Source of the DNA: Ruania alba
Lineage (GTDB): Bacteria; Actinomycetota; Actinomycetes; Actinomycetales; Beutenbergiaceae
NCBI RefSeq assembly: GCF_900105765.1
Contig: NZ_FNTX01000002.1
Location: 1,240,001-1,304,000 of the forward strand
Length of the DNA: 64,000 nt
Direction: 5' to 3'
Every line of letters starts with the position of its first letter. Positions within the stretch are counted from its first letter, which is position 1. Position numbers and translations under genes: made by a program. The notes below the pieces were generated by a model. That model searched no databases and was not told the origin of the DNA. It saw nothing but the letters and a program-made list of their open reading frames with translations. Positions 1 through 64,000 of the stretch are shown one piece after another.

Positions 1-6
1 GAACCC

Positions 7-1794
7 ATGAGCAGGACCACGTCCGCATCTCCAGCCCCCGCGCCCGTCAGCCGAGGTGCGTTCCTCGCGGCAGTCGGAGCATCCGCCGTCGCCGGCGTGA
101 GCCTCGTCGGTAGCCGTGCCCACGCCACACCCCCACCGTCGAGCACGAGCACATCGACCACAGGAGTGGTCAACGTCCGCGACCACGGCGCCGTCGGCGA
201 CGGCGTCACGGACGACAGCGCTGCCTTCCAGCAGGCATTGGACGCGATCGTGGCCGCTGAGGAGGGGTGCCTGTACGTCCCGCCCGGGAACTACCTCTTC
301 GACCACCGTGTGACCGTGACGGCGGGACGACTGAACGTGAGCATCGTCGGGGCCGGGCAGGGTGTGTCCAACCTGTTCTCCGACAACTCCGACGGCGTCC
401 TGTCGATCGAGACCGGGCGTCAGGGCCAGGTGACCGTGACGGACCTCTCCTTCTTCTCAATGCGCGCCGGTGGCGGCACTGCCCTGGAGGCGATTCGCCC
501 GATCGGTGACCGTCACAACCGCACGATGACCATCCGGAACGTGGAGATGCGCGGCGTCGCTCTCAACAACGACTACTTCGACTACGGGCTGCGCGCCATC
601 AGTCAGGTCAACCCGCTCGTCACGAACGTGATCTTCGCCGGGCCGTTCGCAGGCGGCGTCAACCGGGACCGGACCGACGACTCACTGCTGTACGCCGCCA
701 CGTGCGGGATCTTCATCGACGAGTGCTATGCGCCGGTGGTGGAGAACTGCTACGTCTGGTCCGCGTTCACCGGATACAGACTGGTGACCGAGCGCACGGA
801 GCCGGCGCCTGAGGGTGGCTGGTTCTACAACTGCTCCGCGGTGGGCGTGCGCGTCGGGTTTGAGGTTCGGACCCCGAACAGCCTCGAACCAGGGACGGCG
901 ATCGAGCGCTGCCACGCGAACGGGCGCGACATTGGCATCCACATCAACCGCGCACAGTTCACGATCACGAACTGCCTGCTCTACAACTCCCTGCCCGGCG
1001 ACGACTTCACTCCGGAGACCGCGCCGGAGTACACCGACATCCTGGTGGAGTCGGGCTGGTTGGGCACCATCTCTCACAACATCTTCCGGCAGCCGTTCAA
1101 CCTCAACCGCACCGGCGTGCGCATCGCCGACCAGCAGAACGATGTGACCGGCGATCCCTCGCACCTGCTGATCTCCGGGAACCACTTCACCTCCCCCGGA
1201 ACCGCGATCTCGGTGGCGCCGAACGCCACCCGGGTGAACGTCACCGGGAACATGTTCCACACCGAACCCGACCCCTACAACGGCACCCCGCTGGTGGCGA
1301 CGATTCTCGACGACCCTGCCGGAGCTGTGGCCTTCTCCTCCGACGAGCTCCGCGCCGTCACTGCCCTGGCTGAGCAGTCCCAACAGGTGCCGGATGCGGA
1401 GTGGACCACGGTGCAGTGGCACGGGACGGAACTGGACACGGCAGGGTTCTGGAACAGCTCCGAACCCGACTCGATCACCATCCCCGCCGGGCAGGGGGTG
1501 CGCTACGTGAAGGTGATCGCTTCTGTGGGGTGGGAGTCTTCCCCGAGCGGAGTGCGCGAACTGCAGATCCTGCGCAACTCCGAACCGGTCACCGCGGGGA
1601 GTTGTGTGCAGGACAAGGGCGTCGCGAACACACCCGGGTCCGGCGACGTCGACATGCAGACCGTGCACACAGCCATCGTCCCGGTCTCCGGCGGCGACAT
1701 CATCCAGGCACGGGTGCGGCAGACCAGCGGTGACGCCCTTACGCTCGACGAGAGTGGACGGACGAGCCTGTCCGTCGAGACCGTCAACGGATGA
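7..1794 (+). CDS. Exported right-handed beta-helix protein (pectate-lyase-3-like)
   Basis: A 595-residue exported protein. Residues 1-40 form a signal peptide with a hydrophobic core and AHA cleavage site; the SRGAFL segment looks like a Tat motif whose second arginine has become glycine. From residue 55 the sequence VNVRDHGAVGDGVTDDSAAF is the typical opening of the pectate_lyase_3 / GH28-like parallel beta-helix fold, followed by irregular beta-rung repeats rich in N, G and V. Such proteins cleave or bind acidic polysaccharides outside the cell. The C-terminal 140 residues look like a separate beta-sandwich that could bind glycan. No catalytic residues could be assigned, so lyase versus hydrolase is open. 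Only six bases precede the ATG, so upstream context is not visible. The LacI gene follows 129 bases downstream. Confidence 0.85.
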   Translation: MSRTTSASPAPAPVSRGAFLAAVGASAVAGVSLVGSRAHATPPPSSTSTSTTGVVNVRDHGAVGDGVTDDSAAFQQALDAIVAAEEGCLYVPPGNYLFDHRVTVTAGRLNVSIVGAGQGVSNLFSDNSDGVLSIETGRQGQVTVTDLSFFSMRAGGGTALEAIRPIGDRHNRTMTIRNVEMRGVALNNDYFDYGLRAISQVNPLVTNVIFAGPFAGGVNRDRTDDSLLYAATCGIFIDECYAPVVENCYVWSAFTGYRLVTERTEPAPEGGWFYNCSAVGVRVGFEVRTPNSLEPGTAIERCHANGRDIGIHINRAQFTITNCLLYNSLPGDDFTPETAPEYTDILVESGWLGTISHNIFRQPFNLNRTGVRIADQQNDVTGDPSHLLISGNHFTSPGTAISVAPNATRVNVTGNMFHTEPDPYNGTPLVATILDDPAGAVAFSSDELRAVTALAEQSQQVPDAEWTTVQWHGTELDTAGFWNSSEPDSITIPAGQGVRYVKVIASVGWESSPSGVRELQILRNSEPVTAGSCVQDKGVANTPGSGDVDMQTVHTAIVPVSGGDIIQARVRQTSGDALTLDESGRTSLSVETVNG

Positions 1795-1923
1795 CAACCG
1801 TGTCCTCATGGCGGTGTGCCGACGCGTGCCCGCGTCGGCACACCCACCGGGCATGATGGTCCCCTACGGGACTGCTCAGGCATCCCGGACGAGTTCGAGA
1901 GCGGTACCGGAAGGGACGTCGTC

Positions 1924-2934
1924 GTGGTCAGTATGAAGGAGGTCGCGCGCAGTGCCGGCGTCTCGGTCGGTACGGTGTCGAACGTCCTGAACCGGCCCGA
2001 CTACGTCTCCGAGGACAACCGGGTGCGCGTGCTCGAGGCGATCAATCGCCTCGGCTACGTCCGCAACAATGCCGCCCGACAGCTGCGTGTGGGCCGCACG
2101 CGAACAGTGGGCCTGGTGGTCCTGAACGTGGCGAACCCGTACTTCACCGACGTGATGCGCGGGGTCGAGGACACCCTCAGCCGCGCCGGGATGTCCGTCA
2201 TCCTCTGCAACAGCAACGGCCAGCACGACCGGGAGGAAGCCAACCTCCGGATGCTGGCGGAGCAGCAGGTGCAGGGGCTGCTGATCTCGCCGATCGACGC
2301 GGACAATCCGGCGTTGCGAGAACTCATCAGCGACGACCTCCCAGCCGTCTTCCTCGGAAGCAGCGCAGGTCCGATCGATCGGTGCTCGGTCTCCGTCGAC
2401 GATGTGACCGGAGGGAACCTCGCCGCCCGGCATCTGCTCAATCAGGGCCACGAACGCCTGATGTACGTGCACGGCCCGCTCGAGATCGGCCAGGTGCGAG
2501 CGCGCCGGGAAGGGATCGTCGCCGCGCTCGAGGCGGCCGGGGTTCCTGCCGGGAACCTGGCCAGTATGGCGTGCCCGGACCTCACCCTTGCGGCCGGGCG
2601 GGACGCGGGCGAGCGTCTTCTCGGTGCGCCCGAACGTCCACAGGCGGTGATCTGCGCGAACGACCTCCTCGCCCTCGGGATGCTGCAAGCGATGTTCGCC
2701 GCAGGCGTGGCCGTCCCGGATGAGCTCGCGCTGGTGGGCTATGACGACATCGAGTTCGCCGCCGGGTCGGCCGTTCCGCTGAGCTCGGTCCGACAGCCAC
2801 GGTACGAGCTGGGCCGCCGCGGGGCCGAGCTGCTGCTGGCGGAGATCGACGGAAGCGGTGACCACGATCATCAGGAGGTCGTGATGACACCCGAGCTCGT
2901 CGTGCGCGGATCCAGCAACCGACGAGGTCGATAG
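1924..2934 (+). CDS. LacI-family transcriptional regulator
   Basis: About 336 residues. The N-terminus (MKEVARSAGVSVGTVSNVLN) is a textbook LacI helix-turn-helix followed by the hinge helix; the rest is the periplasmic-binding-like effector domain (VGLVVLNVANPYFTDVMRGV, QGLLISPID, GYDDIEFA, PLSSVRQP). The GTG at 1924 is chosen because GGAAGGG ends eight bases before it at 1909-1915; the ATG at 1933 is an equally plausible start three codons in. The frame is open further upstream to 1816 but that extension carries no family similarity. It sits between an exported beta-helix protein and the ROK-sulfatase-Tct cluster, so it probably controls sugar-use genes here, but I did not find a matching TGCAA-type operator nearby. 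Confidence 0.93.
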   Translation: MVSMKEVARSAGVSVGTVSNVLNRPDYVSEDNRVRVLEAINRLGYVRNNAARQLRVGRTRTVGLVVLNVANPYFTDVMRGVEDTLSRAGMSVILCNSNGQHDREEANLRMLAEQQVQGLLISPIDADNPALRELISDDLPAVFLGSSAGPIDRCSVSVDDVTGGNLAARHLLNQGHERLMYVHGPLEIGQVRARREGIVAALEAAGVPAGNLASMACPDLTLAAGRDAGERLLGAPERPQAVICANDLLALGMLQAMFAAGVAVPDELALVGYDDIEFAAGSAVPLSSVRQPRYELGRRGAELLLAEIDGSGDHDHQEVVMTPELVVRGSSNRRGR

Positions 2935-3044
2935 CTCCCTCCCGCCTGGGACGAGCGGAACCGGCTGTGCCCGCGGTGGCCCCGCTGGTGTGCCACGGTT
3001 TCGCCTTCGCCCACGATCGCCAGTCTTCCATGATGTTTAGACTA

Positions 3045-3050
3045 TTGACA
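3045..3050 (+). promoter_or_regulatory. Possible -35 element upstream of the ROK gene
   Basis: A perfect TTGACA hexamer lies in an AT-rich patch (3031-3060) that stands out in this GC-rich sequence, about 25 bases before the ROK start. No good -10 hexamer sits at 16-18 bases, so the assignment is weak. The flanking TTTAGACTAT might instead be part of an operator. Confidence 0.3.
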
Positions 3051-3075
3051 TACGAAGACTTTCAGATCCACACTC

Positions 3076-4266
3076 ATGTTCATGACGGATCATGTCGGAG
3101 GATCGCTCCAGTCGCTGCGGGAGAGCAATCGGGAACGGTTGATCGCCCTCTTGCGCGAGCATGGCGCTTTGCACCGTGCCGAGCTCGCACGCCGTGCAGG
3201 TGTCTCCCGCGCCACCGTGACGACGATCGTGAACGAACTGTTGGCAGGCGGCGTGGTGGTGGAAGGCGCCGGGAGCGAGCCCGCGAATGGCGGTCCGACC
3301 GCCAAGCGCGCTGCCCTCACGCTGAATCCCGAAGCCGGCGTGATCGTCGGCCTCGACTTCAGCGCCGGCAGCGTCACCGGCGTGATCGCGGACCTCAGCC
3401 ACCAGGTCCTGGCCGATGGGACACGCGCACTCGCTCCGCAGTTGGGGTGGATGGGCCGCCTCGACGTCGGGGCCGAGCTCATCGACGAGATGCGCGCCGA
3501 TGCTGGTGTCACCGGCCGACCGCTCGCCGGCGTTGGTCTCGGGATCCCCGGCCCGGTCGACTGGACCACTGGTGAGATCGGGACGTCGAGCAAGTCGTTG
3601 GAGTGGGCCGGCGCGCGGCCGTCGGCACAGCTAGCCGAGCGGCTCGGGGTGCCGGTTCGGCAGGACAACACTGCCCACCTCGGCGCACTCGCCGAGGCGG
3701 TGTGGGGCGCAGCGCGAGGCAGTCGGCACGTCGTCTACGTCAAGGTATCCGCAGGCCTGAGCGCCGGTCTGGTGATCGACGGGCAGATGTGCCGTGGCGC
3801 GCTCGGCGCCACGGGGGCGCTCGGGCATACGTGCGCGGTTCCCGACGGGCCGCTCTGCTCCTGCGGCAGTCGTGGCTGCCTGGAGCTCTACGCCGCGACG
3901 CCGGCGATTCTCGAGGCGGTCCGACCGCACCACCCGGACGCATCCTTCGAAGGCGTCGCCGAGCGCGCCGCGGACGGAGATCGACCGTGCCGCCGTGCAC
4001 TGGCAGACGCGGCCACGATGCTCGGGCGCAGCTTGGCTGGTGTCTGCAACCTGCTGAACCCCGAGAGCATCATCGTCGGCGGCGATCTGACCGCCGCGGG
4101 TGACCTCGTGATGGGACCGCTACGCACGGCTGTCACCGATCATGCCCTACCGATCGCCACACAGGCCCTCTCGATCGGGTGGGGTGACCTCGGCGACCGT
4201 GCCGGAGCCATGGGAGGGGTGGCGCTGATGTTGCAGGAGCCGGAATCGATCGGGGCGAGCTCATGA
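3076..4266 (+). CDS. ROK-family transcriptional regulator (NagC/XylR type)
   Basis: A 396-residue protein. Residues 15-65 form a winged helix-turn-helix (RAELARRAGVSRATVTTIVN); the remainder is a ROK sugar-kinase fold with the phosphate/sugar loops VGLDFSAGSVTG and GLGIPGPVDW, and the zinc-binding CSCGSRGCLE motif. The catalytic-site segment reads GALGATGALGHT rather than the usual AGE-GH, so it is more likely a sugar-sensing repressor than an active kinase. ATG at 3082 is an alternative start. Its stop overlaps the sulfatase start by four bases (ATGA), so the two are translationally coupled, and it probably controls the sulfatase-TctCBA operon. Confidence 0.9.
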   Translation: MFMTDHVGGSLQSLRESNRERLIALLREHGALHRAELARRAGVSRATVTTIVNELLAGGVVVEGAGSEPANGGPTAKRAALTLNPEAGVIVGLDFSAGSVTGVIADLSHQVLADGTRALAPQLGWMGRLDVGAELIDEMRADAGVTGRPLAGVGLGIPGPVDWTTGEIGTSSKSLEWAGARPSAQLAERLGVPVRQDNTAHLGALAEAVWGAARGSRHVVYVKVSAGLSAGLVIDGQMCRGALGATGALGHTCAVPDGPLCSCGSRGCLELYAATPAILEAVRPHHPDASFEGVAERAADGDRPCRRALADAATMLGRSLAGVCNLLNPESIIVGGDLTAAGDLVMGPLRTAVTDHALPIATQALSIGWGDLGDRAGAMGGVALMLQEPESIGASS

Positions 4267-5774
4267 CCGGCCGGCCGAACATCCTGCTCGTGATGACCGA
4301 CCAGCAACGCTGGGACGCGTTGGCACGCGCAGGAACCTTCCCTGTTCAGACTCCGAACTTAGATCGGTTGGCCGACGACGGCGTGTGGTTCCGCCGGACC
4401 TACGTGCAGAGCCCGCTGTGCGTCCCGTCCCGGGCCAGCCTGCTGACCGGCCGGTACGTCCACCAGCACGGCTGCCAGGACAACGACCACTCCCTCTGGC
4501 CGGAGGCGCCCTCATTCGTGCGCTCGTTGCAAGACGAGGGGTACCGGACGGCGAACGTCGGCAAGCTTCACTTCACCTGGTTCCACGACGTCGAGCTCTT
4601 GGCGGCCGACCCGATCCTGCGCCGGATGGGCTTCGACGAGCCGTTGGAGACCACCGGCAAGATGAGCCGGGGCAACGTGCGCGCCAGCGCATACACCGAG
4701 CACTTGCGCTCGAAGGGTCTGCTCGAGAGCTACCTCGACGACCTGCTCACCCGCGTCGAGGACGGGCCGTACGAAGCACGCCCGTCCATCCTCGACGAGG
4801 AGGACCACATCGACGGCTGGGTGATGCGTGGCGCGGCCGACTGGTTGTCCGCCGTCGAGACCGAACCATTCTTCTGCTGGGTCGGACCACCCGGACCGCA
4901 CGACCCGTTCGACCCGCCGGAGCCCTACGCGAGCCTGTACGACCCGGCGGACATGCCGCTCGGGCCGTTGGACTACCAGTACCCCGTCGGGCCGAGCGTG
5001 GCGAGCAAGGACGTACCCGACGCCACACCCGAGCAGATCCAGCGCATGCGGGCGATGTACCTGGCCAACGTGACCTACATCGACGCCTGGGTCGGCAGGC
5101 TCATGCAGGTGCTCCGCGACCGGGACCTGCTCTCGGACACCTGGGTGATCTTCTGCAGCGATCACGGGGAGATGCTCGGTGACCACAAGCTCGTCGGCAA
5201 GGCGCAGTTCTTCGACCCGGCCGTGCGCGTTCCACTGATCGTCCGGCCGCCGGACGGGTCCGGCTATGCGCGCGGCGTGGTCCGCGACAGCCTGGTCGAG
5301 CTGATCGACGTCTCCGCCACCATCCTCGACATCGCCGGCACGTCCCTCGACGGGCACCAAGGGCGCTCGTTGCTGCCACTGCTGCGCGAGGAGTCACCCG
5401 ATCGGCACCGCGATGTCGTCCTCTCCCAGGTCGAGGACAGGCAGATGATCAGTGACGGCCGCCACAAGGTGGAGATCCAGGACGGTCTCGTGCTGCACGC
5501 CTTCGACACGGTGACCGATGCGGGAGAGGTGGCCGACGCCGTCGGTTCTGGTGCCGCCTGGATCCACGACCTGGCCGATCGTGCCGATCGGGCCTTCGCC
5601 ACGGGCCCCGCTCTGGGAGTCCCCTGGCCGCACCTCACCCCCTACCAGCACTGGGGCCGCAACGTCCTCAAGGAGCTCACCGTCCGACGAGGTGCCTCCG
5701 GCGCCCCTGTGCGAGACACCGCAGCAGAGACCGCCCCCGACCCGGGTGCGCGGCACGCACTGCCCCACCAGTAG
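4263..5774 (+). CDS. Type I (formylglycine-dependent) sulfatase
   Basis: A 503-residue sulfatase of the alkaline-phosphatase superfamily, which hydrolyses sulfate esters. N-terminal metal-binding NILLVMTDQQRWD is followed by the maturation signature CVPSRASLLTGR, with Cys53 expected to be converted to formylglycine by a separate maturase not present in this window. Other active-site landmarks are GKLHFTWFHD, PHDPFDPP and CSDHGEMLGDHKLVGK. No signal peptide is visible, so it looks cytoplasmic, which would suit acting on imported sulfated mono- or oligosaccharides. It overlaps the ROK gene by four bases, and the transporter genes start 16 bases downstream, so it belongs to a ROK-sulfatase-TctCBA operon. 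Substrate is unknown. Confidence 0.93.
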   Translation: MTGRPNILLVMTDQQRWDALARAGTFPVQTPNLDRLADDGVWFRRTYVQSPLCVPSRASLLTGRYVHQHGCQDNDHSLWPEAPSFVRSLQDEGYRTANVGKLHFTWFHDVELLAADPILRRMGFDEPLETTGKMSRGNVRASAYTEHLRSKGLLESYLDDLLTRVEDGPYEARPSILDEEDHIDGWVMRGAADWLSAVETEPFFCWVGPPGPHDPFDPPEPYASLYDPADMPLGPLDYQYPVGPSVASKDVPDATPEQIQRMRAMYLANVTYIDAWVGRLMQVLRDRDLLSDTWVIFCSDHGEMLGDHKLVGKAQFFDPAVRVPLIVRPPDGSGYARGVVRDSLVELIDVSATILDIAGTSLDGHQGRSLLPLLREESPDRHRDVVLSQVEDRQMISDGRHKVEIQDGLVLHAFDTVTDAGEVADAVGSGAAWIHDLADRADRAFATGPALGVPWPHLTPYQHWGRNVLKELTVRRGASGAPVRDTAAETAPDPGARHALPHQ

Positions 5775-5790
5775 AGAAGGAAGACCACCG

Positions 5791-6774
5791 ATGCAACGAC
5801 GCACATTCGCCGCCGCGAGCCTCCTGCTCGCGGGAACACTTCTCACCGCCTGCACCGACGCCTCCGGGAGCGGGAACGGGAGTGAGGACTACCCCTCGGA
5901 CCAGATCACGATGATCGTGCCGTTCCCAGCCGGCTCAGCACCCGACAGCACCGCTCGCACGCTGGCCTCCGTGATGGAGACCGAGCTCGGTCAGCGGATC
6001 GTGATCGAGAACAAGGAGGGCGGATCGGGAACCATCGGGCTGAGCGAGCTCGCTGCCGCCGAGCCCGACGGATACACCATCAGCTGGTTCGCGAGCCCGG
6101 GGGTGACGATGCAGTGGCAGCGGATCGACACGCCCTTCGAAGGGCCGGAGGCGATCACCCCGGTCGCTCAGGCGATCAGCGTCGGAACGGTCATGTTCGC
6201 CGCGAGCGACTCGGGCCTGACGACGATCGAGGACATCGTGGCAGCCGCTGAGGCGGCACCGGGCGAGATCTCCGTGGCCCTGCCCGGTGAAGGGTCCGGG
6301 ATGGATCTGGCTGTCCGCGAGCTCGAGGCCGTAGCAGAGATCGAGTTCGACCGGATCTACGTCGGCGCCGGTGAGCAGATCCAGCCTGTCGTCAACGGGA
6401 CCTACGATCTCGGTGCTGCTCAGGCACCCCCGGTTGTCCAGTACGTCGAACGCGGCGACCTCTCCTGGATCGGTGTCTTCGGCGACGCCGTACCGGCCGG
6501 TATCGACGCACCGCTCGTGGCCGACTCGGAGTACGAGATCGACCCGACGGCGGTGGCCGGCTATGAGGGCATCGTCGCCCCGGCAGGCACACCGGAAGAG
6601 ATCGTGGACGCGCTGGCCGCGGCCGTGGAGACCGCCGTCGCGTCCGAGGAGTTCAGCGAGTACATCAGCTCCACCCACGGGATCGCCCAGTTCACCGGTC
6701 CCGACGAGCTCGCCCAGAAGATCGATGACGGCACTGCGACGGCCACCGAGCTGATCGAACGGTACGGCCTGTGA
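5791..6774 (+). CDS. Tripartite tricarboxylate transporter substrate-binding lipoprotein (TctC/Bug family)
   Basis: A 327-residue extracytoplasmic binding protein. The ATG at 5791 follows GAGAAGGAAG and begins a lipoprotein signal (MQRRTFAAASLLLAGTLLTAC) with lipobox LTAC. The mature part has Bug/TctC hallmarks: ITMIVPFPAGSAPDSTAR at the start, VIENKEGGSGTIG, and the C-terminal APAGTPEEIVDAL. Family members bind carboxylated compounds (citrate, other organic acids, sugar acids) and deliver them to the TctA/TctB membrane pair. Its stop overlaps the tctB-like start (GTGA). The ligand cannot be read from sequence; neighbouring sulfatase and glycosidase genes suggest a glycan-derived acid. Confidence 0.9.
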   Translation: MQRRTFAAASLLLAGTLLTACTDASGSGNGSEDYPSDQITMIVPFPAGSAPDSTARTLASVMETELGQRIVIENKEGGSGTIGLSELAAAEPDGYTISWFASPGVTMQWQRIDTPFEGPEAITPVAQAISVGTVMFAASDSGLTTIEDIVAAAEAAPGEISVALPGEGSGMDLAVRELEAVAEIEFDRIYVGAGEQIQPVVNGTYDLGAAQAPPVVQYVERGDLSWIGVFGDAVPAGIDAPLVADSEYEIDPTAVAGYEGIVAPAGTPEEIVDALAAAVETAVASEEFSEYISSTHGIAQFTGPDELAQKIDDGTATATELIERYGL

Positions 6775-7370
6775 ACGAAGCGACACCTCGATCGGCGCAC
6801 GTCGGTGATCCACCGGCCAGGTCCTCCGCAGGCGACGAGGACGTGCCCGACGACGCGATCGAGGAGCCCGACGAACTCACCAGTGCCGGTGAGGAGGGCG
6901 AGGGCGGAGCCTGGGAACCGGGTAAGCGCTGGCGGATCGCCGCGTTGACCGCACTGCTGCTGGTGGGGTTGGTGTACCTGTGGCAGGCATCGTTGTTGCC
7001 CTACGGGACGATGGACCAACCGGGCCACGGGTTCTACCCCAGGTTCGCCGGAGCGCTGTTCGTCCTGCCGTTGATCGGTGTGCTCGTGGTCGAGATCCGC
7101 GCGCGCACCGAGCGCTCCGGCTCCGAGGGGTCGTGGGCCAAGCCTCTGATCGTCCTGATGACGGTGCTGGCGTACTTCCTCGTGGCGCCCCTGCTCGGCC
7201 ACATGGCGAGCTCAGTGATCGTCGTCGGTGTCGTACTCCGCGTGGTCGGTACCCGGCCGTGGTGGCAGATCCTCACGATCGCCCTTGGGTGCGCGGTCGG
7301 CTCCCAGCTCCTGCTGGCCACCCTCCTCGGACTCCCGCTCCCCGCCGGCCGCCTCGGCCTGACGTTCTGA
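6771..7370 (+). CDS. Tripartite tricarboxylate transporter small membrane subunit (TctB-like)
   Basis: A 199-residue protein with an unusual acidic, charged N-terminal extension of about 50 residues, followed by roughly four transmembrane segments (starting at IAALTALLLVGLVYLWQA, then FAGALFVLPLIGVLVVE, LIVLMTVLAYFLVAPLLG, and the C-terminal pair). The ASLLPYGTMDQPGHGFYPRFAG stretch after the first segment is typical of TctB proteins (PGxxFfPr). It lies between tctC- and tctA-like genes and overlaps the former by four bases. It is the small, poorly conserved membrane subunit of a sodium-coupled type carboxylate importer. Confidence 0.88.
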   Translation: MNEATPRSAHVGDPPARSSAGDEDVPDDAIEEPDELTSAGEEGEGGAWEPGKRWRIAALTALLLVGLVYLWQASLLPYGTMDQPGHGFYPRFAGALFVLPLIGVLVVEIRARTERSGSEGSWAKPLIVLMTVLAYFLVAPLLGHMASSVIVVGVVLRVVGTRPWWQILTIALGCAVGSQLLLATLLGLPLPAGRLGLTF

Positions 7371-7389
7371 CCCAGGAAGGACCTCACCG

Positions 7390-8901
7390 GTGGACACCCT
7401 CTCCGCCCTCGCCGACGGCTTCGGCGCACTGCTCGCGCCGACAGCCCTGATCGCCCTCCTGGCCGGAGTCGTCATCGGCAGCGTCGTCGGGGTGCTGCCC
7501 GGTATCGGCCCCGTCGGCGCCATGGCCCTGCTGTTGCCGCTCAGCTTCGCCTTCGACCCGGCTGTGGGCCTGCTCATGACGATCGCGATCTATCTCGGGT
7601 CGCAGTACGGCGGCTCGACATCGTCGATCCTGCTCAGCGTGCCGGGCGAAGCATCATCGGTGGTCACGACCCTCGATGGGCACCAGATGACCAAACGTGG
7701 GCGCGCAGGTGCGGCGCTCGCAGTGTCCGCGATCGGGTCGTTCGTCGCGGGCACGATGGCCGTGGCGCTGCTGATGCTGCTCAGCGAACCGTTGAGCGCG
7801 TTCGCCATCCGCTTCTCCGCCCCGGAGTATCTCGCGCTGTGCATCTTCGCGATCCTGGTGCTCTCTCGTCTCTCCGGCGGCACCTTCACCCGCTCGATGC
7901 TCGCCGTCGGGCTCGGGCTCATGCTCGCCACCATCGGGTTGGACGATCTCTCCGGGAACGTGCGCTTCACCTTCGACATCGGCGAGCTGATCCATGGTGT
8001 CGAGATCACCCCGGTCGCGGTCGGGCTGTTCGGTATCGCGGAAGTGTTGCTCCTCGCGGAGAACCGCGGCCACGTCCCCCAGCTGCCCAAGGTGCCGTTC
8101 CGCAGCCTGTGGCCCACGCGCACCGAGATGCGCCGCGCGGTGCCCCCGATGTTCCGGGGTGGACTGCTCGGCTTCTTCTTCGGCCTGGTTCCCGGGCCGT
8201 CGGCCGCGGTGTCCACCTATGCCTCCTACATGCTGGAGCGGCGGATCTCGAAACACCGCGACGAGTTCGGCAAGGGAGCGATCGAAGGAGTCTCCGGCCC
8301 GGAGTCGGCCAACAACGGTGCGGCAGGTGGCGCCATGGTGCCGCTCATCGTGCTGGGCTTCCCGTTCAACGGCGTGACGGCGCTGCTGCTCGCCGGCTTC
8401 ACGATCCACGGGATCATTCCCGGTCCGCTGTTCGTGGAGAACTCACCTGACCTCTTCTGGAGCCTCGTCGCCGGGATGTACGCAGCGAACATCACCCTGC
8501 TCATCCTGAACTTCCCGCTCGTCGGGCTCTTCACGTCCTTGCTACGCATCCCCCGTGACGTGCTGCTGGGGCTGATCGTGCTGATCGCGATCATCGGCAC
8601 CTATGCCGCTCGGAGCGCACTGATCGACGTGTTCTGGCTCTTCGCGATGGGGGTCCTCGGCTACGTCATGGTCAAGCTGCGGCTCTCCCGGGTGGCCCTG
8701 ATGCTCGCCTTCGTGATCGGCCCGATCCTGGAGTCGTCGCTGACCCAGACCGTGGCGTTCGCGAACGGCGACCCGACCGTGCTCCTGCAACGGCCCATCA
8801 CGATGACGATCGTGGTGCTCACGGCGCTGGTGGTCGGAGTACCGGTGATCTTCCGAGGGCTGAAACGTGACCGCGCGGTCGACTCCGCGGACGCGGTCTG
8901 A
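7390..8901 (+). CDS. Tripartite tricarboxylate transporter large permease (TctA family)
   Basis: A 503-residue polytopic membrane protein with about 11-12 hydrophobic segments. Signature regions are GVLPGIGPVGAMALLLPLSF and YGGSTSSILLSVPGEASSV near the N-terminus and EGVSGPESANNGAAGGAMVP in the middle, all characteristic of TctA permeases (PF01970). The start is GTG at 7390, eight bases after AGGAAGGA. It completes the TctC-TctB-TctA set and would form the translocation channel for whatever the binding protein at 5791 captures. The next gene starts 83 bases on, also on the plus strand. Confidence 0.93.
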   Translation: MDTLSALADGFGALLAPTALIALLAGVVIGSVVGVLPGIGPVGAMALLLPLSFAFDPAVGLLMTIAIYLGSQYGGSTSSILLSVPGEASSVVTTLDGHQMTKRGRAGAALAVSAIGSFVAGTMAVALLMLLSEPLSAFAIRFSAPEYLALCIFAILVLSRLSGGTFTRSMLAVGLGLMLATIGLDDLSGNVRFTFDIGELIHGVEITPVAVGLFGIAEVLLLAENRGHVPQLPKVPFRSLWPTRTEMRRAVPPMFRGGLLGFFFGLVPGPSAAVSTYASYMLERRISKHRDEFGKGAIEGVSGPESANNGAAGGAMVPLIVLGFPFNGVTALLLAGFTIHGIIPGPLFVENSPDLFWSLVAGMYAANITLLILNFPLVGLFTSLLRIPRDVLLGLIVLIAIIGTYAARSALIDVFWLFAMGVLGYVMVKLRLSRVALMLAFVIGPILESSLTQTVAFANGDPTVLLQRPITMTIVVLTALVVGVPVIFRGLKRDRAVDSADAV

Positions 8902-8984
8902 TCCATCCCGCGCATCAGTGACGAGGCTCGATGACGAACCACTCCCTGCCAATCCCTAGTACACGACATCCAAGGAAGGACGTC

Positions 8985-11900
8985 ATGATCTCTCAGCCTT
9001 TCCGATTCCCGCGCGCAGTCCATGTCGGCACCGCGTCAGTGCTGATGCTCGCTCTCGCATCGGCACCCGCAGCAGCATCCGACCCGCCTCCCGAACCAGT
9101 AGCGGCATGGTCGTTCGACGCGGGATCGGGGGATGTCGTTGTCGATGAGACAGGAGGTGGCCACGACGGCGTGGTCGAGGGTGGAACGTGGGGACCTGGA
9201 CGCATCGGCGGCGGGCTGCATATCGACGGTTACGACGACGGCGTGCTCGTCGAGGACGAGTCCGCCGACCTCGGGATGGACGCGACGATGTCCATCGAGG
9301 CACGGATCAACCTCACTGATCAGGGCACAGTCCAGAAGATCGTCGAACGGGCCGGAAATTACGGCCTCCGCATCTCCGCGGACGGTCGGATCGGTTTCCG
9401 CTGGGAGGACCAGTGGAGGTTCAGCCAGCTCCTGGACTGGGAGGAAGGGCGTTGGTATCACGTCGCGGTGACCTACGACGGCGACGAGGTCACCTTCTAT
9501 CGCGATGGTGCGGCCCGGGGCACCGCCACGACGACGCGGACCGCCACGGTGGAACCGGGCACTGTCTACCTCGGTCGCGGCATACCGGACTGGGAACGGA
9601 CCCTGTACGGAACGCTCGACGAAGTGGCCCTGTACGACGAGGCGTTGACCGCGGACCAGGTTCGCGCCCACTATGACGCGGCGCCGGCGGAGACCGACCA
9701 GGCTCCGCAGATGGGTGCCGTCAGGATGTCCGCCGACCAGGTCGAGGCGCTGACCATGGTCGAGCTGACGGCCGACATCGACGCGTCCGTCGCGAACCCG
9801 GACGACCCGAATCTGATCGACGTGCAGGCGCAGGTTCGCCGACCAGGGGGTGAGGTGGTCACGGTTCCCGGATTCCTCTACCAGGACTTCCGGTTGGACG
9901 GGGAGCGCGTGGTCGAGTCCGGTGCCCCCGCCTGGACGGCGCGGTACACCCCACCCGAGCCCGGCACCTATCAGGTGCGGATGCACGTCACCACCGACGG
10001 GGGAGCGGCGGCATCCCCGTGGCAGGACCTGAGCGTGACTCCCGCCGCCGACGATGCGCGGGGATTCGTCACGGTCAACCCGGACAACCCGCGGTACTTC
10101 CAGTTCGAGCGCACCGCAGAGACGTTCTTCCCGATGGGGGTCAACCTCGACATCCCGGTGCTCACCCGGCTCGGTAACCATCACGCAGAACCGGACTCGC
10201 GCTATCACGGGCTCTTCGGCGACGACATCACCAGCCCGGCCGAGGGGGCTTCCCCGGAGAATCTCTATGCGGTCTACGACGAATACCGCCGCGCCATCGT
10301 CTCCCTCGCGGAAGCCGGAGGGAACGCCGTGCGACTACGCCTGGACTCGTGGTGGCTGCCGCTCGAGATCGACTCCGATCACCCGATCCCGGGATACCCG
10401 GACGGCGTGCCCGGGTTCGACGTCGGCCGGTACCACGCCGCCAACGCATGGATCGCCGACCAGGTGGTCGAGCTCGCCGAACAGCACGGCCTCTATGTCA
10501 CTCCGGTGACCTGGAACCAGCACAGCCCGTGGGGTGGGTCGGCGTACGCGACACCTGGGGGTGAGAATGAGCAGCTGACCGACCGCCGTCTCCGGTACCA
10601 GGTGGCCCGATGGAGCTACAGCACGCACATGTACGGATGGTCATTCTTCAACGAGACCCGCCTCGACATGACCACTCCGTTCTACACCGAGGCCATCGAG
10701 GACCTCCGCGCTACCGACCCCAACCCGCACCTCGTGTTCAACTCCTACACGCCGATCGATCAGGAGGTCGAGCACGCATACCGGTGCGATGACGACGAGG
10801 ACGAGCTCAAGGACTGCTGGGGCGAGGGGGTCTTCCTGGACAAAGCCGAGTTCGCGCCGGGGAACGACATGCCGCTCGTGCTGGAGGAGTACGGCAAGAA
10901 GTGGTACTTCCGCTACCCGGTTGACGATGATCCGAACGGGTACAAGGCGCATGAGGGCCTCTGGGCATCGATCATGGGGCACCGGAGCGGGGCGCTGTAC
11001 TGGTGGCAGTACACCCATCTCGGTCCGCTCGATCTGTACGACGAGGTCTATGGTGCCGCGGCGGCATTCCTCAGCGATGTCGAGTTGGGCGACTACCAGT
11101 GGGAAGCGGCTGAGCTCACCCAGACCAGCGGTCCGGGCGGTCTGCAGTACTTCGGGATGACGCACGCCGGGCCCACCGCGGGCGATCGGCCGAACGGGAC
11201 GGACGGTCCACGAGCGTTGTTGTGGGTGGTGCGGACGCCGAGCGACGAGTACGTCGATCGAGCTGCGGTGGACGGTAATGAGTTCACCCTCGCAGGGACG
11301 GTTCCAGGCTCCTACCGGGTCGAGTGGATCGACACCTGGACCGGTGAGCACGTCGACACGCAGACGGTGCGGTCGACCGACGGCGATGTGCCCATCGAGG
11401 TCCCGGACGGGGTCACCCGCGATATCGCCGCACAGGTGTACGGTCCGCTGGGCGAGATGTCGATGGAGATCGTCGCGCCCACGCAGGAGTACCTCGCCGG
11501 ACAGACCACGCGCGTTGAGGTGACCTTCACGAACACCAATGCGATGCCTGGCGCGGAAGCGGTGGAGCTCATGCTGGAGGCGCCAGAGGGCTGGGACGTC
11601 GCCACCGTGCCGCAGGCGGAGGAGTCGACGGATTCACCCCTGCTCATGCCGGGAGAAGGCGTCCAGGCAGCGTTCGACGTGACCGCGCCGGATACGGGCT
11701 ATGCGGGGGATCTGCACCTGACCGCTGCGGCGGAGTACCGCCACCAGGGCCACGAGCGCAGGCAGCACGCCACGATGGAGGTTCGCTATGCCGGCGACCT
11801 TCCACCTGAGGAGGCGTTCGGATCTGTCCAGCCACCGCTGGAGACCTTCGCGTCGACGGATGCGAGATTCGGGCAGCGCGGGAACACCTTCCTGGTGGCC

Positions 11901-12380
11901 GCCAGCGGTGGTCGCATCTGGGAGTCCGTCAACGAGTTCGGCGCCATCTACCTCGATGAAGCGGCCGGACCGTCGACGTCGGTCACCACCACGGTCGCCT
12001 ACCAGCAGAACACCCACGAGGCCGCACGTGCCGGCCTGATGCTCAGGAATGATATCTCCGGCGAAGAATCGCCGACCGGGTATGTGCTGGTGGCCGCCAC
12101 CGCCGGGCGTGGCTACGTGATGAACGTCGATATCGACGGAGACGGTGGGATGGACCGGAGCTATCGCACCGGCACGACCACCTACCCAGCCCGCCTGATG
12201 CTCGAACGTGACGGCGACCAGGTCACCGGCTACTACGCCGAGGGTGATGGTCTGTGGCAGCAGATCGCCACCGTCGAGATCGTCGGAGCCGCCGAGGAGC
12301 AGGATGTGGGACTGTTCGTCACCGCGAACAATGCCGAGGCGACGAGTAGGGCCGATTTCATCGACTCCCGGATCGAGTGA
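8985..12380 (+). CDS. Large exported multidomain glycosidase-like protein (LamG + clan GH-A barrel + NEW3)
   Basis: 1131 residues from the ATG at 8985, which follows AAGGAAGG; the frame is open back to 8931 without a better start. Sec signal peptide about residues 1-32 (PAAASD cut). Residues ~35-235 form a LamG/concanavalin-like domain (AAWSFDAGSGDVVVDETGG ... DEVALYDEALTADQVRAHYD). Next comes an Ig-like region resembling DUF5060, then a TIM-barrel region ~375-720 with FFNE (Glu557) and LVLEEYG (Glu634/635), which match the acid/base and nucleophile positions of clan GH-A glycosidases. Residues ~825-930 look like an NPCBM-associated NEW3 domain, and the last ~190 another concanavalin-like domain. 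The activity cannot be assigned to a GH family from sequence alone. Confidence 0.85.
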   Translation: MISQPFRFPRAVHVGTASVLMLALASAPAAASDPPPEPVAAWSFDAGSGDVVVDETGGGHDGVVEGGTWGPGRIGGGLHIDGYDDGVLVEDESADLGMDATMSIEARINLTDQGTVQKIVERAGNYGLRISADGRIGFRWEDQWRFSQLLDWEEGRWYHVAVTYDGDEVTFYRDGAARGTATTTRTATVEPGTVYLGRGIPDWERTLYGTLDEVALYDEALTADQVRAHYDAAPAETDQAPQMGAVRMSADQVEALTMVELTADIDASVANPDDPNLIDVQAQVRRPGGEVVTVPGFLYQDFRLDGERVVESGAPAWTARYTPPEPGTYQVRMHVTTDGGAAASPWQDLSVTPAADDARGFVTVNPDNPRYFQFERTAETFFPMGVNLDIPVLTRLGNHHAEPDSRYHGLFGDDITSPAEGASPENLYAVYDEYRRAIVSLAEAGGNAVRLRLDSWWLPLEIDSDHPIPGYPDGVPGFDVGRYHAANAWIADQVVELAEQHGLYVTPVTWNQHSPWGGSAYATPGGENEQLTDRRLRYQVARWSYSTHMYGWSFFNETRLDMTTPFYTEAIEDLRATDPNPHLVFNSYTPIDQEVEHAYRCDDDEDELKDCWGEGVFLDKAEFAPGNDMPLVLEEYGKKWYFRYPVDDDPNGYKAHEGLWASIMGHRSGALYWWQYTHLGPLDLYDEVYGAAAAFLSDVELGDYQWEAAELTQTSGPGGLQYFGMTHAGPTAGDRPNGTDGPRALLWVVRTPSDEYVDRAAVDGNEFTLAGTVPGSYRVEWIDTWTGEHVDTQTVRSTDGDVPIEVPDGVTRDIAAQVYGPLGEMSMEIVAPTQEYLAGQTTRVEVTFTNTNAMPGAEAVELMLEAPEGWDVATVPQAEESTDSPLLMPGEGVQAAFDVTAPDTGYAGDLHLTAAAEYRHQGHERRQHATMEVRYAGDLPPEEAFGSVQPPLETFASTDARFGQRGNTFLVAASGGRIWESVNEFGAIYLDEAAGPSTSVTTTVAYQQNTHEAARAGLMLRNDISGEESPTGYVLVAATAGRGYVMNVDIDGDGGMDRSYRTGTTTYPARLMLERDGDQVTGYYAEGDGLWQQIATVEIVGAAEEQDVGLFVTANNAEATSRADFIDSRIE

Positions 12381-12718
12381 CCGACAGCGTTCCGGCCACC
12401 ACGCTCAGCGACCATCCCACTGATTGGATTCCACGATGAATGCCAGTTCCCGCCCGAGCCGACCGAGTCGCCGAGGCCCGGCTGGCCACGTTCGCCCCGT
12501 TGCGGATCTTGACCACCAGGGCACATGGGATGAGTCGACGCGCTCTGTAGACGCCATCGGGACGGGTGTGCCATGATCCTGGCAGCTCGTTTTACGATCG
12601 ACCAATTCTCGTAGCACGCGTGACCAAGACTTCCGGTGCGACTGGGCGCGCCGGCAGCCTGCGTCAGGGGATCGACGTGCCTCGATCGCCATGACGCTGA
12701 TCTCCGGGGGAGACTCAA
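12381..12718. other. 338-base intergenic region, no gene seen
   Basis: Between the large glycosidase-like gene and the giant surface protein. It contains an AT-richer patch (about 12585-12615, TCGTTTTACGATCGACCAATT) that may hold the promoter of the downstream gene, but no convincing -35/-10 pair. A minus-strand open frame across it (about 12405-12791) is arginine/serine-rich, lacks a ribosome binding site and overlaps the next gene, so I do not call it. Confidence 0.5.
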
Positions 12719-15700
12719 GTGAAGAACGTATCCGCAACGTCTGCGGGCAGGCCCAGGTTCTACCGCGCACTCTCGGCAGTGTGCAGCGCACTGCTGGTCT
12801 CGGCCGGTCTGATCGCTTCCGGCTCTGCCGCTGCGGCGGCCGATGCCACGGTGACCAGCGGCGTTGAGCTCACCGACGCCTTCGACTGTGACGGTGAGCA
12901 GAGCTGCACGGTCACGGTCGGCGCGGACGTCACCTCCAGCGTCGGGCCCGAGGTGGCTGACGGACGAACCGTGACCCTGGACCTGGCTGGGCATGCGGTA
13001 GCGATCACCGGCCAGCGTGACCATGCCGGGATCGGTGTGCCATCGGGGGCCACACTGGTGATCGAGGACAGCGTGGGTGGCGCCGCTCTAACCACCAACG
13101 GCGGAGACTTCGGCGCCGGGATCGGCGGCAACTTCAACGAGAGCGCCGGCTCGATCACGATCAATGGTGGCGAGGTGGAGTCAGTTGGCGGCGGGCTAGC
13201 GGCCGGGATCGGCGGAGGGCGCAACGGTGCCGGCGGTGACGTGACGATCGGGTCCGGAGCGGCAGTCACTGCGTCCGGGGCCTCAGCTACCTCCACAGCC
13301 CTGGGTCCCGGTTCCGGGGCCGAGGGGCTCGGGTCGCTGAGCAATGCCGGCACGCTGACGATCCCGGGCGAGAGCTACGTCGTCATCCCCGACGGGGTGA
13401 GCGTGACCAACTCCGGCACGATCACCGGCGAAGGCACGATCAGCAACCAGGGTGCGATCGCGAACACCGGCACCGTGGACTTGAGCACCCTGACCGTAAC
13501 CGGGCACAACTACTCGATCACCTTCGATGCCAATGGCGGCACCGATGCCCCGGAGGGGTTCCCGGTGTTTGCCACGACGATGGAGGCGGGTGCGAAGTCC
13601 CTCCCCAGCGAACAACCGACCTGGCCTGCTCACGGTTTCACCGGCTGGTACCTGTCCTCAGCCGGTGACGGGCAGCCGGTCACCGAGCGGACCGAGCTGA
13701 CCTCTCAATCGAGAACGATCACCTTCTACGCCGGCTGGGAGCAGCTGCCGGAGAGCCAGGTCACGGTCATCTCCGGAACGAACCCGGCGACGGACAGCGA
13801 CACGGTCACGTTCACCGCCACCGTCGACCCGGTACCCACCGGCGGCACCGTCGCATTCGTCGACCGCGACACGGTGATCGAGGACTGCGCCGCAGTCCCG
13901 GTGGACGCCTCCGGCACCGCGACCTGCGCGCCGAGCGGACTCGATGCGGGCGAGTACGTGATAACCGGGCAGTTCTCCGGCACGGAGAGCGTCTCCGCCA
14001 GCACCTCCGACCAGTTGCTGCAGGTGGTCTACTCCACCCGCACCGGTGACGTAGTCGCTTGGGGAGCCAACGTTCACGATGGCGGATATGACGTCCCCGC
14101 GCCCGATCATGCCGGGCAGATCGACGTCCCGACGGGCCTGGACGACGTCATCGCTGTGGCGGCCGGAAGTGATCACAGCCTGGCGTTGACCGCGGCCGGA
14201 ACGATCGTCGGCTGGGGCGGCAACCGGGCCGGCGAGACCGACGTACCGACAAGTGCGAGTGATGTGGTGGCGATCGCCGCCGGCTCGCAGTACAGCACGG
14301 CGTTGCGTTCCGACGGCACCGTGGTGGCTTGGGGTCGCAACGACCTCGGTCAGACCGACGTGCCCGCGGGCCTGAGCGATGTGGTGGCGATCGCCGCCGG
14401 GGACTTCCATGCCGCCGCGTTGAAGACAGACGGCAGCGTTGTCGTCTGGGGATACAACAACGCCGGTCAGCAGGCCGTTCCGGATGACCTGTTCGCCACC
14501 CAGATCTCTGCCGGGACCTTCCATTCCTACGCCATGACCCCACAGGGTGCTGTGGTCGGGTGGGGTGACTTCGCCCGCGGCCAGCTCAGCCCGCCGGACG
14601 GGCTCGCCGAAGCGACTCAGGTCGAGGCCGGTGGAGTGTGGAGTCTGGCACTGACGGGCGGGTCCCTCGTGGCGTGGGGTGAGGGCAACTCCGGGCAGAC
14701 GAACGCGCCCGACCTGAATGATGCCGTCGAGATCTCTGCCGGCTGGTACCACGGTGTGGCCCGCCTGGACGGCGGCACAGTGGTCGCCTGGGGCGATGAC
14801 TCGGCACAACAGCTGAGTGTGCCGGACGGCCTCGAGCGGGTCTACGCCCTCTCCGCCGGCGGAGCGCACACGCTCGCGCTGGAGTGGACCCCGCCGGTGG
14901 TCAACATCGTGACCACGACCTCGCTGACCTCCTCGGCCAACCCGTCCACCGCGGGCGAGGAGGTCACCTTCACCGCCGACGTCGTCTCGAACCCCCGCGG
15001 CGGCAGCGTCACCTTCACCGACGGGTCGACCACCCTCTGCGGGGATGTCCCGATCGATGCCGACACCGGAGAAGCTACCTGCGCCCACACCTTCACCACC
15101 GACGGCAGCCACTCGATCACCGCGGAGTTCCCCGGCTTCGAGCAGTACCTCGCCTCCACCTCGGATCCGCTCACGCAGCAGGTGGGCCCCGAGGTGACCG
15201 CGCCGAGTATCACCACCGAGTCCCTCCCCAGCGGCACGGTCGGCACCCCTTACGAGACGACGCTGGCAGCCACCGGCGGGACTCCGCCCTATACCTGGGA
15301 CGTCGACGGCGACCTCCCACCAGGACTGCACCTGAGCGGGACCATGATTTCCGGCGAGCCGACGTCGACCGGCAGCTGGGCCTTCACCGTCACTGTGACG
15401 GATGCGAACAGCCAGCAGGACAGCCAGGAGCTGACCGTCACGATTGACGATGCCTCCTTCTCTCCGGAGCGATCCACGGTGACTGCCTCACCTAGCTCGG
15501 TGCGCGCCGACGGCGCGGCGACCTCCACGATCACGGTCGCGCTGCTGGACGCGGACTCGAGCCCGGTGGCCGGTCAGGAGGTGACGCTGACTGCGAGTGG
15601 GGGCAGTTCCGCGGTGTCGGCGCCGAGCGGTGCCTCGGATGCCGACGGTCAGGTCACCTTCACGGTGACGGACACGGTCGCTGAGCAGGTCACTTACACC

Positions 15701-18337
15701 GCCACGGCAGGTGGCGTCGAGATCGCGCAGACCGCACAGGTCACGTTCACCGCGGGCCCGGTGTCTGCTTCGGCTTCCACGGTGACGGCGTCGCCGACGT
15801 CGGCGGTGGCCGATGGCGAGGACGCTTCGACGATCACCGTTACCGCGCTGGACGCGAACGGCAACCCGCTGGCGGACCAGCTGGTCTCACTGACGGGCAC
15901 TGGCAGCACCGAGATCCGCGAGGACACCCAGTTCACTGACGATGATGGAATCGCGGCATTCGTCGTGACCGACACGGTGGCCGAGCAGGTCACCTACACC
16001 GCCACCGTCGAGGGCCTGACGCTGGTCCAATCCGCGACGGTCACGTTCACCGCCGGCGCTGTCTCCGCCGTGCGCTCCACGGTCATGGCCACTCCCGAGT
16101 CGGTCGTCGCCGACGGCGAAACCTCCTCGACGGTCACGGTCACGGTCACGGATGCGAACGGCAACCCGCTGGCCGGTGCGAATGTGAGCCTGGCCGCCGG
16201 TGGTGGCAGCTCGACCATCTCCGCGGCTAGCGGCCCGGCAGGCGGCGATGGTGTGGTCACGTTCACGGTCACCAACACAGTGGCGGAGCAGGTTGCCTAC
16301 ACCGCCTCCGTGGGCGAGGTCGAGATCGCGCAGACCGCGACTGTCACGTTCACCGCCGGGGACGTCTCCGCCTCGGTGTCGACCATGACCGCGTCGCCCA
16401 CCTCCGTCGTCGCCGACGGCGAGAGCACCTCGACTATCACCGTCACCGTGTTGGACGCGAACCAGAACCCGGTTGTGGGTCACTCGGTGAGTCTTGCGGC
16501 CGGCTCCGGCAGCTCAGAGGTCTCCGAACCCGGCGGCCTTTCCGACGCCGATGGTGTGGTCACGTTCACCGTGACGAACACTGTGGCGGAGCAGGTCACC
16601 TACACCGCTACCGCCGGGCAGACCGAACTTGCCCAGACGGCCGCGGTGAACTTCACCCCCGGTCCGGTCTCGGCCGAACTGTCCACGGTCACCGCAGAGC
16701 CGTCCTCCGTGGTCGCCGACGGCGTCGCTCAAGCGGCGATCATTGTCACCCTCCGCGACGCATTCGACAACCCGATCGTCAACCAACACGTGGCGCTGGC
16801 CGCCGACAGCACGACCGTGGTGTTCGCCCCCGGATCGGTGACCTCGGAGGGCGTGACCACCGTCCTGGTGTCCAACACGGTGGCCGAGCAGGTCACCTTC
16901 ACCGCCAGCGCCGGTGGGGTCGAGGTCGCGCAGACGGCACGAGTGCTGTTCACGCCGGGCGCAGTCTCCGTCAGCGACTCCACGCTGACCGCCGAGCCGA
17001 GCACCGTTGTCGCCGACGGCGAGAGCGCCTCAACCATCACCGCTGTGCTCCTGGACAGCCAGGGCAACCCTGTCCCGGAGCAGACGGTGACCCTGGTGGC
17101 CGATGGTGGCAACTCGGTGATCTCCCCGGCCGAGGCCACCTCCGCCACCGACGGCACGGTCGCCTTCACCGTGACCGACACGACCGCCGAACAGGTGACC
17201 TACAGCGCCCAGGTGCGTACCGCCGTCGCCAACGCCCGGGTGCTCCTGCTCGCCGATGCGGACCTGACCCTCCAGGCGACCGCCACCGTGACCTTCATCG
17301 CGGGTGAGGTCTCGGCCAGCGACTCGACGCTGACCGCCCAGCCGACCACTGCGCTGGCTGACGGGACGAGCACCTCGACGATCACGGCCACGCTCCTGGA
17401 CGCCCAGGGCAACGCCGTCGCCGGCGAGGAGGTGAGCCTGACCGCGGACGGGGGCAGCTCGGAGATCACCGAGACGACCGGTACCTCCGCCGAGGACGGC
17501 ACGGTCACCTTCGAGGTCACGAACGAGGTGGCCGAGCAGGTCACCTACCGGGCGAGCGTGGGCGAGCTCGAGCTCGAGCCGCGCGTCACGGTGACGTTCG
17601 TGTCCGAACCGAGTGCGCCGCTGAACCCGGGCGTGAGCGCCGGTGACGCCCAGGTCGAGCTCACCTGGGACACCCCGGCCAGCGATGGCGAGTCCCCGCT
17701 GCTCGGCTACCAGGTCTACCGATCCACCGAGGCAGGCGAACGCGGGACGTTGCTGACGACCGACGGGCCGCTGGAAGCCGCCGCGTACATTGACACCGCC
17801 GTGGAGAACCGCACCACGTACTACTACGCGATCACCGCCGTCAACGCGATCGGTGAGGGCCCGGCCGCGGAGCCGGTCGAGGCGACCCCGTTCGCCCCGC
17901 TCCTCGTCACCACGGAGCAACTGCCCGGGGGCCAGGAAGGCGTGGCCTACTCCGCGGAGCTGGCGGCCACCGGCGGTCTGGTCGCGGACTACACCTGGAC
18001 CCTGGTGGCCGGCGCCCTGCCGCCGGGGCTGGAGCTGAGCGGCGACGGGATGATCACCGGGACACCGACCAGCGCCGGCGAGTATGCCTTCACGATCGGC
18101 GTGAACAATCCGGCGCAAGCAGATCTGGTGATCGTGGTAGAGCCGGCCGATGTGCTGGCGCCGGTACCGGACGAGCCGCCGGCCGAGCCTGAGGCGCCCG
18201 AGGGTGCAGCGGATCTGCCCAGCACCGGAAGTAGCCCGGGCCCGCCGATCGGTCTGGCCGCGCTCGGCATCATGGCAGGTCTCGCCCTGCTCGGGTTGCG
18301 CGCCGTGCTCGGCCGGAGGCGTGGGTCGGCAGGCTAG
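12719..18337 (+). CDS. Giant cell-wall-anchored surface protein: RCC1-like propeller, Ig-like repeats, LPxTG
   Basis: 1872 residues, GTG start at 12719 preceded by GGGGGAGA. Signal peptide ~1-40, then a G/N-rich beta region (~40-250), an InlB-type B-repeat (YSITFDANGGTDAPEG, ~264-340) and a bacterial Ig-like domain. Residues ~441-723 contain seven RCC1-like blades, each with a VVAWG-type strand and AIAAG..H..AL motif, enough for a closed propeller. After another Ig-like and a putative-Ig (He_PIG) domain come seven ~100-residue invasin/Big_1-like repeats (914-1630), an FN3 domain, a second He_PIG domain, and a sorting signal: LPSTG at 1833, hydrophobic segment, and RRRGSAG tail. Expected to be linked to peptidoglycan by a sortase; role probably adhesion or glycan binding. 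A two-component system lies convergently just downstream. Confidence 0.9.
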   Translation: MKNVSATSAGRPRFYRALSAVCSALLVSAGLIASGSAAAAADATVTSGVELTDAFDCDGEQSCTVTVGADVTSSVGPEVADGRTVTLDLAGHAVAITGQRDHAGIGVPSGATLVIEDSVGGAALTTNGGDFGAGIGGNFNESAGSITINGGEVESVGGGLAAGIGGGRNGAGGDVTIGSGAAVTASGASATSTALGPGSGAEGLGSLSNAGTLTIPGESYVVIPDGVSVTNSGTITGEGTISNQGAIANTGTVDLSTLTVTGHNYSITFDANGGTDAPEGFPVFATTMEAGAKSLPSEQPTWPAHGFTGWYLSSAGDGQPVTERTELTSQSRTITFYAGWEQLPESQVTVISGTNPATDSDTVTFTATVDPVPTGGTVAFVDRDTVIEDCAAVPVDASGTATCAPSGLDAGEYVITGQFSGTESVSASTSDQLLQVVYSTRTGDVVAWGANVHDGGYDVPAPDHAGQIDVPTGLDDVIAVAAGSDHSLALTAAGTIVGWGGNRAGETDVPTSASDVVAIAAGSQYSTALRSDGTVVAWGRNDLGQTDVPAGLSDVVAIAAGDFHAAALKTDGSVVVWGYNNAGQQAVPDDLFATQISAGTFHSYAMTPQGAVVGWGDFARGQLSPPDGLAEATQVEAGGVWSLALTGGSLVAWGEGNSGQTNAPDLNDAVEISAGWYHGVARLDGGTVVAWGDDSAQQLSVPDGLERVYALSAGGAHTLALEWTPPVVNIVTTTSLTSSANPSTAGEEVTFTADVVSNPRGGSVTFTDGSTTLCGDVPIDADTGEATCAHTFTTDGSHSITAEFPGFEQYLASTSDPLTQQVGPEVTAPSITTESLPSGTVGTPYETTLAATGGTPPYTWDVDGDLPPGLHLSGTMISGEPTSTGSWAFTVTVTDANSQQDSQELTVTIDDASFSPERSTVTASPSSVRADGAATSTITVALLDADSSPVAGQEVTLTASGGSSAVSAPSGASDADGQVTFTVTDTVAEQVTYTATAGGVEIAQTAQVTFTAGPVSASASTVTASPTSAVADGEDASTITVTALDANGNPLADQLVSLTGTGSTEIREDTQFTDDDGIAAFVVTDTVAEQVTYTATVEGLTLVQSATVTFTAGAVSAVRSTVMATPESVVADGETSSTVTVTVTDANGNPLAGANVSLAAGGGSSTISAASGPAGGDGVVTFTVTNTVAEQVAYTASVGEVEIAQTATVTFTAGDVSASVSTMTASPTSVVADGESTSTITVTVLDANQNPVVGHSVSLAAGSGSSEVSEPGGLSDADGVVTFTVTNTVAEQVTYTATAGQTELAQTAAVNFTPGPVSAELSTVTAEPSSVVADGVAQAAIIVTLRDAFDNPIVNQHVALAADSTTVVFAPGSVTSEGVTTVLVSNTVAEQVTFTASAGGVEVAQTARVLFTPGAVSVSDSTLTAEPSTVVADGESASTITAVLLDSQGNPVPEQTVTLVADGGNSVISPAEATSATDGTVAFTVTDTTAEQVTYSAQVRTAVANARVLLLADADLTLQATATVTFIAGEVSASDSTLTAQPTTALADGTSTSTITATLLDAQGNAVAGEEVSLTADGGSSEITETTGTSAEDGTVTFEVTNEVAEQVTYRASVGELELEPRVTVTFVSEPSAPLNPGVSAGDAQVELTWDTPASDGESPLLGYQVYRSTEAGERGTLLTTDGPLEAAAYIDTAVENRTTYYYAITAVNAIGEGPAAEPVEATPFAPLLVTTEQLPGGQEGVAYSAELAATGGLVADYTWTLVAGALPPGLELSGDGMITGTPTSAGEYAFTIGVNNPAQADLVIVVEPADVLAPVPDEPPAEPEAPEGAADLPSTGSSPGPPIGLAALGIMAGLALLGLRAVLGRRRGSAG
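15458..17608 (+). repeat. Seven tandem ~300-base repeats encoding Big_1/invasin-like domains
   Basis: Units begin at 15458, 15761, 16061, 16364, 16667, 16964 and 17309, giving periods of 303, 300, 303, 303, 297, 345 and 300 bases. Each unit encodes VSxSxSTxTAxPxSVVADG ... VAEQVTYTA ... TVTFTAG. Unit 6 is longer by about 15 residues (VRTAVANARVLLLADADLTL), an insertion in the last strand. Conserved motifs at both DNA and protein level suggest expansion by recombination. Confidence 0.9.
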
Positions 18338-18377
18338 GGCGGAGGTCATGGCCGCACGCGGGAGGGCAAGGTATCGG

Positions 18378-19061
18378 CTACGCCTGAGGTTTCCGCACCG
18401 GTTCGGTGAGCCCCGCCTCCCGCGCCACGATCGCCGCCTGCACCCGGGACCGGCAACCGAGTTTCGCGAGCACCCGGGAGACGTGCGACTTGGTGGTCGC
18501 CTCCGTGATGTGCAACGCCCGGCTGATCTCCTGGTTCGACCAGCCGCGGCCGATACAGGCCAGGACCTCGCACTCGCGGGAGGTGAGGTCGCCGAACTGA
18601 TCGGGCTCGCCGGCCTCGGTCCCCTCACCAGAACCCGGGCGGGAGGCGACGAAGGCGTCCAGGAGAGTGCGGGTGACCTCCGGGGCGATCACGCCCTCAC
18701 CCGCCCCCACCCGTCGCACCGCATCCACCAGCGACGGGCCGTCGGTTGTCTTGAGCAGGAACCCGGCGGCACCGGCACGCAGCGCGGCCAGCACGTACTC
18801 GTCCAGGTCGAAGGTGGTCAGGACGAGCACGTGGGACGAGGCGGCGGCGACGATCGCCTCGGTCGCCTGCACGCCGTCCATCCGGGGCATCCGGATGTCC
18901 ATCAGCACCACATCGGGTCGCAGGGCACGGGCGTTCGCCACGGCGGCTTCGCCGTCGGCCGCCTCGCCGACCACCTCGATCCCCGGGTCGGTCTCGAGCA
19001 GCATCCTTAACCCGGCGCGCACGGCCCCGTGGTCGTCGGCGAGGAGCACGCGAATCGTCAT
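18378..19061 (-). CDS. LuxR/NarL-family response regulator
   Basis: 227 residues. N-terminal receiver domain with acidic pair Asp9/Asp10 (LLADDHGAVRAGL), phosphoacceptor Asp55 in VVLMDIRMPRMDG, and the switch residues VLVLTTFDLDEYV. C-terminal GerE-type helix-turn-helix (LTSRECEVLACIGRGWSNQEISRAL, then TTKSHVSRVLAKL). It overlaps the histidine-kinase stop/start by four bases, so the pair is one operon. Typical NarL/DesR-like actinobacterial two-component system; the signal and regulon are not visible. It converges on the giant surface-protein gene. Confidence 0.95.
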   Translation of the reverse strand: MTIRVLLADDHGAVRAGLRMLLETDPGIEVVGEAADGEAAVANARALRPDVVLMDIRMPRMDGVQATEAIVAAASSHVLVLTTFDLDEYVLAALRAGAAGFLLKTTDGPSLVDAVRRVGAGEGVIAPEVTRTLLDAFVASRPGSGEGTEAGEPDQFGDLTSRECEVLACIGRGWSNQEISRALHITEATTKSHVSRVLAKLGCRSRVQAAIVAREAGLTEPVRKPQA

Positions 19062-20239
19062 GGAGCCTCCTGTGTCAGCGGGAGCCGCGCCCGCACCGTC
19101 CAGGTACCGCCGTCGAGTCCAGCGGTGCAGATACCCCCGACGGCGTGGGCTCGCTCGGTCATGATGTCCAGCCCCAGCCCGGAACCGGTGCGTTCCGCCC
19201 TGCCGGCCGTGCTGACGGCGTTGCGCACTTCCAGATTCAGGTGCGCGTCTGTGGTGCTCACCCGTATCTCAGGTGGCTGGTCGCCATGCTTGGTCGCATT
19301 GGTGAGGCTCTCCTGGAGGAGGCGGAACGCGGTCTGGTCCACCGCCGTCGGGAGTTCCGGCAGGTCAGCGCAGCGCAACGTGCCGTGATGAGCGGCGACC
19401 AGGTCCCGCACGGTCTGGGCGTCGCTGATCCGGGTGGCCGCACGCTCCGGCTCACCACCACGCAGCAACCGGATCATGGTGCGCATCTCGCTCAGCGCCG
19501 ACAGGCTTGAGGCGCGGGTGGCTTCGAGGGCACGGCGCGTCGGGGGATCAGCGCCGGTGCGCACCAGGGCAGCCTCGGTGTGCAGCGCGATCGCGGACAG
19601 GTTCCCGGCGATGGCATCGTGCAGGTCCCGGGCCATGCGCTCCCGCTCGTCCCGCAGCGCTTCCTCCTGCTGCAGCTGGGCGAGCCGGGCCTGGTCGTCC
19701 GCCCGTGCGGAGGCGAGCGCGGCGAGCTGAGCCTGCCGGCGCACCGACGTGCCCCACCAGATCGGGGTGGCGAGCACGGCGAACGCCTGCAGCCCGACGA
19801 AGAGGCCCACCCGCAGGTCCAGCGCCAGCGCCCAGGTGAGCACGGTGGCCCCGGCGATCACCATGGCCGTGACGGTGAACAACCGCCGGAGCGCGCGCTC
19901 GGAACCGACCAGGGCGAGGGTGTAGAGCAGGTCGATCAGCACGAGCATGACGCCGAGACTCCCGCCGATGGCGAGGTCGGCGGTGAAGATCAGTGCACCG
20001 AGGGCGAGCATGACCACCGGGTGCCGGCTCTTGCCGAGCATCACCAGGCAGCCGAGCGCGAGCGGCGGCACGTGCCACCATCCGGGTGCGCCGGAGACCG
20101 GCGCGTTGCTGAGCACCGGTCCCAGCCCGATGCTCAGCGCGATCAGGCCGACGGCCGCGACGGCTGCCGCGTCGGTGACGGCGCGCCGCAGCGGGGTGCC
20201 GCGCAGGTGCCGGCGCCACGTCTCGACCCATCCGTCCAC
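19058..20239 (-). CDS. Sensor histidine kinase (HisKA_3 / NarL-type)
   Basis: 393 residues. The N-terminal half carries about five to six hydrophobic transmembrane segments, with no extracellular domain of note. A coiled linker (residues ~165-200) leads to the HisKA_3 dimerisation box ERMARDLHDAIAGNLSAI, with His207 as the predicted phosphorylation site. The C-terminal HATPase region includes LLQESLTNATKHG (N box) and GSGLGLDIMTERAHAVGG (G box). It phosphorylates the response regulator encoded immediately downstream with a four-base overlap. An intramembrane-sensing type kinase is likely, as there is little outside the membrane. Confidence 0.94.
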   Translation of the reverse strand: MDGWVETWRRHLRGTPLRRAVTDAAAVAAVGLIALSIGLGPVLSNAPVSGAPGWWHVPPLALGCLVMLGKSRHPVVMLALGALIFTADLAIGGSLGVMLVLIDLLYTLALVGSERALRRLFTVTAMVIAGATVLTWALALDLRVGLFVGLQAFAVLATPIWWGTSVRRQAQLAALASARADDQARLAQLQQEEALRDERERMARDLHDAIAGNLSAIALHTEAALVRTGADPPTRRALEATRASSLSALSEMRTMIRLLRGGEPERAATRISDAQTVRDLVAAHHGTLRCADLPELPTAVDQTAFRLLQESLTNATKHGDQPPEIRVSTTDAHLNLEVRNAVSTAGRAERTGSGLGLDIMTERAHAVGGICTAGLDGGTWTVRARLPLTQEAP

Positions 20240-20347
20240 GCGACCATTCTCGCTGCCACCGTCGATCTGCGGATGCGACGAAAGTGTGAGGCACGATGGC
20301 GACGCCTGGCCGATGCCTGCGCAGGCGCGTTCGCGCAGGCTGAGGCC

Positions 20348-21073
20348 ATGACGCTCGCCCTGCTCGGCCCTCTGGCCGTCCTCGCCCTGGTGGACTCCAC
20401 CAGTTTCGGCACGCTGCTCATCCCGATCTGGCTGATGCTGAGCCCAGGACGGTTGCGCCCGGGCCGGGTGCTCGTCTTCCTCGCGACCGTCGCGGTCTTC
20501 TACCTCGGCGTCGGGCTGCTCCTGCTCGCCGGTGCGGACTCCCTGATGGCGGCCCTCGACGAGGATTCCCCAGCGCTCACCTACGGCCAGCTGGTGCTCG
20601 GTGCCGCCCTGTTCGCCGGGGCGTTCGTCGTCGGCCGAAAGCCGAAGGAGGGGGAGCGCGCGCCCGGTCGGCTCTCCCGATGGCGCGAACGCACCGTCAC
20701 CGCGGACGGGCGCGGCGGCTGGACGGCCCTGGTGGGTCTTGCGCTGGGCGCGGCCACTCTCGAGGTGGCCACGATGCTGCCGTACCTCGGCGCCGTCGGG
20801 ATGCTCACCGCCGCCGATCTCACCGCGACCGATCGGGTGCTGCTGCTGGCCGGATACTGCCTGGTGATGGTGCTCCCGGCGCTGGTGCTGCTCGGCGGGC
20901 GGATCGCTGCCCGCCGGGTGATGGAGCCGTTGCTGACTCGGGTGTCGGCCTGGATGGCGAAGTCCTCGGGCGAGACGATCAGCTGGGTGATGGGGATTGC
21001 CGGGTTCCTGCTGCTGCGGGATGCGGCCGCGCGGATCGGGCTGCTCGAGCAGCTGGGGGTCTCGATCTCCTGA
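20348..21073 (+). CDS. GAP-family (Sap-like) polytopic membrane protein
   Basis: 241 residues from ATG 20348; the frame is open upstream but family members begin just before the LVDSTSFGTLLIPIWLML motif that occurs here near the N-terminus. Six hydrophobic segments are visible, in two groups of three separated by a charged loop (KPKEGERAPGRLSRWRERT). GAP/Sap family proteins in mycobacteria help move lipids or peptidoglycolipids across the membrane; the LysE-like topology suggests an exporter. The gene is divergent from the histidine kinase (108 bases apart). Substrate unknown. Confidence 0.82.
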   Translation: MTLALLGPLAVLALVDSTSFGTLLIPIWLMLSPGRLRPGRVLVFLATVAVFYLGVGLLLLAGADSLMAALDEDSPALTYGQLVLGAALFAGAFVVGRKPKEGERAPGRLSRWRERTVTADGRGGWTALVGLALGAATLEVATMLPYLGAVGMLTAADLTATDRVLLLAGYCLVMVLPALVLLGGRIAARRVMEPLLTRVSAWMAKSSGETISWVMGIAGFLLLRDAAARIGLLEQLGVSIS

Positions 21074-21115
21074 GGTTCACGGACCCAGCAGAGCCAACGG
21101 CACCACTTCTCTATG

Positions 21116-21196
21116 AGGCAGATGGCCGAGCATCTATCAGGCAGATGGCCGGACTCGGTGAGGCAGGTCGACGGCCTTCTGGTAGGCAGACGGACG
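21116..21196 (+). repeat. Four spaced AGGCAG direct repeats
   Basis: AGGCAG occurs at 21116, 21139, 21161 and 21184, with intervals of 23, 22 and 23 bases. The first two copies share 13 bases (AGGCAGATGGCCG); the others are AGGCAGGTCGACGG and AGGCAGACGGACG. They fill the 182-base gap before the beta-galactosidase gene. The regular spacing, about two helical turns, could reflect cooperative binding by a regulator, or be the remains of a short tandem duplication. Confidence 0.6.
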
Positions 21197-21255
21197 ATGC
21201 GCTGGTCTGACCCACGGCCCGCGCACGGCCCGGAATTAGGCCCGCTGACAGGTGA

Positions 21256-23334
21256 ATGAATACCCTGGGGCGCATGGCCGACGATGTCACCGCACCAGAA
21301 CCCACCACCCCTGCGAAGCCGGCCATCCCGAGCTGGCCGATCGGCCTGACGGTGATGGGGTACGGCGGTGACTACAACCCCGAGCAGTGGCCGATGGAGG
21401 TCCGGCTCGAGGACATCGCGATGATGCGTGAGGCCGGGGTGAACCTGGTGAGCCTGGCGATCTTCTCCTGGGCCACGCTCGAGCCGCGCGAGGGGCGCTA
21501 CGACTGGACCTGGTTGGACAACATCCTGGATCGGCTGCAGGCCGCCGGGGTGAAGGTCGCGCTGGCCACGGCAACCGCCTCACCACCACCGTGGCTGACG
21601 GCGAACCACCCGGAGATCCTGCCCCGCACCGCCGAGGGTGTGGAGCTCCACCAGGGCGGCCGGCAGTCCTACGCCCCGTCCTCCCCGGTGTACCGCGAGT
21701 ACGCGGTGAAGATGGCCAAAGCGATCGCCGAACGGTACGCCGAGCACCCGGCGCTCGCCCTGTGGCACATCGACAACGAGATCGGCTGCCACGTCCCGCA
21801 CGACTACTCCGAGTCCGCGCAGCGGGCGTTCCGCACCTGGCTGCGCCGCAGGTACCGCACCATCGACCGGTTGAACACTGCCTGGGGCACCGCCTTCTGG
21901 TCCCAGCGCTACAGCGCATTCAAGGACGTGCTGCCCCCACTGTCGGCGCCCACCTACGCCAACCCCACCCAGCAGCTCGATTTCGCCCGGTTCTCCTCGG
22001 ACACCCTGCTGGACTACTACAAGAAGCTGCGCGACGCCGTCCGGCCGATCACTCCACACATCCCGTCCACCACCAACTTCATGGTGAACCTGAGCACCAA
22101 GTGGATGGACTACTACCGCTGGGCGCGCGAGGTGGACGTGGTGGCCACCGACCACTACACGATCGCCGCCGATGCCGAGCGGGAGGTCGACCTCGCCCTG
22201 GCCGCGGACATGACCCGCGGCGTGGCCGGCGGCAAGCCGTGGATCCTGATGGAGCACTCCACCGGCGCGGTGAACTGGCAGCCCCGCAACCGGGCCAAGG
22301 GACCGGGGGAGATGCTGCGCAACTCGCTCGCGCACGTGGCCCGCGGTGCGGACTCGGTGATGTTCTTCCAGTTCCGCCAGTCCCAGGCAGGCGCCGAGAA
22401 GTTCCACTCCGCGCTGGTGCCGCACGCCGGGCGGGAGTCAGCCATCTGGCGCGAGAGCGTGCACCTGGGCGAGGTGCTCGCCAACCTGGGGGACGTCGTC
22501 GGCTCTCGGGTGCAGGCACGCGTGGCGCTGCTCTTCGACTATCAGGCGTGGTGGGCGTGCGAGCTGGACTCCCACCCCAGCGAGGACGTCACCTACGGCG
22601 ACCGGCTGCGCGCGCTGTACCGCGAGCTGTGGCGCCGCGGCGTGGCCACGGACGTGGTGCAGCCCGGTGCCGACCTGAGCGAGTACGACCTCATCCTGGT
22701 TCCGACGCTGTACCTGATCACTGACGCCGACGCCGCGAACGTGGCGGCTGCTGCCGAGCGCGGCGCCACGGTGCTGATCACCTACTTCTCCGGGATCGTC
22801 GACGAGAACGACCACGCCCGACTCGGCGGCTACCCCGGTGCGTTCCGGGAACTGCTGGGCGTGCGTACGGACGAGTTCTTCCCGCTACTCGCCGACGAGC
22901 GAGTCACCCTGGATGACGGCACGACGGCGGACGTGTGGACCGAACGGGTCGAGGTCACCACGGCCGAGGTGGTGCGCTCCTTCACCGACGGTCCACTACC
23001 GGACGGTCCTGCGGTCACCCGCAACGCCGTCGGCGAGGGCGCTGCCTGGTACGTGGCCACCCGTCAGGACGAGGCCGGGACCGCCGCCGTGATCGAGCAG
23101 GTGCTCGCCGAGTCCGGAGTGGCTCCGGCAGCAGCGACGACGCCGGGCGTGGAGGTGGTGCGCCGCGCCGAGCACGGCGAGGACGGTGGCAACCGCAGTT
23201 TCCTGTTCGTGCTGAACCACACCGACGCTGCTGCCACCGTGCCAGCCACGGGAACGGACCTGGTCTCCGGTGCTGAGGTCGGTGAATCTGTGGTGGTGCC
23301 CGCTCACGGGGTGGCCGTCGTGGCCGAGGGCTGA
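21256..23334 (+). CDS. Beta-galactosidase, glycoside hydrolase family 42
   Basis: 692 residues, close to the usual GH42 length. The N-terminal barrel begins YGGDYNPEQWP and contains SWATLEPREGRYDW, LATATASPPPWL and WHIDNEIGCH, with Glu175 as acid/base, and ILMEHSTGAVNW, with Glu333 as nucleophile. The trimerisation domain follows (about 395-600) and then the small C-terminal beta domain. No signal peptide, so it acts on imported galactosides. ATG at 21256 has only a very close AGGTGA; ATG at 21274 preceded by GGGG is an alternative start six codons in. It stands alone, with no transporter in the same operon; four spaced direct repeats lie upstream and may control it. Confidence 0.95.
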   Translation: MNTLGRMADDVTAPEPTTPAKPAIPSWPIGLTVMGYGGDYNPEQWPMEVRLEDIAMMREAGVNLVSLAIFSWATLEPREGRYDWTWLDNILDRLQAAGVKVALATATASPPPWLTANHPEILPRTAEGVELHQGGRQSYAPSSPVYREYAVKMAKAIAERYAEHPALALWHIDNEIGCHVPHDYSESAQRAFRTWLRRRYRTIDRLNTAWGTAFWSQRYSAFKDVLPPLSAPTYANPTQQLDFARFSSDTLLDYYKKLRDAVRPITPHIPSTTNFMVNLSTKWMDYYRWAREVDVVATDHYTIAADAEREVDLALAADMTRGVAGGKPWILMEHSTGAVNWQPRNRAKGPGEMLRNSLAHVARGADSVMFFQFRQSQAGAEKFHSALVPHAGRESAIWRESVHLGEVLANLGDVVGSRVQARVALLFDYQAWWACELDSHPSEDVTYGDRLRALYRELWRRGVATDVVQPGADLSEYDLILVPTLYLITDADAANVAAAAERGATVLITYFSGIVDENDHARLGGYPGAFRELLGVRTDEFFPLLADERVTLDDGTTADVWTERVEVTTAEVVRSFTDGPLPDGPAVTRNAVGEGAAWYVATRQDEAGTAAVIEQVLAESGVAPAAATTPGVEVVRRAEHGEDGGNRSFLFVLNHTDAAATVPATGTDLVSGAEVGESVVVPAHGVAVVAEG

Positions 23335-23513
23335 TCGCCCTCGGGACCATCTGCGAACGAGCACCCTCTAGGTCTACCGAGCACCAGCGCGGCGCCGGCC
23401 GCGTCGCAGTCCCACGGTGCGGATCCGTGCACGTCACCACAGTCCTGACAGGGGCCTCTGCCGGGACGCTCCTCCCACCACTCAGTGGTGTCCGGTTCGA
23501 GTCCGTCGTTCAT
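23304..23513 (-). CDS. Small cysteine-containing hypothetical protein
   Basis: A possible 69-residue protein with an N-terminal acidic segment and CQDCGDVHGSAPWDC, a pattern of paired cysteines and a histidine that could bind zinc. AAGGA lies about ten bases upstream of the ATG. It overlaps the 3' end of the beta-galactosidase gene by 31 bases on the opposite strand. No family recognised; may be spurious. Apart from this frame the 23335-23626 gap shows nothing else. Confidence 0.35.
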   Translation of the reverse strand: MNDGLEPDTTEWWEERPGRGPCQDCGDVHGSAPWDCDAAGAALVLGRPRGCSFADGPEGDQPSATTATP

Positions 23514-23626
23514 GGGGCAGCATCCTTGGGGCGTCGCGGAATCCGGTGCCGACGCTCGACACCGCTACCCCTTCAGAGCGTGCGTCGGCCTCCTAGATAC
23601 ACGTCACCCGCGACCGATTGCGGGGC

Positions 23627-23866
23627 TCACTGCTCCCGGCGGCGCTCCTCCGGCGGAAGACCGGTCTCACGGTGCTCCACGGTGGCCGTATGCGAGCTCC
23701 GGTTGCGCTGGGCGTTCACGACGATCGCCAGGATGAGCGCAAGCGCTCCGGCGCCCATGCAGATGTAGCCGACCATAGTCAGATCGACCGCGTCGATGCT
23801 GTCCCGGACCGCGAAGGCCAGGATCGCGCCGACAACGAGGAGGAAGATACCTCCGCCGATACCCAT
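23627..23866 (-). CDS. DUF6458-like two-helix membrane protein
   Basis: 79 residues starting at MGIGGGIFLLVVGAILAFAV, the characteristic N-terminus of this small actinobacterial family, with GGAGAGGA eight bases upstream; the open frame upstream (to 23935) is probably not translated. Two transmembrane segments (residues ~4-22 and ~32-52) are joined by the short loop RDSIDAVDLTMVG, followed by a charged C-terminal tail (HRETGLPPEERRREQ). Function unknown. It lies just downstream of the sugar ABC operon but has its own ribosome binding site. Confidence 0.8.
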   Translation of the reverse strand: MGIGGGIFLLVVGAILAFAVRDSIDAVDLTMVGYICMGAGALALILAIVVNAQRNRSSHTATVEHRETGLPPEERRREQ

Positions 23867-23975
23867 GCTGACCATCCTCTCCGGCGCCAGGGGGCGCCTG
23901 GGCACCATCGTCTCCGACCGGTCGCCGGGGCGCATCCGCTGCGCTTCTGTGCTCCGACAGGGGCGGACGGCGCCG

Positions 23976-24932
23976 TCAGCCCTTCACCCCGCTGGCGAAG
24001 CCCACGATGAAGGTGCGCTGCATGAAGAAGTAGACGATCAGCAGTGGAATGATCGCGATGGCCATCCCGGCGAACAGCACGCCCCAGTCGGTGGCGTACT
24101 CGCCGCGGAAGGCGTAGATCGCCACCGGGAGGGTCTGCTGCGGACTGCCGCCCACGTACAGCAATGGGGTGAGGAAGTCGTTCCAGGTGGTGATCCCGGT
24201 GAGGATCACCACGGTGCCGGTGATCGGGCGCAGCAGCGGGAAGACCACGGAACCGAAGGTCCGCAGCGGTCCGGCGCCGTCCACCCGGGCGGCCTCCTCG
24301 TACTCGCGCGGCAGGGCGCGCACGAAGCCCGCGTACAGGAACACGGTGAACGGCAGCTGGTGGCCAGCCTCGAACAAGATCACCGCCGTCCAGGTGCCGA
24401 GCAGGTTGGCCTCGTTCATCCACTGGTACAGCGGCACCATGGCCAGCTGCAACGGGATCATCAGCCCGAGCAGGAACACCAGGTAGATCACCGTGCTGAG
24501 CCGGCTCAGCCTGCGGGCCAGGGTGTACGCGGCCACCGATCCCAGCAGGACCAGCAGCGCCACGGAGAGCACGGCCACCACGATCGAGGAGACGTAGGCG
24601 CTGCCGAGCTTCCCGGCCTCCCAGGCCGTCGAGTAGTTGCTCAGGTGCAGTCCGGTGGGGAGCCCGAGCGGGTCGGCCGCCACCTCGGGAGGTGTCTTCA
24701 GCGAGACGGTGAAGAACACGTAGAACGGGAACACGAAGCAGGCGGCGAGGGCCACCATGGCCAGTTCGCGGACCACCCGCCCGGGGCGGATCGCTCTCTT
24801 CGGCGCCCCTGCGCGGGGGCTCCTCCCACTCATCGATGTCTTCTGGTCTGAGTGGTCCGGTGCCTCGCTGCGGTGCACCTCGTCCCTCGGCGCCCCTGCC
24901 TGCGGCTGTATCTGACGGCTCCTCCCACTCAT
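23976..24932 (-). CDS. Sugar ABC transporter permease, MalG/CUT1 type
   Basis: 318 residues with six transmembrane segments and the EAA loop (EEAARVDGAGPLRTFGSVVFPLL), which docks on the ATPase. The first ~55 residues are unusually long and contain a duplicated start: MSGRS..QAGAPR occurs at residue 1 and MSGRSPRAGAPK at residue 34, so ATG 24833 is an alternative start. The ATG at 24932 overlaps the partner permease stop by four bases, which favours the first copy. It forms a heterodimer with the permease encoded just upstream. No ATPase gene is in the operon, so a shared MsiK-type ATPase is probably used. Confidence 0.93.
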   Translation of the reverse strand: MSGRSRQIQPQAGAPRDEVHRSEAPDHSDQKTSMSGRSPRAGAPKRAIRPGRVVRELAMVALAACFVFPFYVFFTVSLKTPPEVAADPLGLPTGLHLSNYSTAWEAGKLGSAYVSSIVVAVLSVALLVLLGSVAAYTLARRLSRLSTVIYLVFLLGLMIPLQLAMVPLYQWMNEANLLGTWTAVILFEAGHQLPFTVFLYAGFVRALPREYEEAARVDGAGPLRTFGSVVFPLLRPITGTVVILTGITTWNDFLTPLLYVGGSPQQTLPVAIYAFRGEYATDWGVLFAGMAIAIIPLLIVYFFMQRTFIVGFASGVKG

Positions 24933-24936
24933 CGAT
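24800..24936. repeat. Short duplication spanning the start of the MalG-type permease gene
   Basis: On the plus strand TCGGCGCCCCTGC occurs at 24800-24812 and 24887-24899, and GGCTCCTCCCACTCATCGAT at 24818-24837 and 24917-24936. The second pair is 99 bases apart, so it repeats the gene start in frame 33 codons later. The two copies differ by a 12-base indel between the segments. Confidence 0.85.
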
Positions 24937-25864
24937 CAACCTCGAACTTGCGCAACGCCCCCAGCTGCACCAGCGCGAAGGCGAACACGATCATCGTCAG
25001 CACCAGGGCGATCGCCGTGGAATAGCCGAACCGTCCCGAGACGAACGCCTCCTTGTACATGATCACCGAGAGGGTCTCGGTGGCGTAGCCCGGGCCACCA
25101 CCGGTCATCGCGAACACCTGGTCGAACACCTTGAGGCTGCTGATCAGGGTGAGCGACATCGCCACCGTGGTGGCCGGGATCAGCAGCGGGATGGTGATCT
25201 GCACGAGTCGTTGCCACGCCGACGCCCCGTCCAGCGAGGCAGACTCGACCAGCTCGGCAGGGATCCCCTGCAGGCCGGCCAGGTAGATGACCATCGTGAG
25301 CCCGGCGTTCTGCCAGATCATCACCCCGATCACCGTCCCCAGCGCGATGGAGGAGTCGCCCAGCCAGTTCTGCGCCAGAGCCCCGAGCCCGACATCGCGC
25401 AGCACCGTGTTCAACGGGCCGGACGGGGTGAGCAGGAACTGCCAGAGGAACGCGATCACCACCGGGGGCAGCAGCGCAGGAGCGAAGAACAACGTGCGCA
25501 GCACGTTCTTGGTCAGCAACGCCGAGTGCAGGGCGATCGCCAGCGCCAGACCGACCACCGTCTGTATCGAGGTCACGCTGACGGCGATGATCACCGTGTT
25601 CCGCAGTGCCGCCCGGGCGGCCACGTCGGAGAACATCTCGGTGAAGTTGGCCCACCCCAGGAACGTGGTGCCGTCGGCACGGCCGCTCCAGTCGGTGAAC
25701 GCGTAGGCCGCACCGGACAACGTCGGGTACAGCACCACCAGCCCGTAGAGCGCGAGTGCCGGGAGCAGCAAGGCATAGGGCACCCCGGCAGGGGTGCGCC
25801 GGGTGACGCTCGTGGCGGACGACGGCGTCCCTCGCCCGCCACGAGTCAGTGGTGCTGTGGTCAC
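24929..25864 (-). CDS. Sugar ABC transporter permease, MalF/CUT1 type
   Basis: 311 residues with six transmembrane segments; starts with GTG at 25864, which overlaps the binding-protein stop by four bases (GTGA). The first helix region PYALLLPALALYGLVVLYPTL and the EAA loop (ESASLDGASAWQRLVQITIPLL) are typical of the MalF/UgpA class. It partners the permease that follows it with a four-base overlap. Together with the lipoprotein upstream it forms a carbohydrate importer of unknown substrate. Confidence 0.93.
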   Translation of the reverse strand: MTTAPLTRGGRGTPSSATSVTRRTPAGVPYALLLPALALYGLVVLYPTLSGAAYAFTDWSGRADGTTFLGWANFTEMFSDVAARAALRNTVIIAVSVTSIQTVVGLALAIALHSALLTKNVLRTLFFAPALLPPVVIAFLWQFLLTPSGPLNTVLRDVGLGALAQNWLGDSSIALGTVIGVMIWQNAGLTMVIYLAGLQGIPAELVESASLDGASAWQRLVQITIPLLIPATTVAMSLTLISSLKVFDQVFAMTGGGPGYATETLSVIMYKEAFVSGRFGYSTAIALVLTMIVFAFALVQLGALRKFEVDR

Positions 25865-27186
25865 GGGGTACCCAGGTCGTGCTCGGCGTCCATCTGCTCG
25901 AGCAGGTCAGGAATCGTGATCTCGTCCGCGTAGAGCTGTGCGCCGGACTGCAGCATGGTCTGCTGCACATCCCCGTTCGGCCACAGGTAATTCGCGTAGG
26001 CGACCGTGCGGGCCGAGTCCACCAGCGGCATGACCGGCTCCAGCGCCTCGTTGGTGCTCTGCGCTCCGACGTCCAGACCGGGCAGTGCCGCGATCGTGTT
26101 CGCGTACGTCTCCACGTTCTCCGGGCGGGACAGGTACTCCAGGAAGGTCCGCGCAGCGTCGGGGTTGGCAGCCTCGGCGTTCACAGCCAGGAAGTCCGGT
26201 GCCGTCGGCAGCAGAGTGGCCTCGGCGTCATCGGTGGCCGGCATCGCGAAGATGGCGATGTCCTCGGCCCCGCCCGGGGCGTACTCCACCAGCTGCGGCA
26301 GGCCCGAGTTGGTCAGCAGCACCATCCCTGCCTCGCCGGTGGCCACGTCCTGCAGGGCCTCCTCCGGCGGCACACCCAGCGAGTCGGCGGTGAAGAAGTC
26401 GCGGTCGCGCAGCTCGAGATACTTCTCGAACACCTCGGTCCACTCCGGGTGCTCGGAGAACGAGGTCTCCTCGGCGCGCATCCGCTCCTCGATGTCCGGC
26501 TCCGGGCCGTAGATCATCGTGCCGGCCAGGGCATAGACGTAGAACTGCAGGTAGATCGCCCCGCCGGCTAATCCCTGGGCGATCGGGGTCTTGCCGGCGT
26601 CCTGCAACTCTTGGCAGACCTCCAGCAACTCCGACCACGTGGTCGGCGGGGTGAGGCCGAGCTCGTCGAACAGCGCCACGTTGTAGGCCATCACCAGGGA
26701 ATTCCTGGCCACCGGGAAGCCATAGGTGACGCCGTCCACTGCGGACAGGGCCGTGGTGCCGGGGTCGATAGAGCTCACCCACGGCTGGTCGGACAGGTCG
26801 AGCAGGCCCCCGCTGGAGCCGAGCGCCCCGGCCGCGACACTGCTGGAGTACCCGGGGGAGACGCGGAAGACGTCCGCGGCAGTACCGGAGCCGAGCTGCA
26901 CCGCGAGCTGCTGGTTCAGGTCGGGGACCGCGGCGGACGTGTGGTCCACGGTGATGCCGGTCTCGTCGGTGAAGCCCTCCAGCAGTGGCTCCAATCCGGT
27001 GTTCTGCTCGGTCGAGACATAGGCGGTGACGGTGCCGCCTGCGGCATCGCCGTCACCGGAACCGCCGGGCTCGGGATCGTCGGTGTTCACGAAGCCGCTG
27101 CAGGCGGCAAGGGTGAGCGCGAGCGTCGCGACGCTCGCGCCGGTGAGCACGGCTCGACGGGAGTGCGGGTGTGCGGTGCGGGTCAT
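25861..27186 (-). CDS. Sugar ABC transporter substrate-binding lipoprotein
   Basis: 441 residues from ATG 27186, which follows AAGGAGAGG. N-terminus HSRRAVLTGASVATLALTLAACSG combines a twin-arginine pair with an LAAC lipobox, implying Tat-dependent export of a folded lipoprotein. The mature part is a family-1 extracellular solute-binding protein (TVTAYVSTEQNTGLEPLLEGF; LNQQLAVQLGSGTAADVFRVSPGY; GVTYGFPVARNSLVMAYN). It overlaps the FAD oxidoreductase gene by four bases. The operon (IclR, oxidoreductase, binding protein, two permeases) suggests uptake of a sugar or sugar acid that is then oxidised; the ligand is not known. Confidence 0.93.
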   Translation of the reverse strand: MTRTAHPHSRRAVLTGASVATLALTLAACSGFVNTDDPEPGGSGDGDAAGGTVTAYVSTEQNTGLEPLLEGFTDETGITVDHTSAAVPDLNQQLAVQLGSGTAADVFRVSPGYSSSVAAGALGSSGGLLDLSDQPWVSSIDPGTTALSAVDGVTYGFPVARNSLVMAYNVALFDELGLTPPTTWSELLEVCQELQDAGKTPIAQGLAGGAIYLQFYVYALAGTMIYGPEPDIEERMRAEETSFSEHPEWTEVFEKYLELRDRDFFTADSLGVPPEEALQDVATGEAGMVLLTNSGLPQLVEYAPGGAEDIAIFAMPATDDAEATLLPTAPDFLAVNAEAANPDAARTFLEYLSRPENVETYANTIAALPGLDVGAQSTNEALEPVMPLVDSARTVAYANYLWPNGDVQQTMLQSGAQLYADEITIPDLLEQMDAEHDLGTP

Positions 27187-28508
27187 GACCTCTCCTTCGA
27201 GGGTGGGGCAGGGGTGTGATGTGGATCGGTGCCCGGCGTGCCGGGGTCGCCCGGGACGATCGCGCCATGCGTGCGGAGCAGGCCGCGGGCCGACTCCAGG
27301 GAGACGTCCAACGGGTCGGCGGCGGTGTCGGCGGCGAGGCTCGCCAGTGCTCCGGCCGCCTGGCCCATCGCCATGCAGGAGGCCTGTACCCGGTACGCGG
27401 AGCTGGCCTCCTGGTCGCCGGAGATCGGCCGGCCGGCGACGACGAGCCGGTGGCTGCCGCGCGGGATCATCGCCCCGCGAGGCATCGTGGGGAAGGTGCC
27501 GAAGCTGAGCGGACGGATGTCGATCCCGTCGCCGTCCACCGAGTGCACATCGATCGGGTAGAAGCTGTAGCTGAGTGCGTCCGGCCACCGTCGCCCGGAG
27601 GTGTAGTCGGCCAGCGTCACCCGCTCCACACCCTCGATGGTGAAGGTCTCCCGGACACCCGTCTCGATCGCCCACCGGGCGATGGAGAGGTCCTCGAGAC
27701 CTGGCTGAGCGCGCAGGAAGGTGTAGACGCGCATCAGCGTGGCCCGGCCGGCGACCTCGGCGACCGTCCGGCTCTCGGAGGTCCCGCCGTCGATGCCTGG
27801 GACGTGGATCGCGTTCTCGCCCCGCTTGCGCAGGAACGCGCGGGTGGGCTGGTGGAACTCCTGCAGGTCGCCGCGGCGCAACCGGCCCTCGGCGACGGCC
27901 TCCTCGTAGGCGGCGTCCAGGGCCTCATAGTCGAGCGTGGTGGGGTCATAGCCGTCCAGGCGCACCATGATGGTGCCCGGTTGGCGGCCGGTGTTGTGCC
28001 GCCGGGGGAGACCGGCCAGCCCGGTCACGTCGGCATCGCCCGTGGTGTCCACCAGCTGGGCGGCCTCGATGCGGCGCAGGCCCTCCTTGCCGCACAGGGT
28101 GAGGGACCAGCCGTCCGCCGTGGGCTCTGCCGTGGCCGGCATGGTGTGCAGCAGCAGCTCGGCACCCGAGCCCAGCACGGTCTCGTCGATCACCGATGCG
28201 TATATGGCCGGGACCACCGGGATCTGCAGCTTGTAGTGCGGGAGGTCCCAGCGGGAGAAGTCCGGCAGGTCCCGACCGGTCAGTGCCACCGCGCGGGAGA
28301 CCATCTCCCAGCCGATGCCGGCGATGATCTGCTCACCCCAGGCGTGGAACAGGCCCGGCAGTGCCACCCCGGCCACGGTGGTGGTGCCACCGAGGGCGCC
28401 GTTCTTCTCCACCAGCAGCGTGCGTGCGCCCGCGCGGGCGGACTGGACGGCGGCCGGGGCTCCGGCTGGTCCGCCGCCGATCACGACGACGTCGTAGCGC
28501 TCGGTCAT
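27183..28508 (-). CDS. FAD-dependent oxidoreductase (FAD_oxidored family)
   Basis: 441 residues. The start at 28508 gives MTERYDVVVIGGGPAGAPAA, a dinucleotide-binding GxGxxG-type motif, then LVEKNGALGGTTTVAG. QLVDTTGDADVTGLAGLPRR and the C-terminal ASSAYRVQASCMAMGQAAGALASLA are features of the PF12831 family, whose members often occur in polysaccharide-use clusters and have few known reactions. It overlaps the IclR gene by four bases upstream and the binding protein by four bases downstream. Cytoplasmic, no signal peptide. A role in oxidising the imported sugar is inferred from position. Confidence 0.88.
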   Translation of the reverse strand: MTERYDVVVIGGGPAGAPAAVQSARAGARTLLVEKNGALGGTTTVAGVALPGLFHAWGEQIIAGIGWEMVSRAVALTGRDLPDFSRWDLPHYKLQIPVVPAIYASVIDETVLGSGAELLLHTMPATAEPTADGWSLTLCGKEGLRRIEAAQLVDTTGDADVTGLAGLPRRHNTGRQPGTIMVRLDGYDPTTLDYEALDAAYEEAVAEGRLRRGDLQEFHQPTRAFLRKRGENAIHVPGIDGGTSESRTVAEVAGRATLMRVYTFLRAQPGLEDLSIARWAIETGVRETFTIEGVERVTLADYTSGRRWPDALSYSFYPIDVHSVDGDGIDIRPLSFGTFPTMPRGAMIPRGSHRLVVAGRPISGDQEASSAYRVQASCMAMGQAAGALASLAADTAADPLDVSLESARGLLRTHGAIVPGDPGTPGTDPHHTPAPPSKERS

Positions 28509-29341
28509 CGTTCCTCCTCGCCCTGCTGGACGGTGTCGGTTCTGGCGCCGAGCAGGGCAGAGAGGGTGTCCGCAGCGTCCAGCACGGCACTGCGCATCGC
28601 CTCCTGATGCGCCGGGGTGCTGCGCACTGACGGGTAGCCGATGCACAGCGCGGCGACGACCGCGCCGCTGTGGTCGCGCACCGGGGCGGCCACCCCGCAG
28701 ACGCCGGCCGCCTCCTCCTCGACGTTGGTGGCGAAGCCCTGCTGCCGGACGGCGCTGACGAGGGCGGCGAGCTGTGCCTTGGACTCAGACACGTTGGACC
28801 GCCAGGGCGCCGATGTGAGCAAGTGGTCGCGTCGCGCATCATCGAGCTCGGCGAAGAGCACCTTGCCCGCTGCGGTGTGGAAGGGCACGGTCGCCGTCGC
28901 GGTGTCGAATCGCGCCACCGTCGGATTGATGTTCAGCAACTGCCGGCTCACCAGCACCGCCAGGTCTACGCGATGCCCGTCCTTGAGTACGGACAGGTGC
29001 ACGGTCTCGTCGGTCTTCTCCCACAGCTCGCGCAGCACCGGCGTGGCCACCGAGGCGAGGTCGGTCTGCTCCACGTAGGCGCGGTTCAGCTCGAAGAAGG
29101 TCGGGCCGAGCAGGTAGTGGCGCTCCGGGTCCCGTTGGCGTACCAAGCCGTGGGTGGCCAGGGCGCTCAGCAGTGTGCGGGCCGTGGACGGTCGCAGACC
29201 GGCGGACGCCGTCAGTGACTTCAGGGCGAGCCCTCCGGGACCGGCCTGTGCGATGGCGCGCAGCATGGCCACCGACCGGTCGATCACCTGGATCGAGCTG
29301 CGGGCTGCCTGCGGGGTGCTCTGCGTATCGGGATCGTCCAT
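28505..29341 (-). CDS. IclR-family transcriptional regulator
   Basis: 278 residues. N-terminal winged helix (VIDRSVAMLRAIAQAG ... LRPSTARTLLSALATHGLVRQ) followed by the IclR effector domain (GKVLFAELDDARRDHLL, EEEAAGVCGVAAPVRDHSGAVVAALCIGYP). First gene of the operon that includes an FAD oxidoreductase and sugar ABC genes, with a four-base overlap to the oxidoreductase. It is divergent from the exported protein at 29506, and the 164-base gap holds a perfect palindrome at 29390-29406 that is a good candidate for its own operator. Confidence 0.94.
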   Translation of the reverse strand: MDDPDTQSTPQAARSSIQVIDRSVAMLRAIAQAGPGGLALKSLTASAGLRPSTARTLLSALATHGLVRQRDPERHYLLGPTFFELNRAYVEQTDLASVATPVLRELWEKTDETVHLSVLKDGHRVDLAVLVSRQLLNINPTVARFDTATATVPFHTAAGKVLFAELDDARRDHLLTSAPWRSNVSESKAQLAALVSAVRQQGFATNVEEEAAGVCGVAAPVRDHSGAVVAALCIGYPSVRSTPAHQEAMRSAVLDAADTLSALLGARTDTVQQGEEER

Positions 29342-29389
29342 GACCTACCTGTCGAACGTCGTCGTTCATCGGACCAGCGCCGTGCGTGC

Positions 29390-29406
29390 GTTCGACAATA
29401 TCGAAC
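29390..29406. promoter_or_regulatory. Perfect palindrome, candidate IclR operator
   Basis: GTTCGACAATATCGAAC: six-base arms GTTCGA and TCGAAC around CAATA. It lies in the divergent promoter region 48 bases upstream of the IclR start and 100 bases upstream of the 29506 gene. IclR-family operators are commonly short palindromes of about this size. A related imperfect site, GTCGAACGTCGTCGTTC, lies at 29351-29367. Confidence 0.6.
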
Positions 29407-29505
29407 TACAGGCGACACTATGGCGCAAGTCGACGGTAACGGCTACCGTTCAATCGAGTCAACGTCGACCCGGCGGACCCGTTCCGCCCCTGGAAGGAAG
29501 CCGCC

Positions 29506-31461
29506 ATGCGCTCGTCTGCCCCCACTCGCCGCATCGTCATCGGAAGCCTTGCTGCCGGAGCAGCAGGCGTCGCCACGACAGCTCTCGACACCCCCGCACG
29601 TGCGGAGGTCTCCCGGCCTGCGAACCAGACCAGTGGGCCGCTCCCACCGGTGTCTGCGCTGCCGGCGGGCGCCCCGGACCGCCAGGCATTCGCCCCCGAG
29701 GAACAGCGGCTCGCGTACTACCTGGTGACCCTCGCCGACATCGCGAACGACGTGGACGACTCCGACACCGAGCTACGGGGCTTCATCCACGGCGGCTGGT
29801 GGCGCTCCCCGGACGCCCCGTTCAACGCTCGCATCAGTGAGATGGTCTCGGTGTTCGCCTGGTTCGCGGCCAGCGAGCGCAGCTGGAACCCCTACACCGG
29901 TGATCCCGCCCTGGTGGCCCGCACCGATGCCGCGATCGGCTACTACCTCACACTGCAACACGAGGATGGCTCGTGGCCGGAGTACTCGGCCACCGAACAC
30001 TCCCGCGCGGCCACCGCCTTCGCGCTCGGCTACCTGAGCAAGACGCTCGACCTGCTCCGTTCGGCCGACCTGCTGCCCGGCCGGCGGCCACAGATCACCG
30101 ACGCGCTCCGGGCGGCGATGCGGTGGTTCCTGGACCCCGGCAACGGCGAGATCTGGCAGGACGAGCTGGTCGAGTTCGTGAACCAGCCGCTGGCGGGGGT
30201 TTCCGGTGCTGCCCGTGCGCTGAGCCTGGACCCGGACGCCGGGCTCGAGGCATTGCTCACGGACCGGATCGAGTTCATCGCCGACCATGGGCAGAGCCCG
30301 GCCGGGTTCCTCTACGAGCCCCGCGGGATGGACATCGCCTATAACCTCAACGTGGCGCTCACCGAGATCATTGAGATCCACCGGGAGACCGGTCGACCAT
30401 CCCTGCTGCCGATGGTGCACCGGCTGGCCGACTGGTTCGGCTATGTCAACGTGCCCGAACCGGACGGGTCCGGCCTGGTCTCCTTCGCCTCGGGTGCGGC
30501 GCGGATCCCCATGTACTACCTGGACGCCGTTACTACCGACTTCCAGCAACGGGACGTTGGCTCGGTGCTGAGCCGGCAGGTGCCGGACCTGGCGTCCTTC
30601 TACACCACCGCCGAGGAGCGGGACCGGATCCGCGCCGAGTGGGCGGCATCGCCCGAGCCGGTGCCTCCGTTCGAACCCGGGCGGGCGAACCCGCGCATCC
30701 TCGCCAACGTCGCCTACGGCGAGCACTATCCGCGTGAGCAGGTGAAGGCGGCCGCATGGCGCCGGATCCCGGCGGTGCGCTCGCAGCGGTTCACCGAACT
30801 ACGCACCGACCCGATGGACCAGCACTACCTGTTCGTCCGGCGGCCGGCGAGCTACCTGATGGCGTTCTTCGGCACCCGGCCGAACTCGGTGGTCCGGGCC
30901 GGGTTCGGGCTGCTCTGGCATCCGGAGGCCGGGGTGCTGATCCAGGGTGGGCAGAGCTCGAACACCGAGTGCTGGGCCACGGTGCTGCCGAACGGCGGCA
31001 CCGACGGCGCATCGAATCTCACGCCCACCTGGTACGACGGGCCGGTGGCCGACGGCGGCGTGCTGGCGGATCCGACCGGACTGGAGACCGACCTGGGCGT
31101 GCGCTGGACCACCACCGGCGGGAACGTGACCGGCGAGGCCCTGATCAGTGACGCCGAGATCGTGCGGGAGATCTCCGCGACGATGGACGCCGTCGAGCAG
31201 GTGCCGCTGGTGCTGCTCCCGACCGACGGCGTGCGCTTCTCCGACGGCAGCACGCTCACCCACGGTGAGCCGGCCGAGGCGACGGCGACGTCTGTGACCA
31301 TCACCAGGGACGCCGTCGTGCTGACGATCGACTGGGGCGATGCGACAGCGGTGACGGTGCAGCCCACCGCCCGCACCCTGTTCGCCGACGCGCGGCGGCG
31401 GGTGCACATGCTGCGCATCCCGCACGGCACGGCGGGAAGGGTCCGCTACACGCTCATGTGA
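29506..31461 (+). CDS. Exported protein of unknown activity, probable alpha-toroid plus beta-sandwich enzyme
   Basis: 651 residues, ATG preceded by GGAAGGAAG. Tat signal peptide (TRRIVIGSLAAGAAGVATTAL, cut after ARA). Residues ~60-330 look helical with repeated W/Y-rich motifs (AAIGYYLTLQHEDGSWPEYSATEHSRAATAFALGYL; GFLYEPRGMDIAYNLNVAL) resembling the alpha/alpha toroids of polysaccharide lyases and unsaturated-glycan hydrolases. Residues ~430-650 are beta-rich (SYLMAFFGTRPNSVVRAGFGLLWHPEAGVLIQGGQS). That two-part layout is like lyase families PL8/PL21, but I do not recognise a specific family or catalytic set. It is divergent from the IclR-oxidoreductase-ABC operon and probably shares its operator, hence may release the imported sugar. 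Confidence 0.75.
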   Translation: MRSSAPTRRIVIGSLAAGAAGVATTALDTPARAEVSRPANQTSGPLPPVSALPAGAPDRQAFAPEEQRLAYYLVTLADIANDVDDSDTELRGFIHGGWWRSPDAPFNARISEMVSVFAWFAASERSWNPYTGDPALVARTDAAIGYYLTLQHEDGSWPEYSATEHSRAATAFALGYLSKTLDLLRSADLLPGRRPQITDALRAAMRWFLDPGNGEIWQDELVEFVNQPLAGVSGAARALSLDPDAGLEALLTDRIEFIADHGQSPAGFLYEPRGMDIAYNLNVALTEIIEIHRETGRPSLLPMVHRLADWFGYVNVPEPDGSGLVSFASGAARIPMYYLDAVTTDFQQRDVGSVLSRQVPDLASFYTTAEERDRIRAEWAASPEPVPPFEPGRANPRILANVAYGEHYPREQVKAAAWRRIPAVRSQRFTELRTDPMDQHYLFVRRPASYLMAFFGTRPNSVVRAGFGLLWHPEAGVLIQGGQSSNTECWATVLPNGGTDGASNLTPTWYDGPVADGGVLADPTGLETDLGVRWTTTGGNVTGEALISDAEIVREISATMDAVEQVPLVLLPTDGVRFSDGSTLTHGEPAEATATSVTITRDAVVLTIDWGDATAVTVQPTARTLFADARRRVHMLRIPHGTAGRVRYTLM

Positions 31462-31515
31462 TCTGGTCGAGTCCCGCCGTCCGCGCTACTCTCGCTGCCC
31501 TCGGAAGGAGGCACG

Positions 31516-31896
31516 ATGGCCCGGTTGGACGAGATCGTCGTGGACTGCCGTGCTGCCCCGGCCCTCGCGCGGTTCTGGGCGGAGGTGCTCGACGGGTATG
31601 CGGTGCGCCCCTACGACGACGCGGAGATCGCCCGATTGGCGGGCCTCGGCCTGACGCCCCAGACGGACCCGACGGTGGCCGTTGACGGCCCCGGCCCGAC
31701 GCTGTTCTTCCAGGAGGTGCCCGAGCCGAAGTCGGGGAAGAACCGGCTCCACCTCGACGTCACGGCAGCGGACCGGCAGGCCGAGGTCACCCGGGTGCAG
31801 GTGCTCGGCGCCCGGGTGCTCGCCGAGCACCCGGGCTGGACCGTCCTCGCCGACCCGGAAGGGAACGAGTTCTGCATCTCCTCCCGGGGCGGCTGA
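31516..31896 (+). CDS. VOC-superfamily (glyoxalase-like) protein
   Basis: 126 residues with the glyoxalase_6-type opening LDEIVVDCRAAPALARFWAEVL, a middle strand LFFQEVPEPKSGKNRLHLDVTA, and the C-terminal WTVLADPEGNEFCI. These are typical of small actinobacterial VOC proteins that may be lyases, dioxygenases or antibiotic-binding proteins; the function is not assigned. AGGAGG precedes the ATG by about five bases. It converges on the glutamate dehydrogenase gene, with only three bases between the stops. Confidence 0.88.
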   Translation: MARLDEIVVDCRAAPALARFWAEVLDGYAVRPYDDAEIARLAGLGLTPQTDPTVAVDGPGPTLFFQEVPEPKSGKNRLHLDVTAADRQAEVTRVQVLGARVLAEHPGWTVLADPEGNEFCISSRGG

Positions 31897-31899
31897 GGC

Positions 31900-34800
31900 T
31901 TAGGACCGCACCAGCGAGCGCAGCGCCCGCACCGCCACCGACAGCGGCGCCAAGGTCGCGCGATCGAGTCCGGTGACCGCCGGCAACGCCTGTTCCGCAC
32001 GTTCCAGCGCTGCTCCGGCGGTGGACTCCCACGCTGCGATCCGCGTCTGCGCGGTGTCCCCGGAGGTCGTGGAGGTCTGCACGGTGCGGGTCAGGTCCCG
32101 TAGGGTCGCGGTCAGGTCGTCCCGGAGCGCGGCCCGGGCCAGGGCGTCCCACCGGTCATCCAACCCGAGGGCAGCCACCTTGTTGAGCAGGTCGTCCGCC
32201 TCGAAACGCGCAGAGATCGCGAAGTACAAAGACGCCACGTCTTCCAGCGATTCCCCGCTCTCCGCAGCGATCTCCACCACGTCGAGCAGGGCGAGCGAAG
32301 GCAGCAGCGTGGCGGTCCGCTCGGCCAGGTCGGCCGGTACCCCGGACTCGGTCAGCTCGGCAGCCATCCGGTGGCACCGCTCGCCCTGTGCGCCCTGGAG
32401 CAGCCGGGGCAACTGCCCGACCAAGCGGCGCACCGACTCAGCGAAGGTGTCCACCTCTGCCGCCACGTCCACGGCGTCCGGGCGGCGCAGCACCAGCCAG
32501 CGCGAGCTGCGGTCGAGCAATCGCCGGAAGTCGATGTACATCCGCGTCTGGACGGCGGCGGGCACCTCGTGGTCGAGGCGCTCCACCTCGGCCACGTAGG
32601 ACTCCAGGTCGAAGATCTCCCGGCAGGCCACGAACGCGCGCGCCACCTGTTCGCTCGTGGCTCCGGTCTCGTCGGTGGCGCGGAACGCGAACGTGATGCC
32701 GCCGCGGTTCACCATCGAGTTCACCACGTCGTTGACGATGATTTCCCGGCGCAGCGGATGCTCGGCAATCGCGTCCCCGTACTGCTCGCGCAGGGCGCTC
32801 GGGAAGTAGGCATCGAGAGTCCGGGAGAACCACGCGCCGTCGGGCAGGTCGGTCGTGGCCAGGTCCGCCTTCAGCGCCAGTTTCGCGTACGCGACCAGGA
32901 CGGCGAACTCCGGCCTGGTCAGGCCCACGCCCGCGGCATCCCGCTCGGCGATCTGGTTATCGCTGGGCAGGAACTCCAGCGAGCGGTCCAGCTCACCTCG
33001 CTCCTCGAGCCAGTGAATCAGCCGCTGGTGCACGGTGAGCATCACATGCGCCTGGTCGCGGCTGTTGCCGAGCAGCACGTTCTGCACGTAGTTGTCCCGC
33101 AGCACCTGGGCGGCCACCTCGTCGGTCATCGAGGCGAGCAGCTCGTTGCGGGAGTCCAGGTCGAGCACGCCGTCCTTGACCAGGCCGGTGAGCAGGATCT
33201 TGATGTTCACCTCTCGGTCGGAGGTGCCCACCCCGGCGGAGTTGTCGATCGCGTCGGTGTTGATCCGGACGCCGTGCTGAGCCGCTTCGATCCGACCGAG
33301 CTGGCTGACGCCGAGGTTGCCGCCCTCGACCAACACCTGGCAGCGCAGCTCGGCACCGTCGACCCGGATGGCGTCGTTCGAGCGATCGCCGATCTCGGCA
33401 TCGGACTCGGAGCTGGCCTTGACGTAGGTGCCGATCCCGCCGTTGTACAACAGGTCCACCGGGGCGAGCAGGCACCGATGGATCAGCTCGGCGGGGGTGA
33501 GCGAGGTGACGTCCTCGGCCAGGCCCAGGGACTCGCGCACCTGGGGGGTGATATCGATCGACTTCGCGGTGCGGGGGTAGACGCCGCCGCCCTCGCTGAT
33601 CCAGGTGGAGTCGTAGTCCGCCCAGGTGGAGCGGGGCAGGTCGAAGAGCCGTTGCCGTTCGGCGTAGGAGGTGGCGGCGTCCGGGTCGGGATCGAGGAAG
33701 ATGTGCCGGTGGTCGAACGCGGCCACCAGGCGGATGTGCTCCGAGAGCAGCATCCCGTTGCCGAACACGTCTCCGCTCATGTCGCCGATCCCGACGCAGG
33801 TGAAGTCCTCGGTCTGGGAGTTCCGGCCCATCTCGGCGAAGTGGCGCTTGGTGGACTCCCACGCGCCGCGGGCGGTGATGCCCATCTCCTTGTGGTCGTA
33901 GCCGGCGCTGCCGCCGGAGGCGAACGCGTCGTCCAGCCAGTAGCCGTACTCGCCGGCGATCCCGTTGGCCATGTCGCTGAACGTGGCGGTGCCCTTGTCG
34001 GCTGCGACCACCAGGTAGGGGTCGTCACCGTCGTGACGCACCACTCGCTCCGGTGGTTCCACTGCACCGGCGACGCGATCGTCGGTGATGTCGAGCATCC
34101 CGCGGATGAACAGCTGATAGGCGCCCTTGCCCTCGGCCAGCCACGCCTCCCGGTCCACCGCCGGGTCCGGGAGGCGCTTGGCCACGAACCCGCCCTTGGA
34201 CCCGGTGGGCACGATCACGGCGTTCTTCACCATCTGCGCCTTCACCAGCCCGAGCACCTCGGTGCGGAAGTCCTCCCGCCGGTCGCTCCAGCGCAATCCA
34301 CCCCGGGCCACGGGCCCGAACCGCAGGTGTACCCCCTCCACCCGCGGGGAGTACACCCAGATCTCTGCCATCGGCACCGGTGCGGGGATCCCGGGCACGT
34401 TGCGGCAGTCCAGCTTCAGGCTGATCTGCCGGCGATGCTCACCTGCGTCGGTCACGTAGTAGTTCGTGCGCAGGGTCGCCATGATCACGCCGGTGAACGT
34501 ACGCACGATGCGGTCATGATCGAGGCTCGCCACCTGCTCCAGCGCGGCATCGATGTCTGCGACGATCTCCTGCTGGGTCGCCTCGCGGTCCTCCGGCGTG
34601 CCACTGCGGTCCGGGTCGAACCGGGCCTCGAACAGGGCTACCAGAGAGGCGGCGATGCTGGGGTTGGCGACCAGGGCGTCCTCGAGGTACTCCACACTGA
34701 ACGTCGAACCGACCTGCCGGATGTATCGGGCGATGGTGCGCAGGACGGTGACCTGGCGCCAGGTCAGCCCCGCACGCAGTACCAAGGCGCCGAGGGAGTC

Positions 34801-36717
34801 GGACTCGGCCCGCCCGTCCCGGACGGCGAGGAACGCCTCCTCGAACCCGCGCGCGAGCTCGGCGCCTTCGGGCCAGCCCGGCAGGTCGCGGATCCGGAGA
34901 CCGAAGTCGTAGACGTACCGAGTGGTGCCATTGTCATCGGCAACCCGGTACGGGCGCTCGTCCACCACGTCCACACCCAGGTCGGTGAACGCGGGCAGGA
35001 TGTCGGTGAGCACGATCGGCTGGGCGCGGTACACCTTGATCCGCCGGTGCACCGGGGAGTCAGGTCCGGGCTCGTACAAGCGCACCCGGGTCTCGTCCCC
35101 GTCGAGCAGCACGAGCTGGGCGAGGTCGGCCACCGCGCCCGCCGCGTCGACGTCTTCCTTGTAGGCCTCCGGGAACCCGCGCACGAACGGGACGGCCCGA
35201 TCTTCCCCGTCCTGCCCGTGCAGGGCATCGAGCAGGTCTTCCTCCCAGGTGCGGGTGGCGGCCATCAGCTGCGGCTGCAGCTGCCCCTCGCTCACATCAG
35301 GGATCGAGGTGCCCCGCGGCATCCGCACGATGGCGTGCAGCTGGGCGAGCGGGGAGTCGGTGACCCGCGCGGCGAACTCCACATGCTCGGCACCGAATGC
35401 CTGGCGCAGGATCGACTCGAGGCGCAGCCGCACCGTGGTGTTGTAGCGATCCCGGGGCAGGTACACCAGCACGGAGACGAATCGTCCGAACTCGTCCCGG
35501 CGCAGGAACAGTTTCGCCCGGCGCCGCTGCTCCAGGTGCATCACCTGCTCGGCCACCTCCCAGAGGTGGTCGGGCTCGCTCTGGAACAGCTCGTCCCGCG
35601 GATAGGCCTCGAGGATCTGCAGCAGATCCTTGCCGGAGTGGCTGTGCGCGGAGAACCCGCTGAGCTCCAGCACGGCGCGCACCTTCTCGGCCACGATCGG
35701 TAGCCGCAGCACTGACTCGGCGTAGGCGGCGGACGTGAACATCCCGAGGATGCGCCGTTCCCCGGTGACGTTCCCGTCCGGGTCGAAGGTGCGGATCCCG
35801 ATGTAGTCCAGGTAGACCGGGCGGTGCACGGTCGCGCGGGAGTTGGCCTTGGTGATGGTGAGCAACCGGGGGGTGCGGGCGCTGATGCGCGCTTCGGGCC
35901 GGAGCCGGGAGTAGATGCCGGGGCCTTCGGGAGCGTCGTGCAGGATCCCCAGTCCGGTGCCCTCGATCGGGCTCAACGCGTCTTCGCCGTCGCGCTCGAT
36001 GAGCTGATACTCGCGATAGCCGAGGAAGGTGAAATGGTCCCGCGCCAGCCAGGTGAGGAAGTTCTCTGTGGGTTCCACCTCGGCCGGGTCCACCGTGGGA
36101 GGTGCACCCGCCTGCATCTCGCGGGCGATCTCCTCGCACCGCAGCCGCATCGCGGCCCAGTCGCTGACGGCGTTGCGCACGTCGGTGAGCACGCCCTCCA
36201 GGCGTTCGGTCAGCTCAGCACGTCGCTGCTCGGACATCCGCTCGACGGCGAACAGCATCCAGGACTCGACCGTGCCGGCCGTGGTGGGTGGCCGTTCCTC
36301 ACGCACCTGGGTGAGAGTTCCGCCGTCGTCGCGTCGAACCGCGATCGTGGGGTGCACCACGAGGTCCACGAGGTGCCCGCCGGCCGAGAGCGCCGCGGTG
36401 ACCGAGTCCACCAGGAACGGCATGTCGTCCGTGCACACCTGGACGATCGTGTGCGAAGACGACCAGGCCGTGCCCGACTCTTCCGGAGCGCCTACCCGTA
36501 CCAGGGTCTCCTTCGGGCGGCGGCGTTCGGCGAGCGCGCGCATCGCGCGGACCATTCCGACAGCCTCCTCCGGGAGCCGCTCGGCCAGGTCCTCGGTGGC
36601 CACGTGCTCCAGGAGCCGCTCGGCCAGCCAGGCATGCTCCTCACCCGCGGCATCGACGACCTCGGTCATCACCTGGTCGCGGTCCGGAAGCTGGTCGGAA
36701 GGCTTCATGGAGTCCAT
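31900..36717 (-). CDS. gdh: NAD-specific glutamate dehydrogenase, large (GDH-180/NAD-GDH) type
   Basis: 1605 residues, the usual size of the L-180/L_1600 class that oxidatively deaminates glutamate to 2-oxoglutarate with NAD. A long N-terminal regulatory region with ACT-like parts precedes the catalytic core: PVARGGLRWSDRREDFRTEVLGLVK, VIVPTGSKGGFVAK and GIGDMSGDVFGNGMLLS. The C-terminal helical region follows (IVNDVVNSMVNRGG). Start at 36717; an ATG three codons in (36708) is an alternative. In actinobacteria the class is often regulated by amino acids and by GarA-type FHA proteins (family knowledge). Single gene. The complementary strand is also open for long stretches, which is a composition effect. 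Confidence 0.97.
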   Translation of the reverse strand: MDSMKPSDQLPDRDQVMTEVVDAAGEEHAWLAERLLEHVATEDLAERLPEEAVGMVRAMRALAERRRPKETLVRVGAPEESGTAWSSSHTIVQVCTDDMPFLVDSVTAALSAGGHLVDLVVHPTIAVRRDDGGTLTQVREERPPTTAGTVESWMLFAVERMSEQRRAELTERLEGVLTDVRNAVSDWAAMRLRCEEIAREMQAGAPPTVDPAEVEPTENFLTWLARDHFTFLGYREYQLIERDGEDALSPIEGTGLGILHDAPEGPGIYSRLRPEARISARTPRLLTITKANSRATVHRPVYLDYIGIRTFDPDGNVTGERRILGMFTSAAYAESVLRLPIVAEKVRAVLELSGFSAHSHSGKDLLQILEAYPRDELFQSEPDHLWEVAEQVMHLEQRRRAKLFLRRDEFGRFVSVLVYLPRDRYNTTVRLRLESILRQAFGAEHVEFAARVTDSPLAQLHAIVRMPRGTSIPDVSEGQLQPQLMAATRTWEEDLLDALHGQDGEDRAVPFVRGFPEAYKEDVDAAGAVADLAQLVLLDGDETRVRLYEPGPDSPVHRRIKVYRAQPIVLTDILPAFTDLGVDVVDERPYRVADDNGTTRYVYDFGLRIRDLPGWPEGAELARGFEEAFLAVRDGRAESDSLGALVLRAGLTWRQVTVLRTIARYIRQVGSTFSVEYLEDALVANPSIAASLVALFEARFDPDRSGTPEDREATQQEIVADIDAALEQVASLDHDRIVRTFTGVIMATLRTNYYVTDAGEHRRQISLKLDCRNVPGIPAPVPMAEIWVYSPRVEGVHLRFGPVARGGLRWSDRREDFRTEVLGLVKAQMVKNAVIVPTGSKGGFVAKRLPDPAVDREAWLAEGKGAYQLFIRGMLDITDDRVAGAVEPPERVVRHDGDDPYLVVAADKGTATFSDMANGIAGEYGYWLDDAFASGGSAGYDHKEMGITARGAWESTKRHFAEMGRNSQTEDFTCVGIGDMSGDVFGNGMLLSEHIRLVAAFDHRHIFLDPDPDAATSYAERQRLFDLPRSTWADYDSTWISEGGGVYPRTAKSIDITPQVRESLGLAEDVTSLTPAELIHRCLLAPVDLLYNGGIGTYVKASSESDAEIGDRSNDAIRVDGAELRCQVLVEGGNLGVSQLGRIEAAQHGVRINTDAIDNSAGVGTSDREVNIKILLTGLVKDGVLDLDSRNELLASMTDEVAAQVLRDNYVQNVLLGNSRDQAHVMLTVHQRLIHWLEERGELDRSLEFLPSDNQIAERDAAGVGLTRPEFAVLVAYAKLALKADLATTDLPDGAWFSRTLDAYFPSALREQYGDAIAEHPLRREIIVNDVVNSMVNRGGITFAFRATDETGATSEQVARAFVACREIFDLESYVAEVERLDHEVPAAVQTRMYIDFRRLLDRSSRWLVLRRPDAVDVAAEVDTFAESVRRLVGQLPRLLQGAQGERCHRMAAELTESGVPADLAERTATLLPSLALLDVVEIAAESGESLEDVASLYFAISARFEADDLLNKVAALGLDDRWDALARAALRDDLTATLRDLTRTVQTSTTSGDTAQTRIAAWESTAGAALERAEQALPAVTGLDRATLAPLSVAVRALRSLVRS

Positions 36718-36862
36718 ACCTCATCATCACAGGGCGGCACGTCGCTGTACCAGCGCAGTGTATCCATGGCCCGTGCGCGGCAGGGCATGGGCCGAGAGAA
36801 CGCGATGGCGGACCGAGCAACCTGTCGGTCACGTGACCTGTACCAGGAGGCACGGTCGAGGT

Positions 36863-36891
36863 TTGTGGCGGGGTGGTAGGCGGAGTACTCT
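36863..36891 (+). promoter_or_regulatory. Candidate promoter of the LAxTG surface-protein gene
   Basis: TTGTGG at 36863-36868 and TACTCT at 36886-36891, separated by 17 bases, about 90 bases before the start codon. The transcript from here would include the hairpin at 36911-36969. Confidence 0.45.
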
Positions 36892-36910
36892 CCGATCGTT
36901 GCATGCAGTG

Positions 36911-36969
36911 CCTTCGGGGGAGGGCGCGGTGCCGGGGCGGAACCTCCGCCCTTCCGATCCCCCGAAAGG
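36911..36969 (+). promoter_or_regulatory. Long leader hairpin that would bury the ribosome binding site
   Basis: CCTTCGGGGG (36911-36920) pairs with CCCCCGAAAGG (36959-36969) with one bulged A; inside it GGGCGG (36935-36940) pairs with CCGCCC (36946-36951) around AACCT. The 3' arm contains GAAAGG, the ribosome binding site of the gene starting at 36979. A translational control element is plausible; no known riboswitch class is recognised. Confidence 0.5.
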
Positions 36970-36978
36970 AACGATGTC

Positions 36979-38346
36979 ATGACGCGCATTCGATGCGCGC
37001 GTGCGATGATGCTGGGTCTCGTCGCTGCATCTTCGCTCGTGCTCTCACTAGCCGCGCCAGCGATGGCGCTCACCGCCCTCGGTACCATCCGCATCACCGT
37101 TGAGGGGAGCGATCCGTCCGTCCCACTGGATGGCTGGGAGTACGCCGTCAGCAGCGAGAACTGCGCCGTGCCCGAGGGTGCCGTCGCTGTCAGTGACGAG
37201 ACCGGCGTCGCCTCATTCCTCGACCTGGCTGTCTATGCCGCCGAGGCCGAGCAGACCGAATGTTCCTACGTCGTCGTGCAGAGCGCGCGGGAGGGCTACG
37301 AACAGGTCACCGCCCAGGCTGAGCTCGAGGGTCTCACAGCGGGAACGCCCGAGACCGAGCCCGCCACGGGTGTGGCGCTGACCGAGGCCGTCGGGGAGTT
37401 CGTGAACCCCACCCGGAATCCCGAGCCGAACGGCAGCACGCTGGCGATCTCCTGCCTCGAGGGTGCAGGCACCGCCGAGATTCGTGCCGGCAGGAATCCG
37501 CTGACCCGCGAGTGCGACCTGCCGAGCGAGCGCAAGAGCGGCCTCCGGTTCGCTGCCGTGCTCACCCCCGACGGCGAGCAGTTGCCGCCGGGCGAGGTGG
37601 TGCTGGCTGAGCTCGCACACCTCAACCAGACCATCCAGCGCGGTCTGCACAACGCTGACCTCGCGCTGTCGTTGACGTTCACCGACCTGGCCACCGGCGA
37701 GACGCCGGTGGTGGACGCCACGTACACGGTGCGGATCGACGAAACCGAGGACTTGGTGTTCTCGGCCAGCTCTTGTGAGTACCAGGGGAGCGACGTCCCC
37801 AACCGGGCGTTCGCCTGTGCGGACCGCGTCACCCTGACGCAGCCCGACGAGGCTGTGGTGGGTCTCGGAACGGCGAGAGTGGACGTGCGCCTCTCCTTCG
37901 GTGCGATGGGGGCCGACGGCACCTGCGGTGCGCCCACGAACGAGGTGTTCACGGCGGAGCGGGCCGACACGGCGTTCTGTCTGCTCGCCGTCGTCGAACC
38001 GGTCGCGCAGGTGGAGCCGACCGTTGTCACCGTAGTGAACCGGTCGCTCGATCCTGCTCCGACTGAGGAACCGAGAACGGATGTGTCCGATCCGACCGAG
38101 AGTCCGACGTCGACCGACGACCCGGCACGTTCGCCGATGCCGGCGGAGACGGCGACGGGAGAACCGACGCACGAGCTGATCCAGACGACGACGTCGGGGC
38201 GGACGACCGATCCATCAGAAGGTGCGACCAGTGAACTGGCCCGCACCGGCTCGTCCGACGCAGTCGGCCTGGCGCTCGGTGCGTTGTCTGCCCTGGGCGG
38301 CGGTGCGGCAGTGCTCGCTGCGACCCGTCGACGGACGCTGCGATGA
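36979..38346 (+). CDS. Cell-wall-anchored exported protein with LAxTG sorting signal
   Basis: 455 residues. Signal peptide to about residue 30 (LAAPAMA). Residues 35-370 are beta-rich, with several cysteines (SENCAVPEG, AEQTECSYVV, CEYQGSDVPNRAFACAD) that could form disulfides; no family recognised. Residues 370-415 are a Ser/Thr/Pro/Glu-rich spacer, then LARTG at 420-424, a hydrophobic segment (AVGLALGALSALGGGAAVLAA) and RRRTLR. LAxTG is the class E sortase motif common in high-GC Gram-positives. GAAAGGA precedes the start. The leader can fold into a strong hairpin hiding that site. No sortase gene is nearby. Confidence 0.82.
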   Translation: MTRIRCARAMMLGLVAASSLVLSLAAPAMALTALGTIRITVEGSDPSVPLDGWEYAVSSENCAVPEGAVAVSDETGVASFLDLAVYAAEAEQTECSYVVVQSAREGYEQVTAQAELEGLTAGTPETEPATGVALTEAVGEFVNPTRNPEPNGSTLAISCLEGAGTAEIRAGRNPLTRECDLPSERKSGLRFAAVLTPDGEQLPPGEVVLAELAHLNQTIQRGLHNADLALSLTFTDLATGETPVVDATYTVRIDETEDLVFSASSCEYQGSDVPNRAFACADRVTLTQPDEAVVGLGTARVDVRLSFGAMGADGTCGAPTNEVFTAERADTAFCLLAVVEPVAQVEPTVVTVVNRSLDPAPTEEPRTDVSDPTESPTSTDDPARSPMPAETATGEPTHELIQTTTSGRTTDPSEGATSELARTGSSDAVGLALGALSALGGGAAVLAATRRRTLR

Positions 38347-38887
38347 TCGCAGGTCGTCAAGGTTGCCATCGCGCCCGGATCTCCTCGTGGCGACTCACGG
38401 GATGACGTCTGGCAGGTCGGTAGCCCCGGTCGGCTGTGGTGCGACCGTGCTGCTGACGGCCGCCGGAACTTCACCCTGCTCTCACCCAGGCCTCACCCGT
38501 CGGGACGACCGGATCGACGGTATCGTCGAGGATAGTGCGGTCGATGAGTGGCGCGTTGGCGCCCTCTCGGGGGAGAGGAATCGGCCGGCTAGGGCACGAA
38601 GGGACCATATGAGTAGGGCACCGAGCACGATGAGCTCGTCACCGTTCAATCGCGTGCCCGGATTCCGGCGATGGCGCAGGCAGGCGGGTGTGTTCCCTGC
38701 CGCGTTGCCTGCCTTGAGCGGTCTCGGCGCACTGCTGCTGGTGGGCGTCCGACGACACCGCGTCGCGGAGAAGTAGCGCTCCGCTGATGGTCTTTTGCAA
38801 GAGGGCACGAGTGTGGAGAACTGCAGGACGCGGACGGGTTGAGGCACGGATGCCCCAGTTCCGCTTCGAGGAGAGACGAGGTATGCC
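38347..38887. other. 541-base gap between two surface-protein genes
   Basis: The only feature supported with any confidence is the small frame at 38609-38776. A short hairpin, CCTCTC (38563-38568) with GAGAGG (38573-38578), lies in front of it. The rest shows no gene, repeat or clear promoter. Open minus-strand frames here run on antisense into the next gene and look like composition artefacts. Confidence 0.5.
38609..38776 (+). CDS. Possible 55-residue membrane peptide or sorting-signal remnant
   Basis: ATG at 38609 with GAAGGGA about five bases upstream. The peptide has a basic first half (FRRWRRQ) and ends LPALSGLGALLLVGVRRHRVAEK: a hydrophobic stretch and an arginine-rich tail like the end of a sortase substrate, but with LPALSG in place of LPxTG. 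It lies between two genuine anchored-protein genes, so it may be a decayed remnant or a small single-pass protein. Weakly supported. Confidence 0.3.
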   Translation: MSRAPSTMSSSPFNRVPGFRRWRRQAGVFPAALPALSGLGALLLVGVRRHRVAEK

Positions 38888-41578
38888 GTGAGTGGCAGCG
38901 AATTGGTAGTCGCAGCGCGCACAGGTTCGCCGATGACCAGGCGGTCAGGTGCGCGGGCGCGGGCGTGGGGGGAGCGGCTTCGCCGTGCTGTCGCAGGTGC
39001 GGGTGTCGGGATCCTCGTGGGCGCTGGACTCGGAGCAGTCGGCGTGGTGGCCATGCCGACACCAGCAGCCGCGGCACCCGTGTCATGCCCGGTGTACCCG
39101 GTCGACGATTCGGCATGGACGCTCGGCAACGGAGCTCCCGTCCCTTCCGCTGTGAGCGTCCAGAGTTGGTACCGGGCGGGTTCAAGCCCGTTCACGTACT
39201 TCGACGACCAACCTGATCCCGGCACCAATACTGTGGTGCAGAGCGTCTCTGGCGTGACTCCAGGGAGCACACTCAGCTTTGACATCAACTGGAGTCATGG
39301 AATCCCGGGACCTGGCGATGTGCTCGAGGTGAGCTTCCGGTACGACGAGGTGACCTACGCGGCAGTGGCCAGCTCGTACAGCGGAACTATGTCGACCGTC
39401 ACGGTCCTGAACGGCGCAACGATCACCCCGACCTCTGGAGCCGCCGCGGCTACATGGGCCTCATATGAGGTGACCCTCCCGGACTCCATTCCGGCGAGTG
39501 GGGAGCTGGAGTTCTCGGTGGCGGCCGTCACCGACAATGTTCCGCAAGGTGACGATTTTCGCGTCCGGAATGTGATGCTGGAGAGCGAAGGCGCCTGCGC
39601 GATCGGGCTGGAGAAGTCCGCCGAGGTGGTGGACGCCAATGATGACGGCGTGGTTGGCAATGCGGGTGACGAGATCGCGTACACCTACGTCTCGACCAAC
39701 ACCGGGTCGTCCTCGTTGTTCGACGTGACTGTCTCGGAGGACGCAGCAGCCTTTACCGGCAACGGGGAACTGCCCACGCCGGTGCATGCCTCGGGCGGTT
39801 CTGATCTTGATGGCGAGGCCGACGGCTTGGACCTCTCCCCGGAGGAGTCGGCGACGTGGACGGCCACGTACACGATCGTGCCGGCCGACATCGACCAGGG
39901 GCAGATCGAGAATCAGGCGATCACGTCTGGCGATACGTCAGCGGGAGACCCCGTGACTGACACCTCGGACGATCCGGCTGATCCGACCGACGTCGACCCG
40001 AACGACGACGGCGATCCGGACGATCCCACAGTGGTACCCCTCGCGCCGCCTCCGGCGATCTCGCTCGAGAAGTCGGGCGACGTGTCCGACTCCAATCGCG
40101 ACGGTGTAGGAGGCAGCGCCGGTGACGAGATCGTCTACACCTACGTGGCGACCAACACGGGGCCGGTGACCGTCTACGACGTCACGGTGTCCGAGGACGA
40201 GGCGTCGTTCACCGGTTCGGGGCCGCTGCCGGTCCCGGCGTACTCCGCGGGCGGGACCGACATCGACGGTGAAGCGGATGACATGGATCTCGCCCCGGGC
40301 GAGTCGGTCACCTGGACTGCGACGTACATCGTGACCGAGGCCGACGTGGATTCGCTGCAAGCGACGATCACCAATCAGGCGACCGCTGTCGGCACCGATG
40401 CAGGCGATGTTCCGGTGTCGGACACCTCGGACGATCCGCAGGACACGACCGACATGACCGAGGGATGCGCGGCTGGCGCCGATGCGTGTGACCCGACGAA
40501 GGTCGAGATCGGTCACCCGTCGGGTGAGCTCAGCCTGGAGAAATCCGGGGTGCTGGTCGACGCCAATGGTGACGGGGTGGTGGGGAATGCAGGCGATCAG
40601 ATCGCCTACACGCACCTGGTCACGAACACCGGTGTGGAGACGGTCTACGACGTGTGGGTCGGAGAGATCGTGGACACCTTCACCGGGAACGGCGCGCGAA
40701 CACCGACCATGCGTTATGACAGTGGTGGCAGTGACTTGGACGGCCATCGTGACGATCCCGATCTGGACCCCGGAGACACGTTGACCTGGACGGGCCTCTA
40801 CACGCTCGTGCAGGCCGATGTGGACCAGGGTCAGGTGTTGAATCAGTCCTTGGTTGAGGGCGTCGACCTCAACAGCCAGCTCGTTTATGACACCTCGGAC
40901 GATCCGACAGATCCCACCGACGTCACGGAGGGGTGCACGTGGGGCGCGGATGCCTGCGACCCGACAGTGACGCCGCTGGGCCTCGATGCCTCGATCAGCC
41001 TGGAGAAGACGTCCGAGGTGGTCGATACCAACGATGACGGCACCACGGGTAGCGCTGGGGACGTGATCACCTACACCTACGTGACCACCAACACCGGTGC
41101 GGTCACGGTCTACGACGTGACCGTGACGGAGCAGGACGCGATGTTCACCGGCACAGGTGACCTGCCCGCTCCCGCGTACCTCGAGGGCGGCACGGACACC
41201 GACGGTGAGGGTGACGACATGGACCTCGCCCCGGGCGAGACTGTCACCTGGTCGGCGACCTACACGGTCACTGAGGGCGACGTGGCGAATGGATCGATCG
41301 AGAACCAGGCCCTGACCGAGGGGACCGACCCGAACGGTGACCCGGTGGAGGACATCTCGGACGACCCGGATGACCCCACTGACACCGACGCCAACGGTGA
41401 CGGCGAGCCGGACGACCCGACCGTCCTCGAGTTGCCCGAATCGCCGGTGCTGTCGGCCCCGCCTGTCGTGCCGAGCCTGCCCGACACTGGTAGCGCAGGT
41501 GTCTTCGCCATCATCGGCGTCGCGGTACTCGCCGTGCTCGGTGGCGTGGTCCTCCTGGTGGTCCGCCGACGGAGCTGA
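38888..41578 (+). CDS. LPxTG surface protein with four DUF11-type repeats and calcium-loop motifs
   Basis: 896 residues, GTG start at 38888. A long, basic signal peptide (~60 residues, cut near PAAAAP) is followed by a beta domain (to ~residue 235). Four ~155-residue DUF11-like repeats follow, each opening with a LEKS-type strand and a DANDDGVVGNAGDEI-like loop, then YTYVxTNTGxxxVYDVTVSE. These loops (DANDDG, DSNRDG, DANGDG, DTNDDG) match calcium-binding DxNxDG signatures. Repeats 1 and 4 are followed by acidic DPNDDGDPDDPT segments. C-terminus: LPDTG at 864-868, hydrophobic segment and RRRS. Probably a calcium-stiffened stalk protein displayed on the cell wall. A strong hairpin follows the stop. 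Confidence 0.9.
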   Translation: MSGSELVVAARTGSPMTRRSGARARAWGERLRRAVAGAGVGILVGAGLGAVGVVAMPTPAAAAPVSCPVYPVDDSAWTLGNGAPVPSAVSVQSWYRAGSSPFTYFDDQPDPGTNTVVQSVSGVTPGSTLSFDINWSHGIPGPGDVLEVSFRYDEVTYAAVASSYSGTMSTVTVLNGATITPTSGAAAATWASYEVTLPDSIPASGELEFSVAAVTDNVPQGDDFRVRNVMLESEGACAIGLEKSAEVVDANDDGVVGNAGDEIAYTYVSTNTGSSSLFDVTVSEDAAAFTGNGELPTPVHASGGSDLDGEADGLDLSPEESATWTATYTIVPADIDQGQIENQAITSGDTSAGDPVTDTSDDPADPTDVDPNDDGDPDDPTVVPLAPPPAISLEKSGDVSDSNRDGVGGSAGDEIVYTYVATNTGPVTVYDVTVSEDEASFTGSGPLPVPAYSAGGTDIDGEADDMDLAPGESVTWTATYIVTEADVDSLQATITNQATAVGTDAGDVPVSDTSDDPQDTTDMTEGCAAGADACDPTKVEIGHPSGELSLEKSGVLVDANGDGVVGNAGDQIAYTHLVTNTGVETVYDVWVGEIVDTFTGNGARTPTMRYDSGGSDLDGHRDDPDLDPGDTLTWTGLYTLVQADVDQGQVLNQSLVEGVDLNSQLVYDTSDDPTDPTDVTEGCTWGADACDPTVTPLGLDASISLEKTSEVVDTNDDGTTGSAGDVITYTYVTTNTGAVTVYDVTVTEQDAMFTGTGDLPAPAYLEGGTDTDGEGDDMDLAPGETVTWSATYTVTEGDVANGSIENQALTEGTDPNGDPVEDISDDPDDPTDTDANGDGEPDDPTVLELPESPVLSAPPVVPSLPDTGSAGVFAIIGVAVLAVLGGVVLLVVRRRS
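39599..41440 (+). repeat. Four tandem ~460-base repeats (DUF11-like units)
   Basis: Units start near 39599, 40058, 40527 and 40991 and encode the same order of motifs: LEKS, DxNxDGxxGxAGD, YTYVxTNTG, YDVTVSE, SGGxDxDGExDxxDLxPGE, and D(T/I)SDDPxDPTD. Identity is highest in the central strands, indicating relatively recent duplication or strong constraint. Confidence 0.8.
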
Positions 41579-41589
41579 CCGCAGCCGAC

Positions 41590-41622
41590 GGCCGGCCCTG
41601 CGTCCACGGTGCGGGGCCGGCC
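41590..41622. terminator. Hairpin between convergent genes
   Basis: GGCCGGCCC (41590-41598) is perfectly complementary to GGGCCGGCC (41614-41622), with a 15-base loop. It lies in the 55-base gap between the stops of the plus-strand surface protein and the minus-strand aldo/keto reductase, so it can serve both. No T-run follows, as is common in high-GC actinobacteria. Confidence 0.65.
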
Positions 41623-41633
41623 CCTCGGTCGTC

Positions 41634-42584
41634 CTAGAGCTCCAGCTGGTCCCAGGCGGTAAACGGCGGCCGGTCGCGTAGCGCGACGTTCGCGGTCACC
41701 TCGGCCGCCGTCTGCATCCCGAGCACCACGGAGGCCACCTCGGGTCGGCGCAGCGGGTGCTCGACCGCCAGCTGCGGCAGCGTCGCCCCGTGCGCCGCGG
41801 CTGTCTGAGCCATCGCGCGCGCCCGTTCCAGCACCTGAGGGTCGGCCGGGAAGTAGTCGAACGTGGCGTCGGTCGGCACCGTCTCTCTGGCGAGGATCCC
41901 AGAGTTGAACACGCCGGCGAGCACCACCCGGCGGTCACCGGCCGCAGCGGCCACCCGGTCGAACCCGTCGTTGCGGAGCAGCGTGTAGCGGCCCGCCAGC
42001 ATCACCGTGTCGATGTCGTACCGCTCCAGCGCCACCGCGGCGGTCGCGGCGTCGTTGGTGCCCACTCCGACTGCGCGCACCACGCCGGCCTCCCGCAGTT
42101 CGAGCAGTGCCCGGACGCCCTGGTCCAGGGCATCGGGCACATCGCTGACGTCGGGATCGTGCACCAATGCGATATCCACGTGATCCATGCCGAGACGCAC
42201 CAGCGAGCTGTCGAGGCTGCGCCGCACACTGTCCCGGTCGTACCCCCACTCGCGGGTGAGGTCGCCGGGAACGTCGAACATCTCATCGTCCACGGCTGCT
42301 GTGGGAAGCCGCGGCACCAGCAGCCGACCCACCTTCGTCGAGAGCACATACTCGTCCCGCGGACGCCCCGCCAAGCCGGTACCGAGGCGCCGTTCGGACA
42401 ACCCCAGCCCATAGTGCGGGGCCGTGTCGAAATACCTGATACCGCCGTCCCAGGCTGCGTCCACGGTCGCCTGGGCGGCCTCGTCGTCGATCGCCTGATA
42501 CAGGTTGCCGAGCCCGGCGGCGCCGAACCCGATCTCGGTGAGGTCCAGGGACCCCGACTGGGCCCGGATCTCACGTGTGTGCAT
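41634..42584 (-). CDS. Aldo/keto reductase, probable L-fucose (D-threo-aldose) 1-dehydrogenase
   Basis: 316 residues from ATG 42584, which has GGGAGGTGG upstream; the start lies 14 bases inside the lactonase gene. Typical AKR barrel: EIGFGAAGLGNLY, YFDTAPHYGLGLSERRLG (Asp and Tyr of the catalytic tetrad), LSTKVGRL (Lys) and DIALVHDPD (His). In the non-phosphorylating L-fucose pathway this enzyme oxidises L-fucose to L-fuconolactone with NAD(P). Assignment to fucose rests on the neighbours: lactonase, fuconate-dehydratase-like enolase, SDR and FAH-type hydrolase. Last gene of the minus-strand operon. Confidence 0.88.
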   Translation of the reverse strand: MHTREIRAQSGSLDLTEIGFGAAGLGNLYQAIDDEAAQATVDAAWDGGIRYFDTAPHYGLGLSERRLGTGLAGRPRDEYVLSTKVGRLLVPRLPTAAVDDEMFDVPGDLTREWGYDRDSVRRSLDSSLVRLGMDHVDIALVHDPDVSDVPDALDQGVRALLELREAGVVRAVGVGTNDAATAAVALERYDIDTVMLAGRYTLLRNDGFDRVAAAAGDRRVVLAGVFNSGILARETVPTDATFDYFPADPQVLERARAMAQTAAAHGATLPQLAVEHPLRRPEVASVVLGMQTAAEVTANVALRDRPPFTAWDQLEL

Positions 42585-43428
42585 CGCGGGCCACCTCCCC
42601 CAGGCCGTACACGCGCGTGGCGTTGCCACCCATGACGGCGGCCCGTTCCGTCGGGGAGAGCCCGGCCAGTAGGTTTTGCGCTGCTCGGGCCCACTGCGGG
42701 GCGTCGCCCCGCAACCGCACCACTGGCCAGTCCGTCCCGAACAGCAGGCGGTCCGGTCCGAATACCTCGAGTGCGAGGTCCACGGCGGGGCGCAGCCCGT
42801 CGGCGTCGCACGCGTGCGGATCCAGCGGGCCCAGGCCGGACACCTTGGCGACCACGTGGTCGTGCTGTGCCAGCTCGGTCAGGTCACGCTCCCAGTCCGC
42901 CCATCGGTCAGTGCCGAACGGCGGGTTCCCGAGGTGATCCAGCACCAGCGTGGTGGAATGCGTCTCGGCAAGACGAACGGCCTGGGCGAGCTGCTCGGGT
43001 CGCAGCACCAGGTCCAGGGCGAGCCCCTGCGCACCGAGTGCGTCGATGCCCGCTGCCCGCTCGGGCCGGACCAACGCCTCGTCGTCAGGGTCCTGGTGCG
43101 CCAGGTGCCGGACGCCGACCAGGCCTGCGCCCCGCCCGCCGAGCGAGTCGACGGCCGCCGTCACATCGCCGGTCAGGTCCACCCACCCGACGACGCCGCG
43201 TACCCAGCGACCGTCCACGGCGCTCAGGAACTCCCGGGTCTCGGCCTCCTCGTGGGCGGTCTGCACCAGCACGACCCCGCTGATGCCCAGACTGTCGTGC
43301 ATCGCGCGCAGTTCGGTCAGCGTGAAGTCGGCGTCGATGGCAGCCATCGTGGCCGGGTCGATCCATGACTGCGGGGTGCGGGCACGCTCCCACACGTGCG
43401 CATGAGCATCGATCACGTCGGCGCTCAT
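42571..43428 (-). CDS. Amidohydrolase-type lactonase, probable L-fuconolactonase
   Basis: 285 residues of the COG3618/amidohydrolase_2 family. Metal-site features: DAHAHVWE at the N-terminus, LVLDHLGNP in the middle and LLFGTDWPV near the C-terminus. Family members hydrolyse sugar lactones, here presumably L-fucono-lactone to L-fuconate. The start at 43428 overlaps the SDR stop by four bases (ATGA). The open frame continues upstream to 43887 but that part is antisense-free reading of the SDR gene in another frame and is not part of this protein. Confidence 0.9.
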   Translation of the reverse strand: MSADVIDAHAHVWERARTPQSWIDPATMAAIDADFTLTELRAMHDSLGISGVVLVQTAHEEAETREFLSAVDGRWVRGVVGWVDLTGDVTAAVDSLGGRGAGLVGVRHLAHQDPDDEALVRPERAAGIDALGAQGLALDLVLRPEQLAQAVRLAETHSTTLVLDHLGNPPFGTDRWADWERDLTELAQHDHVVAKVSGLGPLDPHACDADGLRPAVDLALEVFGPDRLLFGTDWPVVRLRGDAPQWARAAQNLLAGLSPTERAAVMGGNATRVYGLGEVARDAHT

Positions 43429-44198
43429 CGCGGCCGCAACCGGAGCTCGTGCATGCCACCGTCCACCGCCAGGCTGACGCCCACCGTGGAGGTGCTGGCC
43501 GGGCTGGCGAGGTAGGCGACGGCACCCGCGACCTCGGTCGGGTCGACCAGCCGCTCGTGCGGCTGGCGGGCCTCCAGGGCGGCCCGCTCGGCCCCCGGAT
43601 CGTCGGCTGCGTCCAGCAGCCGGCCGATCCACGGGGTATCCACGGTGCCCGGGCTCACGCAGTTCACCCGGATGCCCTCCCGCACGTGGTCGGCGGCCAT
43701 CGCCCGAGTGAGGGCGAGCACCGCCCCCTTCGACGCGGTGTACAGCGCGCGCTGTGGCAGACCGGCGGTCGCGGCGATCGAGCTGACGTTCACGATCGCT
43801 GCATGCTCCGAGGCGCGCAGGTGGGGCAGGCAGGCGCGGCTCGCCCGGGCCATCCCGACGACGTTCACGTCCAGCACCCGCGCCCACTCGGCGTCGTCGT
43901 TGTCGGCCACGGTGCCCTGGGCGCCGATCCCGGCGTTGTTCACCAGGATGTCGATCTGCCCGTAGGCGGCCACCACCTGCTCCACCGCGGCACGCACACC
44001 CTCGGAATCGGTGACGTCCGCACGCAGCCCGCGCACGTCGTCGGGAAGCCCCGGGACCGGGGCCGGCTCGCCGGCGGGAAGATCACGGTCCAGGACCACC
44101 ACGTGCGCGCCGTCGTCGTGCAGACGGGTGGCGATCGCGGCACCGATCCCGGACGCACCGCCGGTGACCACGGCGACCAGGCCGTCGAAGGTGCTCAT
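43425..44198 (-). CDS. SDR-family dehydrogenase, probable 2-keto-3-deoxy-L-fuconate dehydrogenase
   Basis: 257 residues. Classical [15 protein letters not shown] cofactor loop, LVNNAGIG, catalytic Ser and YTASKGAV (Tyr/Lys), and the SPGTVDTPW region seen in fuconate-pathway SDRs. Would oxidise 2-keto-3-deoxy-L-fuconate to the 2,4-diketo acid, the substrate of the FAH hydrolase encoded immediately upstream. Its ATG (44198-44196) shares one base with the stop of the frame-corrected hydrolase (TGATG), so the two were translationally coupled before the frameshift. Confidence 0.9.
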
Positions 44199-45045
44199 CA
44201 GGCAGCTCCCATCACGGTGCGCTGACGCCCGAGGCCCTCGATCTCCACCTCGACGACGTCCCCCTCGCTCAGGTAAGGGAACCGGCCGGAGAGCGCCACG
44301 CCCTCGGGGTGCCGGTGAGGATCACGTCACCCGGGTCCAGTGCCAGGTACTGGCTGAGGTGCCACACGATGTGGTCCACGCCGAAGATCATGTCCGAGGT
44401 GCTGGAGTCCTGCCGCGGCTCACCGTTCACCCAGCTGCGCAGGGTGAGGTTCGTCGGGTCCACCTCATCGGCGGTCACCAGCCAGGGGCCGAGCGGGGAG
44501 AAGTCGGGGGCACACTTGCCCTTGCTCCACTGCCCACCGGACTCGGCGAGCTGGAAGTCCCGCTCGGAGAGGTCGTCGGCGGTGACGAAGCCGGCGATGT
44601 GTGCGCGGGCCTGCTCGGGGGAGTCGAGGTAGAGGGCTCGGGTGCCGATCACGATGCCCAGTTCCACCTCCCAGTCGGTCTTGGTGGCCCGCCGGGGGAT
44701 TGCCACGGGGTCATTCGGGCCGGTGAGCGTGTTCGCGGCCTTGAAGAACAGGATCGGCACCTCGGGTGGTGCGGAGCCGGACTCAGCCGCGTGCGCGGCG
44801 TAGTTCTGCCCGATGCACAGGATGGACCCGGCGGCGGCGATCGGCGAGCCGGTCCGGTGGTCGTCGGCGTTTTCCAGCACGGGCAGGTCCCCTGCCTGGG
44901 CTGCGGTGCGGATCTTCTCCAGCGAGTCCGGGCTCAGGTGGTTCCCGGTGAGGTCAGGTACCACCGAGCGCAGGTCGTACGCCGTGGCGTCGTCGAGCAG
45001 AACGGGCACCTCGTGGCCGGGGTCTCCCAGGCGGGCGAGCTTCAT
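44198..45045 (-). pseudogene. Fumarylacetoacetate-hydrolase-family gene (2,4-diketo-3-deoxy-L-fuconate hydrolase) with a frameshift
   Basis: The frame from ATG 45045 (GGAGG upstream) encodes an FAH-family protein with [27 protein letters not shown] and [13 protein letters not shown], but after DVILTGTP at about 44309 it turns into [11 protein letters not shown] and stops at 44269. Adding one base to the C run at 44309-44306 restores [19 protein letters not shown], then [11 protein letters not shown] and a stop at 44200-44198 that meets the SDR start. So the gene is one base short of 282 residues plus stop; the expressed form would be 258 residues, missing the last strands. It may be a real loss, a programmed slip or an assembly error. 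The intact enzyme would split the diketo acid to pyruvate and lactate. Confidence 0.88.
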
Positions 45046-45073
45046 CGATCCTCCAGTGTGGCGGTGCGGGCAG

Positions 45074-45103
45074 TTGACCCGCGAAACATCCGATGTCTAG
45101 GCT
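45074..45103 (+). promoter_or_regulatory. Candidate promoter with embedded GntR operator ACATCcGATGT
   Basis: TTGACC (45074-45079) and TAGGCT (45098-45103), 18 bases apart, sit 27-56 bases before the dehydratase start. Between them lies the perfect palindrome ACATC-C-GATGT at 45086-45096. FadR-type GntR proteins bind short palindromes of this kind, so this is the likely operator for the regulator at 46441, controlling both divergent arms. Confidence 0.6.
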
Positions 45104-45129
45104 CACCACAGTATCCACGGGAGGTTGCC

Positions 45130-46416
45130 ATGAGCAAGGTCGTCGCCATCGACGTCACCGACATCCGTTTCCCCACGTCCGCCGACCTCGACGGGTCGGA
45201 TGCGATGAACCCCGACCCGGATTACTCGGCGGCCTACCTCCGGGTGGACACCGATGCTCAGGACGAGCACGCAGGATTCGGGTTCGTGTTCACCATCGGG
45301 CGCGGCAATGATGTGCAGGCCGCTGCGGTGCGCAGCCTGGCCGAACAGCTCGTCGGGCGGGAGGTCGAGCCGATGCTCGCTGACCTTGGCGGCATGTGGC
45401 GGGAACTGGTCTACGACTCCCAGTGGCGCTGGCTCGGCCCGGAGAAGGGCGTCTCGCACATGGCGGTCGGCGCCGTGGTGAACGCCCTGTGGGACCTACG
45501 CGCCAAGCGCGAAGGAGTGCCGCTGTGGCAGCTGCTCGCCCGGCTCAGCCCGGCCGAGATCGTGGACCTCGTGGACTTCCGCTACCTGACCGACGCGCTC
45601 ACCAGGGACGAGGCACTGGAACTGCTCACCGCCGCCGAACCCGGGCGCGCCGAGCGTGAGGCGACCCTGTTCGCTGAGGGCTACCCCGCGTACACGACCA
45701 CCCCCGGCTGGCTCGGTTACTCGGACGAGAAGCTCGCCCGCCTGTGCAAGGAGGCGGTGGCGGACGGGTACCACCAGATCAAGCTGAAGGTCGGTGCTGA
45801 CCTCGAGGATGACAAGCGGCGTCTACGGATCGCACGGGACGCCGTCGGGCCGGACGTGAAGATCGCCATCGACGCGAACCAGCGCTGGGACACCGCCGAG
45901 GCGATCGAATGGGTGAACGCCCTGGCCGAGTTCGACCTCGCCTGGATCGAGGAGCCCACCAACCCCGACGACGTACTCGCCCATGCCGCGATTGCGCGCG
46001 GGGTGGACCCGGTGCCGGTGGCCACCGGGGAGCACGCCGCCAACCGGGTGATGTTCAAGCAGCTTCTGCAGGCCGGCGGTGCCCAGGTGGTGCAGATCGA
46101 CGCCACCCGCGTGGCCGGGGTGAACGAGAACCTCGCGATCCTGCTGCTCGCCGCCAAGTTCGGGGTGCGTGTATGCCCGCACGCCGGTGGGGTGGGCCTG
46201 TGCGAGGTCGTGCAGCACCTGTCGATGTTCGACGCCGTGGCGCTCTCGGGCACCACCGAGGATCGGATGATCGAGTACGTGGATCACCTGCACGAGCACT
46301 TCCTCGAGCCGGTGGTGATCGAGAACGCGCGCTATCGGGCCCCGCAGCGGCCCGGCAGTGGCGCGGAGATGCATGCCGCATCCGTCCAGGAGTTCACGTG
46401 GACTCCCGCGGGCTGA
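45130..46416 (+). CDS. Enolase-superfamily sugar acid dehydratase, probable L-fuconate dehydratase
   Basis: 428 residues from ATG 45130 (GGGAGG upstream). Mandelate-racemase-type barrel with KLK (Lys218, Lys220), metal ligands Asp248 (IAIDANQRW), Glu274 (WIEEP) and Glu301 (ATGEH), and the catalytic His351 ([11 protein letters not shown]). The N-terminal cap ([27 protein letters not shown]) and [21 protein letters not shown] are typical of fuconate dehydratases rather than mandelate or gluconate enzymes. It removes water from L-fuconate to give 2-keto-3-deoxy-L-fuconate. Divergent from the other pathway genes and followed 24 bases later by the regulator gene. Confidence 0.93.
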
Positions 46417-46440
46417 CCCGCCGAGAGGTGGGATGATTCG

Positions 46441-47139
46441 GTGGCCGTGACCGATACCGCGATCGAGACGATCAAGCAGATGATCGTCTCCGGTGAGCTG
46501 CGGCCCGGCCAACGGCTTCCTCCGGAGAAGGAGCTCAGCGAACGGCTCGGCCTCTCCCGGAACTCCCTGCGCGAGGCGGTCAAGTCTCTGGACCTCATCC
46601 GGGTGCTGGACGTGCGGCGCGGCGATGGAACCTATGTGACCTCGCTTGAGCCGGGCCTGCTGCTCGAGGCGATGAGCTTCGTGGTGGATCTGCATCAGGA
46701 CGACTCCGTGCTGGAGATCTTCGAGGTACGCCGGCTGCTCGAACCGCACGCCGCCGCGCGGGCCGCGACGCGCATCACGGCGGAAGAGCTGGATGCACTC
46801 GCCGCTGAGCTGGACGCACTCCCTGCCGAGCCCACGGTGGAGGAGCTGGTGGACCACGACGTGCGCTTCCACGCCGCGATCACAGCGGCCGGCGGCAACA
46901 CCTACCTGGCGAGCCTGCTCGACTCGCTCACCAGTGCCACGGTGCGGGCGCGGGTCTGGCGCGGGATCACTCAGGACGGCGTGACCGACCGCACGCTCGC
47001 CGAGCACCGAGGCATTCTGGAGGCATTGCGCCGGCGTGACACCGAGATGGCGCGCGCGGCGCTGACCGTGCACATCGGGGGAGTGGAGGCGTGGTTGCGG
47101 CGGGCCGCCGAGGGGGAGGGGCCCGTCGAGCTGCGGTGA
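46441..47139 (+). CDS. GntR/FadR-family transcriptional regulator of the fucose genes
   Basis: 232 residues, GTG start at 46441. N-terminal winged helix (RLPPEKELSERLGLSRNSLREAVKSL, then GDGTYV), followed by an all-helical FCD effector domain with the metal-site histidines and acidic residues spread over LEPHAAARAA, DHDVRFHAAITAAGGN and EHRGILEAL. It follows the dehydratase with 24 bases between, suggesting co-transcription. Probably represses the divergent promoter at 45074-45103 until fucose or a pathway acid is present (inference). Confidence 0.92.
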   Translation: MAVTDTAIETIKQMIVSGELRPGQRLPPEKELSERLGLSRNSLREAVKSLDLIRVLDVRRGDGTYVTSLEPGLLLEAMSFVVDLHQDDSVLEIFEVRRLLEPHAAARAATRITAEELDALAAELDALPAEPTVEELVDHDVRFHAAITAAGGNTYLASLLDSLTSATVRARVWRGITQDGVTDRTLAEHRGILEALRRRDTEMARAALTVHIGGVEAWLRRAAEGEGPVELR

Positions 47140-47209
47140 CCGGCGATGGCGCCGTGAGCGTGCTCGGTTCTAGTGCCGCATTGTGGTGACTTGTGGGCCC
47201 GGCGAGGGG

Positions 47210-47218
47210 TTATCCACA
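47210..47218 (+). other. Perfect DnaA-box-like sequence TTATCCACA
   Basis: A nine-base match to the consensus DnaA box, 51 bases before the Rpn-like gene. It is single, with no cluster of boxes or AT-rich unwinding region, so it is not evidence for an origin. Confidence 0.4.
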
Positions 47219-47269
47219 GCCCCGGGTGTGAGGCCTGCGGGATGGGGTGTTCGGTTCTACGGTGCTCGG

Positions 47270-48282
47270 ATGGCGAGCAGAGCTGAGCGGTCGAGCCCGC
47301 ATGATGGGTTGTTCCGTGCTGTGGTGGAGGTGCCTGCGAACGCGGCGTCGGTGCTGGCGTCGGTGTTGCCTGCCGAGGTTGCGGGCGGGTTGGACCAGGA
47401 CGGGTTGCGGCTGGAGCCTGGCAGTTTCGTCGATGAGGAGATGCGCCAGCGGCATACGGACCTGTTGTTCAGCACCCGGCTGAACGTGAGCCGACGCTGG
47501 TGTATGTGCTCGTGGAGCATCAGTCCAGTCCTGACCCGTTGATGGCGTTGCGGGTCCTGGACTACGTCACCCGGATCTGGTGGCGTCACCTGGACGCTCG
47601 AGTGGGGTCGGGCACCGGCGCTACCCGGCGCCGAGGCGGGACGGGATCGTCGGTGCGGTTGCCGATCGTGCTGCCGGTTGTGGTGTATCAGGGCCGGCGC
47701 CGCTGGAATGTGCCCACGAGCCTGGCTGGGTTGTACGGGCCTGTCGGCGAATGGGAACTGGGTGCGTTGTTGCCGCGGCATGAGTTCGTGCTGCATGACC
47801 TGACGGGGGTGAGTGTGGAGGAGTTGCTGGCGGCGCCGTTGACGCCGGCGGCGCGGTTGGCGTTGGCGATGCTGAGGTTTGCGCCGCGTCAGGAGCACCT
47901 GGCGCAGGTGCTGGAAGAGTTCACCCCGGATGTGCTGGATCTGGTGCGAACCCGGGCGGATCGGATGTTCGCGACTATCATGGAGTACGCCTACCAGGTC
48001 AGCGACACAGAACCGGAAGAGTTGCAGACGTTCTTCCACCAGCTTGGACCAGATGCACAGGAGGCCTACATGTCCACCACACTCGAACGAGGCGTCGCAC
48101 AGGGCGTCGCCAAGGGGCGCGCCGAAGGGGCTGCTCACATGCTGACCCGGCTGCTGGTGCAGCGGTTCGGTCCACCCACCCCTGAGCAGACTGAGCGGAT
48201 CCAGGCTGCGACTCCTGAGGAACTTGACGCCTGGGTCGACCGACTGCCCGGCGCTGCGAGCATCGACGACGTCCTCCGCTGA
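47270..48282 (+). pseudogene. Rpn/transposase_31-type PD-(D/E)xK nuclease gene with a frameshift
   Basis: Two overlapping frames together spell one Rpn-family protein. From ATG 47270: SPHDGLFRAVVEVPANAASVLA ... DEEMRQRHTDLLFSTRLNV, then the frame is lost at about 47483-47490 and the match resumes in another frame as EPTLVYVLVEHQSSPDPLMALRVLDYVTRIW, continuing to 48282. One missing base explains it. The break lies between the active-site Asp (HTDLLFST) and the ExQ residues (VEHQS), so neither half would be active. Rpn proteins are recombination-promoting nucleases once annotated as transposases; the gene may be silenced, phase-variable or misread. The C-terminal part (RAEGAAHMLTRLLVQRFG) is intact. 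It is near the end of the fucose cluster, with no inverted repeats seen. Confidence 0.8.
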
Positions 48283-48313
48283 CCTGCCTGTGGGCGTCCG
48301 GACGGACGTCAGC
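48278..48313. terminator. Weak hairpin between convergent genes
   Basis: GCTGAC (48278-48283, containing the Rpn-frame stop) can pair with GTCAGC (48308-48313), with a partial inner stem GCGTCC/GGACGT. It lies in the gap before the ABC ATPase stop. No T-run. Confidence 0.25.
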
Positions 48314-48372
48314 CACCCAGGGGCACGTCACTCTGCGTGATGGCGCCGCCGGAGCAGGAGCCGGGTAGCGGG

Positions 48373-49245
48373 TCAGGGCGGACCCGGGTGCTCCTCCTCC
48401 AACGGCACCACGATCGGGGTGCCGGTCACCGGGTCAGGAACGGTCGTGCACGGCACCCCGAACACGGCCTCGACCATCGCCGGGGTGACCACGTCCCGCG
48501 GCGGGCCGGCGGCGACCACCTCCCCGTCGCGCATGGCCACGACGTGGTCGGCGTACCGGCACGCCTCGTCCAGGTCGTGCAGCACCATCGCCACGGTCAC
48601 TCGGCGCTCGGCGTTCAGCCGCCGCAGCAGCCGGAGAATCTCCAGCCGATGTGCCAGGTCCAGGTAGGTCGTCGGCTCGTCGAGCAGCAGCACGGGGGTC
48701 CGCTGGGCCAGCACCATCGCGACCCAGGCCCGCTGTTGCTGCCCGCCGGAGAGCTCGTCCACCGGGCGATCAGCGAGCTCGGTGGTGCCGGTGTCGCGCA
48801 GCGCGTCGTCGACGGCTCGCTGATCCTCGGGTGACCAGCGTGCGAAGGCGCCGCGGTGCGGGTAGCGGCCCCGCTGCACCAGGTCGCGCACGGTCAGCTG
48901 CTCCGGCACCACGTTGCTCTGCGGCAGCAGGCCGAGCATGCGGGCCACAGTCTTGGTCGGCATCCGGTGCACTGGCCGGCCGTCGAGCACCACGGCACCT
49001 GCCTGGGGGGTGAGCACGCGCGCCATCGCCCGCAGCAGCGTCGACTTCCCGCACCCGTTCGGACCGACGATGGCCGTGACAGCGCCGGTCGGGATGGTCA
49101 GGTCGACGCCGTCGAGGACGGGCACGTGGGCATAGCCGACCCGCAGTCCCTCGACCCGGACCTGAGTTCCGGCAGGGGTCCGTGCCGCGGTCTGCGCGGT
49201 CGGATTCAGGTCGATGGGAGTGCGGTCCATGGTCTCGTTCGTCAT
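48373..49245 (-). CDS. FecE-type ABC transporter ATPase (siderophore/metal uptake)
   Basis: 290 residues from ATG 49245. Walker A GPNGCGKSTL, Q-loop LLPQSNVVPEQLTVRDLVQRGRYPHRG, signature LSGGQQQRAW, Walker B VLLLDEPTTYLD and the switch His in MVLHDLDEACRYADH. The PHRG spacing and LDLAHRLEILRLL are typical of the FepC/FecE/FhuC branch. It overlaps the permease upstream by four bases. Energises import of an iron-siderophore, heme or similar ligand together with the two FecCD permeases. Confidence 0.94.
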   Translation of the reverse strand: MTNETMDRTPIDLNPTAQTAARTPAGTQVRVEGLRVGYAHVPVLDGVDLTIPTGAVTAIVGPNGCGKSTLLRAMARVLTPQAGAVVLDGRPVHRMPTKTVARMLGLLPQSNVVPEQLTVRDLVQRGRYPHRGAFARWSPEDQRAVDDALRDTGTTELADRPVDELSGGQQQRAWVAMVLAQRTPVLLLDEPTTYLDLAHRLEILRLLRRLNAERRVTVAMVLHDLDEACRYADHVVAMRDGEVVAAGPPRDVVTPAMVEAVFGVPCTTVPDPVTGTPIVVPLEEEHPGPP

Positions 49246-50258
49246 CGTCGTCCTGTCTGATGGAGCAGCCAGAGGAGGTAAGGAGCACCCAGCGCGGCGG
49301 TGATGATGCCGGCCGGGATCGCGGTGGTGCCGAGGATCGTCCTGCCGATCAGGTCCGCGGCCACCAGGAGCAGGCCGCCGACTCCCGCAGAGGTGGTGAG
49401 CATGGCAGCCGAGGTGGGGCCAACCAAGCGTCGCGCGATGTGTGGTGCGCCGAGTGCGACGAAGCCGATCGGTCCGGCCACGGCAACGGCCACACCGGCC
49501 AGCAGGGCAGCGACCACGAGCAGCAGGGTCCGGGTGGTCCGGGTCGGGACCCCCATCGCCACCGACATCTCGTCGCCGAGCTCCAGGGCGCCGAGGCGGC
49601 GGAGCAGCAGGTAGGCGAGGGGGAGCGTCAGGGCGGCGCCGAGCAGCACGATCACTACATGGGTGGTGCTGCGGGCGTGCAGGCTCCCGGCCATCCACAC
49701 CTCCGCCGCCCCCAGCCGGTCGGCAGGGATGCGCGCGATCACGAGCGTGACCGCGGCGCTGACGATGGCGTGCAGTCCGATCCCGACCAGGACCAGGCGG
49801 ACCGTGGAGGTCCCGGTGTGCCGGGACAGGGCGGCGAGGAGTGCGGTGGCACCGAGGGCGCCGATGCCGGCGCTCACCGGGAGCAGGGACGGGCTCACCC
49901 CGGCGCCGATGGTGAGCACGGTGGCCAGGGTCGCCCCGCCGGTGACTCCGACGATGTCCGGGGAGGCGAGCGGGTTGCGCATCAAGCCCTGCAGCAGCGC
50001 ACCCGAGGCACCGAGGCACCCGCCGGCGGCGATGGCCACGAGCACCCGGGGCAGGCGCAGCACCTGGACCGCGAACACGTCGCCGGACTCCCCGACGCCG
50101 AGGGCGGCCAGCAGCGCCTGCAGCGGAGGGATGTCGCTGGAGCCGATCGTGAGCGAGACGGTGGCGAGAGTGCCCAGCACCGCGATGAGTACGATCAGCA
50201 CCAGCATGCGCACGTGGGAGCGTCGCCGCGCCGGGCGAACCTGCGTCGTCGCGGTCAT
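49242..50258 (-). CDS. FecCD-family ABC transporter permease (second)
   Basis: 338 residues with about nine to ten transmembrane segments. GASGALLQGLMRNPLASPDIVGVTGGA is the hallmark early loop of BtuC/FecCD permeases, and GPIGFVALGAPHIARRLVG the late cytoplasmic loop that contacts the ATPase. It overlaps its neighbours by four bases on each side, and would pair with the permease encoded just upstream. Confidence 0.94.
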   Translation of the reverse strand: MTATTQVRPARRRSHVRMLVLIVLIAVLGTLATVSLTIGSSDIPPLQALLAALGVGESGDVFAVQVLRLPRVLVAIAAGGCLGASGALLQGLMRNPLASPDIVGVTGGATLATVLTIGAGVSPSLLPVSAGIGALGATALLAALSRHTGTSTVRLVLVGIGLHAIVSAAVTLVIARIPADRLGAAEVWMAGSLHARSTTHVVIVLLGAALTLPLAYLLLRRLGALELGDEMSVAMGVPTRTTRTLLLVVAALLAGVAVAVAGPIGFVALGAPHIARRLVGPTSAAMLTTSAGVGGLLLVAADLIGRTILGTTAIPAGIITAALGAPYLLWLLHQTGRR

Positions 50259-51295
50259 CGGGCGATCCTTGCCCGCGTCGCGACCCAGACCAGCACGGGT
50301 GCGCCGATCAGCGCCGTCAGTACCCCGGCCTGCACCTCGGTCGGGCGCGCGATCACCCGGCCGACGATGTCGGCGGCGAGCAGCACCACTGGCCCCATGA
50401 GCGCCGAGGTGAGCAGCACCTCCAGATGACGGCCGCCGACGAGGAACCGCGCCAGGTGCGGGACCATCAGTCCGAGGAAGGCGATCGGCCCGGCCACGGC
50501 CACCGCGATGGCCGCGAGCGCGACGGCGACCACGCTGGTGAGCGTACGTACGCGCGCCGGGCGTTGTCCGAGCCCGACGGCCGCTTCATCGCCGAGGGCC
50601 AGCGCATCGAGCGGCCGGGCCAGGGCGACGGCCGCGACGAGGCACACGGCCACGGCCGGCAGCAGTGGCGGTACATCGGCCGCGTCTCGTCCGGCGAGCG
50701 AACCGGCCAGCCAGTGCCGCACCTGGTCCGAGTGGCTCTCGTTGAGCGCCAGGATCCCGCGGGTCCACGCCGAGAGCAGCAGGGAGATGACCGCACCGGA
50801 GAGGGCGAGGCGCAGCGGGGACATCCCGTCGCGCCCGCTGCTGGCCAGGGCGAGTGCGAGCCCGGCCGCACCCGCGCCGCCGGCGAACGCTGCCCAGACG
50901 GCAAAGCCGGAGGGCATGCCGAGCACCGCCACTGTGAGCACGACCGCGAACCCCGCACCCGAGGTGATACCCAGCAGGGTGGGGGAGGCGAGCGGGTTCC
51001 GCGTCGCGCCTTGCAGCAGCACACCGGAGACGGCGAGGCACACGCCCGCCACGATCCCGCTCGCCGTGCGGGGAAGGCGGGAGTCCTGCACGATCAGGTG
51101 CGCGTCCAGCTCCCGCGCCCCGGCCAGGGCGTCCAGGACTTCTTGGAGCGGGAGCGGCACCGAGCCGATCGCCGCGCTCGCGACCAGGACGCTTCCCAGT
51201 GCGACCAGCAGCGCCACCGGGACGCCGATACGGCGCAGCAGGCCCGGTCCTGACCGGGCCCGCTGCGCCGTCGGCGTGGCGGTGAGAGGGGTCAC
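50255..51295 (-). CDS. FecCD-family ABC transporter permease (first)
   Basis: 346 residues from GTG 51295, which overlaps the binding-protein stop (GTGA). Contains SGVLLQGATRNPLASPTLLGITSGA and GPIAFLGLMVPHLARFLVG, as in its partner. About nine to ten transmembrane segments. The gene runs in the order binding protein, permease, permease, ATPase, all with four-base overlaps, so it is a tightly coupled operon. Confidence 0.93.
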   Translation of the reverse strand: MTPLTATPTAQRARSGPGLLRRIGVPVALLVALGSVLVASAAIGSVPLPLQEVLDALAGARELDAHLIVQDSRLPRTASGIVAGVCLAVSGVLLQGATRNPLASPTLLGITSGAGFAVVLTVAVLGMPSGFAVWAAFAGGAGAAGLALALASSGRDGMSPLRLALSGAVISLLLSAWTRGILALNESHSDQVRHWLAGSLAGRDAADVPPLLPAVAVCLVAAVALARPLDALALGDEAAVGLGQRPARVRTLTSVVAVALAAIAVAVAGPIAFLGLMVPHLARFLVGGRHLEVLLTSALMGPVVLLAADIVGRVIARPTEVQAGVLTALIGAPVLVWVATRARIAR

Positions 51296-52299
51296 TCGCC
51301 GTCCAGGAAGTGATCCTCGAGGTCGTCCAGCATCGCATTGGCGGAGCCGATCCCGCCGCCGAGGTTCCAGTGGCTCTCGTCCACCACGACGACGTTGCCC
51401 GCCTGGACCGCCGAAAGGTTCTGCCACAGGTCGGTGCTGGTCCACCGTTCGATCTGCTCGTCGACGGTCTGGCTGCCCTGCTGGGCGTAGTGCTCACTGG
51501 AGACCATCTGGAAGATCACGTCACCGTCCATCTCCGGGATCCGCTCCTCGGAGATCTCGATGAGCTGGTCGGAGGACGCCCAGTCCTCGACCTGCTGCGC
51601 CTCGGGCCGCTGCAGGCCGGCGTCGCGCAGCACCGAGCCGGGGAACCCCGTGAGGTAGATGCGCACCTGGTCCGGCATGAACCGGATCATGGAGACCTCG
51701 GTGTCGGCCTCGTCGCGCTCGGCGAGCGCGGAGCCGAGCGCAGCCGCCCGCTCCTCGTACTCGGTGACGATCTGCTCACCCTCCTCCTCGAGACAGAGTG
51801 CCTCGGACCAGAGCGAGACGTTCTCCTTCCACGTCACGCCGATCGTCTCGGAGAAGACGGTGGGAGCGATCTGGGAGAGCTGGTCGTAGAGCGCCTCGTG
51901 GCGCAGCTTCGAACCCAGGATGACGTCCGGCTCGAGGGCCGCGATCGCTTCCAGGTCGGGCTCGAGCTCGGTGCCGAGCACCTCGGCCTCGTTCACCTCG
52001 TCCGGGAGGTAGGAGTACCAGTCGTCCGTCCACGGGCTCACCACGCCGACGGGGGTGACGCCGAGAGCGAGGACACTGTCGGTCTGGCCCTGCCCGAGCG
52101 TGACGACGCGCTGCGGTGTGCACTCCACGTCGGTGCTTCCCATCGCGTGCTCGACGGTGACGGCGGAGGTGTTCTCGTCCGAGCCGCCGCCCTCGCCGGA
52201 CGAGGTGGCGGCCGTGCCGCACGCGGAGAGCAGCAGGGTCAGGAGCGCGGCGGGCGCGAGGGCTGAGCGGGTCCGGGGCATGGTGGGGTGCGACTCCAT
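51292..52299 (-). CDS. Iron-siderophore-type ABC substrate-binding lipoprotein (FecB/FepB family)
   Basis: About 335 residues. Lipobox LLSACG defines the lipoprotein signal; TPQRVVTLGQGQTDSVLALGVTPVGV and the later LEPDVILGSK match periplasmic-binding-protein family 2. Start choice is uncertain: ATG 52299 is used here; ATG 52281 and ATG 52341 are alternatives. It captures a metal chelate for the FecCD permeases downstream. The promoter region contains a Fur-family-like palindrome. Unlike siderophore synthesis clusters, no biosynthetic genes are present. Confidence 0.9.
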   Translation of the reverse strand: MESHPTMPRTRSALAPAALLTLLLSACGTAATSSGEGGGSDENTSAVTVEHAMGSTDVECTPQRVVTLGQGQTDSVLALGVTPVGVVSPWTDDWYSYLPDEVNEAEVLGTELEPDLEAIAALEPDVILGSKLRHEALYDQLSQIAPTVFSETIGVTWKENVSLWSEALCLEEEGEQIVTEYEERAAALGSALAERDEADTEVSMIRFMPDQVRIYLTGFPGSVLRDAGLQRPEAQQVEDWASSDQLIEISEERIPEMDGDVIFQMVSSEHYAQQGSQTVDEQIERWTSTDLWQNLSAVQAGNVVVVDESHWNLGGGIGSANAMLDDLEDHFLDGE

Positions 52300-52350
52300 C
52301 GATGTCGGTGTGCGCCGGCGAGGCGACGAACCGTGGGGCAAATTTTCGAA

Positions 52351-52379
52351 AGAGTAGCGCGATGTAAATCATTTCGCAA
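52351..52379 (-). promoter_or_regulatory. Promoter of the siderophore-type ABC operon with a Fur/Zur-like site
   Basis: Read on the minus strand: TTGCGA (52379-52374), 17-base spacer, TACTCT (52356-52351), about 52 bases upstream of the start. The spacer contains AAATGATTTACA (52374-52363), partly matching a Zur/Fur-type palindrome around an AAATGATTT core; 10 of 15 positions of TGAAAATGATTTTCA agree. No DtxR/IdeR-type box is seen. Confidence 0.4.
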
Positions 52380-52475
52380 AGACAGCGTTCCGTATATTGG
52401 TCCCGCGGTCGGCACGAACGACTTCCGCACCGCCCGCGGTCGGCCTGGTGGCCGGGTGGCGCCACTGCCGTGGTG

Positions 52476-53528
52476 CTACTGCTCCACCACGCGGATGCCG
52501 GCCACGTCCACGGCACGCACCCGACTGCCGGTGCCGTCGAGGTCGACTAGCACGCGGTCCCCGTCGGGGCCGACCCGCTCCTCGAGCCCGAGCAGGGCAG
52601 CCGGACGGTGCGTGGCCATCCCGACCAGCTCGTCCTCGGGGAAGGGAAGGTGCGTGCGCGCCCAGTCCAGGCAGGCGCGCAACGAGCGGCCGGACCCCGC
52701 GAGCAGTGGGGTTCCTGCCAGGGTCAACCGGCCGTCCTCGGCGACGGTGACCGCACCGCCCACCGGTGTGCGGTACTCGCCCGGCTCGGCGCCGGCGAGG
52801 GAGGCCGAGTCGGAGGTGAAGATGCAGCGGTCAACGGTCGCTCGCAGGAACACGGTGAGCACGTCGGCAGGTAGATGATGCCCGTCCGGGATCACCATCG
52901 CCGTCAGCCGGTCCTCGGCGAGCTGTGCCCACAGATGGTTCGGGTGGCGTGGCAGCTGGGGGTAGGTCCCGTTGCCGAGGTGGGTGGCGAGGCTGGCGCC
53001 CGCTTCCGCCGCCTCGCGCACCCGGTCCGGGCTCGGTGCGCAGTGCCCGAGCGAGACCCGCACGCCCCGTGCGGCGGCGCCGCGGATGTACTCCAGTGCG
53101 CCATCCCGTTCCGGGGCGAGGGTAACGATGCGCACCAGCCCGTCCCCGGCCTCCTGCCACCGGTCCAGCTCGGCCAGGTCGGGGTCACGCAGGTGGCGCC
53201 CGTCGTGTGCGCCCCGAGGGCCGTCGTCGGGGTTCAGTGCAGGCCCCTCGATGTGTACGCCCGGGATCGAATGCGCCACGAGCGGATCCCGACGGCGTGC
53301 CTCGCCGATCGCACGGAGCGTTGCGAGGATCTGCGCTTCGGGCGCCGTGACGAGGGTCGGCAGGTAGGTGGTGGTCCCTTCGGCCCACAGTCGCCGGGTC
53401 AGCGCGATGACCAGGTCGGCGTCGACCTCAGGGGCGTTCAGATCGAGACCGCCATAGCCGTTCACCTGCAGATCGACCAGGCCGGGCCAGGTCACGTGTC
53501 TGGGGTTTCCTGGCTCCTGCGTGGTCAT
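52476..53528 (-). CDS. nagA: N-acetylglucosamine-6-phosphate deacetylase
   Basis: 350 residues from ATG 53528, overlapping the nagB stop by four bases. Metal-dependent amidohydrolase with PGLVDLQVNGYGGLDLN near the N-terminus, HIEGPALN (metal Glu), SLGHCAPSPD and ATHLGNGTYPQLPRHPN (metal histidines), IPDGHHLP and the catalytic Asp in CIFTSDSASLAG. It converts GlcNAc-6-phosphate to GlcN-6-phosphate. Slightly short at the N-terminus compared with typical NagA (about 380), missing part of the small beta-domain. Co-transcribed with nagB from the LacI-controlled promoter at 54354. Confidence 0.9.
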   Translation of the reverse strand: MTTQEPGNPRHVTWPGLVDLQVNGYGGLDLNAPEVDADLVIALTRRLWAEGTTTYLPTLVTAPEAQILATLRAIGEARRRDPLVAHSIPGVHIEGPALNPDDGPRGAHDGRHLRDPDLAELDRWQEAGDGLVRIVTLAPERDGALEYIRGAAARGVRVSLGHCAPSPDRVREAAEAGASLATHLGNGTYPQLPRHPNHLWAQLAEDRLTAMVIPDGHHLPADVLTVFLRATVDRCIFTSDSASLAGAEPGEYRTPVGGAVTVAEDGRLTLAGTPLLAGSGRSLRACLDWARTHLPFPEDELVGMATHRPAALLGLEERVGPDGDRVLVDLDGTGSRVRAVDVAGIRVVEQ

Positions 53529-54322
53529 GGCGTCGATGATGCCGCAGGCAATCCGTCGGGGTGCGTATCGAGCTCGCTCGCCGCGTCGCGATCGAGGAAC
53601 CAGCGGGCGCCGGGGTGCTCTTGCAAGCGGCTCGCCGGGCAAGCCGGCTCCACCGGACCGGTCAGTGCCCGGGCCACCGCAGGTGCCTTCTGGCTGCCGA
53701 CGACCGTGCACACCATCGTGGCGGCGGAGGCGAGGGCCGGCACCGTCAGCGTGAGCGCCCGCGAGGGTACCTCCGAGACGTCGGCGAACAGCCCGTCGTC
53801 GACCTGCTGCTGCCGGGATACCAGGTCCAGCGTGACCTCCCGCACCCAGCCGGGGTCCGCGAAGTCCGCGATCTCCGGCTCGTTAAAGGCGATGTGCCCG
53901 TTGACGCCCACGCCGAGACACGTCACGTCGACCGGTGCTCGGGTAAGCAAGGCGCTGTACCGGGCGATCTCGGCCGCGCTGTCGTGGGCATCGGCGCGGA
54001 TGCGTTCAAAACCGGGGAGAGCGGTGAGCGGGAGGCGGTCGGCGAGCCACTGGCCGAAGGCCTGCGGCCGGTCCATGGCCAGGTCGAGGTACTCGTCCAT
54101 GTGGAAGGAGGAGACCTTCGACCAGTCGATGCGTTCGTCTCTCGAGAGCTCGGCCAGCATCGCCTCCTGGGACGGGGCGCTGGCGAAGACCACGCGTGCC
54201 GATCCGTGATCCTGGATAGCCCCGATGATCGCTGCGGCGGCGTGCTGGGCCGCTGCGCGAGCGGTCTCCTCCACGGTGGCCCCCATGATGACCCGTGGCT
54301 CCAGCTCGTCGGTGACGGGCAT
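53525..54322 (-). CDS. nagB: Glucosamine-6-phosphate deaminase-family protein
   Basis: 265 residues from ATG 54322 (AAAGGA upstream). NagB/SugarP-isomerase fold: VVFASAPSQEAML where NagB has the phosphate loop, SSFHMDEYLDL (the conserved Asp-Glu-Tyr of the family), and CLGVGVNGHIAFNEP with the catalytic Asn/His segment. It would convert GlcN-6-phosphate to fructose-6-phosphate and ammonia, following NagA in the same operon. The phosphate loop is diverged (SAPSQ instead of GSTP), so a related amino-sugar phosphate is possible. Confidence 0.88.
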   Translation of the reverse strand: MPVTDELEPRVIMGATVEETARAAAQHAAAAIIGAIQDHGSARVVFASAPSQEAMLAELSRDERIDWSKVSSFHMDEYLDLAMDRPQAFGQWLADRLPLTALPGFERIRADAHDSAAEIARYSALLTRAPVDVTCLGVGVNGHIAFNEPEIADFADPGWVREVTLDLVSRQQQVDDGLFADVSEVPSRALTLTVPALASAATMVCTVVGSQKAPAVARALTGPVEPACPASRLQEHPGARWFLDRDAASELDTHPDGLPAASSTP

Positions 54323-54337
54323 GTCATTCCTTTCGCT

Positions 54338-54351
54338 TGCAAGCGGTTGCA
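54338..54351. promoter_or_regulatory. LacI-type operator upstream of nagB
   Basis: TGCAAGCGGTTGCA, the classic LacI/GalR-family pattern TGCAAnCGnTTGCA. It overlaps a second perfect palindrome, CGCTTGCAAGCG (54334-54345), and lies between the -10 element and the nagB start, where a bound repressor would block transcription. Confidence 0.8.
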
Positions 54352-54353
54352 CT

Positions 54354-54382
54354 ACTCTAGTGTGGCGTTGTTCTACGGTCAA
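54354..54382 (-). promoter_or_regulatory. Promoter of nagBA
   Basis: On the minus strand TTGACC (54382-54377), a 17-base spacer, and TAGAGT (54359-54354), immediately followed by the LacI operator. The start codon is 32 bases beyond the -10. Confidence 0.6.
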
Positions 54383-54427
54383 TCGGTTCCGGTGGCGCGG
54401 TGGTGCCGTCCTGGCGAGGTCGACGGG

Positions 54428-55501
54428 CTAGGCCAGCCAGCGGTCAAGGTTCTCCGCGATGAACTCGTCGTCGCGCAGATGGGGGTAGGCCGCCCAGATG
54501 CGGTCGATCTCCTCGGCTTGCCCGGGGGAGAGGCCCTCGCTCTCGTCGAGGAAGACCAGATTCTCCAGCAGGCCCTGCCGGCGCAGGATCTCGTGGATAC
54601 CCGGGATACAGCCGGCGAAACTGTTCGCGGCATCGAAGATCACCCCGTTGGCATCGGTGAGCGCGGGGTTGATCCGCAGCAGGGTCGCCAGCGCCTCGCC
54701 GTCCCCCTGCTTGGCGCGGCCGGCGAGCGCCAGTGTGTCGACGGCGCCGCCCACCCACACTGCCCATTGCCCGAGCAGCCCGCCGACGATCTCCATCTGC
54801 CTGGTCTCGCCGCTGGTGGTCTGAGCCGGGAACGAGGTGAGCAGATCCATCACGATGTGATCGTCGTTCCCCGTGTACAGGGCCACCTCATCGGCGCGGT
54901 CGGACCGGGCAACACCTTGGATCACATCGAGCGTGGCGTAGCGGTCGAACGGGGCGATCTTGATGCCCACGACGTTCGGCAGCGCGGCCAGTCGCTCCCA
55001 GAAGGAGCGGGCGAGCCGCGTGCCCCCGACGGCGGGCTGGAGGTAGAAGCCGATCACCGGCAGCACGGCAGCGACCGCCGCGGCGCGCTCGATCAGATCG
55101 TCCTCGCTCGCGTCACCGACGCCGTAGGGCGAGAGCAGCACGAGGTCGTAGCCGAGGGACGCGGCGAGCTCGGCCTCGCGCACCGCCTGCCGAATCGGGC
55201 CGGTGATGCCGGCCACGAGCAGGGGGTTCTCGGCCGGGTACTCCCGGGCGACGTCGGCCGTGAGCGTGAGGACGGGTTCGAGCAGGTGTTGATGCGAATC
55301 GTGGATGGCGAACTGCGTCGAGTGCACGGCCACCGCGAGTCCGAGCGCCCCGGACTCGATCTGGTAGCGACCCAGCGCTCGCTGTCGGCGCTCATCGAGT
55401 CTGCGGTCGCTCGTCAGCGCGAGCGGGTGGGCGGGGATGACGCCACCGGCCCGGAAACGGGCGACGGCGGGCGAGGCGTCGAGTGCTGTCGCGGTGGTCA
55501 T
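54428..55501 (-). CDS. Dihydrodipicolinate-synthase-family aldolase/lyase-like protein
   Basis: 357 residues. TIM-barrel with GVIPAHPLALTSDRRLDERRQRAL, VAGITGPIRQAVREAELAASLGYDLVLLSPYG, GFYLQPAVGG and VGIKIAPFDRY, in which the Lys corresponds to the Schiff-base lysine of DHDPS/NanA/KDPG-type enzymes. It is longer than NanA or DapA (about 300). Its ATG shares one base with the stop of the epimerase-like gene (TGATG), so the two form an operon. It would split or form a carbon-carbon bond in a keto sugar acid; the substrate is unknown. Confidence 0.85.
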   Translation of the reverse strand: MTTATALDASPAVARFRAGGVIPAHPLALTSDRRLDERRQRALGRYQIESGALGLAVAVHSTQFAIHDSHQHLLEPVLTLTADVAREYPAENPLLVAGITGPIRQAVREAELAASLGYDLVLLSPYGVGDASEDDLIERAAAVAAVLPVIGFYLQPAVGGTRLARSFWERLAALPNVVGIKIAPFDRYATLDVIQGVARSDRADEVALYTGNDDHIVMDLLTSFPAQTTSGETRQMEIVGGLLGQWAVWVGGAVDTLALAGRAKQGDGEALATLLRINPALTDANGVIFDAANSFAGCIPGIHEILRRQGLLENLVFLDESEGLSPGQAEEIDRIWAAYPHLRDDEFIAENLDRWLA

Positions 55502-56517
55502 CAGAACTTCCCGTCTCGTTGCTGGAACTTGGTGGGCTTGCCGAGCGTCTCGCCACCGGAGGCGACCCAGTCGGCGGTGGCCGTGATGAGCTGATCGAGC
55601 GTGAGCGCCGGGTAGCCGAACAAGCCGTGGCACCGGGCGGCATTGGCGAGCAGTGCGGTGGGTGCCGCCTCGCCGGTGAACTCGACCTCGCGTCCCATCC
55701 GTTCGGCGAGCTGACTCGCCACCTGGCGGATCGAGATCGTCTCCGGTCCGGTGAGGTTGAGCACGAACGGGGGCACATCTGCGTGCAGCAACGAGCGCAG
55801 CACCACCTCGTTGGCGTAGCCCTGCCACACCACGTTCGCGAATCCGGTGGTCACGTCGACCGGCCGGCCGGCCATGATCTCGCGGGCGATGTCCACCAGT
55901 ACCCCGTAGCGCATCTCGACGGCGTAGTTCAGCCTGATCAGGGAGGTGGGGGTGTGCGTGGTGCCGGCCAGGTGGGTGAGCACGCGCTCCCGGCCCAGGC
56001 AGGACATCGCATAGTCTCCGACCGGACCGAGCGAGTCGCCTTCGCGGGAGCCGCCGCCGGCCACCGGCACGAGCGGATAGACATTCCCCGTGGACAGGGC
56101 TGCGATCCGGGAACCGGCGTAGCGCTGCGCCACGCGTCCGGGCAGGTAGGCGTTCGTGGCCCACGTGGCGGCCTCAGCTCCGGTGCTGCCGAACTTGGCG
56201 CCCACGAGGAAGACGACGTTCGCCGCATCGGGGAGGTCGTCGAGCGCGCGGTCGTCGCTGAGGTCGGCGGACACGATCCGCGCACCCGTTCGCTCGATCG
56301 TCTCTCGAGACGACGCGCTGCCGTAGCGGGAGACCGCGTAGACCGTCGCACCGGTTCCTGCGCGCTCGATCGCGCGCACGGCCAGTGAGACCAGGCTGGG
56401 GCCGAGCTTGCCGCCCGCGCCGAGGACGACCAGGTCGCCGTCGAGGGCGCGCATGTCACGAATGAGCCCGTCGCTGGGCACCGCGAGGGCCTCCTCGAGC
56501 TCGTGCAGAGTCTTCAT
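55501..56517 (-). CDS. NAD-dependent epimerase/dehydratase-family (extended SDR) protein
   Basis: 338 residues. After a short N-terminal helix, GDLVVLGAGGKLGPSLV is a Rossmann GxGGxxG loop; then NVVFLVGAKFGSTGAEAATWATNAYLPG and ALSTGNVYPLV suggest an extended SDR sugar epimerase or dehydrogenase, although the YxxxK motif is not obvious (DYAMSCLGRER occupies that position). First gene of a two-gene operon with the aldolase-like gene. The start has only a weak ribosome binding site. It is divergent from the Gfo/Idh/MocA gene, with the LacI operator between them. Confidence 0.82.
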   Translation of the reverse strand: MKTLHELEEALAVPSDGLIRDMRALDGDLVVLGAGGKLGPSLVSLAVRAIERAGTGATVYAVSRYGSASSRETIERTGARIVSADLSDDRALDDLPDAANVVFLVGAKFGSTGAEAATWATNAYLPGRVAQRYAGSRIAALSTGNVYPLVPVAGGGSREGDSLGPVGDYAMSCLGRERVLTHLAGTTHTPTSLIRLNYAVEMRYGVLVDIAREIMAGRPVDVTTGFANVVWQGYANEVVLRSLLHADVPPFVLNLTGPETISIRQVASQLAERMGREVEFTGEAAPTALLANAARCHGLFGYPALTLDQLITATADWVASGGETLGKPTKFQQRDGKF

Positions 56518-56626
56518 CACAGGTTCCAGTTCGTTGGGAGCGAGTGCCGCACTGTGCCGCTGCGGTGGTCGCGGCTGCGCCCGGCATCGGGACGCTGGCG
56601 ACCGCTGCGCGGCCATGGCGGACACG

Positions 56627-56642
56627 GTACGGATCCGTGCCC
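56627..56642. promoter_or_regulatory. Second palindrome beside the LacI operator
   Basis: GGTACGGATCCGTGCC, symmetrical at 14 of 16 positions, five bases before the LacI operator in the divergent promoter region. Could bind another regulator; function unknown. Confidence 0.35.
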
Positions 56643-56647
56643 AAAAA

Positions 56648-56661
56648 TGCAACCGATTGCA
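56648..56661. promoter_or_regulatory. LacI-type operator in the epimerase / Gfo-Idh-MocA divergent promoter
   Basis: TGCAACCGATTGCA, identical to the site at 62666 and differing at two positions from the nagB site. It lies 131 bases from the start of the minus-strand epimerase and 46 bases upstream of the Gfo/Idh/MocA start, so one bound dimer could control both. Confidence 0.8.
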
Positions 56662-56706
56662 GCATCGATATGAGAACCTGGGTGAACCAGACGATTGGAG
56701 GACGTT

Positions 56707-57726
56707 GTGGGCGAGTCCGTGCGTGTAGGTGTCGTCGGAGCGGGAGCGAACACCCGGCGCCACCACCTGCCCAAGCTGCAGGCCATCGACGGTGTCGAGG
56801 TGGTCGCCGTCGCCAACCGGAGCCGGGCATCGGGGAGCCGGGTGGCTGAGGAGTTCGGGATTCCCGTGGTCCATGACCACTGGCAGGATCTCGTCGGCCA
56901 TGCTGACGTGGACGCCGTCGTGATCGGGACCTGGCCGAACATGCATGAGCCGGTCACCGTGGCTGCACTGCGGGCGGGGCACCATGTGCTGTGCGAGGCG
57001 CGGATGGCGCGCGACTTGGCCGAGGCTCGCCGGATGCTCGCCACGGCGCGCACGCACCCGAAGCAGACGGCGCAGCTCGTGCCGGCGCCGTTCACGCTGC
57101 CCTATGACGATGCTATTTCCCGCCTGATCGGCGAGGGAGCGATCGGGGAACTGGTCGGCGTGGACGTGACGATGCGGACCGGGTACGCGGACCGCCAGGC
57201 ACCTCGCAGCTGGCGTCAGGACGTCGACATCAGTGGCCTCAACGTGATGACGCTGGGAATCTGGTACGAGCAGGTGATGCGCTGGGTCGGGGAGGCGACG
57301 CGCGTCTCAGCGCTCGCGCGCACGGTCGTCCCGGTGCGACCGGATGGTGCTGGTGGGACTGTCGCCGTCGACGTGCCGGACCACGTCGATCTCATCGGGG
57401 AATTGGCCGGGGGTGGTCAGTTGCGGATGACGATCAGTCAGGTGAGCCGGTCGGCCGGGAACGGCGTGCACATGCTCGGAACCGACGGCACGCTGACCTT
57501 CGCTGACGGGGAGCTGACGATTCAGCGGCGGGACGCCGAACCGGAGGCGGTTCCGCCCGACGCCGCGGCCGGATGGCGGGTCGAAGAGGAGTTCGTGGCA
57601 GCGATCCGCGGCACCGAGCAGGTGCGCCGGACGACCTTCGAGGATGGCGTGCGCTATATGCGATTCACCGAAGCGGTGCATCGGAGCACGCGTGAGCACC
57701 GGCAGGTCTCGTTGAGTGAGCTGTGA
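56707..57726 (+). CDS. Gfo/Idh/MocA-family oxidoreductase
   Basis: 339 residues from GTG 56707, chosen because TTGGAGGA ends about five bases before it. N-terminal Rossmann domain (VRVGVVGAGANTRRHHLPKL; VVAVANRSRASG; ADVDAVVIGTWPNMHEPVTVAALRAGHHVLCEARMARDLAEA) with the usual EKP motif replaced by EAR, so the catalytic lysine is missing. C-terminal alpha/beta domain ends RYMRFTEAVHRSTREHRQVSL. Family members oxidise or reduce sugars, inositols and amino sugars with NAD(P). It is divergent from the epimerase-aldolase operon and shares its operator, suggesting joint action on one sugar. The absent Lys means a different or non-canonical reaction. Confidence 0.88.
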   Translation: MGESVRVGVVGAGANTRRHHLPKLQAIDGVEVVAVANRSRASGSRVAEEFGIPVVHDHWQDLVGHADVDAVVIGTWPNMHEPVTVAALRAGHHVLCEARMARDLAEARRMLATARTHPKQTAQLVPAPFTLPYDDAISRLIGEGAIGELVGVDVTMRTGYADRQAPRSWRQDVDISGLNVMTLGIWYEQVMRWVGEATRVSALARTVVPVRPDGAGGTVAVDVPDHVDLIGELAGGGQLRMTISQVSRSAGNGVHMLGTDGTLTFADGELTIQRRDAEPEAVPPDAAAGWRVEEEFVAAIRGTEQVRRTTFEDGVRYMRFTEAVHRSTREHRQVSLSEL

Positions 57727-57733
57727 CGAGACT

Positions 57734-57753
57734 GTGGTGACAGGCTCCACCAC
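57734..57753. terminator. Small hairpin after the Gfo/Idh/MocA gene
   Basis: GTGGTG (57734-57739) pairs with CACCAC (57748-57753) around an eight-base loop, in the gap between this gene and the convergent toxin gene. Short stem, no T-run, so weak. Confidence 0.3.
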
Positions 57754-57782
57754 GTCGCCACGGTGAGGGCCATCGCATCGCG

Positions 57783-58097
57783 CTACAGGCTCATCACCAC
57801 ACGCAGCGCGGCGTCGACCGCGCGCAACTCATCGAAGCCCAGGTGCCCGATCCGGTCGCCGAGCCGGCTCGGATCGACTGCGCTCGCCTGTTCGGCGAGG
57901 ACGCGAGTTTCGATGCCGTCGATCTCAACGCTCGGGCGGAATGTGGCAGGGCGTGCCGACGTCGACGTGGGAGCGACCAGCCAGGTCGACAGGAGATGCA
58001 GATCATCGGACTGCACAACGACTGCGTAGCGAGATCTCTGCTGTTCGTGACCCCGGGTACCGCGGGGTGCGCGTAGACGGTAGACATCACCACGCAC
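57783..58097 (-). CDS. MazF/PemK-family toxin
   Basis: 104 residues from GTG 58097, which overlaps the antitoxin stop by 11 bases. MRGDVYRLRAPRGTRGHEQQRSRYAVVVQSDDL is the characteristic N-terminus, followed by LVAPTSTSARPATFRP and the C-terminal helix. MazF proteins cut mRNA at short sequences; the antitoxin encoded upstream blocks it. The open frame runs further upstream, but the overlap with the antitoxin and the family length favour this start. Confidence 0.85.
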   Translation of the reverse strand: MRGDVYRLRAPRGTRGHEQQRSRYAVVVQSDDLHLLSTWLVAPTSTSARPATFRPSVEIDGIETRVLAEQASAVDPSRLGDRIGHLGFDELRAVDAALRVVMSL

Positions 58098-58320
58098 GCA
58101 GAGACTCCATGTCGCGCAAAACCTGCGCGGCCTCAGCACGGTCATCGGGATCCGCAGCCAGAGCCTCAGCCTCGGTCCGTAGCCGGGACTTCGCATGCTT
58201 GGCAGCCGCCTCGACCAAGGCATCGCGCACCGCCTGCGACACGGGAGTTCCATCGGAGGTCAACTCATCGAGTGCGAGCCGAGCCTCATCATCGGGACGG
58301 AATGTGATCGTTGCGGCCAC
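58087..58320 (-). CDS. Ribbon-helix-helix-type antitoxin (partner of the MazF-like toxin)
   Basis: 77 residues, GTG start at 58320. MAATITFRPDDEARLALDELTSDG, with a short DNA-binding strand followed by helices (PVSQAVRDALVEAAAK), then an acidic toxin-binding tail (LAADPDDRAEAAQVLRDME). First gene of the pair, overlapping the toxin. An inverted repeat at 58329-58349 just upstream is the likely autoregulatory site. Confidence 0.82.
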   Translation of the reverse strand: MAATITFRPDDEARLALDELTSDGTPVSQAVRDALVEAAAKHAKSRLRTEAEALAADPDDRAEAAQVLRDMESLRAW

Positions 58321-58328
58321 AACTTGAG

Positions 58329-58349
58329 TGTCTCACGAGATGTAAGACA
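58329..58349. promoter_or_regulatory. Inverted repeat upstream of the antitoxin gene
   Basis: TGTCTCAC (58329-58336) and GTAAGACA (58342-58349), seven of eight bases complementary, five-base spacer. It starts nine bases before the antitoxin GTG, the usual place for toxin-antitoxin autorepression. Confidence 0.5.
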
Positions 58350-58434
58350 TTTCGAGAGAAGGCCCGCGGAGGGCATGTTGCGCCGCCAGTTGGTGGCGTG
58401 ATTGCGGCGGGAAGTCGTTCGATTGACACGTGGT

Positions 58435-58794
58435 TCAGTCGGACTTCGGTGGGCGCTCGTTCCCGGTAGAGAGTGCATTGCGCATACGTTGGACCGCGTC
58501 CGCCAGCGGCTGCAGGTCCTTGTCGATCACGGCTTGAACGACGCCGGGACTGGTCGAGAAGTAGTGGTGGGCCAGGAAGTCCCGCATTCCTGCGATGTCA
58601 CGCCACCTGATTCCGGGTTCAGTGTCAGTGATCTCGGCGGTCAGCGACTTCACTGCCTCGCCGATCTCAAGGAGTCTCATCGCGACGGCATCCATCACAA
58701 GTTCGCGTGAGATCGGGCCGTGCCGCAGGTGCGAGTGGATCGCGGCGATGGCGTCCGCGATGTCGTTCAGGCGGTCGATGTCTGAGCGCCTCAC
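58435..58794 (-). CDS. HepT-like (DUF86) toxin/ribonuclease
   Basis: 119 residues, all helical. Contains RDFLAHHYF, the RxxxxHxY motif of HepT ribonucleases within a HEPN fold. It overlaps the nucleotidyltransferase gene by four bases. In known pairs the partner adenylylates the HepT tyrosine to neutralise it (family knowledge). Both components look intact. Confidence 0.9.
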   Translation of the reverse strand: MRRSDIDRLNDIADAIAAIHSHLRHGPISRELVMDAVAMRLLEIGEAVKSLTAEITDTEPGIRWRDIAGMRDFLAHHYFSTSPGVVQAVIDKDLQPLADAVQRMRNALSTGNERPPKSD

Positions 58795-59120
58795 AGCGCG
58801 ACCAGGTCCTTGGCCGCTCGCTCGCGCACTCGTTCCTTGAGTCCGTCGCGCGGGACCAGGTCGACATGGACACCGAGGAGATCCTCGAGCGCATGCTGAA
58901 TGCCAATGAGGTCGATGATGCTGGTGCCCGGCGGGATGTCGACCAAGATGTCGACGTCGCTGTTCTCGTGGTCGTCCCCTCGGGCGGTGCTGCCGAAGAT
59001 CTCTGGGTTGGTCAGCCCATGGCGCCGCATCACCCGGCGCAACTCGCTACGGTGTGCGGCTACCCGCCGGCCCGTAGAGCCGCTGAACGGCCCTTGGGCT
59101 GGCGATGAGAGTTCGGGCAT
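58791..59120 (-). CDS. MntA-like minimal nucleotidyltransferase antitoxin
   Basis: 109 residues. GSTARGDDHENSDVDILVD is the nucleotidyltransferase active-site pattern GSxARG...DxD; about 85 residues remain on either side. First gene of the HepT/MntA pair. It lies 57 bases from the LacI stop and reads in the same direction. Confidence 0.9.
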   Translation of the reverse strand: MPELSSPAQGPFSGSTGRRVAAHRSELRRVMRRHGLTNPEIFGSTARGDDHENSDVDILVDIPPGTSIIDLIGIQHALEDLLGVHVDLVPRDGLKERVRERAAKDLVAL

Positions 59121-59177
59121 GACCCTATCGTATCGGTGGGTCCGATCCGGGGCCCTCGCTCTGGCCAGCTGTCGCCG

Positions 59178-60185
59178 TCAGACCCTCCCCGTCGTCCCCC
59201 GCGCCGCGTACTCCCCTGACAACTTCTGATTCCCTGGCGCTCCACCCGCGCTGACCTCGCTCAGCAGCGTCACCGCGCGGGTGCCCAGCTCCTCGAACGG
59301 AGCGGTGACAGTGCTCAACTGCGGTGTCAGGGTGCGCGCAAGGAGCACGTCGTCGCAGCCGATGATGCTGCGATCGTTCGGGACGGACAGGCCCTGCTCG
59401 TCGAGCCCGCCGACCACCCCGCAGGCAAGGTAGTCATCGAAGGCCATGATCGCCGTCGCCCCGCTCGAAGCGATTGCCTCCGCTGCGTGCCAGCCGGCCT
59501 CGTACGTGGCTTCGACGGGTCCCAGCTCGACGAGCTCGACATCGGCCGAGGTCTGCTGCGCCCAGGAGCGGACGGCGTTCGTCCGCTGACTTGCCGCCCA
59601 GGATCCTGCGGGTCCGCGAAGCAGCAGGATCCTGCGGTGACCGAGCTCGACCAGGTGGTCACCCGCCTCCCGCAGAGCTGCAGAGTTGTCACAGGTCACC
59701 GAGGGAATGCCGCGGACCGCCCGGTTGACCAGCACCGTCGGCGTCGACCCAACCGCTGCCTGCAGGTCCTTGGTGGCCAGGCGAGGTGAAGCGACGATCA
59801 GTCCGTCGACCTGGGCGCTGAGGCGCTTGAGTTGGTCGGCGGCCTTCTGACCGCCGGACTCGGCGTCGAGCAGCATCACCGACGCATCCGACGCACTCGC
59901 CGCGCGCTCGACCGCTCGGACCAGTGGCGGGAAGAAGGGGTTGGTGATGTCCAGCACCACCAGGCCGATCAGTCCGGTGCGCCCGGTGGCGAGCCCGCGG
60001 GCGGCGCGGTTGAGCTCGTATCCCTGGGCCGCCGCAGTCGCGAGGATCCGCTCGCGGACCTTCGTGTTCACCATGTCCGGCCGGGAGAAGGCACGCGAGA
60101 CAGTCGATGCCGAGATGTCGAGCTCTCGCGCGATCGAGTAGATGGTCGCCTTCACGCGTGCGCCCCCTGTCCGTCGTCGGTTCAT
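59178..60185 (-). CDS. LacI-family regulator, probable repressor of the amino-sugar island
   Basis: About 335 residues. HTH: ATIYSIARELDISASTVSRAFSRPDMVN; the effector domain continues VRERILATAAAQGYELNRAARGLATGRTGLIGLVVLDITNP. ATG 60185 has GGGAG ten bases upstream; GTG 60191 and GTG 60155 are alternatives. It follows the hydrolase gene by about 21 bases and is the last gene of the DUF4127-hydrolase-lacI operon, whose promoter region holds a TGCAACCGATTGCA operator, so it is likely autoregulated and controls all three operator sites. Confidence 0.92.
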   Translation of the reverse strand: MNRRRTGGARVKATIYSIARELDISASTVSRAFSRPDMVNTKVRERILATAAAQGYELNRAARGLATGRTGLIGLVVLDITNPFFPPLVRAVERAASASDASVMLLDAESGGQKAADQLKRLSAQVDGLIVASPRLATKDLQAAVGSTPTVLVNRAVRGIPSVTCDNSAALREAGDHLVELGHRRILLLRGPAGSWAASQRTNAVRSWAQQTSADVELVELGPVEATYEAGWHAAEAIASSGATAIMAFDDYLACGVVGGLDEQGLSVPNDRSIIGCDDVLLARTLTPQLSTVTAPFEELGTRAVTLLSEVSAGGAPGNQKLSGEYAARGTTGRV

Positions 60186-60206
60186 CGGCACGATACTCCC
60201 GCAAGG

Positions 60207-61124
60207 TTAGTTCAGGTGGTCGGTGAGCCAGGAAGCGCAGGCGGCGAAGATGTGGTCGGGAAGTGGGTGGCCCGCGTCGTGCATCAGCACGTCGAAGCCT
60301 GCATCGGGCCAGTGCTGCTGCGCACTCTGGGCGATCTCGGCGTTGTGCGAACCGTCCGAAGCTCCACCGCCCGCGTACAGGACGGGGCGAGGGGCGATGA
60401 GTCCGGTGAGTTCGTCCAGATCGCGGTGTCGTGACAGCTGGTCGCCCAGGTACCAGGGGTCGTGCCAGTTCGAGTGCGCGAAGCCCAGGCCTGGTTCGTG
60501 CACCACGGCGGCGCGAATCCGTGGATCGAGGGCGGCGAGGAACAGCGCGTGCTTGCCACCGAGGGAGTGGCCGAGTGTGCCGATTCGATCGGCGTCGACC
60601 CCCGGGATCTCGGTCAGTGCATCGACGGCGAGCAGCAGATCGGCGACGCTGCGGCCCAGGCCGGTGACACCGGGGTGATGCGCTGCGTGTGCCGCGGCCG
60701 GCGGTCCGTATCGCGCGGACAGGTCGGTGGGGCCTTCGCGCTCGGAGAGCATCTCCGCCCACCACGGCACGGCAAGCACTCCGAGGCCGTGTGCGGCGAG
60801 GCGCAGCGCGTAGTCCCGGCCCGGCCCCGGGCGGCTCGCCGGATAGAGCGGGCTTGGCCGGCCCAGCAGCGTGTCCGTGTCGTAGAACGGCACCACCACG
60901 ACGGCGGAGGGCGAGCTGGCATCGGGCGTGAGCAGCACCGCCGTCAGGTCCGCTCCGAAACTGTGCAGGTGCAGCTGGCGCTGCACGCTGCCGTGAGGGC
61001 CGGGTGTCGCCTCGCCAAGCCGCCACGATCCGTTGACGGGGCGGCGTGCGCCGATCCAATTGATCCACGCGGCCCGGTCGGTGGGATCGGTGGTGTGAGC
61101 AGACCCGTGGCCGGCGGCACTCAT
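60207..61124 (-). CDS. Alpha/beta hydrolase (dienelactone-hydrolase/acetylxylan-esterase-like)
   Basis: 305 residues from ATG 61124, overlapping the DUF4127 stop by four bases. Nucleophile elbow GHSLGGKHALF and a C-terminal DAGHPLPDH histidine; VVVVPFYDTDTLLGRP is the oxyanion region. Cytoplasmic, no signal peptide. Probably an esterase acting on an acylated sugar or similar intermediate; the exact substrate is not known. Middle gene of an operon whose other members are a DUF4127 protein and the LacI regulator. Confidence 0.85.
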   Translation of the reverse strand: MSAAGHGSAHTTDPTDRAAWINWIGARRPVNGSWRLGEATPGPHGSVQRQLHLHSFGADLTAVLLTPDASSPSAVVVVPFYDTDTLLGRPSPLYPASRPGPGRDYALRLAAHGLGVLAVPWWAEMLSEREGPTDLSARYGPPAAAHAAHHPGVTGLGRSVADLLLAVDALTEIPGVDADRIGTLGHSLGGKHALFLAALDPRIRAAVVHEPGLGFAHSNWHDPWYLGDQLSRHRDLDELTGLIAPRPVLYAGGGASDGSHNAEIAQSAQQHWPDAGFDVLMHDAGHPLPDHIFAACASWLTDHLN

Positions 61125-62599
61125 TGAATGCGTTCCAGATCGAAGTCCACGGTGAACAGGTAGTTCCAGGGCCAGCGCACGTGGCGTACCCGCCACCCGT
61201 TCAGCGCGCCGATGCCGGATGCCCAGTCGTTGAGCTCGGCCTCGACGCGTCGCTCGAGATCGGGGATTTCCTCGAGCGGCGGATCGGTCAGCCCACGCTC
61301 CCTGAGTTCGTGCAGCAGCCGGGGGCGCAGCACCGGCAGGTAGTGGCCGTCTTTGATGATCTTGTTCGCCCGGAACTGCTCACGTTCATGGCACGCCTCG
61401 TCGGAATTGTCGATGGTCTCGCTGGCTGCGGTCGCGAGAGTGGTCCCCAGGGTGTTTCCCGCCGTATTCCAGCCGCCGTAGGAGACCAGGCGTTGCAGCA
61501 GGTTCGCGCCGTCGAGGGCGTCCACCAGCAGCGGGTCTGAACCGTTCGCGTAGCGCACGTCGGCGAGCGCGACGCGGCGGTCATCAGCGAGCAGTGCCTC
61601 GACCTCGGCGACGAGCCCCTCACGCTCTGCTGGCGTGCTCGGTTCTGGTGCCTCGCCGGTCCAATCGCCGGGCGTCGTGGACGGTGGATAGACGACGAGA
61701 ACGACATCGGCATCTGCTGGATCGTCCACGCGGACCGCTCCGAGCGCGCGAATCTGATTGCCGATGCCGTCGTTGAGCGGGCGGTCCTCGTACGGTGCCG
61801 TGCGGTCGAGGCCGCCCGGCTCCGGGCACCGTACGCAGATCCGCGGCGTCACTCCCTGCGCCTCGGCCGCGACCCGGGCCGTGAGCACGCTCGGCACCTC
61901 GTCGGCCCCGGGGTAGAACAGGGCGTGTGTGCCGAGGCGGTTGTTCCATCGGTCCAGGGCGCGCCGGTCCGATGCAGGAAGGCCGCGGGGTGCGGTGTCG
62001 TCGGATGTGATGGCGAGCGTGGCCACCGTGCCGTCGGCGAGCAGGGACAGGGCTGTGAGGTTGATCGTGTGGTTGCGCAACCTGCGCCCGACCAGATCTG
62101 CCACCGCGTCGGCAGGTACGGCCTCCCGGGCGGCGCTCACCTGGTCGGTGTCGGTCTCGCCGTGCTCGTAGTTGTCCCAGGCCTGGGACAACTCGAACAG
62201 GCGACGCCCATGGGTCGCCCAGTACTCGGGCTCTTGCCGGCTGCGCGTGTTGTTGTCGTAGTGCGGAAGGCGGGTGACGACCTGGTACGCCGTGATCGGG
62301 GAGGTGAGTCCTCGGAGTACCTCGAGCCGCGGGAGTGCATCGAGGATCCCGTCTGGCGTGTTCCGGGACGGGATGAGTCCGCCGTGCACCAGGAGGTCGA
62401 GCGAGAGGACGACGGCATCGACGTCCCGGTCGATCTCCCGGAGCCACACGGCAAGCCCGGCTGTGTTCGCGCCCTCGCGGAAGCGCGGCATCAGATGCCG
62501 AGGGGGCAGGAGAACGTCGACGCCGCAGCACCGGCCGAACCATTCTGCATAGCCGGCCGTGTTCGGGCGCTCGTCCGGCGGGAGGAGGGCGATGCGCAT
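61121..62599 (-). CDS. DUF4127-family protein
   Basis: 492 residues from ATG 62599. Begins MRIALLPPDERPNTAGYAEW, then LSLDLLVHGGLIPSRN, TRLPHYDNNTRSRQEPEYW and NGSDPLLVDALDGANLLQRLVSYGGWNTAGNTLGTTLA, all conserved hallmarks of DUF4127. No signal peptide or transmembrane segment. The family is of unknown function; here it leads the operon ending in lacI and shares a divergent operator with a CBM-propeller gene, which ties it to carbohydrate use. The many conserved D, H and N residues would suit a metal-dependent enzyme. Confidence 0.9.
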   Translation of the reverse strand: MRIALLPPDERPNTAGYAEWFGRCCGVDVLLPPRHLMPRFREGANTAGLAVWLREIDRDVDAVVLSLDLLVHGGLIPSRNTPDGILDALPRLEVLRGLTSPITAYQVVTRLPHYDNNTRSRQEPEYWATHGRRLFELSQAWDNYEHGETDTDQVSAAREAVPADAVADLVGRRLRNHTINLTALSLLADGTVATLAITSDDTAPRGLPASDRRALDRWNNRLGTHALFYPGADEVPSVLTARVAAEAQGVTPRICVRCPEPGGLDRTAPYEDRPLNDGIGNQIRALGAVRVDDPADADVVLVVYPPSTTPGDWTGEAPEPSTPAEREGLVAEVEALLADDRRVALADVRYANGSDPLLVDALDGANLLQRLVSYGGWNTAGNTLGTTLATAASETIDNSDEACHEREQFRANKIIKDGHYLPVLRPRLLHELRERGLTDPPLEEIPDLERRVEAELNDWASGIGALNGWRVRHVRWPWNYLFTVDFDLERIQ

Positions 62600-62660
62600 G
62601 GATGGCCTTCCGAGCTCGGGCTTGTGCAGTGTCGGTGGACCACGGTATCTTCGACGAGCC

Positions 62661-62684
62661 AGATCTGCAACCGATTGCAGATCT
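62661..62684. promoter_or_regulatory. LacI-type operator in the DUF4127 / CBM-propeller divergent promoter
   Basis: Core TGCAACCGATTGCA at 62666-62679 within a larger palindrome: left arm AGATCTGCAA (62661-62670) and right arm TTGCAGATCT (62675-62684) are perfectly complementary. It lies about 62 bases from the DUF4127 start and 60 bases before the plus-strand gene. Confidence 0.85.
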
Positions 62685-62739
62685 GCGGCTTGTTGAAAAG
62701 CGCGCGACGCCGTTGTCCCAGCGCGGAGGAGAAGTGACC

Positions 62740-64000
62740 ATGACACAGTCCAGAAGGTTGCTGACACGAGCAGCGGGTGTCCTGCTGGCGGGAGTGATGC
62801 TTGCCGTGGCGGGCGTCAGTGCACATGCAGCAGGCGATCCGCCGGCTGAGGAGCCCAATCGGCTCACGAACACGAGCTTTGAAGAAGGCGAGGACGCAAC
62901 CAGTGCGCCGGGGTGGTCGCCATTGTGGGGGAGGGACGAGCTTGTCTCGTTCTCCGAGGAGCGCGCCAGCGATGGCGTGCGGAGTCTGCACGTTGTCCGG
63001 GAAGACGGGATGCGCACCGGTGGGTTCGTCTCTGATCCGGTGCCAGCCGACGGCGGCGAAACGTATGAGTTCAACTTTGATCAGTATCGCGTGGGCGGCG
63101 CGCTGAGCGTCACGTTCTACTTCGACGACTCCGACGGGAACGTGATCAGCCAGCCGTACGAGATGGTGCGTTCTACGACCGACAGGTGGGAGCGTACGGC
63201 GGTTCGTTTCGAGGCTCCCGAGGGAACAGTCTCGGCACGTCTGCTCTTCTATGCGGTCTCCGGGGCGACGCTCAACACGTTCATCGATGATGTGTGGTTC
63301 GGGCCGGCGAGTGAGGAACCTGAGGAGCCTGAACTGTCTCCTGTCGAGACGATTCTCGCCCAGGATGAGAATCTCGAGTACCTCGGTACTCCCGTGACCA
63401 CTCAGATCCCGAGTCAGGCGGCTCACGGCATCGAGGACGGGCGGCACGTGTCGTATCAGGCGTTCAAGGGCGCGCCGGACACGGGATATCCGGCAACCTT
63501 TGCGGTGACTGATGTGGCCACCGGCGAGCAGGTCCGCACCTGTGAGATCGACGGTGCTGAGCACTCGAGGAACCTCAACATCGCTGATGACGGTCGCGTG
63601 TACTGGGGGACGTACCACGATTCCATGCTGTGGCGCTATGACCCCGCCACGGGCGAGTGCGAGAATCTGGGCCGGATGAGCGACCAGAAGGACTCGACCT
63701 TCGGCATGTCTCCCGGACCTGACGCATCGATGTATATCGGGGCTTACCCCGATGGTCGCCTCCTGCATGTGGACCCGGTGACCGATGAGGTCGAGCTGCT
63801 GCGCGAGATCGATCCGAATGCGGACTACATCCACTCGATCGCTTACCACGAGGAGACTGACACGGTTTATGTCGGCTCCGGCGGGCAAGTCCCTCAAATC
63901 TGGAAGATCACGGACGCCGGACGCGGCGAACAGACGCTGATCGCCGACGAATCCACGGCACCAGGCCTGAACGATGGAGCTACCTTCGTGGGCCGGATGG
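62740..64000 (+). CDS. Exported CBM plus beta-propeller protein (cut by the window end)
   Basis: At least 420 residues; continues beyond 64000. ATG at 62740 with GGAGGA nine bases upstream (GTG 62734 is an alternative). Signal peptide to about residue 31 (AHAAGD). Residues ~35-190 read like a CBM4/9-type jelly roll (RLTNTSFEEGEDATSAPGWS ... TLNTFIDDVWFGP). From ~205 there are beta-propeller-like repeats (VYWGTYHDSMLWRYDPATGEC, MYIGAYPDGRLLHVDPVTDE, VYVGSGGQVPQIWKI). Probably binds and possibly cleaves a glycan outside the cell. Divergent from the DUF4127 operon and sharing its LacI operator. Confidence 0.85.
   Translation, partial: MTQSRRLLTRAAGVLLAGVMLAVAGVSAHAAGDPPAEEPNRLTNTSFEEGEDATSAPGWSPLWGRDELVSFSEERASDGVRSLHVVREDGMRTGGFVSDPVPADGGETYEFNFDQYRVGGALSVTFYFDDSDGNVISQPYEMVRSTTDRWERTAVRFEAPEGTVSARLLFYAVSGATLNTFIDDVWFGPASEEPEEPELSPVETILAQDENLEYLGTPVTTQIPSQAAHGIEDGRHVSYQAFKGAPDTGYPATFAVTDVATGEQVRTCEIDGAEHSRNLNIADDGRVYWGTYHDSMLWRYDPATGECENLGRMSDQKDSTFGMSPGPDASMYIGAYPDGRLLHVDPVTDEVELLREIDPNADYIHSIAYHEETDTVYVGSGGQVPQIWKITDAGRGEQTLIADESTAPGLNDGATFVGRM

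Follow-up and report, generated by a model that had tools for sequence, protein, structure and literature searches.

A predicted autoregulated LacI-family regulon of about 29 genes at two loci in Ruania alba

In the window analyzed here, a stretch of 64,000 nucleotides of Ruania alba DNA, three sites matching TGCAANCGNTTGCA are very probably the operators of a locally encoded, autoregulated LacI-family repressor (59178-60155, minus strand) that would control about 29 genes distributed over two loci. In the uninduced state a LacI dimer would be bound to TGCAANCGNTTGCA, over the transcription start and a few bases beyond the -10 hexamer, where it would block RNA polymerase; upon induction some intermediate of the pathway would occupy the sugar-binding domain and release the repressor. 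The genes switched on in this way would encode apparently secreted propeller proteins, two ABC importers and an intracellular set comprising NagB-like and NagA-like proteins, an AGE-family epimerase, Gfo/Idh/MocA oxidoreductases, a 2-hydroxyacid dehydrogenase, DHDPS-like and enolase-superfamily proteins and a DUF4127 protein. The regulon appears to serve the uptake and breakdown of a carbohydrate and, going by the enzyme families, our guess is a glycan containing an N-acylated amino sugar.

The initial annotation had placed matches to the motif at 54338, 56648 and 62666 and regarded them as operators of one local regulon, a reading that the sequence supports. All three are exact, the last two are identical, and the window holds no further exact site, while chance, under an order-3 Markov model derived from the window's own sequence, would give 0.0004 sites per window and 0.03 per genome. 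The sites are palindromes with a central CG located upstream of the target genes, and the called genes contain none of the 113 site instances, a tally in which overlapping loci count twice. The layout is as originally described: one site precedes the NagB-like/NagA-like pair, one separates the epimerase-aldolase pair from a Gfo/Idh/MocA gene, and one separates the DUF4127-hydrolase-lacI operon from a propeller gene. The position of the 62666 site in front of the operon that includes lacI points to autoregulation. Genes were called with a purpose-written, simple codon-usage caller, and operon membership was inferred from gene order. The features are as follows.

52476-53495, minus strand: NagA-like amidohydrolase (THLGNG...PRHPN)
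53525-54322, minus strand: NagB-like isomerase/deaminase, with APSQ at the position of the NagB phosphate loop
54338-54351, no strand: candidate operator 1, TGCAAGCGGTTGCA, 16-29 bp before the start codon of the NagB-like gene and beginning 3 bp past the final -10 base (hexamer TAGAGT)
54354-54382, minus strand: putative sigma70-type promoter of the NagB-like gene, TTGACC-17-TAGAGT, from the promoter scan
54428-55501, minus strand: DHDPS-family aldolase/dehydratase-like protein
55501-56517, minus strand: NAD-dependent epimerase-like protein (NmrA E 1.8e-5, below cut-off)
56648-56661, no strand: candidate operator 2, TGCAACCGATTGCA, between divergent units
56707-57726, plus strand: Gfo/Idh/MocA oxidoreductase
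59178-60155, minus strand: LacI-family regulator, gene 3 of the DUF4127-hydrolase-lacI operon
60207-61124, minus strand: alpha/beta hydrolase with a weak glucuronoyl-esterase match (PF22244, E 3.5e-7)
61121-62599, minus strand: DUF4127 protein, gene 1 of the lacI operon (E 1.7e-109)
62666-62679, no strand: candidate operator 3, TGCAACCGATTGCA, with arms reaching out to AGATCTGCAA...TTGCAGATCT
62740-64000, plus strand: propeller protein with an apparent secretion signal by visual inspection, extending beyond the window to 984 aa in total

The gene next after the 984 aa propeller gene, outside the window, is of the enolase superfamily (MR_MLE).

Few matches had been expected outside the island in a scan of the complete 4.83 Mb genome. 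This held for seven of the nine exact sites, which fall within one 20.6 kb island that includes the lacI gene itself, but two lie in a second cluster. When one mismatch was allowed, 13 of 13 sites were confined to two stretches of 20.6 kb and 12.8 kb. The reversed pattern, used as a control, had no exact match in the genome, and gave 17 matches with up to one mismatch (13 for the true pattern) and 215 with up to two (88 for the true pattern). Since the reversed pattern yields more mismatched matches than the true one, the counts of such sites carry no weight, whereas their location does.

The first operon of the window had been named nagBA, which is doubtful. The pair is similar to NagA and NagB (GlcNAc-6-phosphate deacetylase and glucosamine-6-phosphate deaminase) over most of its length and retains family motifs: DEY occurs in all 22 NagB-like rows and GxGx(N/D)GH..F(N/H)(E/D) in 16 of them, and HxEGP in 10/10 NagA-like rows. 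In contrast to the solved NagB, however, the phosphate loop is replaced by APSQ in 22/22 rows (20 distinct sequences), and HLYNA of the solved NagA reads HLGNG in 10/10; we take the replaced loops to be those that bind phosphate in NagB and NagA. The curated equivalog cut-offs are not reached by either protein (101.8 bits against 236.9 for the NagB-like protein, 153.7 against 225.65 for the NagA-like protein), the NagA comparison being a weak one because the other NagA match of the genome, at 192.1 bits, also falls under the cut-off. A second nagB, which does exceed the curated cut-off, is found at C2:51655. Across distinct genomes or loci, many of them picked because they have sites and with L016+G001 and L055+G015 merged, the operator precedes the operon of the NagB-like family in 17/17 having it, AGE in 11/11, the NagA-like gene in 10/10 and the lacI operon in 15/17, so that NagB-like, AGE and NagA-like are among the most constant targets. 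This constancy would suit a regulon for ordinary, phosphorylated N-acetylglucosamine use via NagA and NagB, but the uniform loss of the phosphate loop, the separate nagB and, less forcefully for NagA, the low scores make that explanation rather unlikely.

A tentative proposal, which we hold to be possible but doubtful, is that the regulon makes up a complete glycan-use pathway in which no known glycoside hydrolase or polysaccharide lyase takes part. The double-propeller proteins would cleave the polymer extracellularly, and within the cell the Gfo/Idh/MocA enzymes would oxidise unphosphorylated N-acyl amino sugars, which the NagB/NagA-like pair, having no phosphate grip, would process. No Pfam glycoside hydrolase or polysaccharide lyase family was matched among 27 scanned regulon proteins; the scan took in all of the about 29 genes except one permease and the distal ATPase, and an interrupted propeller through its C-terminal piece. 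The gene at the window end had been described as a CBM-propeller, of which the propeller part stands, but no Pfam carbohydrate-binding match was found in it at E 0.001, and the CBM4_9 match belongs to a different propeller outside the window. The genome encodes eight double-propeller proteins, seven of them in the two clusters. The eighth gene (genome 2312436) has no site with up to two mismatches in the surrounding 20 kb, and the family is therefore not wholly under the LacI regulator. A fold search with a structure model of the R. rhizosphaerae ortholog of the window-end propeller (mean pLDDT 66.3, 5-sequence alignment) gave mostly unrelated propeller proteins among the 50 matches listed, with TM-scores of at most 0.43, which supports a propeller fold and indicates no function. 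The corresponding search with DUF4127 (mean pLDDT 76.6, 3-sequence alignment) was uninformative, with TM-scores of at most 0.25 among the 50 matches listed, and the best E values in a sequence search of the PDB were 0.024 for the propeller and 0.4 for DUF4127. With the oxidation-elimination pathways for glycosides (levoglucosan and C-glycosides), as far as paper titles tell, the regulon shares several Gfo/Idh/MocA genes. A 3-keto glycoside cleavage pathway would be expected to unite a 3-dehydrogenase with a 3-keto-glycoside hydrolase or eliminase in one regulon; a protein family encoded in the same operon in three sister genomes has a weak match to PF06439 (3-keto-disaccharide hydrolase, E 3.6e-6, in the one protein scanned), whereas PF06439 matched none of the 27 scanned proteins of the present genome.

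The LacI protein of the window has both an N-terminal LacI HTH and a periplasmic-binding-protein-like effector domain. Pfam matched PF13377 (E 1.8e-27) and PF00532 (E 1.8e-24), while the PF00356 HTH (E 1e-5) scored 25.7 bits, just below the 27-bit cut-off, and 29.5 bits, above it, in the genome search, where the protein is one of 71 LacI-HTH matches. That this LacI is the regulator of the TGCAANCGNTTGCA sites, as the initial annotation had supposed, is likely, and the case is made by the way in which the sites follow its orthologs within and beyond the family. Among 24 family genomes, the 10 with a LacI ortholog (at least 55% identity) carry 2-9 exact sites and the 14 without it carry 0-1 (Fisher p 5e-7, for genomes that are not independent by descent); G006, of the same genus, lacks both the ortholog and the sites. 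At named loci a site with up to one mismatch was present in 15/17 cases with LacI identity of at least 51%, compared with 7/63 at 39% or less, where three of the 17 are family-set genomes again and the 80 loci vary in length. Outside the family, 394 class genomes were searched with the LacI sequence alone, the five best candidates per genome being scored, and gave 14 matches at 1e-80, one of which is G000. The surroundings of the other 13 (12 of them new, as L144 repeats the named locus L019, and one, L146, spanning only 6.4 kb) contain a site with up to one mismatch in 13/13 (33 sites) and an exact site in 11/13 (16 sites). As a control, 59 permuted half-sites gave no exact match on these loci and, at one mismatch, hit at most 3 of 13 loci, with a mean of 0.24.

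The correspondence has exceptions. No sites were found at L020 and L021 (LacI identity 54-55%), and the lacI operon as defined here has no site directly in front in G015 and G018. One exact site each is present in G011, G012, G013 and G019, which have no LacI ortholog of at least 55%, and the neighbor genes of the G002 site at 2944908 and of the G017 site on C10 are not common to other loci. The exact site at 4659259 of G007 adjoins a LacI of 36% identity, and an exact site of G008 one of 43%. For eight LacI genes that are more distant, the preceding 400 bases were searched for CG-centred palindromes: five had none, L046 had a related site, CGCAATCGGTTGCG, along with two other such palindromes, and L049 and L068 had one unrelated palindrome each. 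The 71 LacI-HTH matches and the paralogs that adjoin similar sites in relatives speak for another LacI-family paralog, for instance that encoded next to the island at genome 1322710-1323726, or several paralogs together, as the binding protein. Against this, no more than two genomes, G000 and G004, have a second LacI beside the island, yet the corresponding stretches of G002 and G005, which were inspected, keep the sites, and site occurrence follows the window LacI's ortholog both inside and outside the family; we therefore consider binding by a paralog very unlikely.

Assuming that the window LacI binds the sites, their position suggests repression. The claim that each site lies at a promoter is clearly borne out for nagB, where the operator follows TTGACC-17-TAGAGT, but less so at 56648 and 62666, where the best hexamer pairs have 6-8 of 12 matches. 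At several sites in the R. alba genome only poor promoter hexamers are present, which counts against the operator reading. The scan of 12 kb found 2 promoter-like sites against 0.4 expected from shuffles. Among 98 distinct site contexts, orthologous promoters included, 48 promoter-like hexamer pairs were recognized at offsets from -20 to +60, and in 37 of these the site starts 3-6 bp after the -10 hexamer; shuffled flanks, preserving single-base composition only, gave a mean of 0.4 pairs and a maximum of 3 at offsets 2-7. Where a promoter is recognizable the placement is thus mostly that expected of a repressor. Some sites in long divergent regions stand up to 236 bp from the start codon, as an activator might require, but the dominant placement would hinder polymerase, and activation of the targets by the regulator is highly improbable.

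The regulon, originally described as self-contained and comprising nine genes, extends further. Four of the seven exact sites of the island lie past the window end, within 11 kb of it, and 313 kb from the island a distal cluster (1627963-1640715) holds two exact sites and all four one-mismatch sites of the genome, bringing the total to about 29 genes at two loci. A closed nine-gene regulon, for which the three sites and all nine genes in the window might be cited, deserves next to no credence in view of these outer sites.

The regulation is ordinary in kind, a further LacI-family local regulon. In a comparative genomics study, of which parts were compared here, 72% of LacI regulators were autoregulated and a central CG was reported for 1173 of them (Ravcheev et al. 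2014, PMC4052901). The present system shares with the local sugar regulons described there the central-CG palindrome, the location of sites ahead of start codons, the control of several operons with that of the regulator among them, and carbohydrate enzymes and transporters as targets, while the main-text parts compared name no regulator with the present target set. Our literature search gave no paper with DUF4127 and none with LacI together with TGCAACCGATTGCA; for Ruania and LacI nothing related appeared among titles and abstracts, and elsewhere no title pointed to such a regulon. To us a set of about 29 genes divided between two clusters looks large for a local LacI regulon. The proposed regulator-operator assignment joins these genes, several of them of unassigned role (DUF4127, the propeller family and the NagB-like subfamily), in one probably inducible pathway; being tied in one regulon they can be tested together, and the inducer, once found, should point to the substrate. 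The core of the pathway recurs across several actinobacterial families.

Pattern search bore out the three putative operators that the initial annotation placed at promoters, as exact matches to the 14-bp palindrome TGCAANCGNTTGCA at genome positions 1294338, 1296648 and 1302666 (window 54338, 56648 and 62666). The regulon is not self-contained as first proposed, further exact sites being found at genome 1310248-1314962 and in a distal cluster 313 kb away. The window spans G000:C2:1240001-1304000. In the whole genome (4.83 Mb, two contigs) the palindrome occurs exactly nine times, where an order-3 Markov model predicts 0.03, and all 13 sites with up to one mismatch are confined to two stretches, of 20.6 kb (the island) and 12.8 kb:

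Predicted operator sites (genome positions).
Island, exact: 1294338, 1296648, 1302666, 1310248, 1312474, 1313581, 1314962
Distal cluster, exact: 1627963, 1640702
Distal cluster, one mismatch (all four such sites): 1630628, 1630717, 1640535, 1640625

The backwards-read pattern, used as a control, gave no exact match in the genome and 17 matches at up to one mismatch, so at one mismatch the weight comes from the clustering and not from the count.

Since the 4.83 Mb genome contains 71 LacI HTH family matches, position alone is weak evidence for the LacI gene at window 59178-60155 (minus strand). Its proposed role as regulator of the three sites is well supported by three comparative tests based on sequence. 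In the first, 10 of 24 family genomes carried an ortholog (LacI identity at least 55%), namely G000 (this genome), G001-G005, G007, G015, G017 and G018, with 9, 5, 9, 7, 5, 6, 9, 2, 9 and 2 exact sites, respectively; the other 14 had at most one each, and G006, of the same genus, had neither LacI ortholog nor sites. In the second, 80 named loci were grouped by LacI identity, the closest ortholog returned being that of Ruania rhizosphaerae (96% identical). A site with at most one mismatch was present in 15 of the 17 loci at 51% or above (three of them repeats of first-test genomes; L020 and L021 lacked it) and in 7 of the 63 at 39% or below. In the third, 394 class genomes were searched by LacI sequence alone, giving 14 matches at 1e-80 including G000. 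The stretches around LacI in the other 13 (one a repeat of locus L019) all contained a site with at most one mismatch (33 sites), exact in 11 of them (16 sites), while 59 half-site permutations on these stretches gave no exact match and, at one mismatch, a mean of 0.24 loci (maximum 3). In Nonomuraea the operator becomes TGAAAGCGATTGCA, and S(A/P)AT stands in the recognition region instead of S(A/G)ST; this covariation is only suggestive because Microbacterium locus L023 combines AAT with an unchanged operator.

Just beyond the island, genome C2:1318527-1323726 encodes a PhoX phosphatase, a glycerol-3-phosphate-oxidase-like protein and a second LacI; a search allowing one mismatch shows no site there. 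A small gene pair at 58435-59120, presumably of the HEPN/nucleotidyltransferase type, separates the lacI operon from the Gfo gene and is not present at the corresponding place in the relatives G002 and G004.

Operator placement was analyzed in 98 distinct site contexts, at offsets from -20 to +60 and counting hexamer pairs with at least 8/12 matches as promoter-like. The site begins 3-6 bp past the -10 in 37 of 48 such pairs; shuffled flanks gave a mean of 0.4 (maximum 3) at offsets 2-7. In this genome 5 of 15 units show such a placement most clearly, namely nagB, the genes for both solute-binding proteins and two distal propellers; the hexamers of the remaining 10 are poorer or placed differently. 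A LacI dimer bound at such a site would sit over the transcription start, which is most naturally read as repression through blocked polymerase. As regulation this is a known type: central-CG palindromes and autoregulation are common among LacI regulons (PMC4052901).

Grouping by co-directional neighbours gave 18 predicted target genes in the island, and the distal cluster has about 11:

Predicted target genes.
Island: NagB-like, NagA-like
Island: epimerase-like, DHDPS-like
Island: Gfo/Idh/MocA, single gene
Island: DUF4127, hydrolase, lacI
Island: propeller, enolase-superfamily
Island: solute-binding protein, two permeases
Island: two Gfo/Idh/MocA
Island: 2-hydroxyacid dehydrogenase
Island: AGE-family epimerase
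Island: CBM4_9 propeller
Distal: two Gfo/Idh/MocA, GDSL hydrolase
Distal: five propellers, one interrupted
Distal: family-5 solute-binding protein in one frame with permease, second permease, ATPase

A FAD-linked oxidase gene, on the same strand 82 bp after the distal transporter unit, was excluded from the count. No Pfam GH or PL family was matched in the 27 of about 29 target proteins scanned. In relatives the distal family-5 binding protein and OppB-type permease are encoded by separate genes, here by a single open frame (genome C2:1640771-1643650; L014:8771-11650); compared with a relative, the frame shifts about 75 residues before the end of the binding protein, which may be a real change or an assembly error. 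One distal propeller gene is split across two reading frames (genome C2:1635557-1637882; L014:3557-5882). Neither cluster contains the eighth propeller paralog (genome C2:2312436-2314334), and the 20 kb around it hold no operator match at up to two mismatches.

The comparison of target operons covered 17 distinct genomes or loci, many picked for having sites. Wherever the NagB-like gene is present (17 of 17), its operon has the operator in front, and likewise for the AGE gene (11 of 11) and the NagA-like gene (10 of 10). The NagB-like family keeps DEY, but all 22 rows (20 distinct sequences) have APSQ at the position of the phosphate loop of NagB. Together with another nagB in the genome that scores over the cut-off, this would point to an amino sugar that is unphosphorylated or different in some other way. 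In three sister genomes the Gfo operon holds an extra protein, which in the one scanned matches PF06439 weakly and hints at oxidation-based glycoside cleavage.
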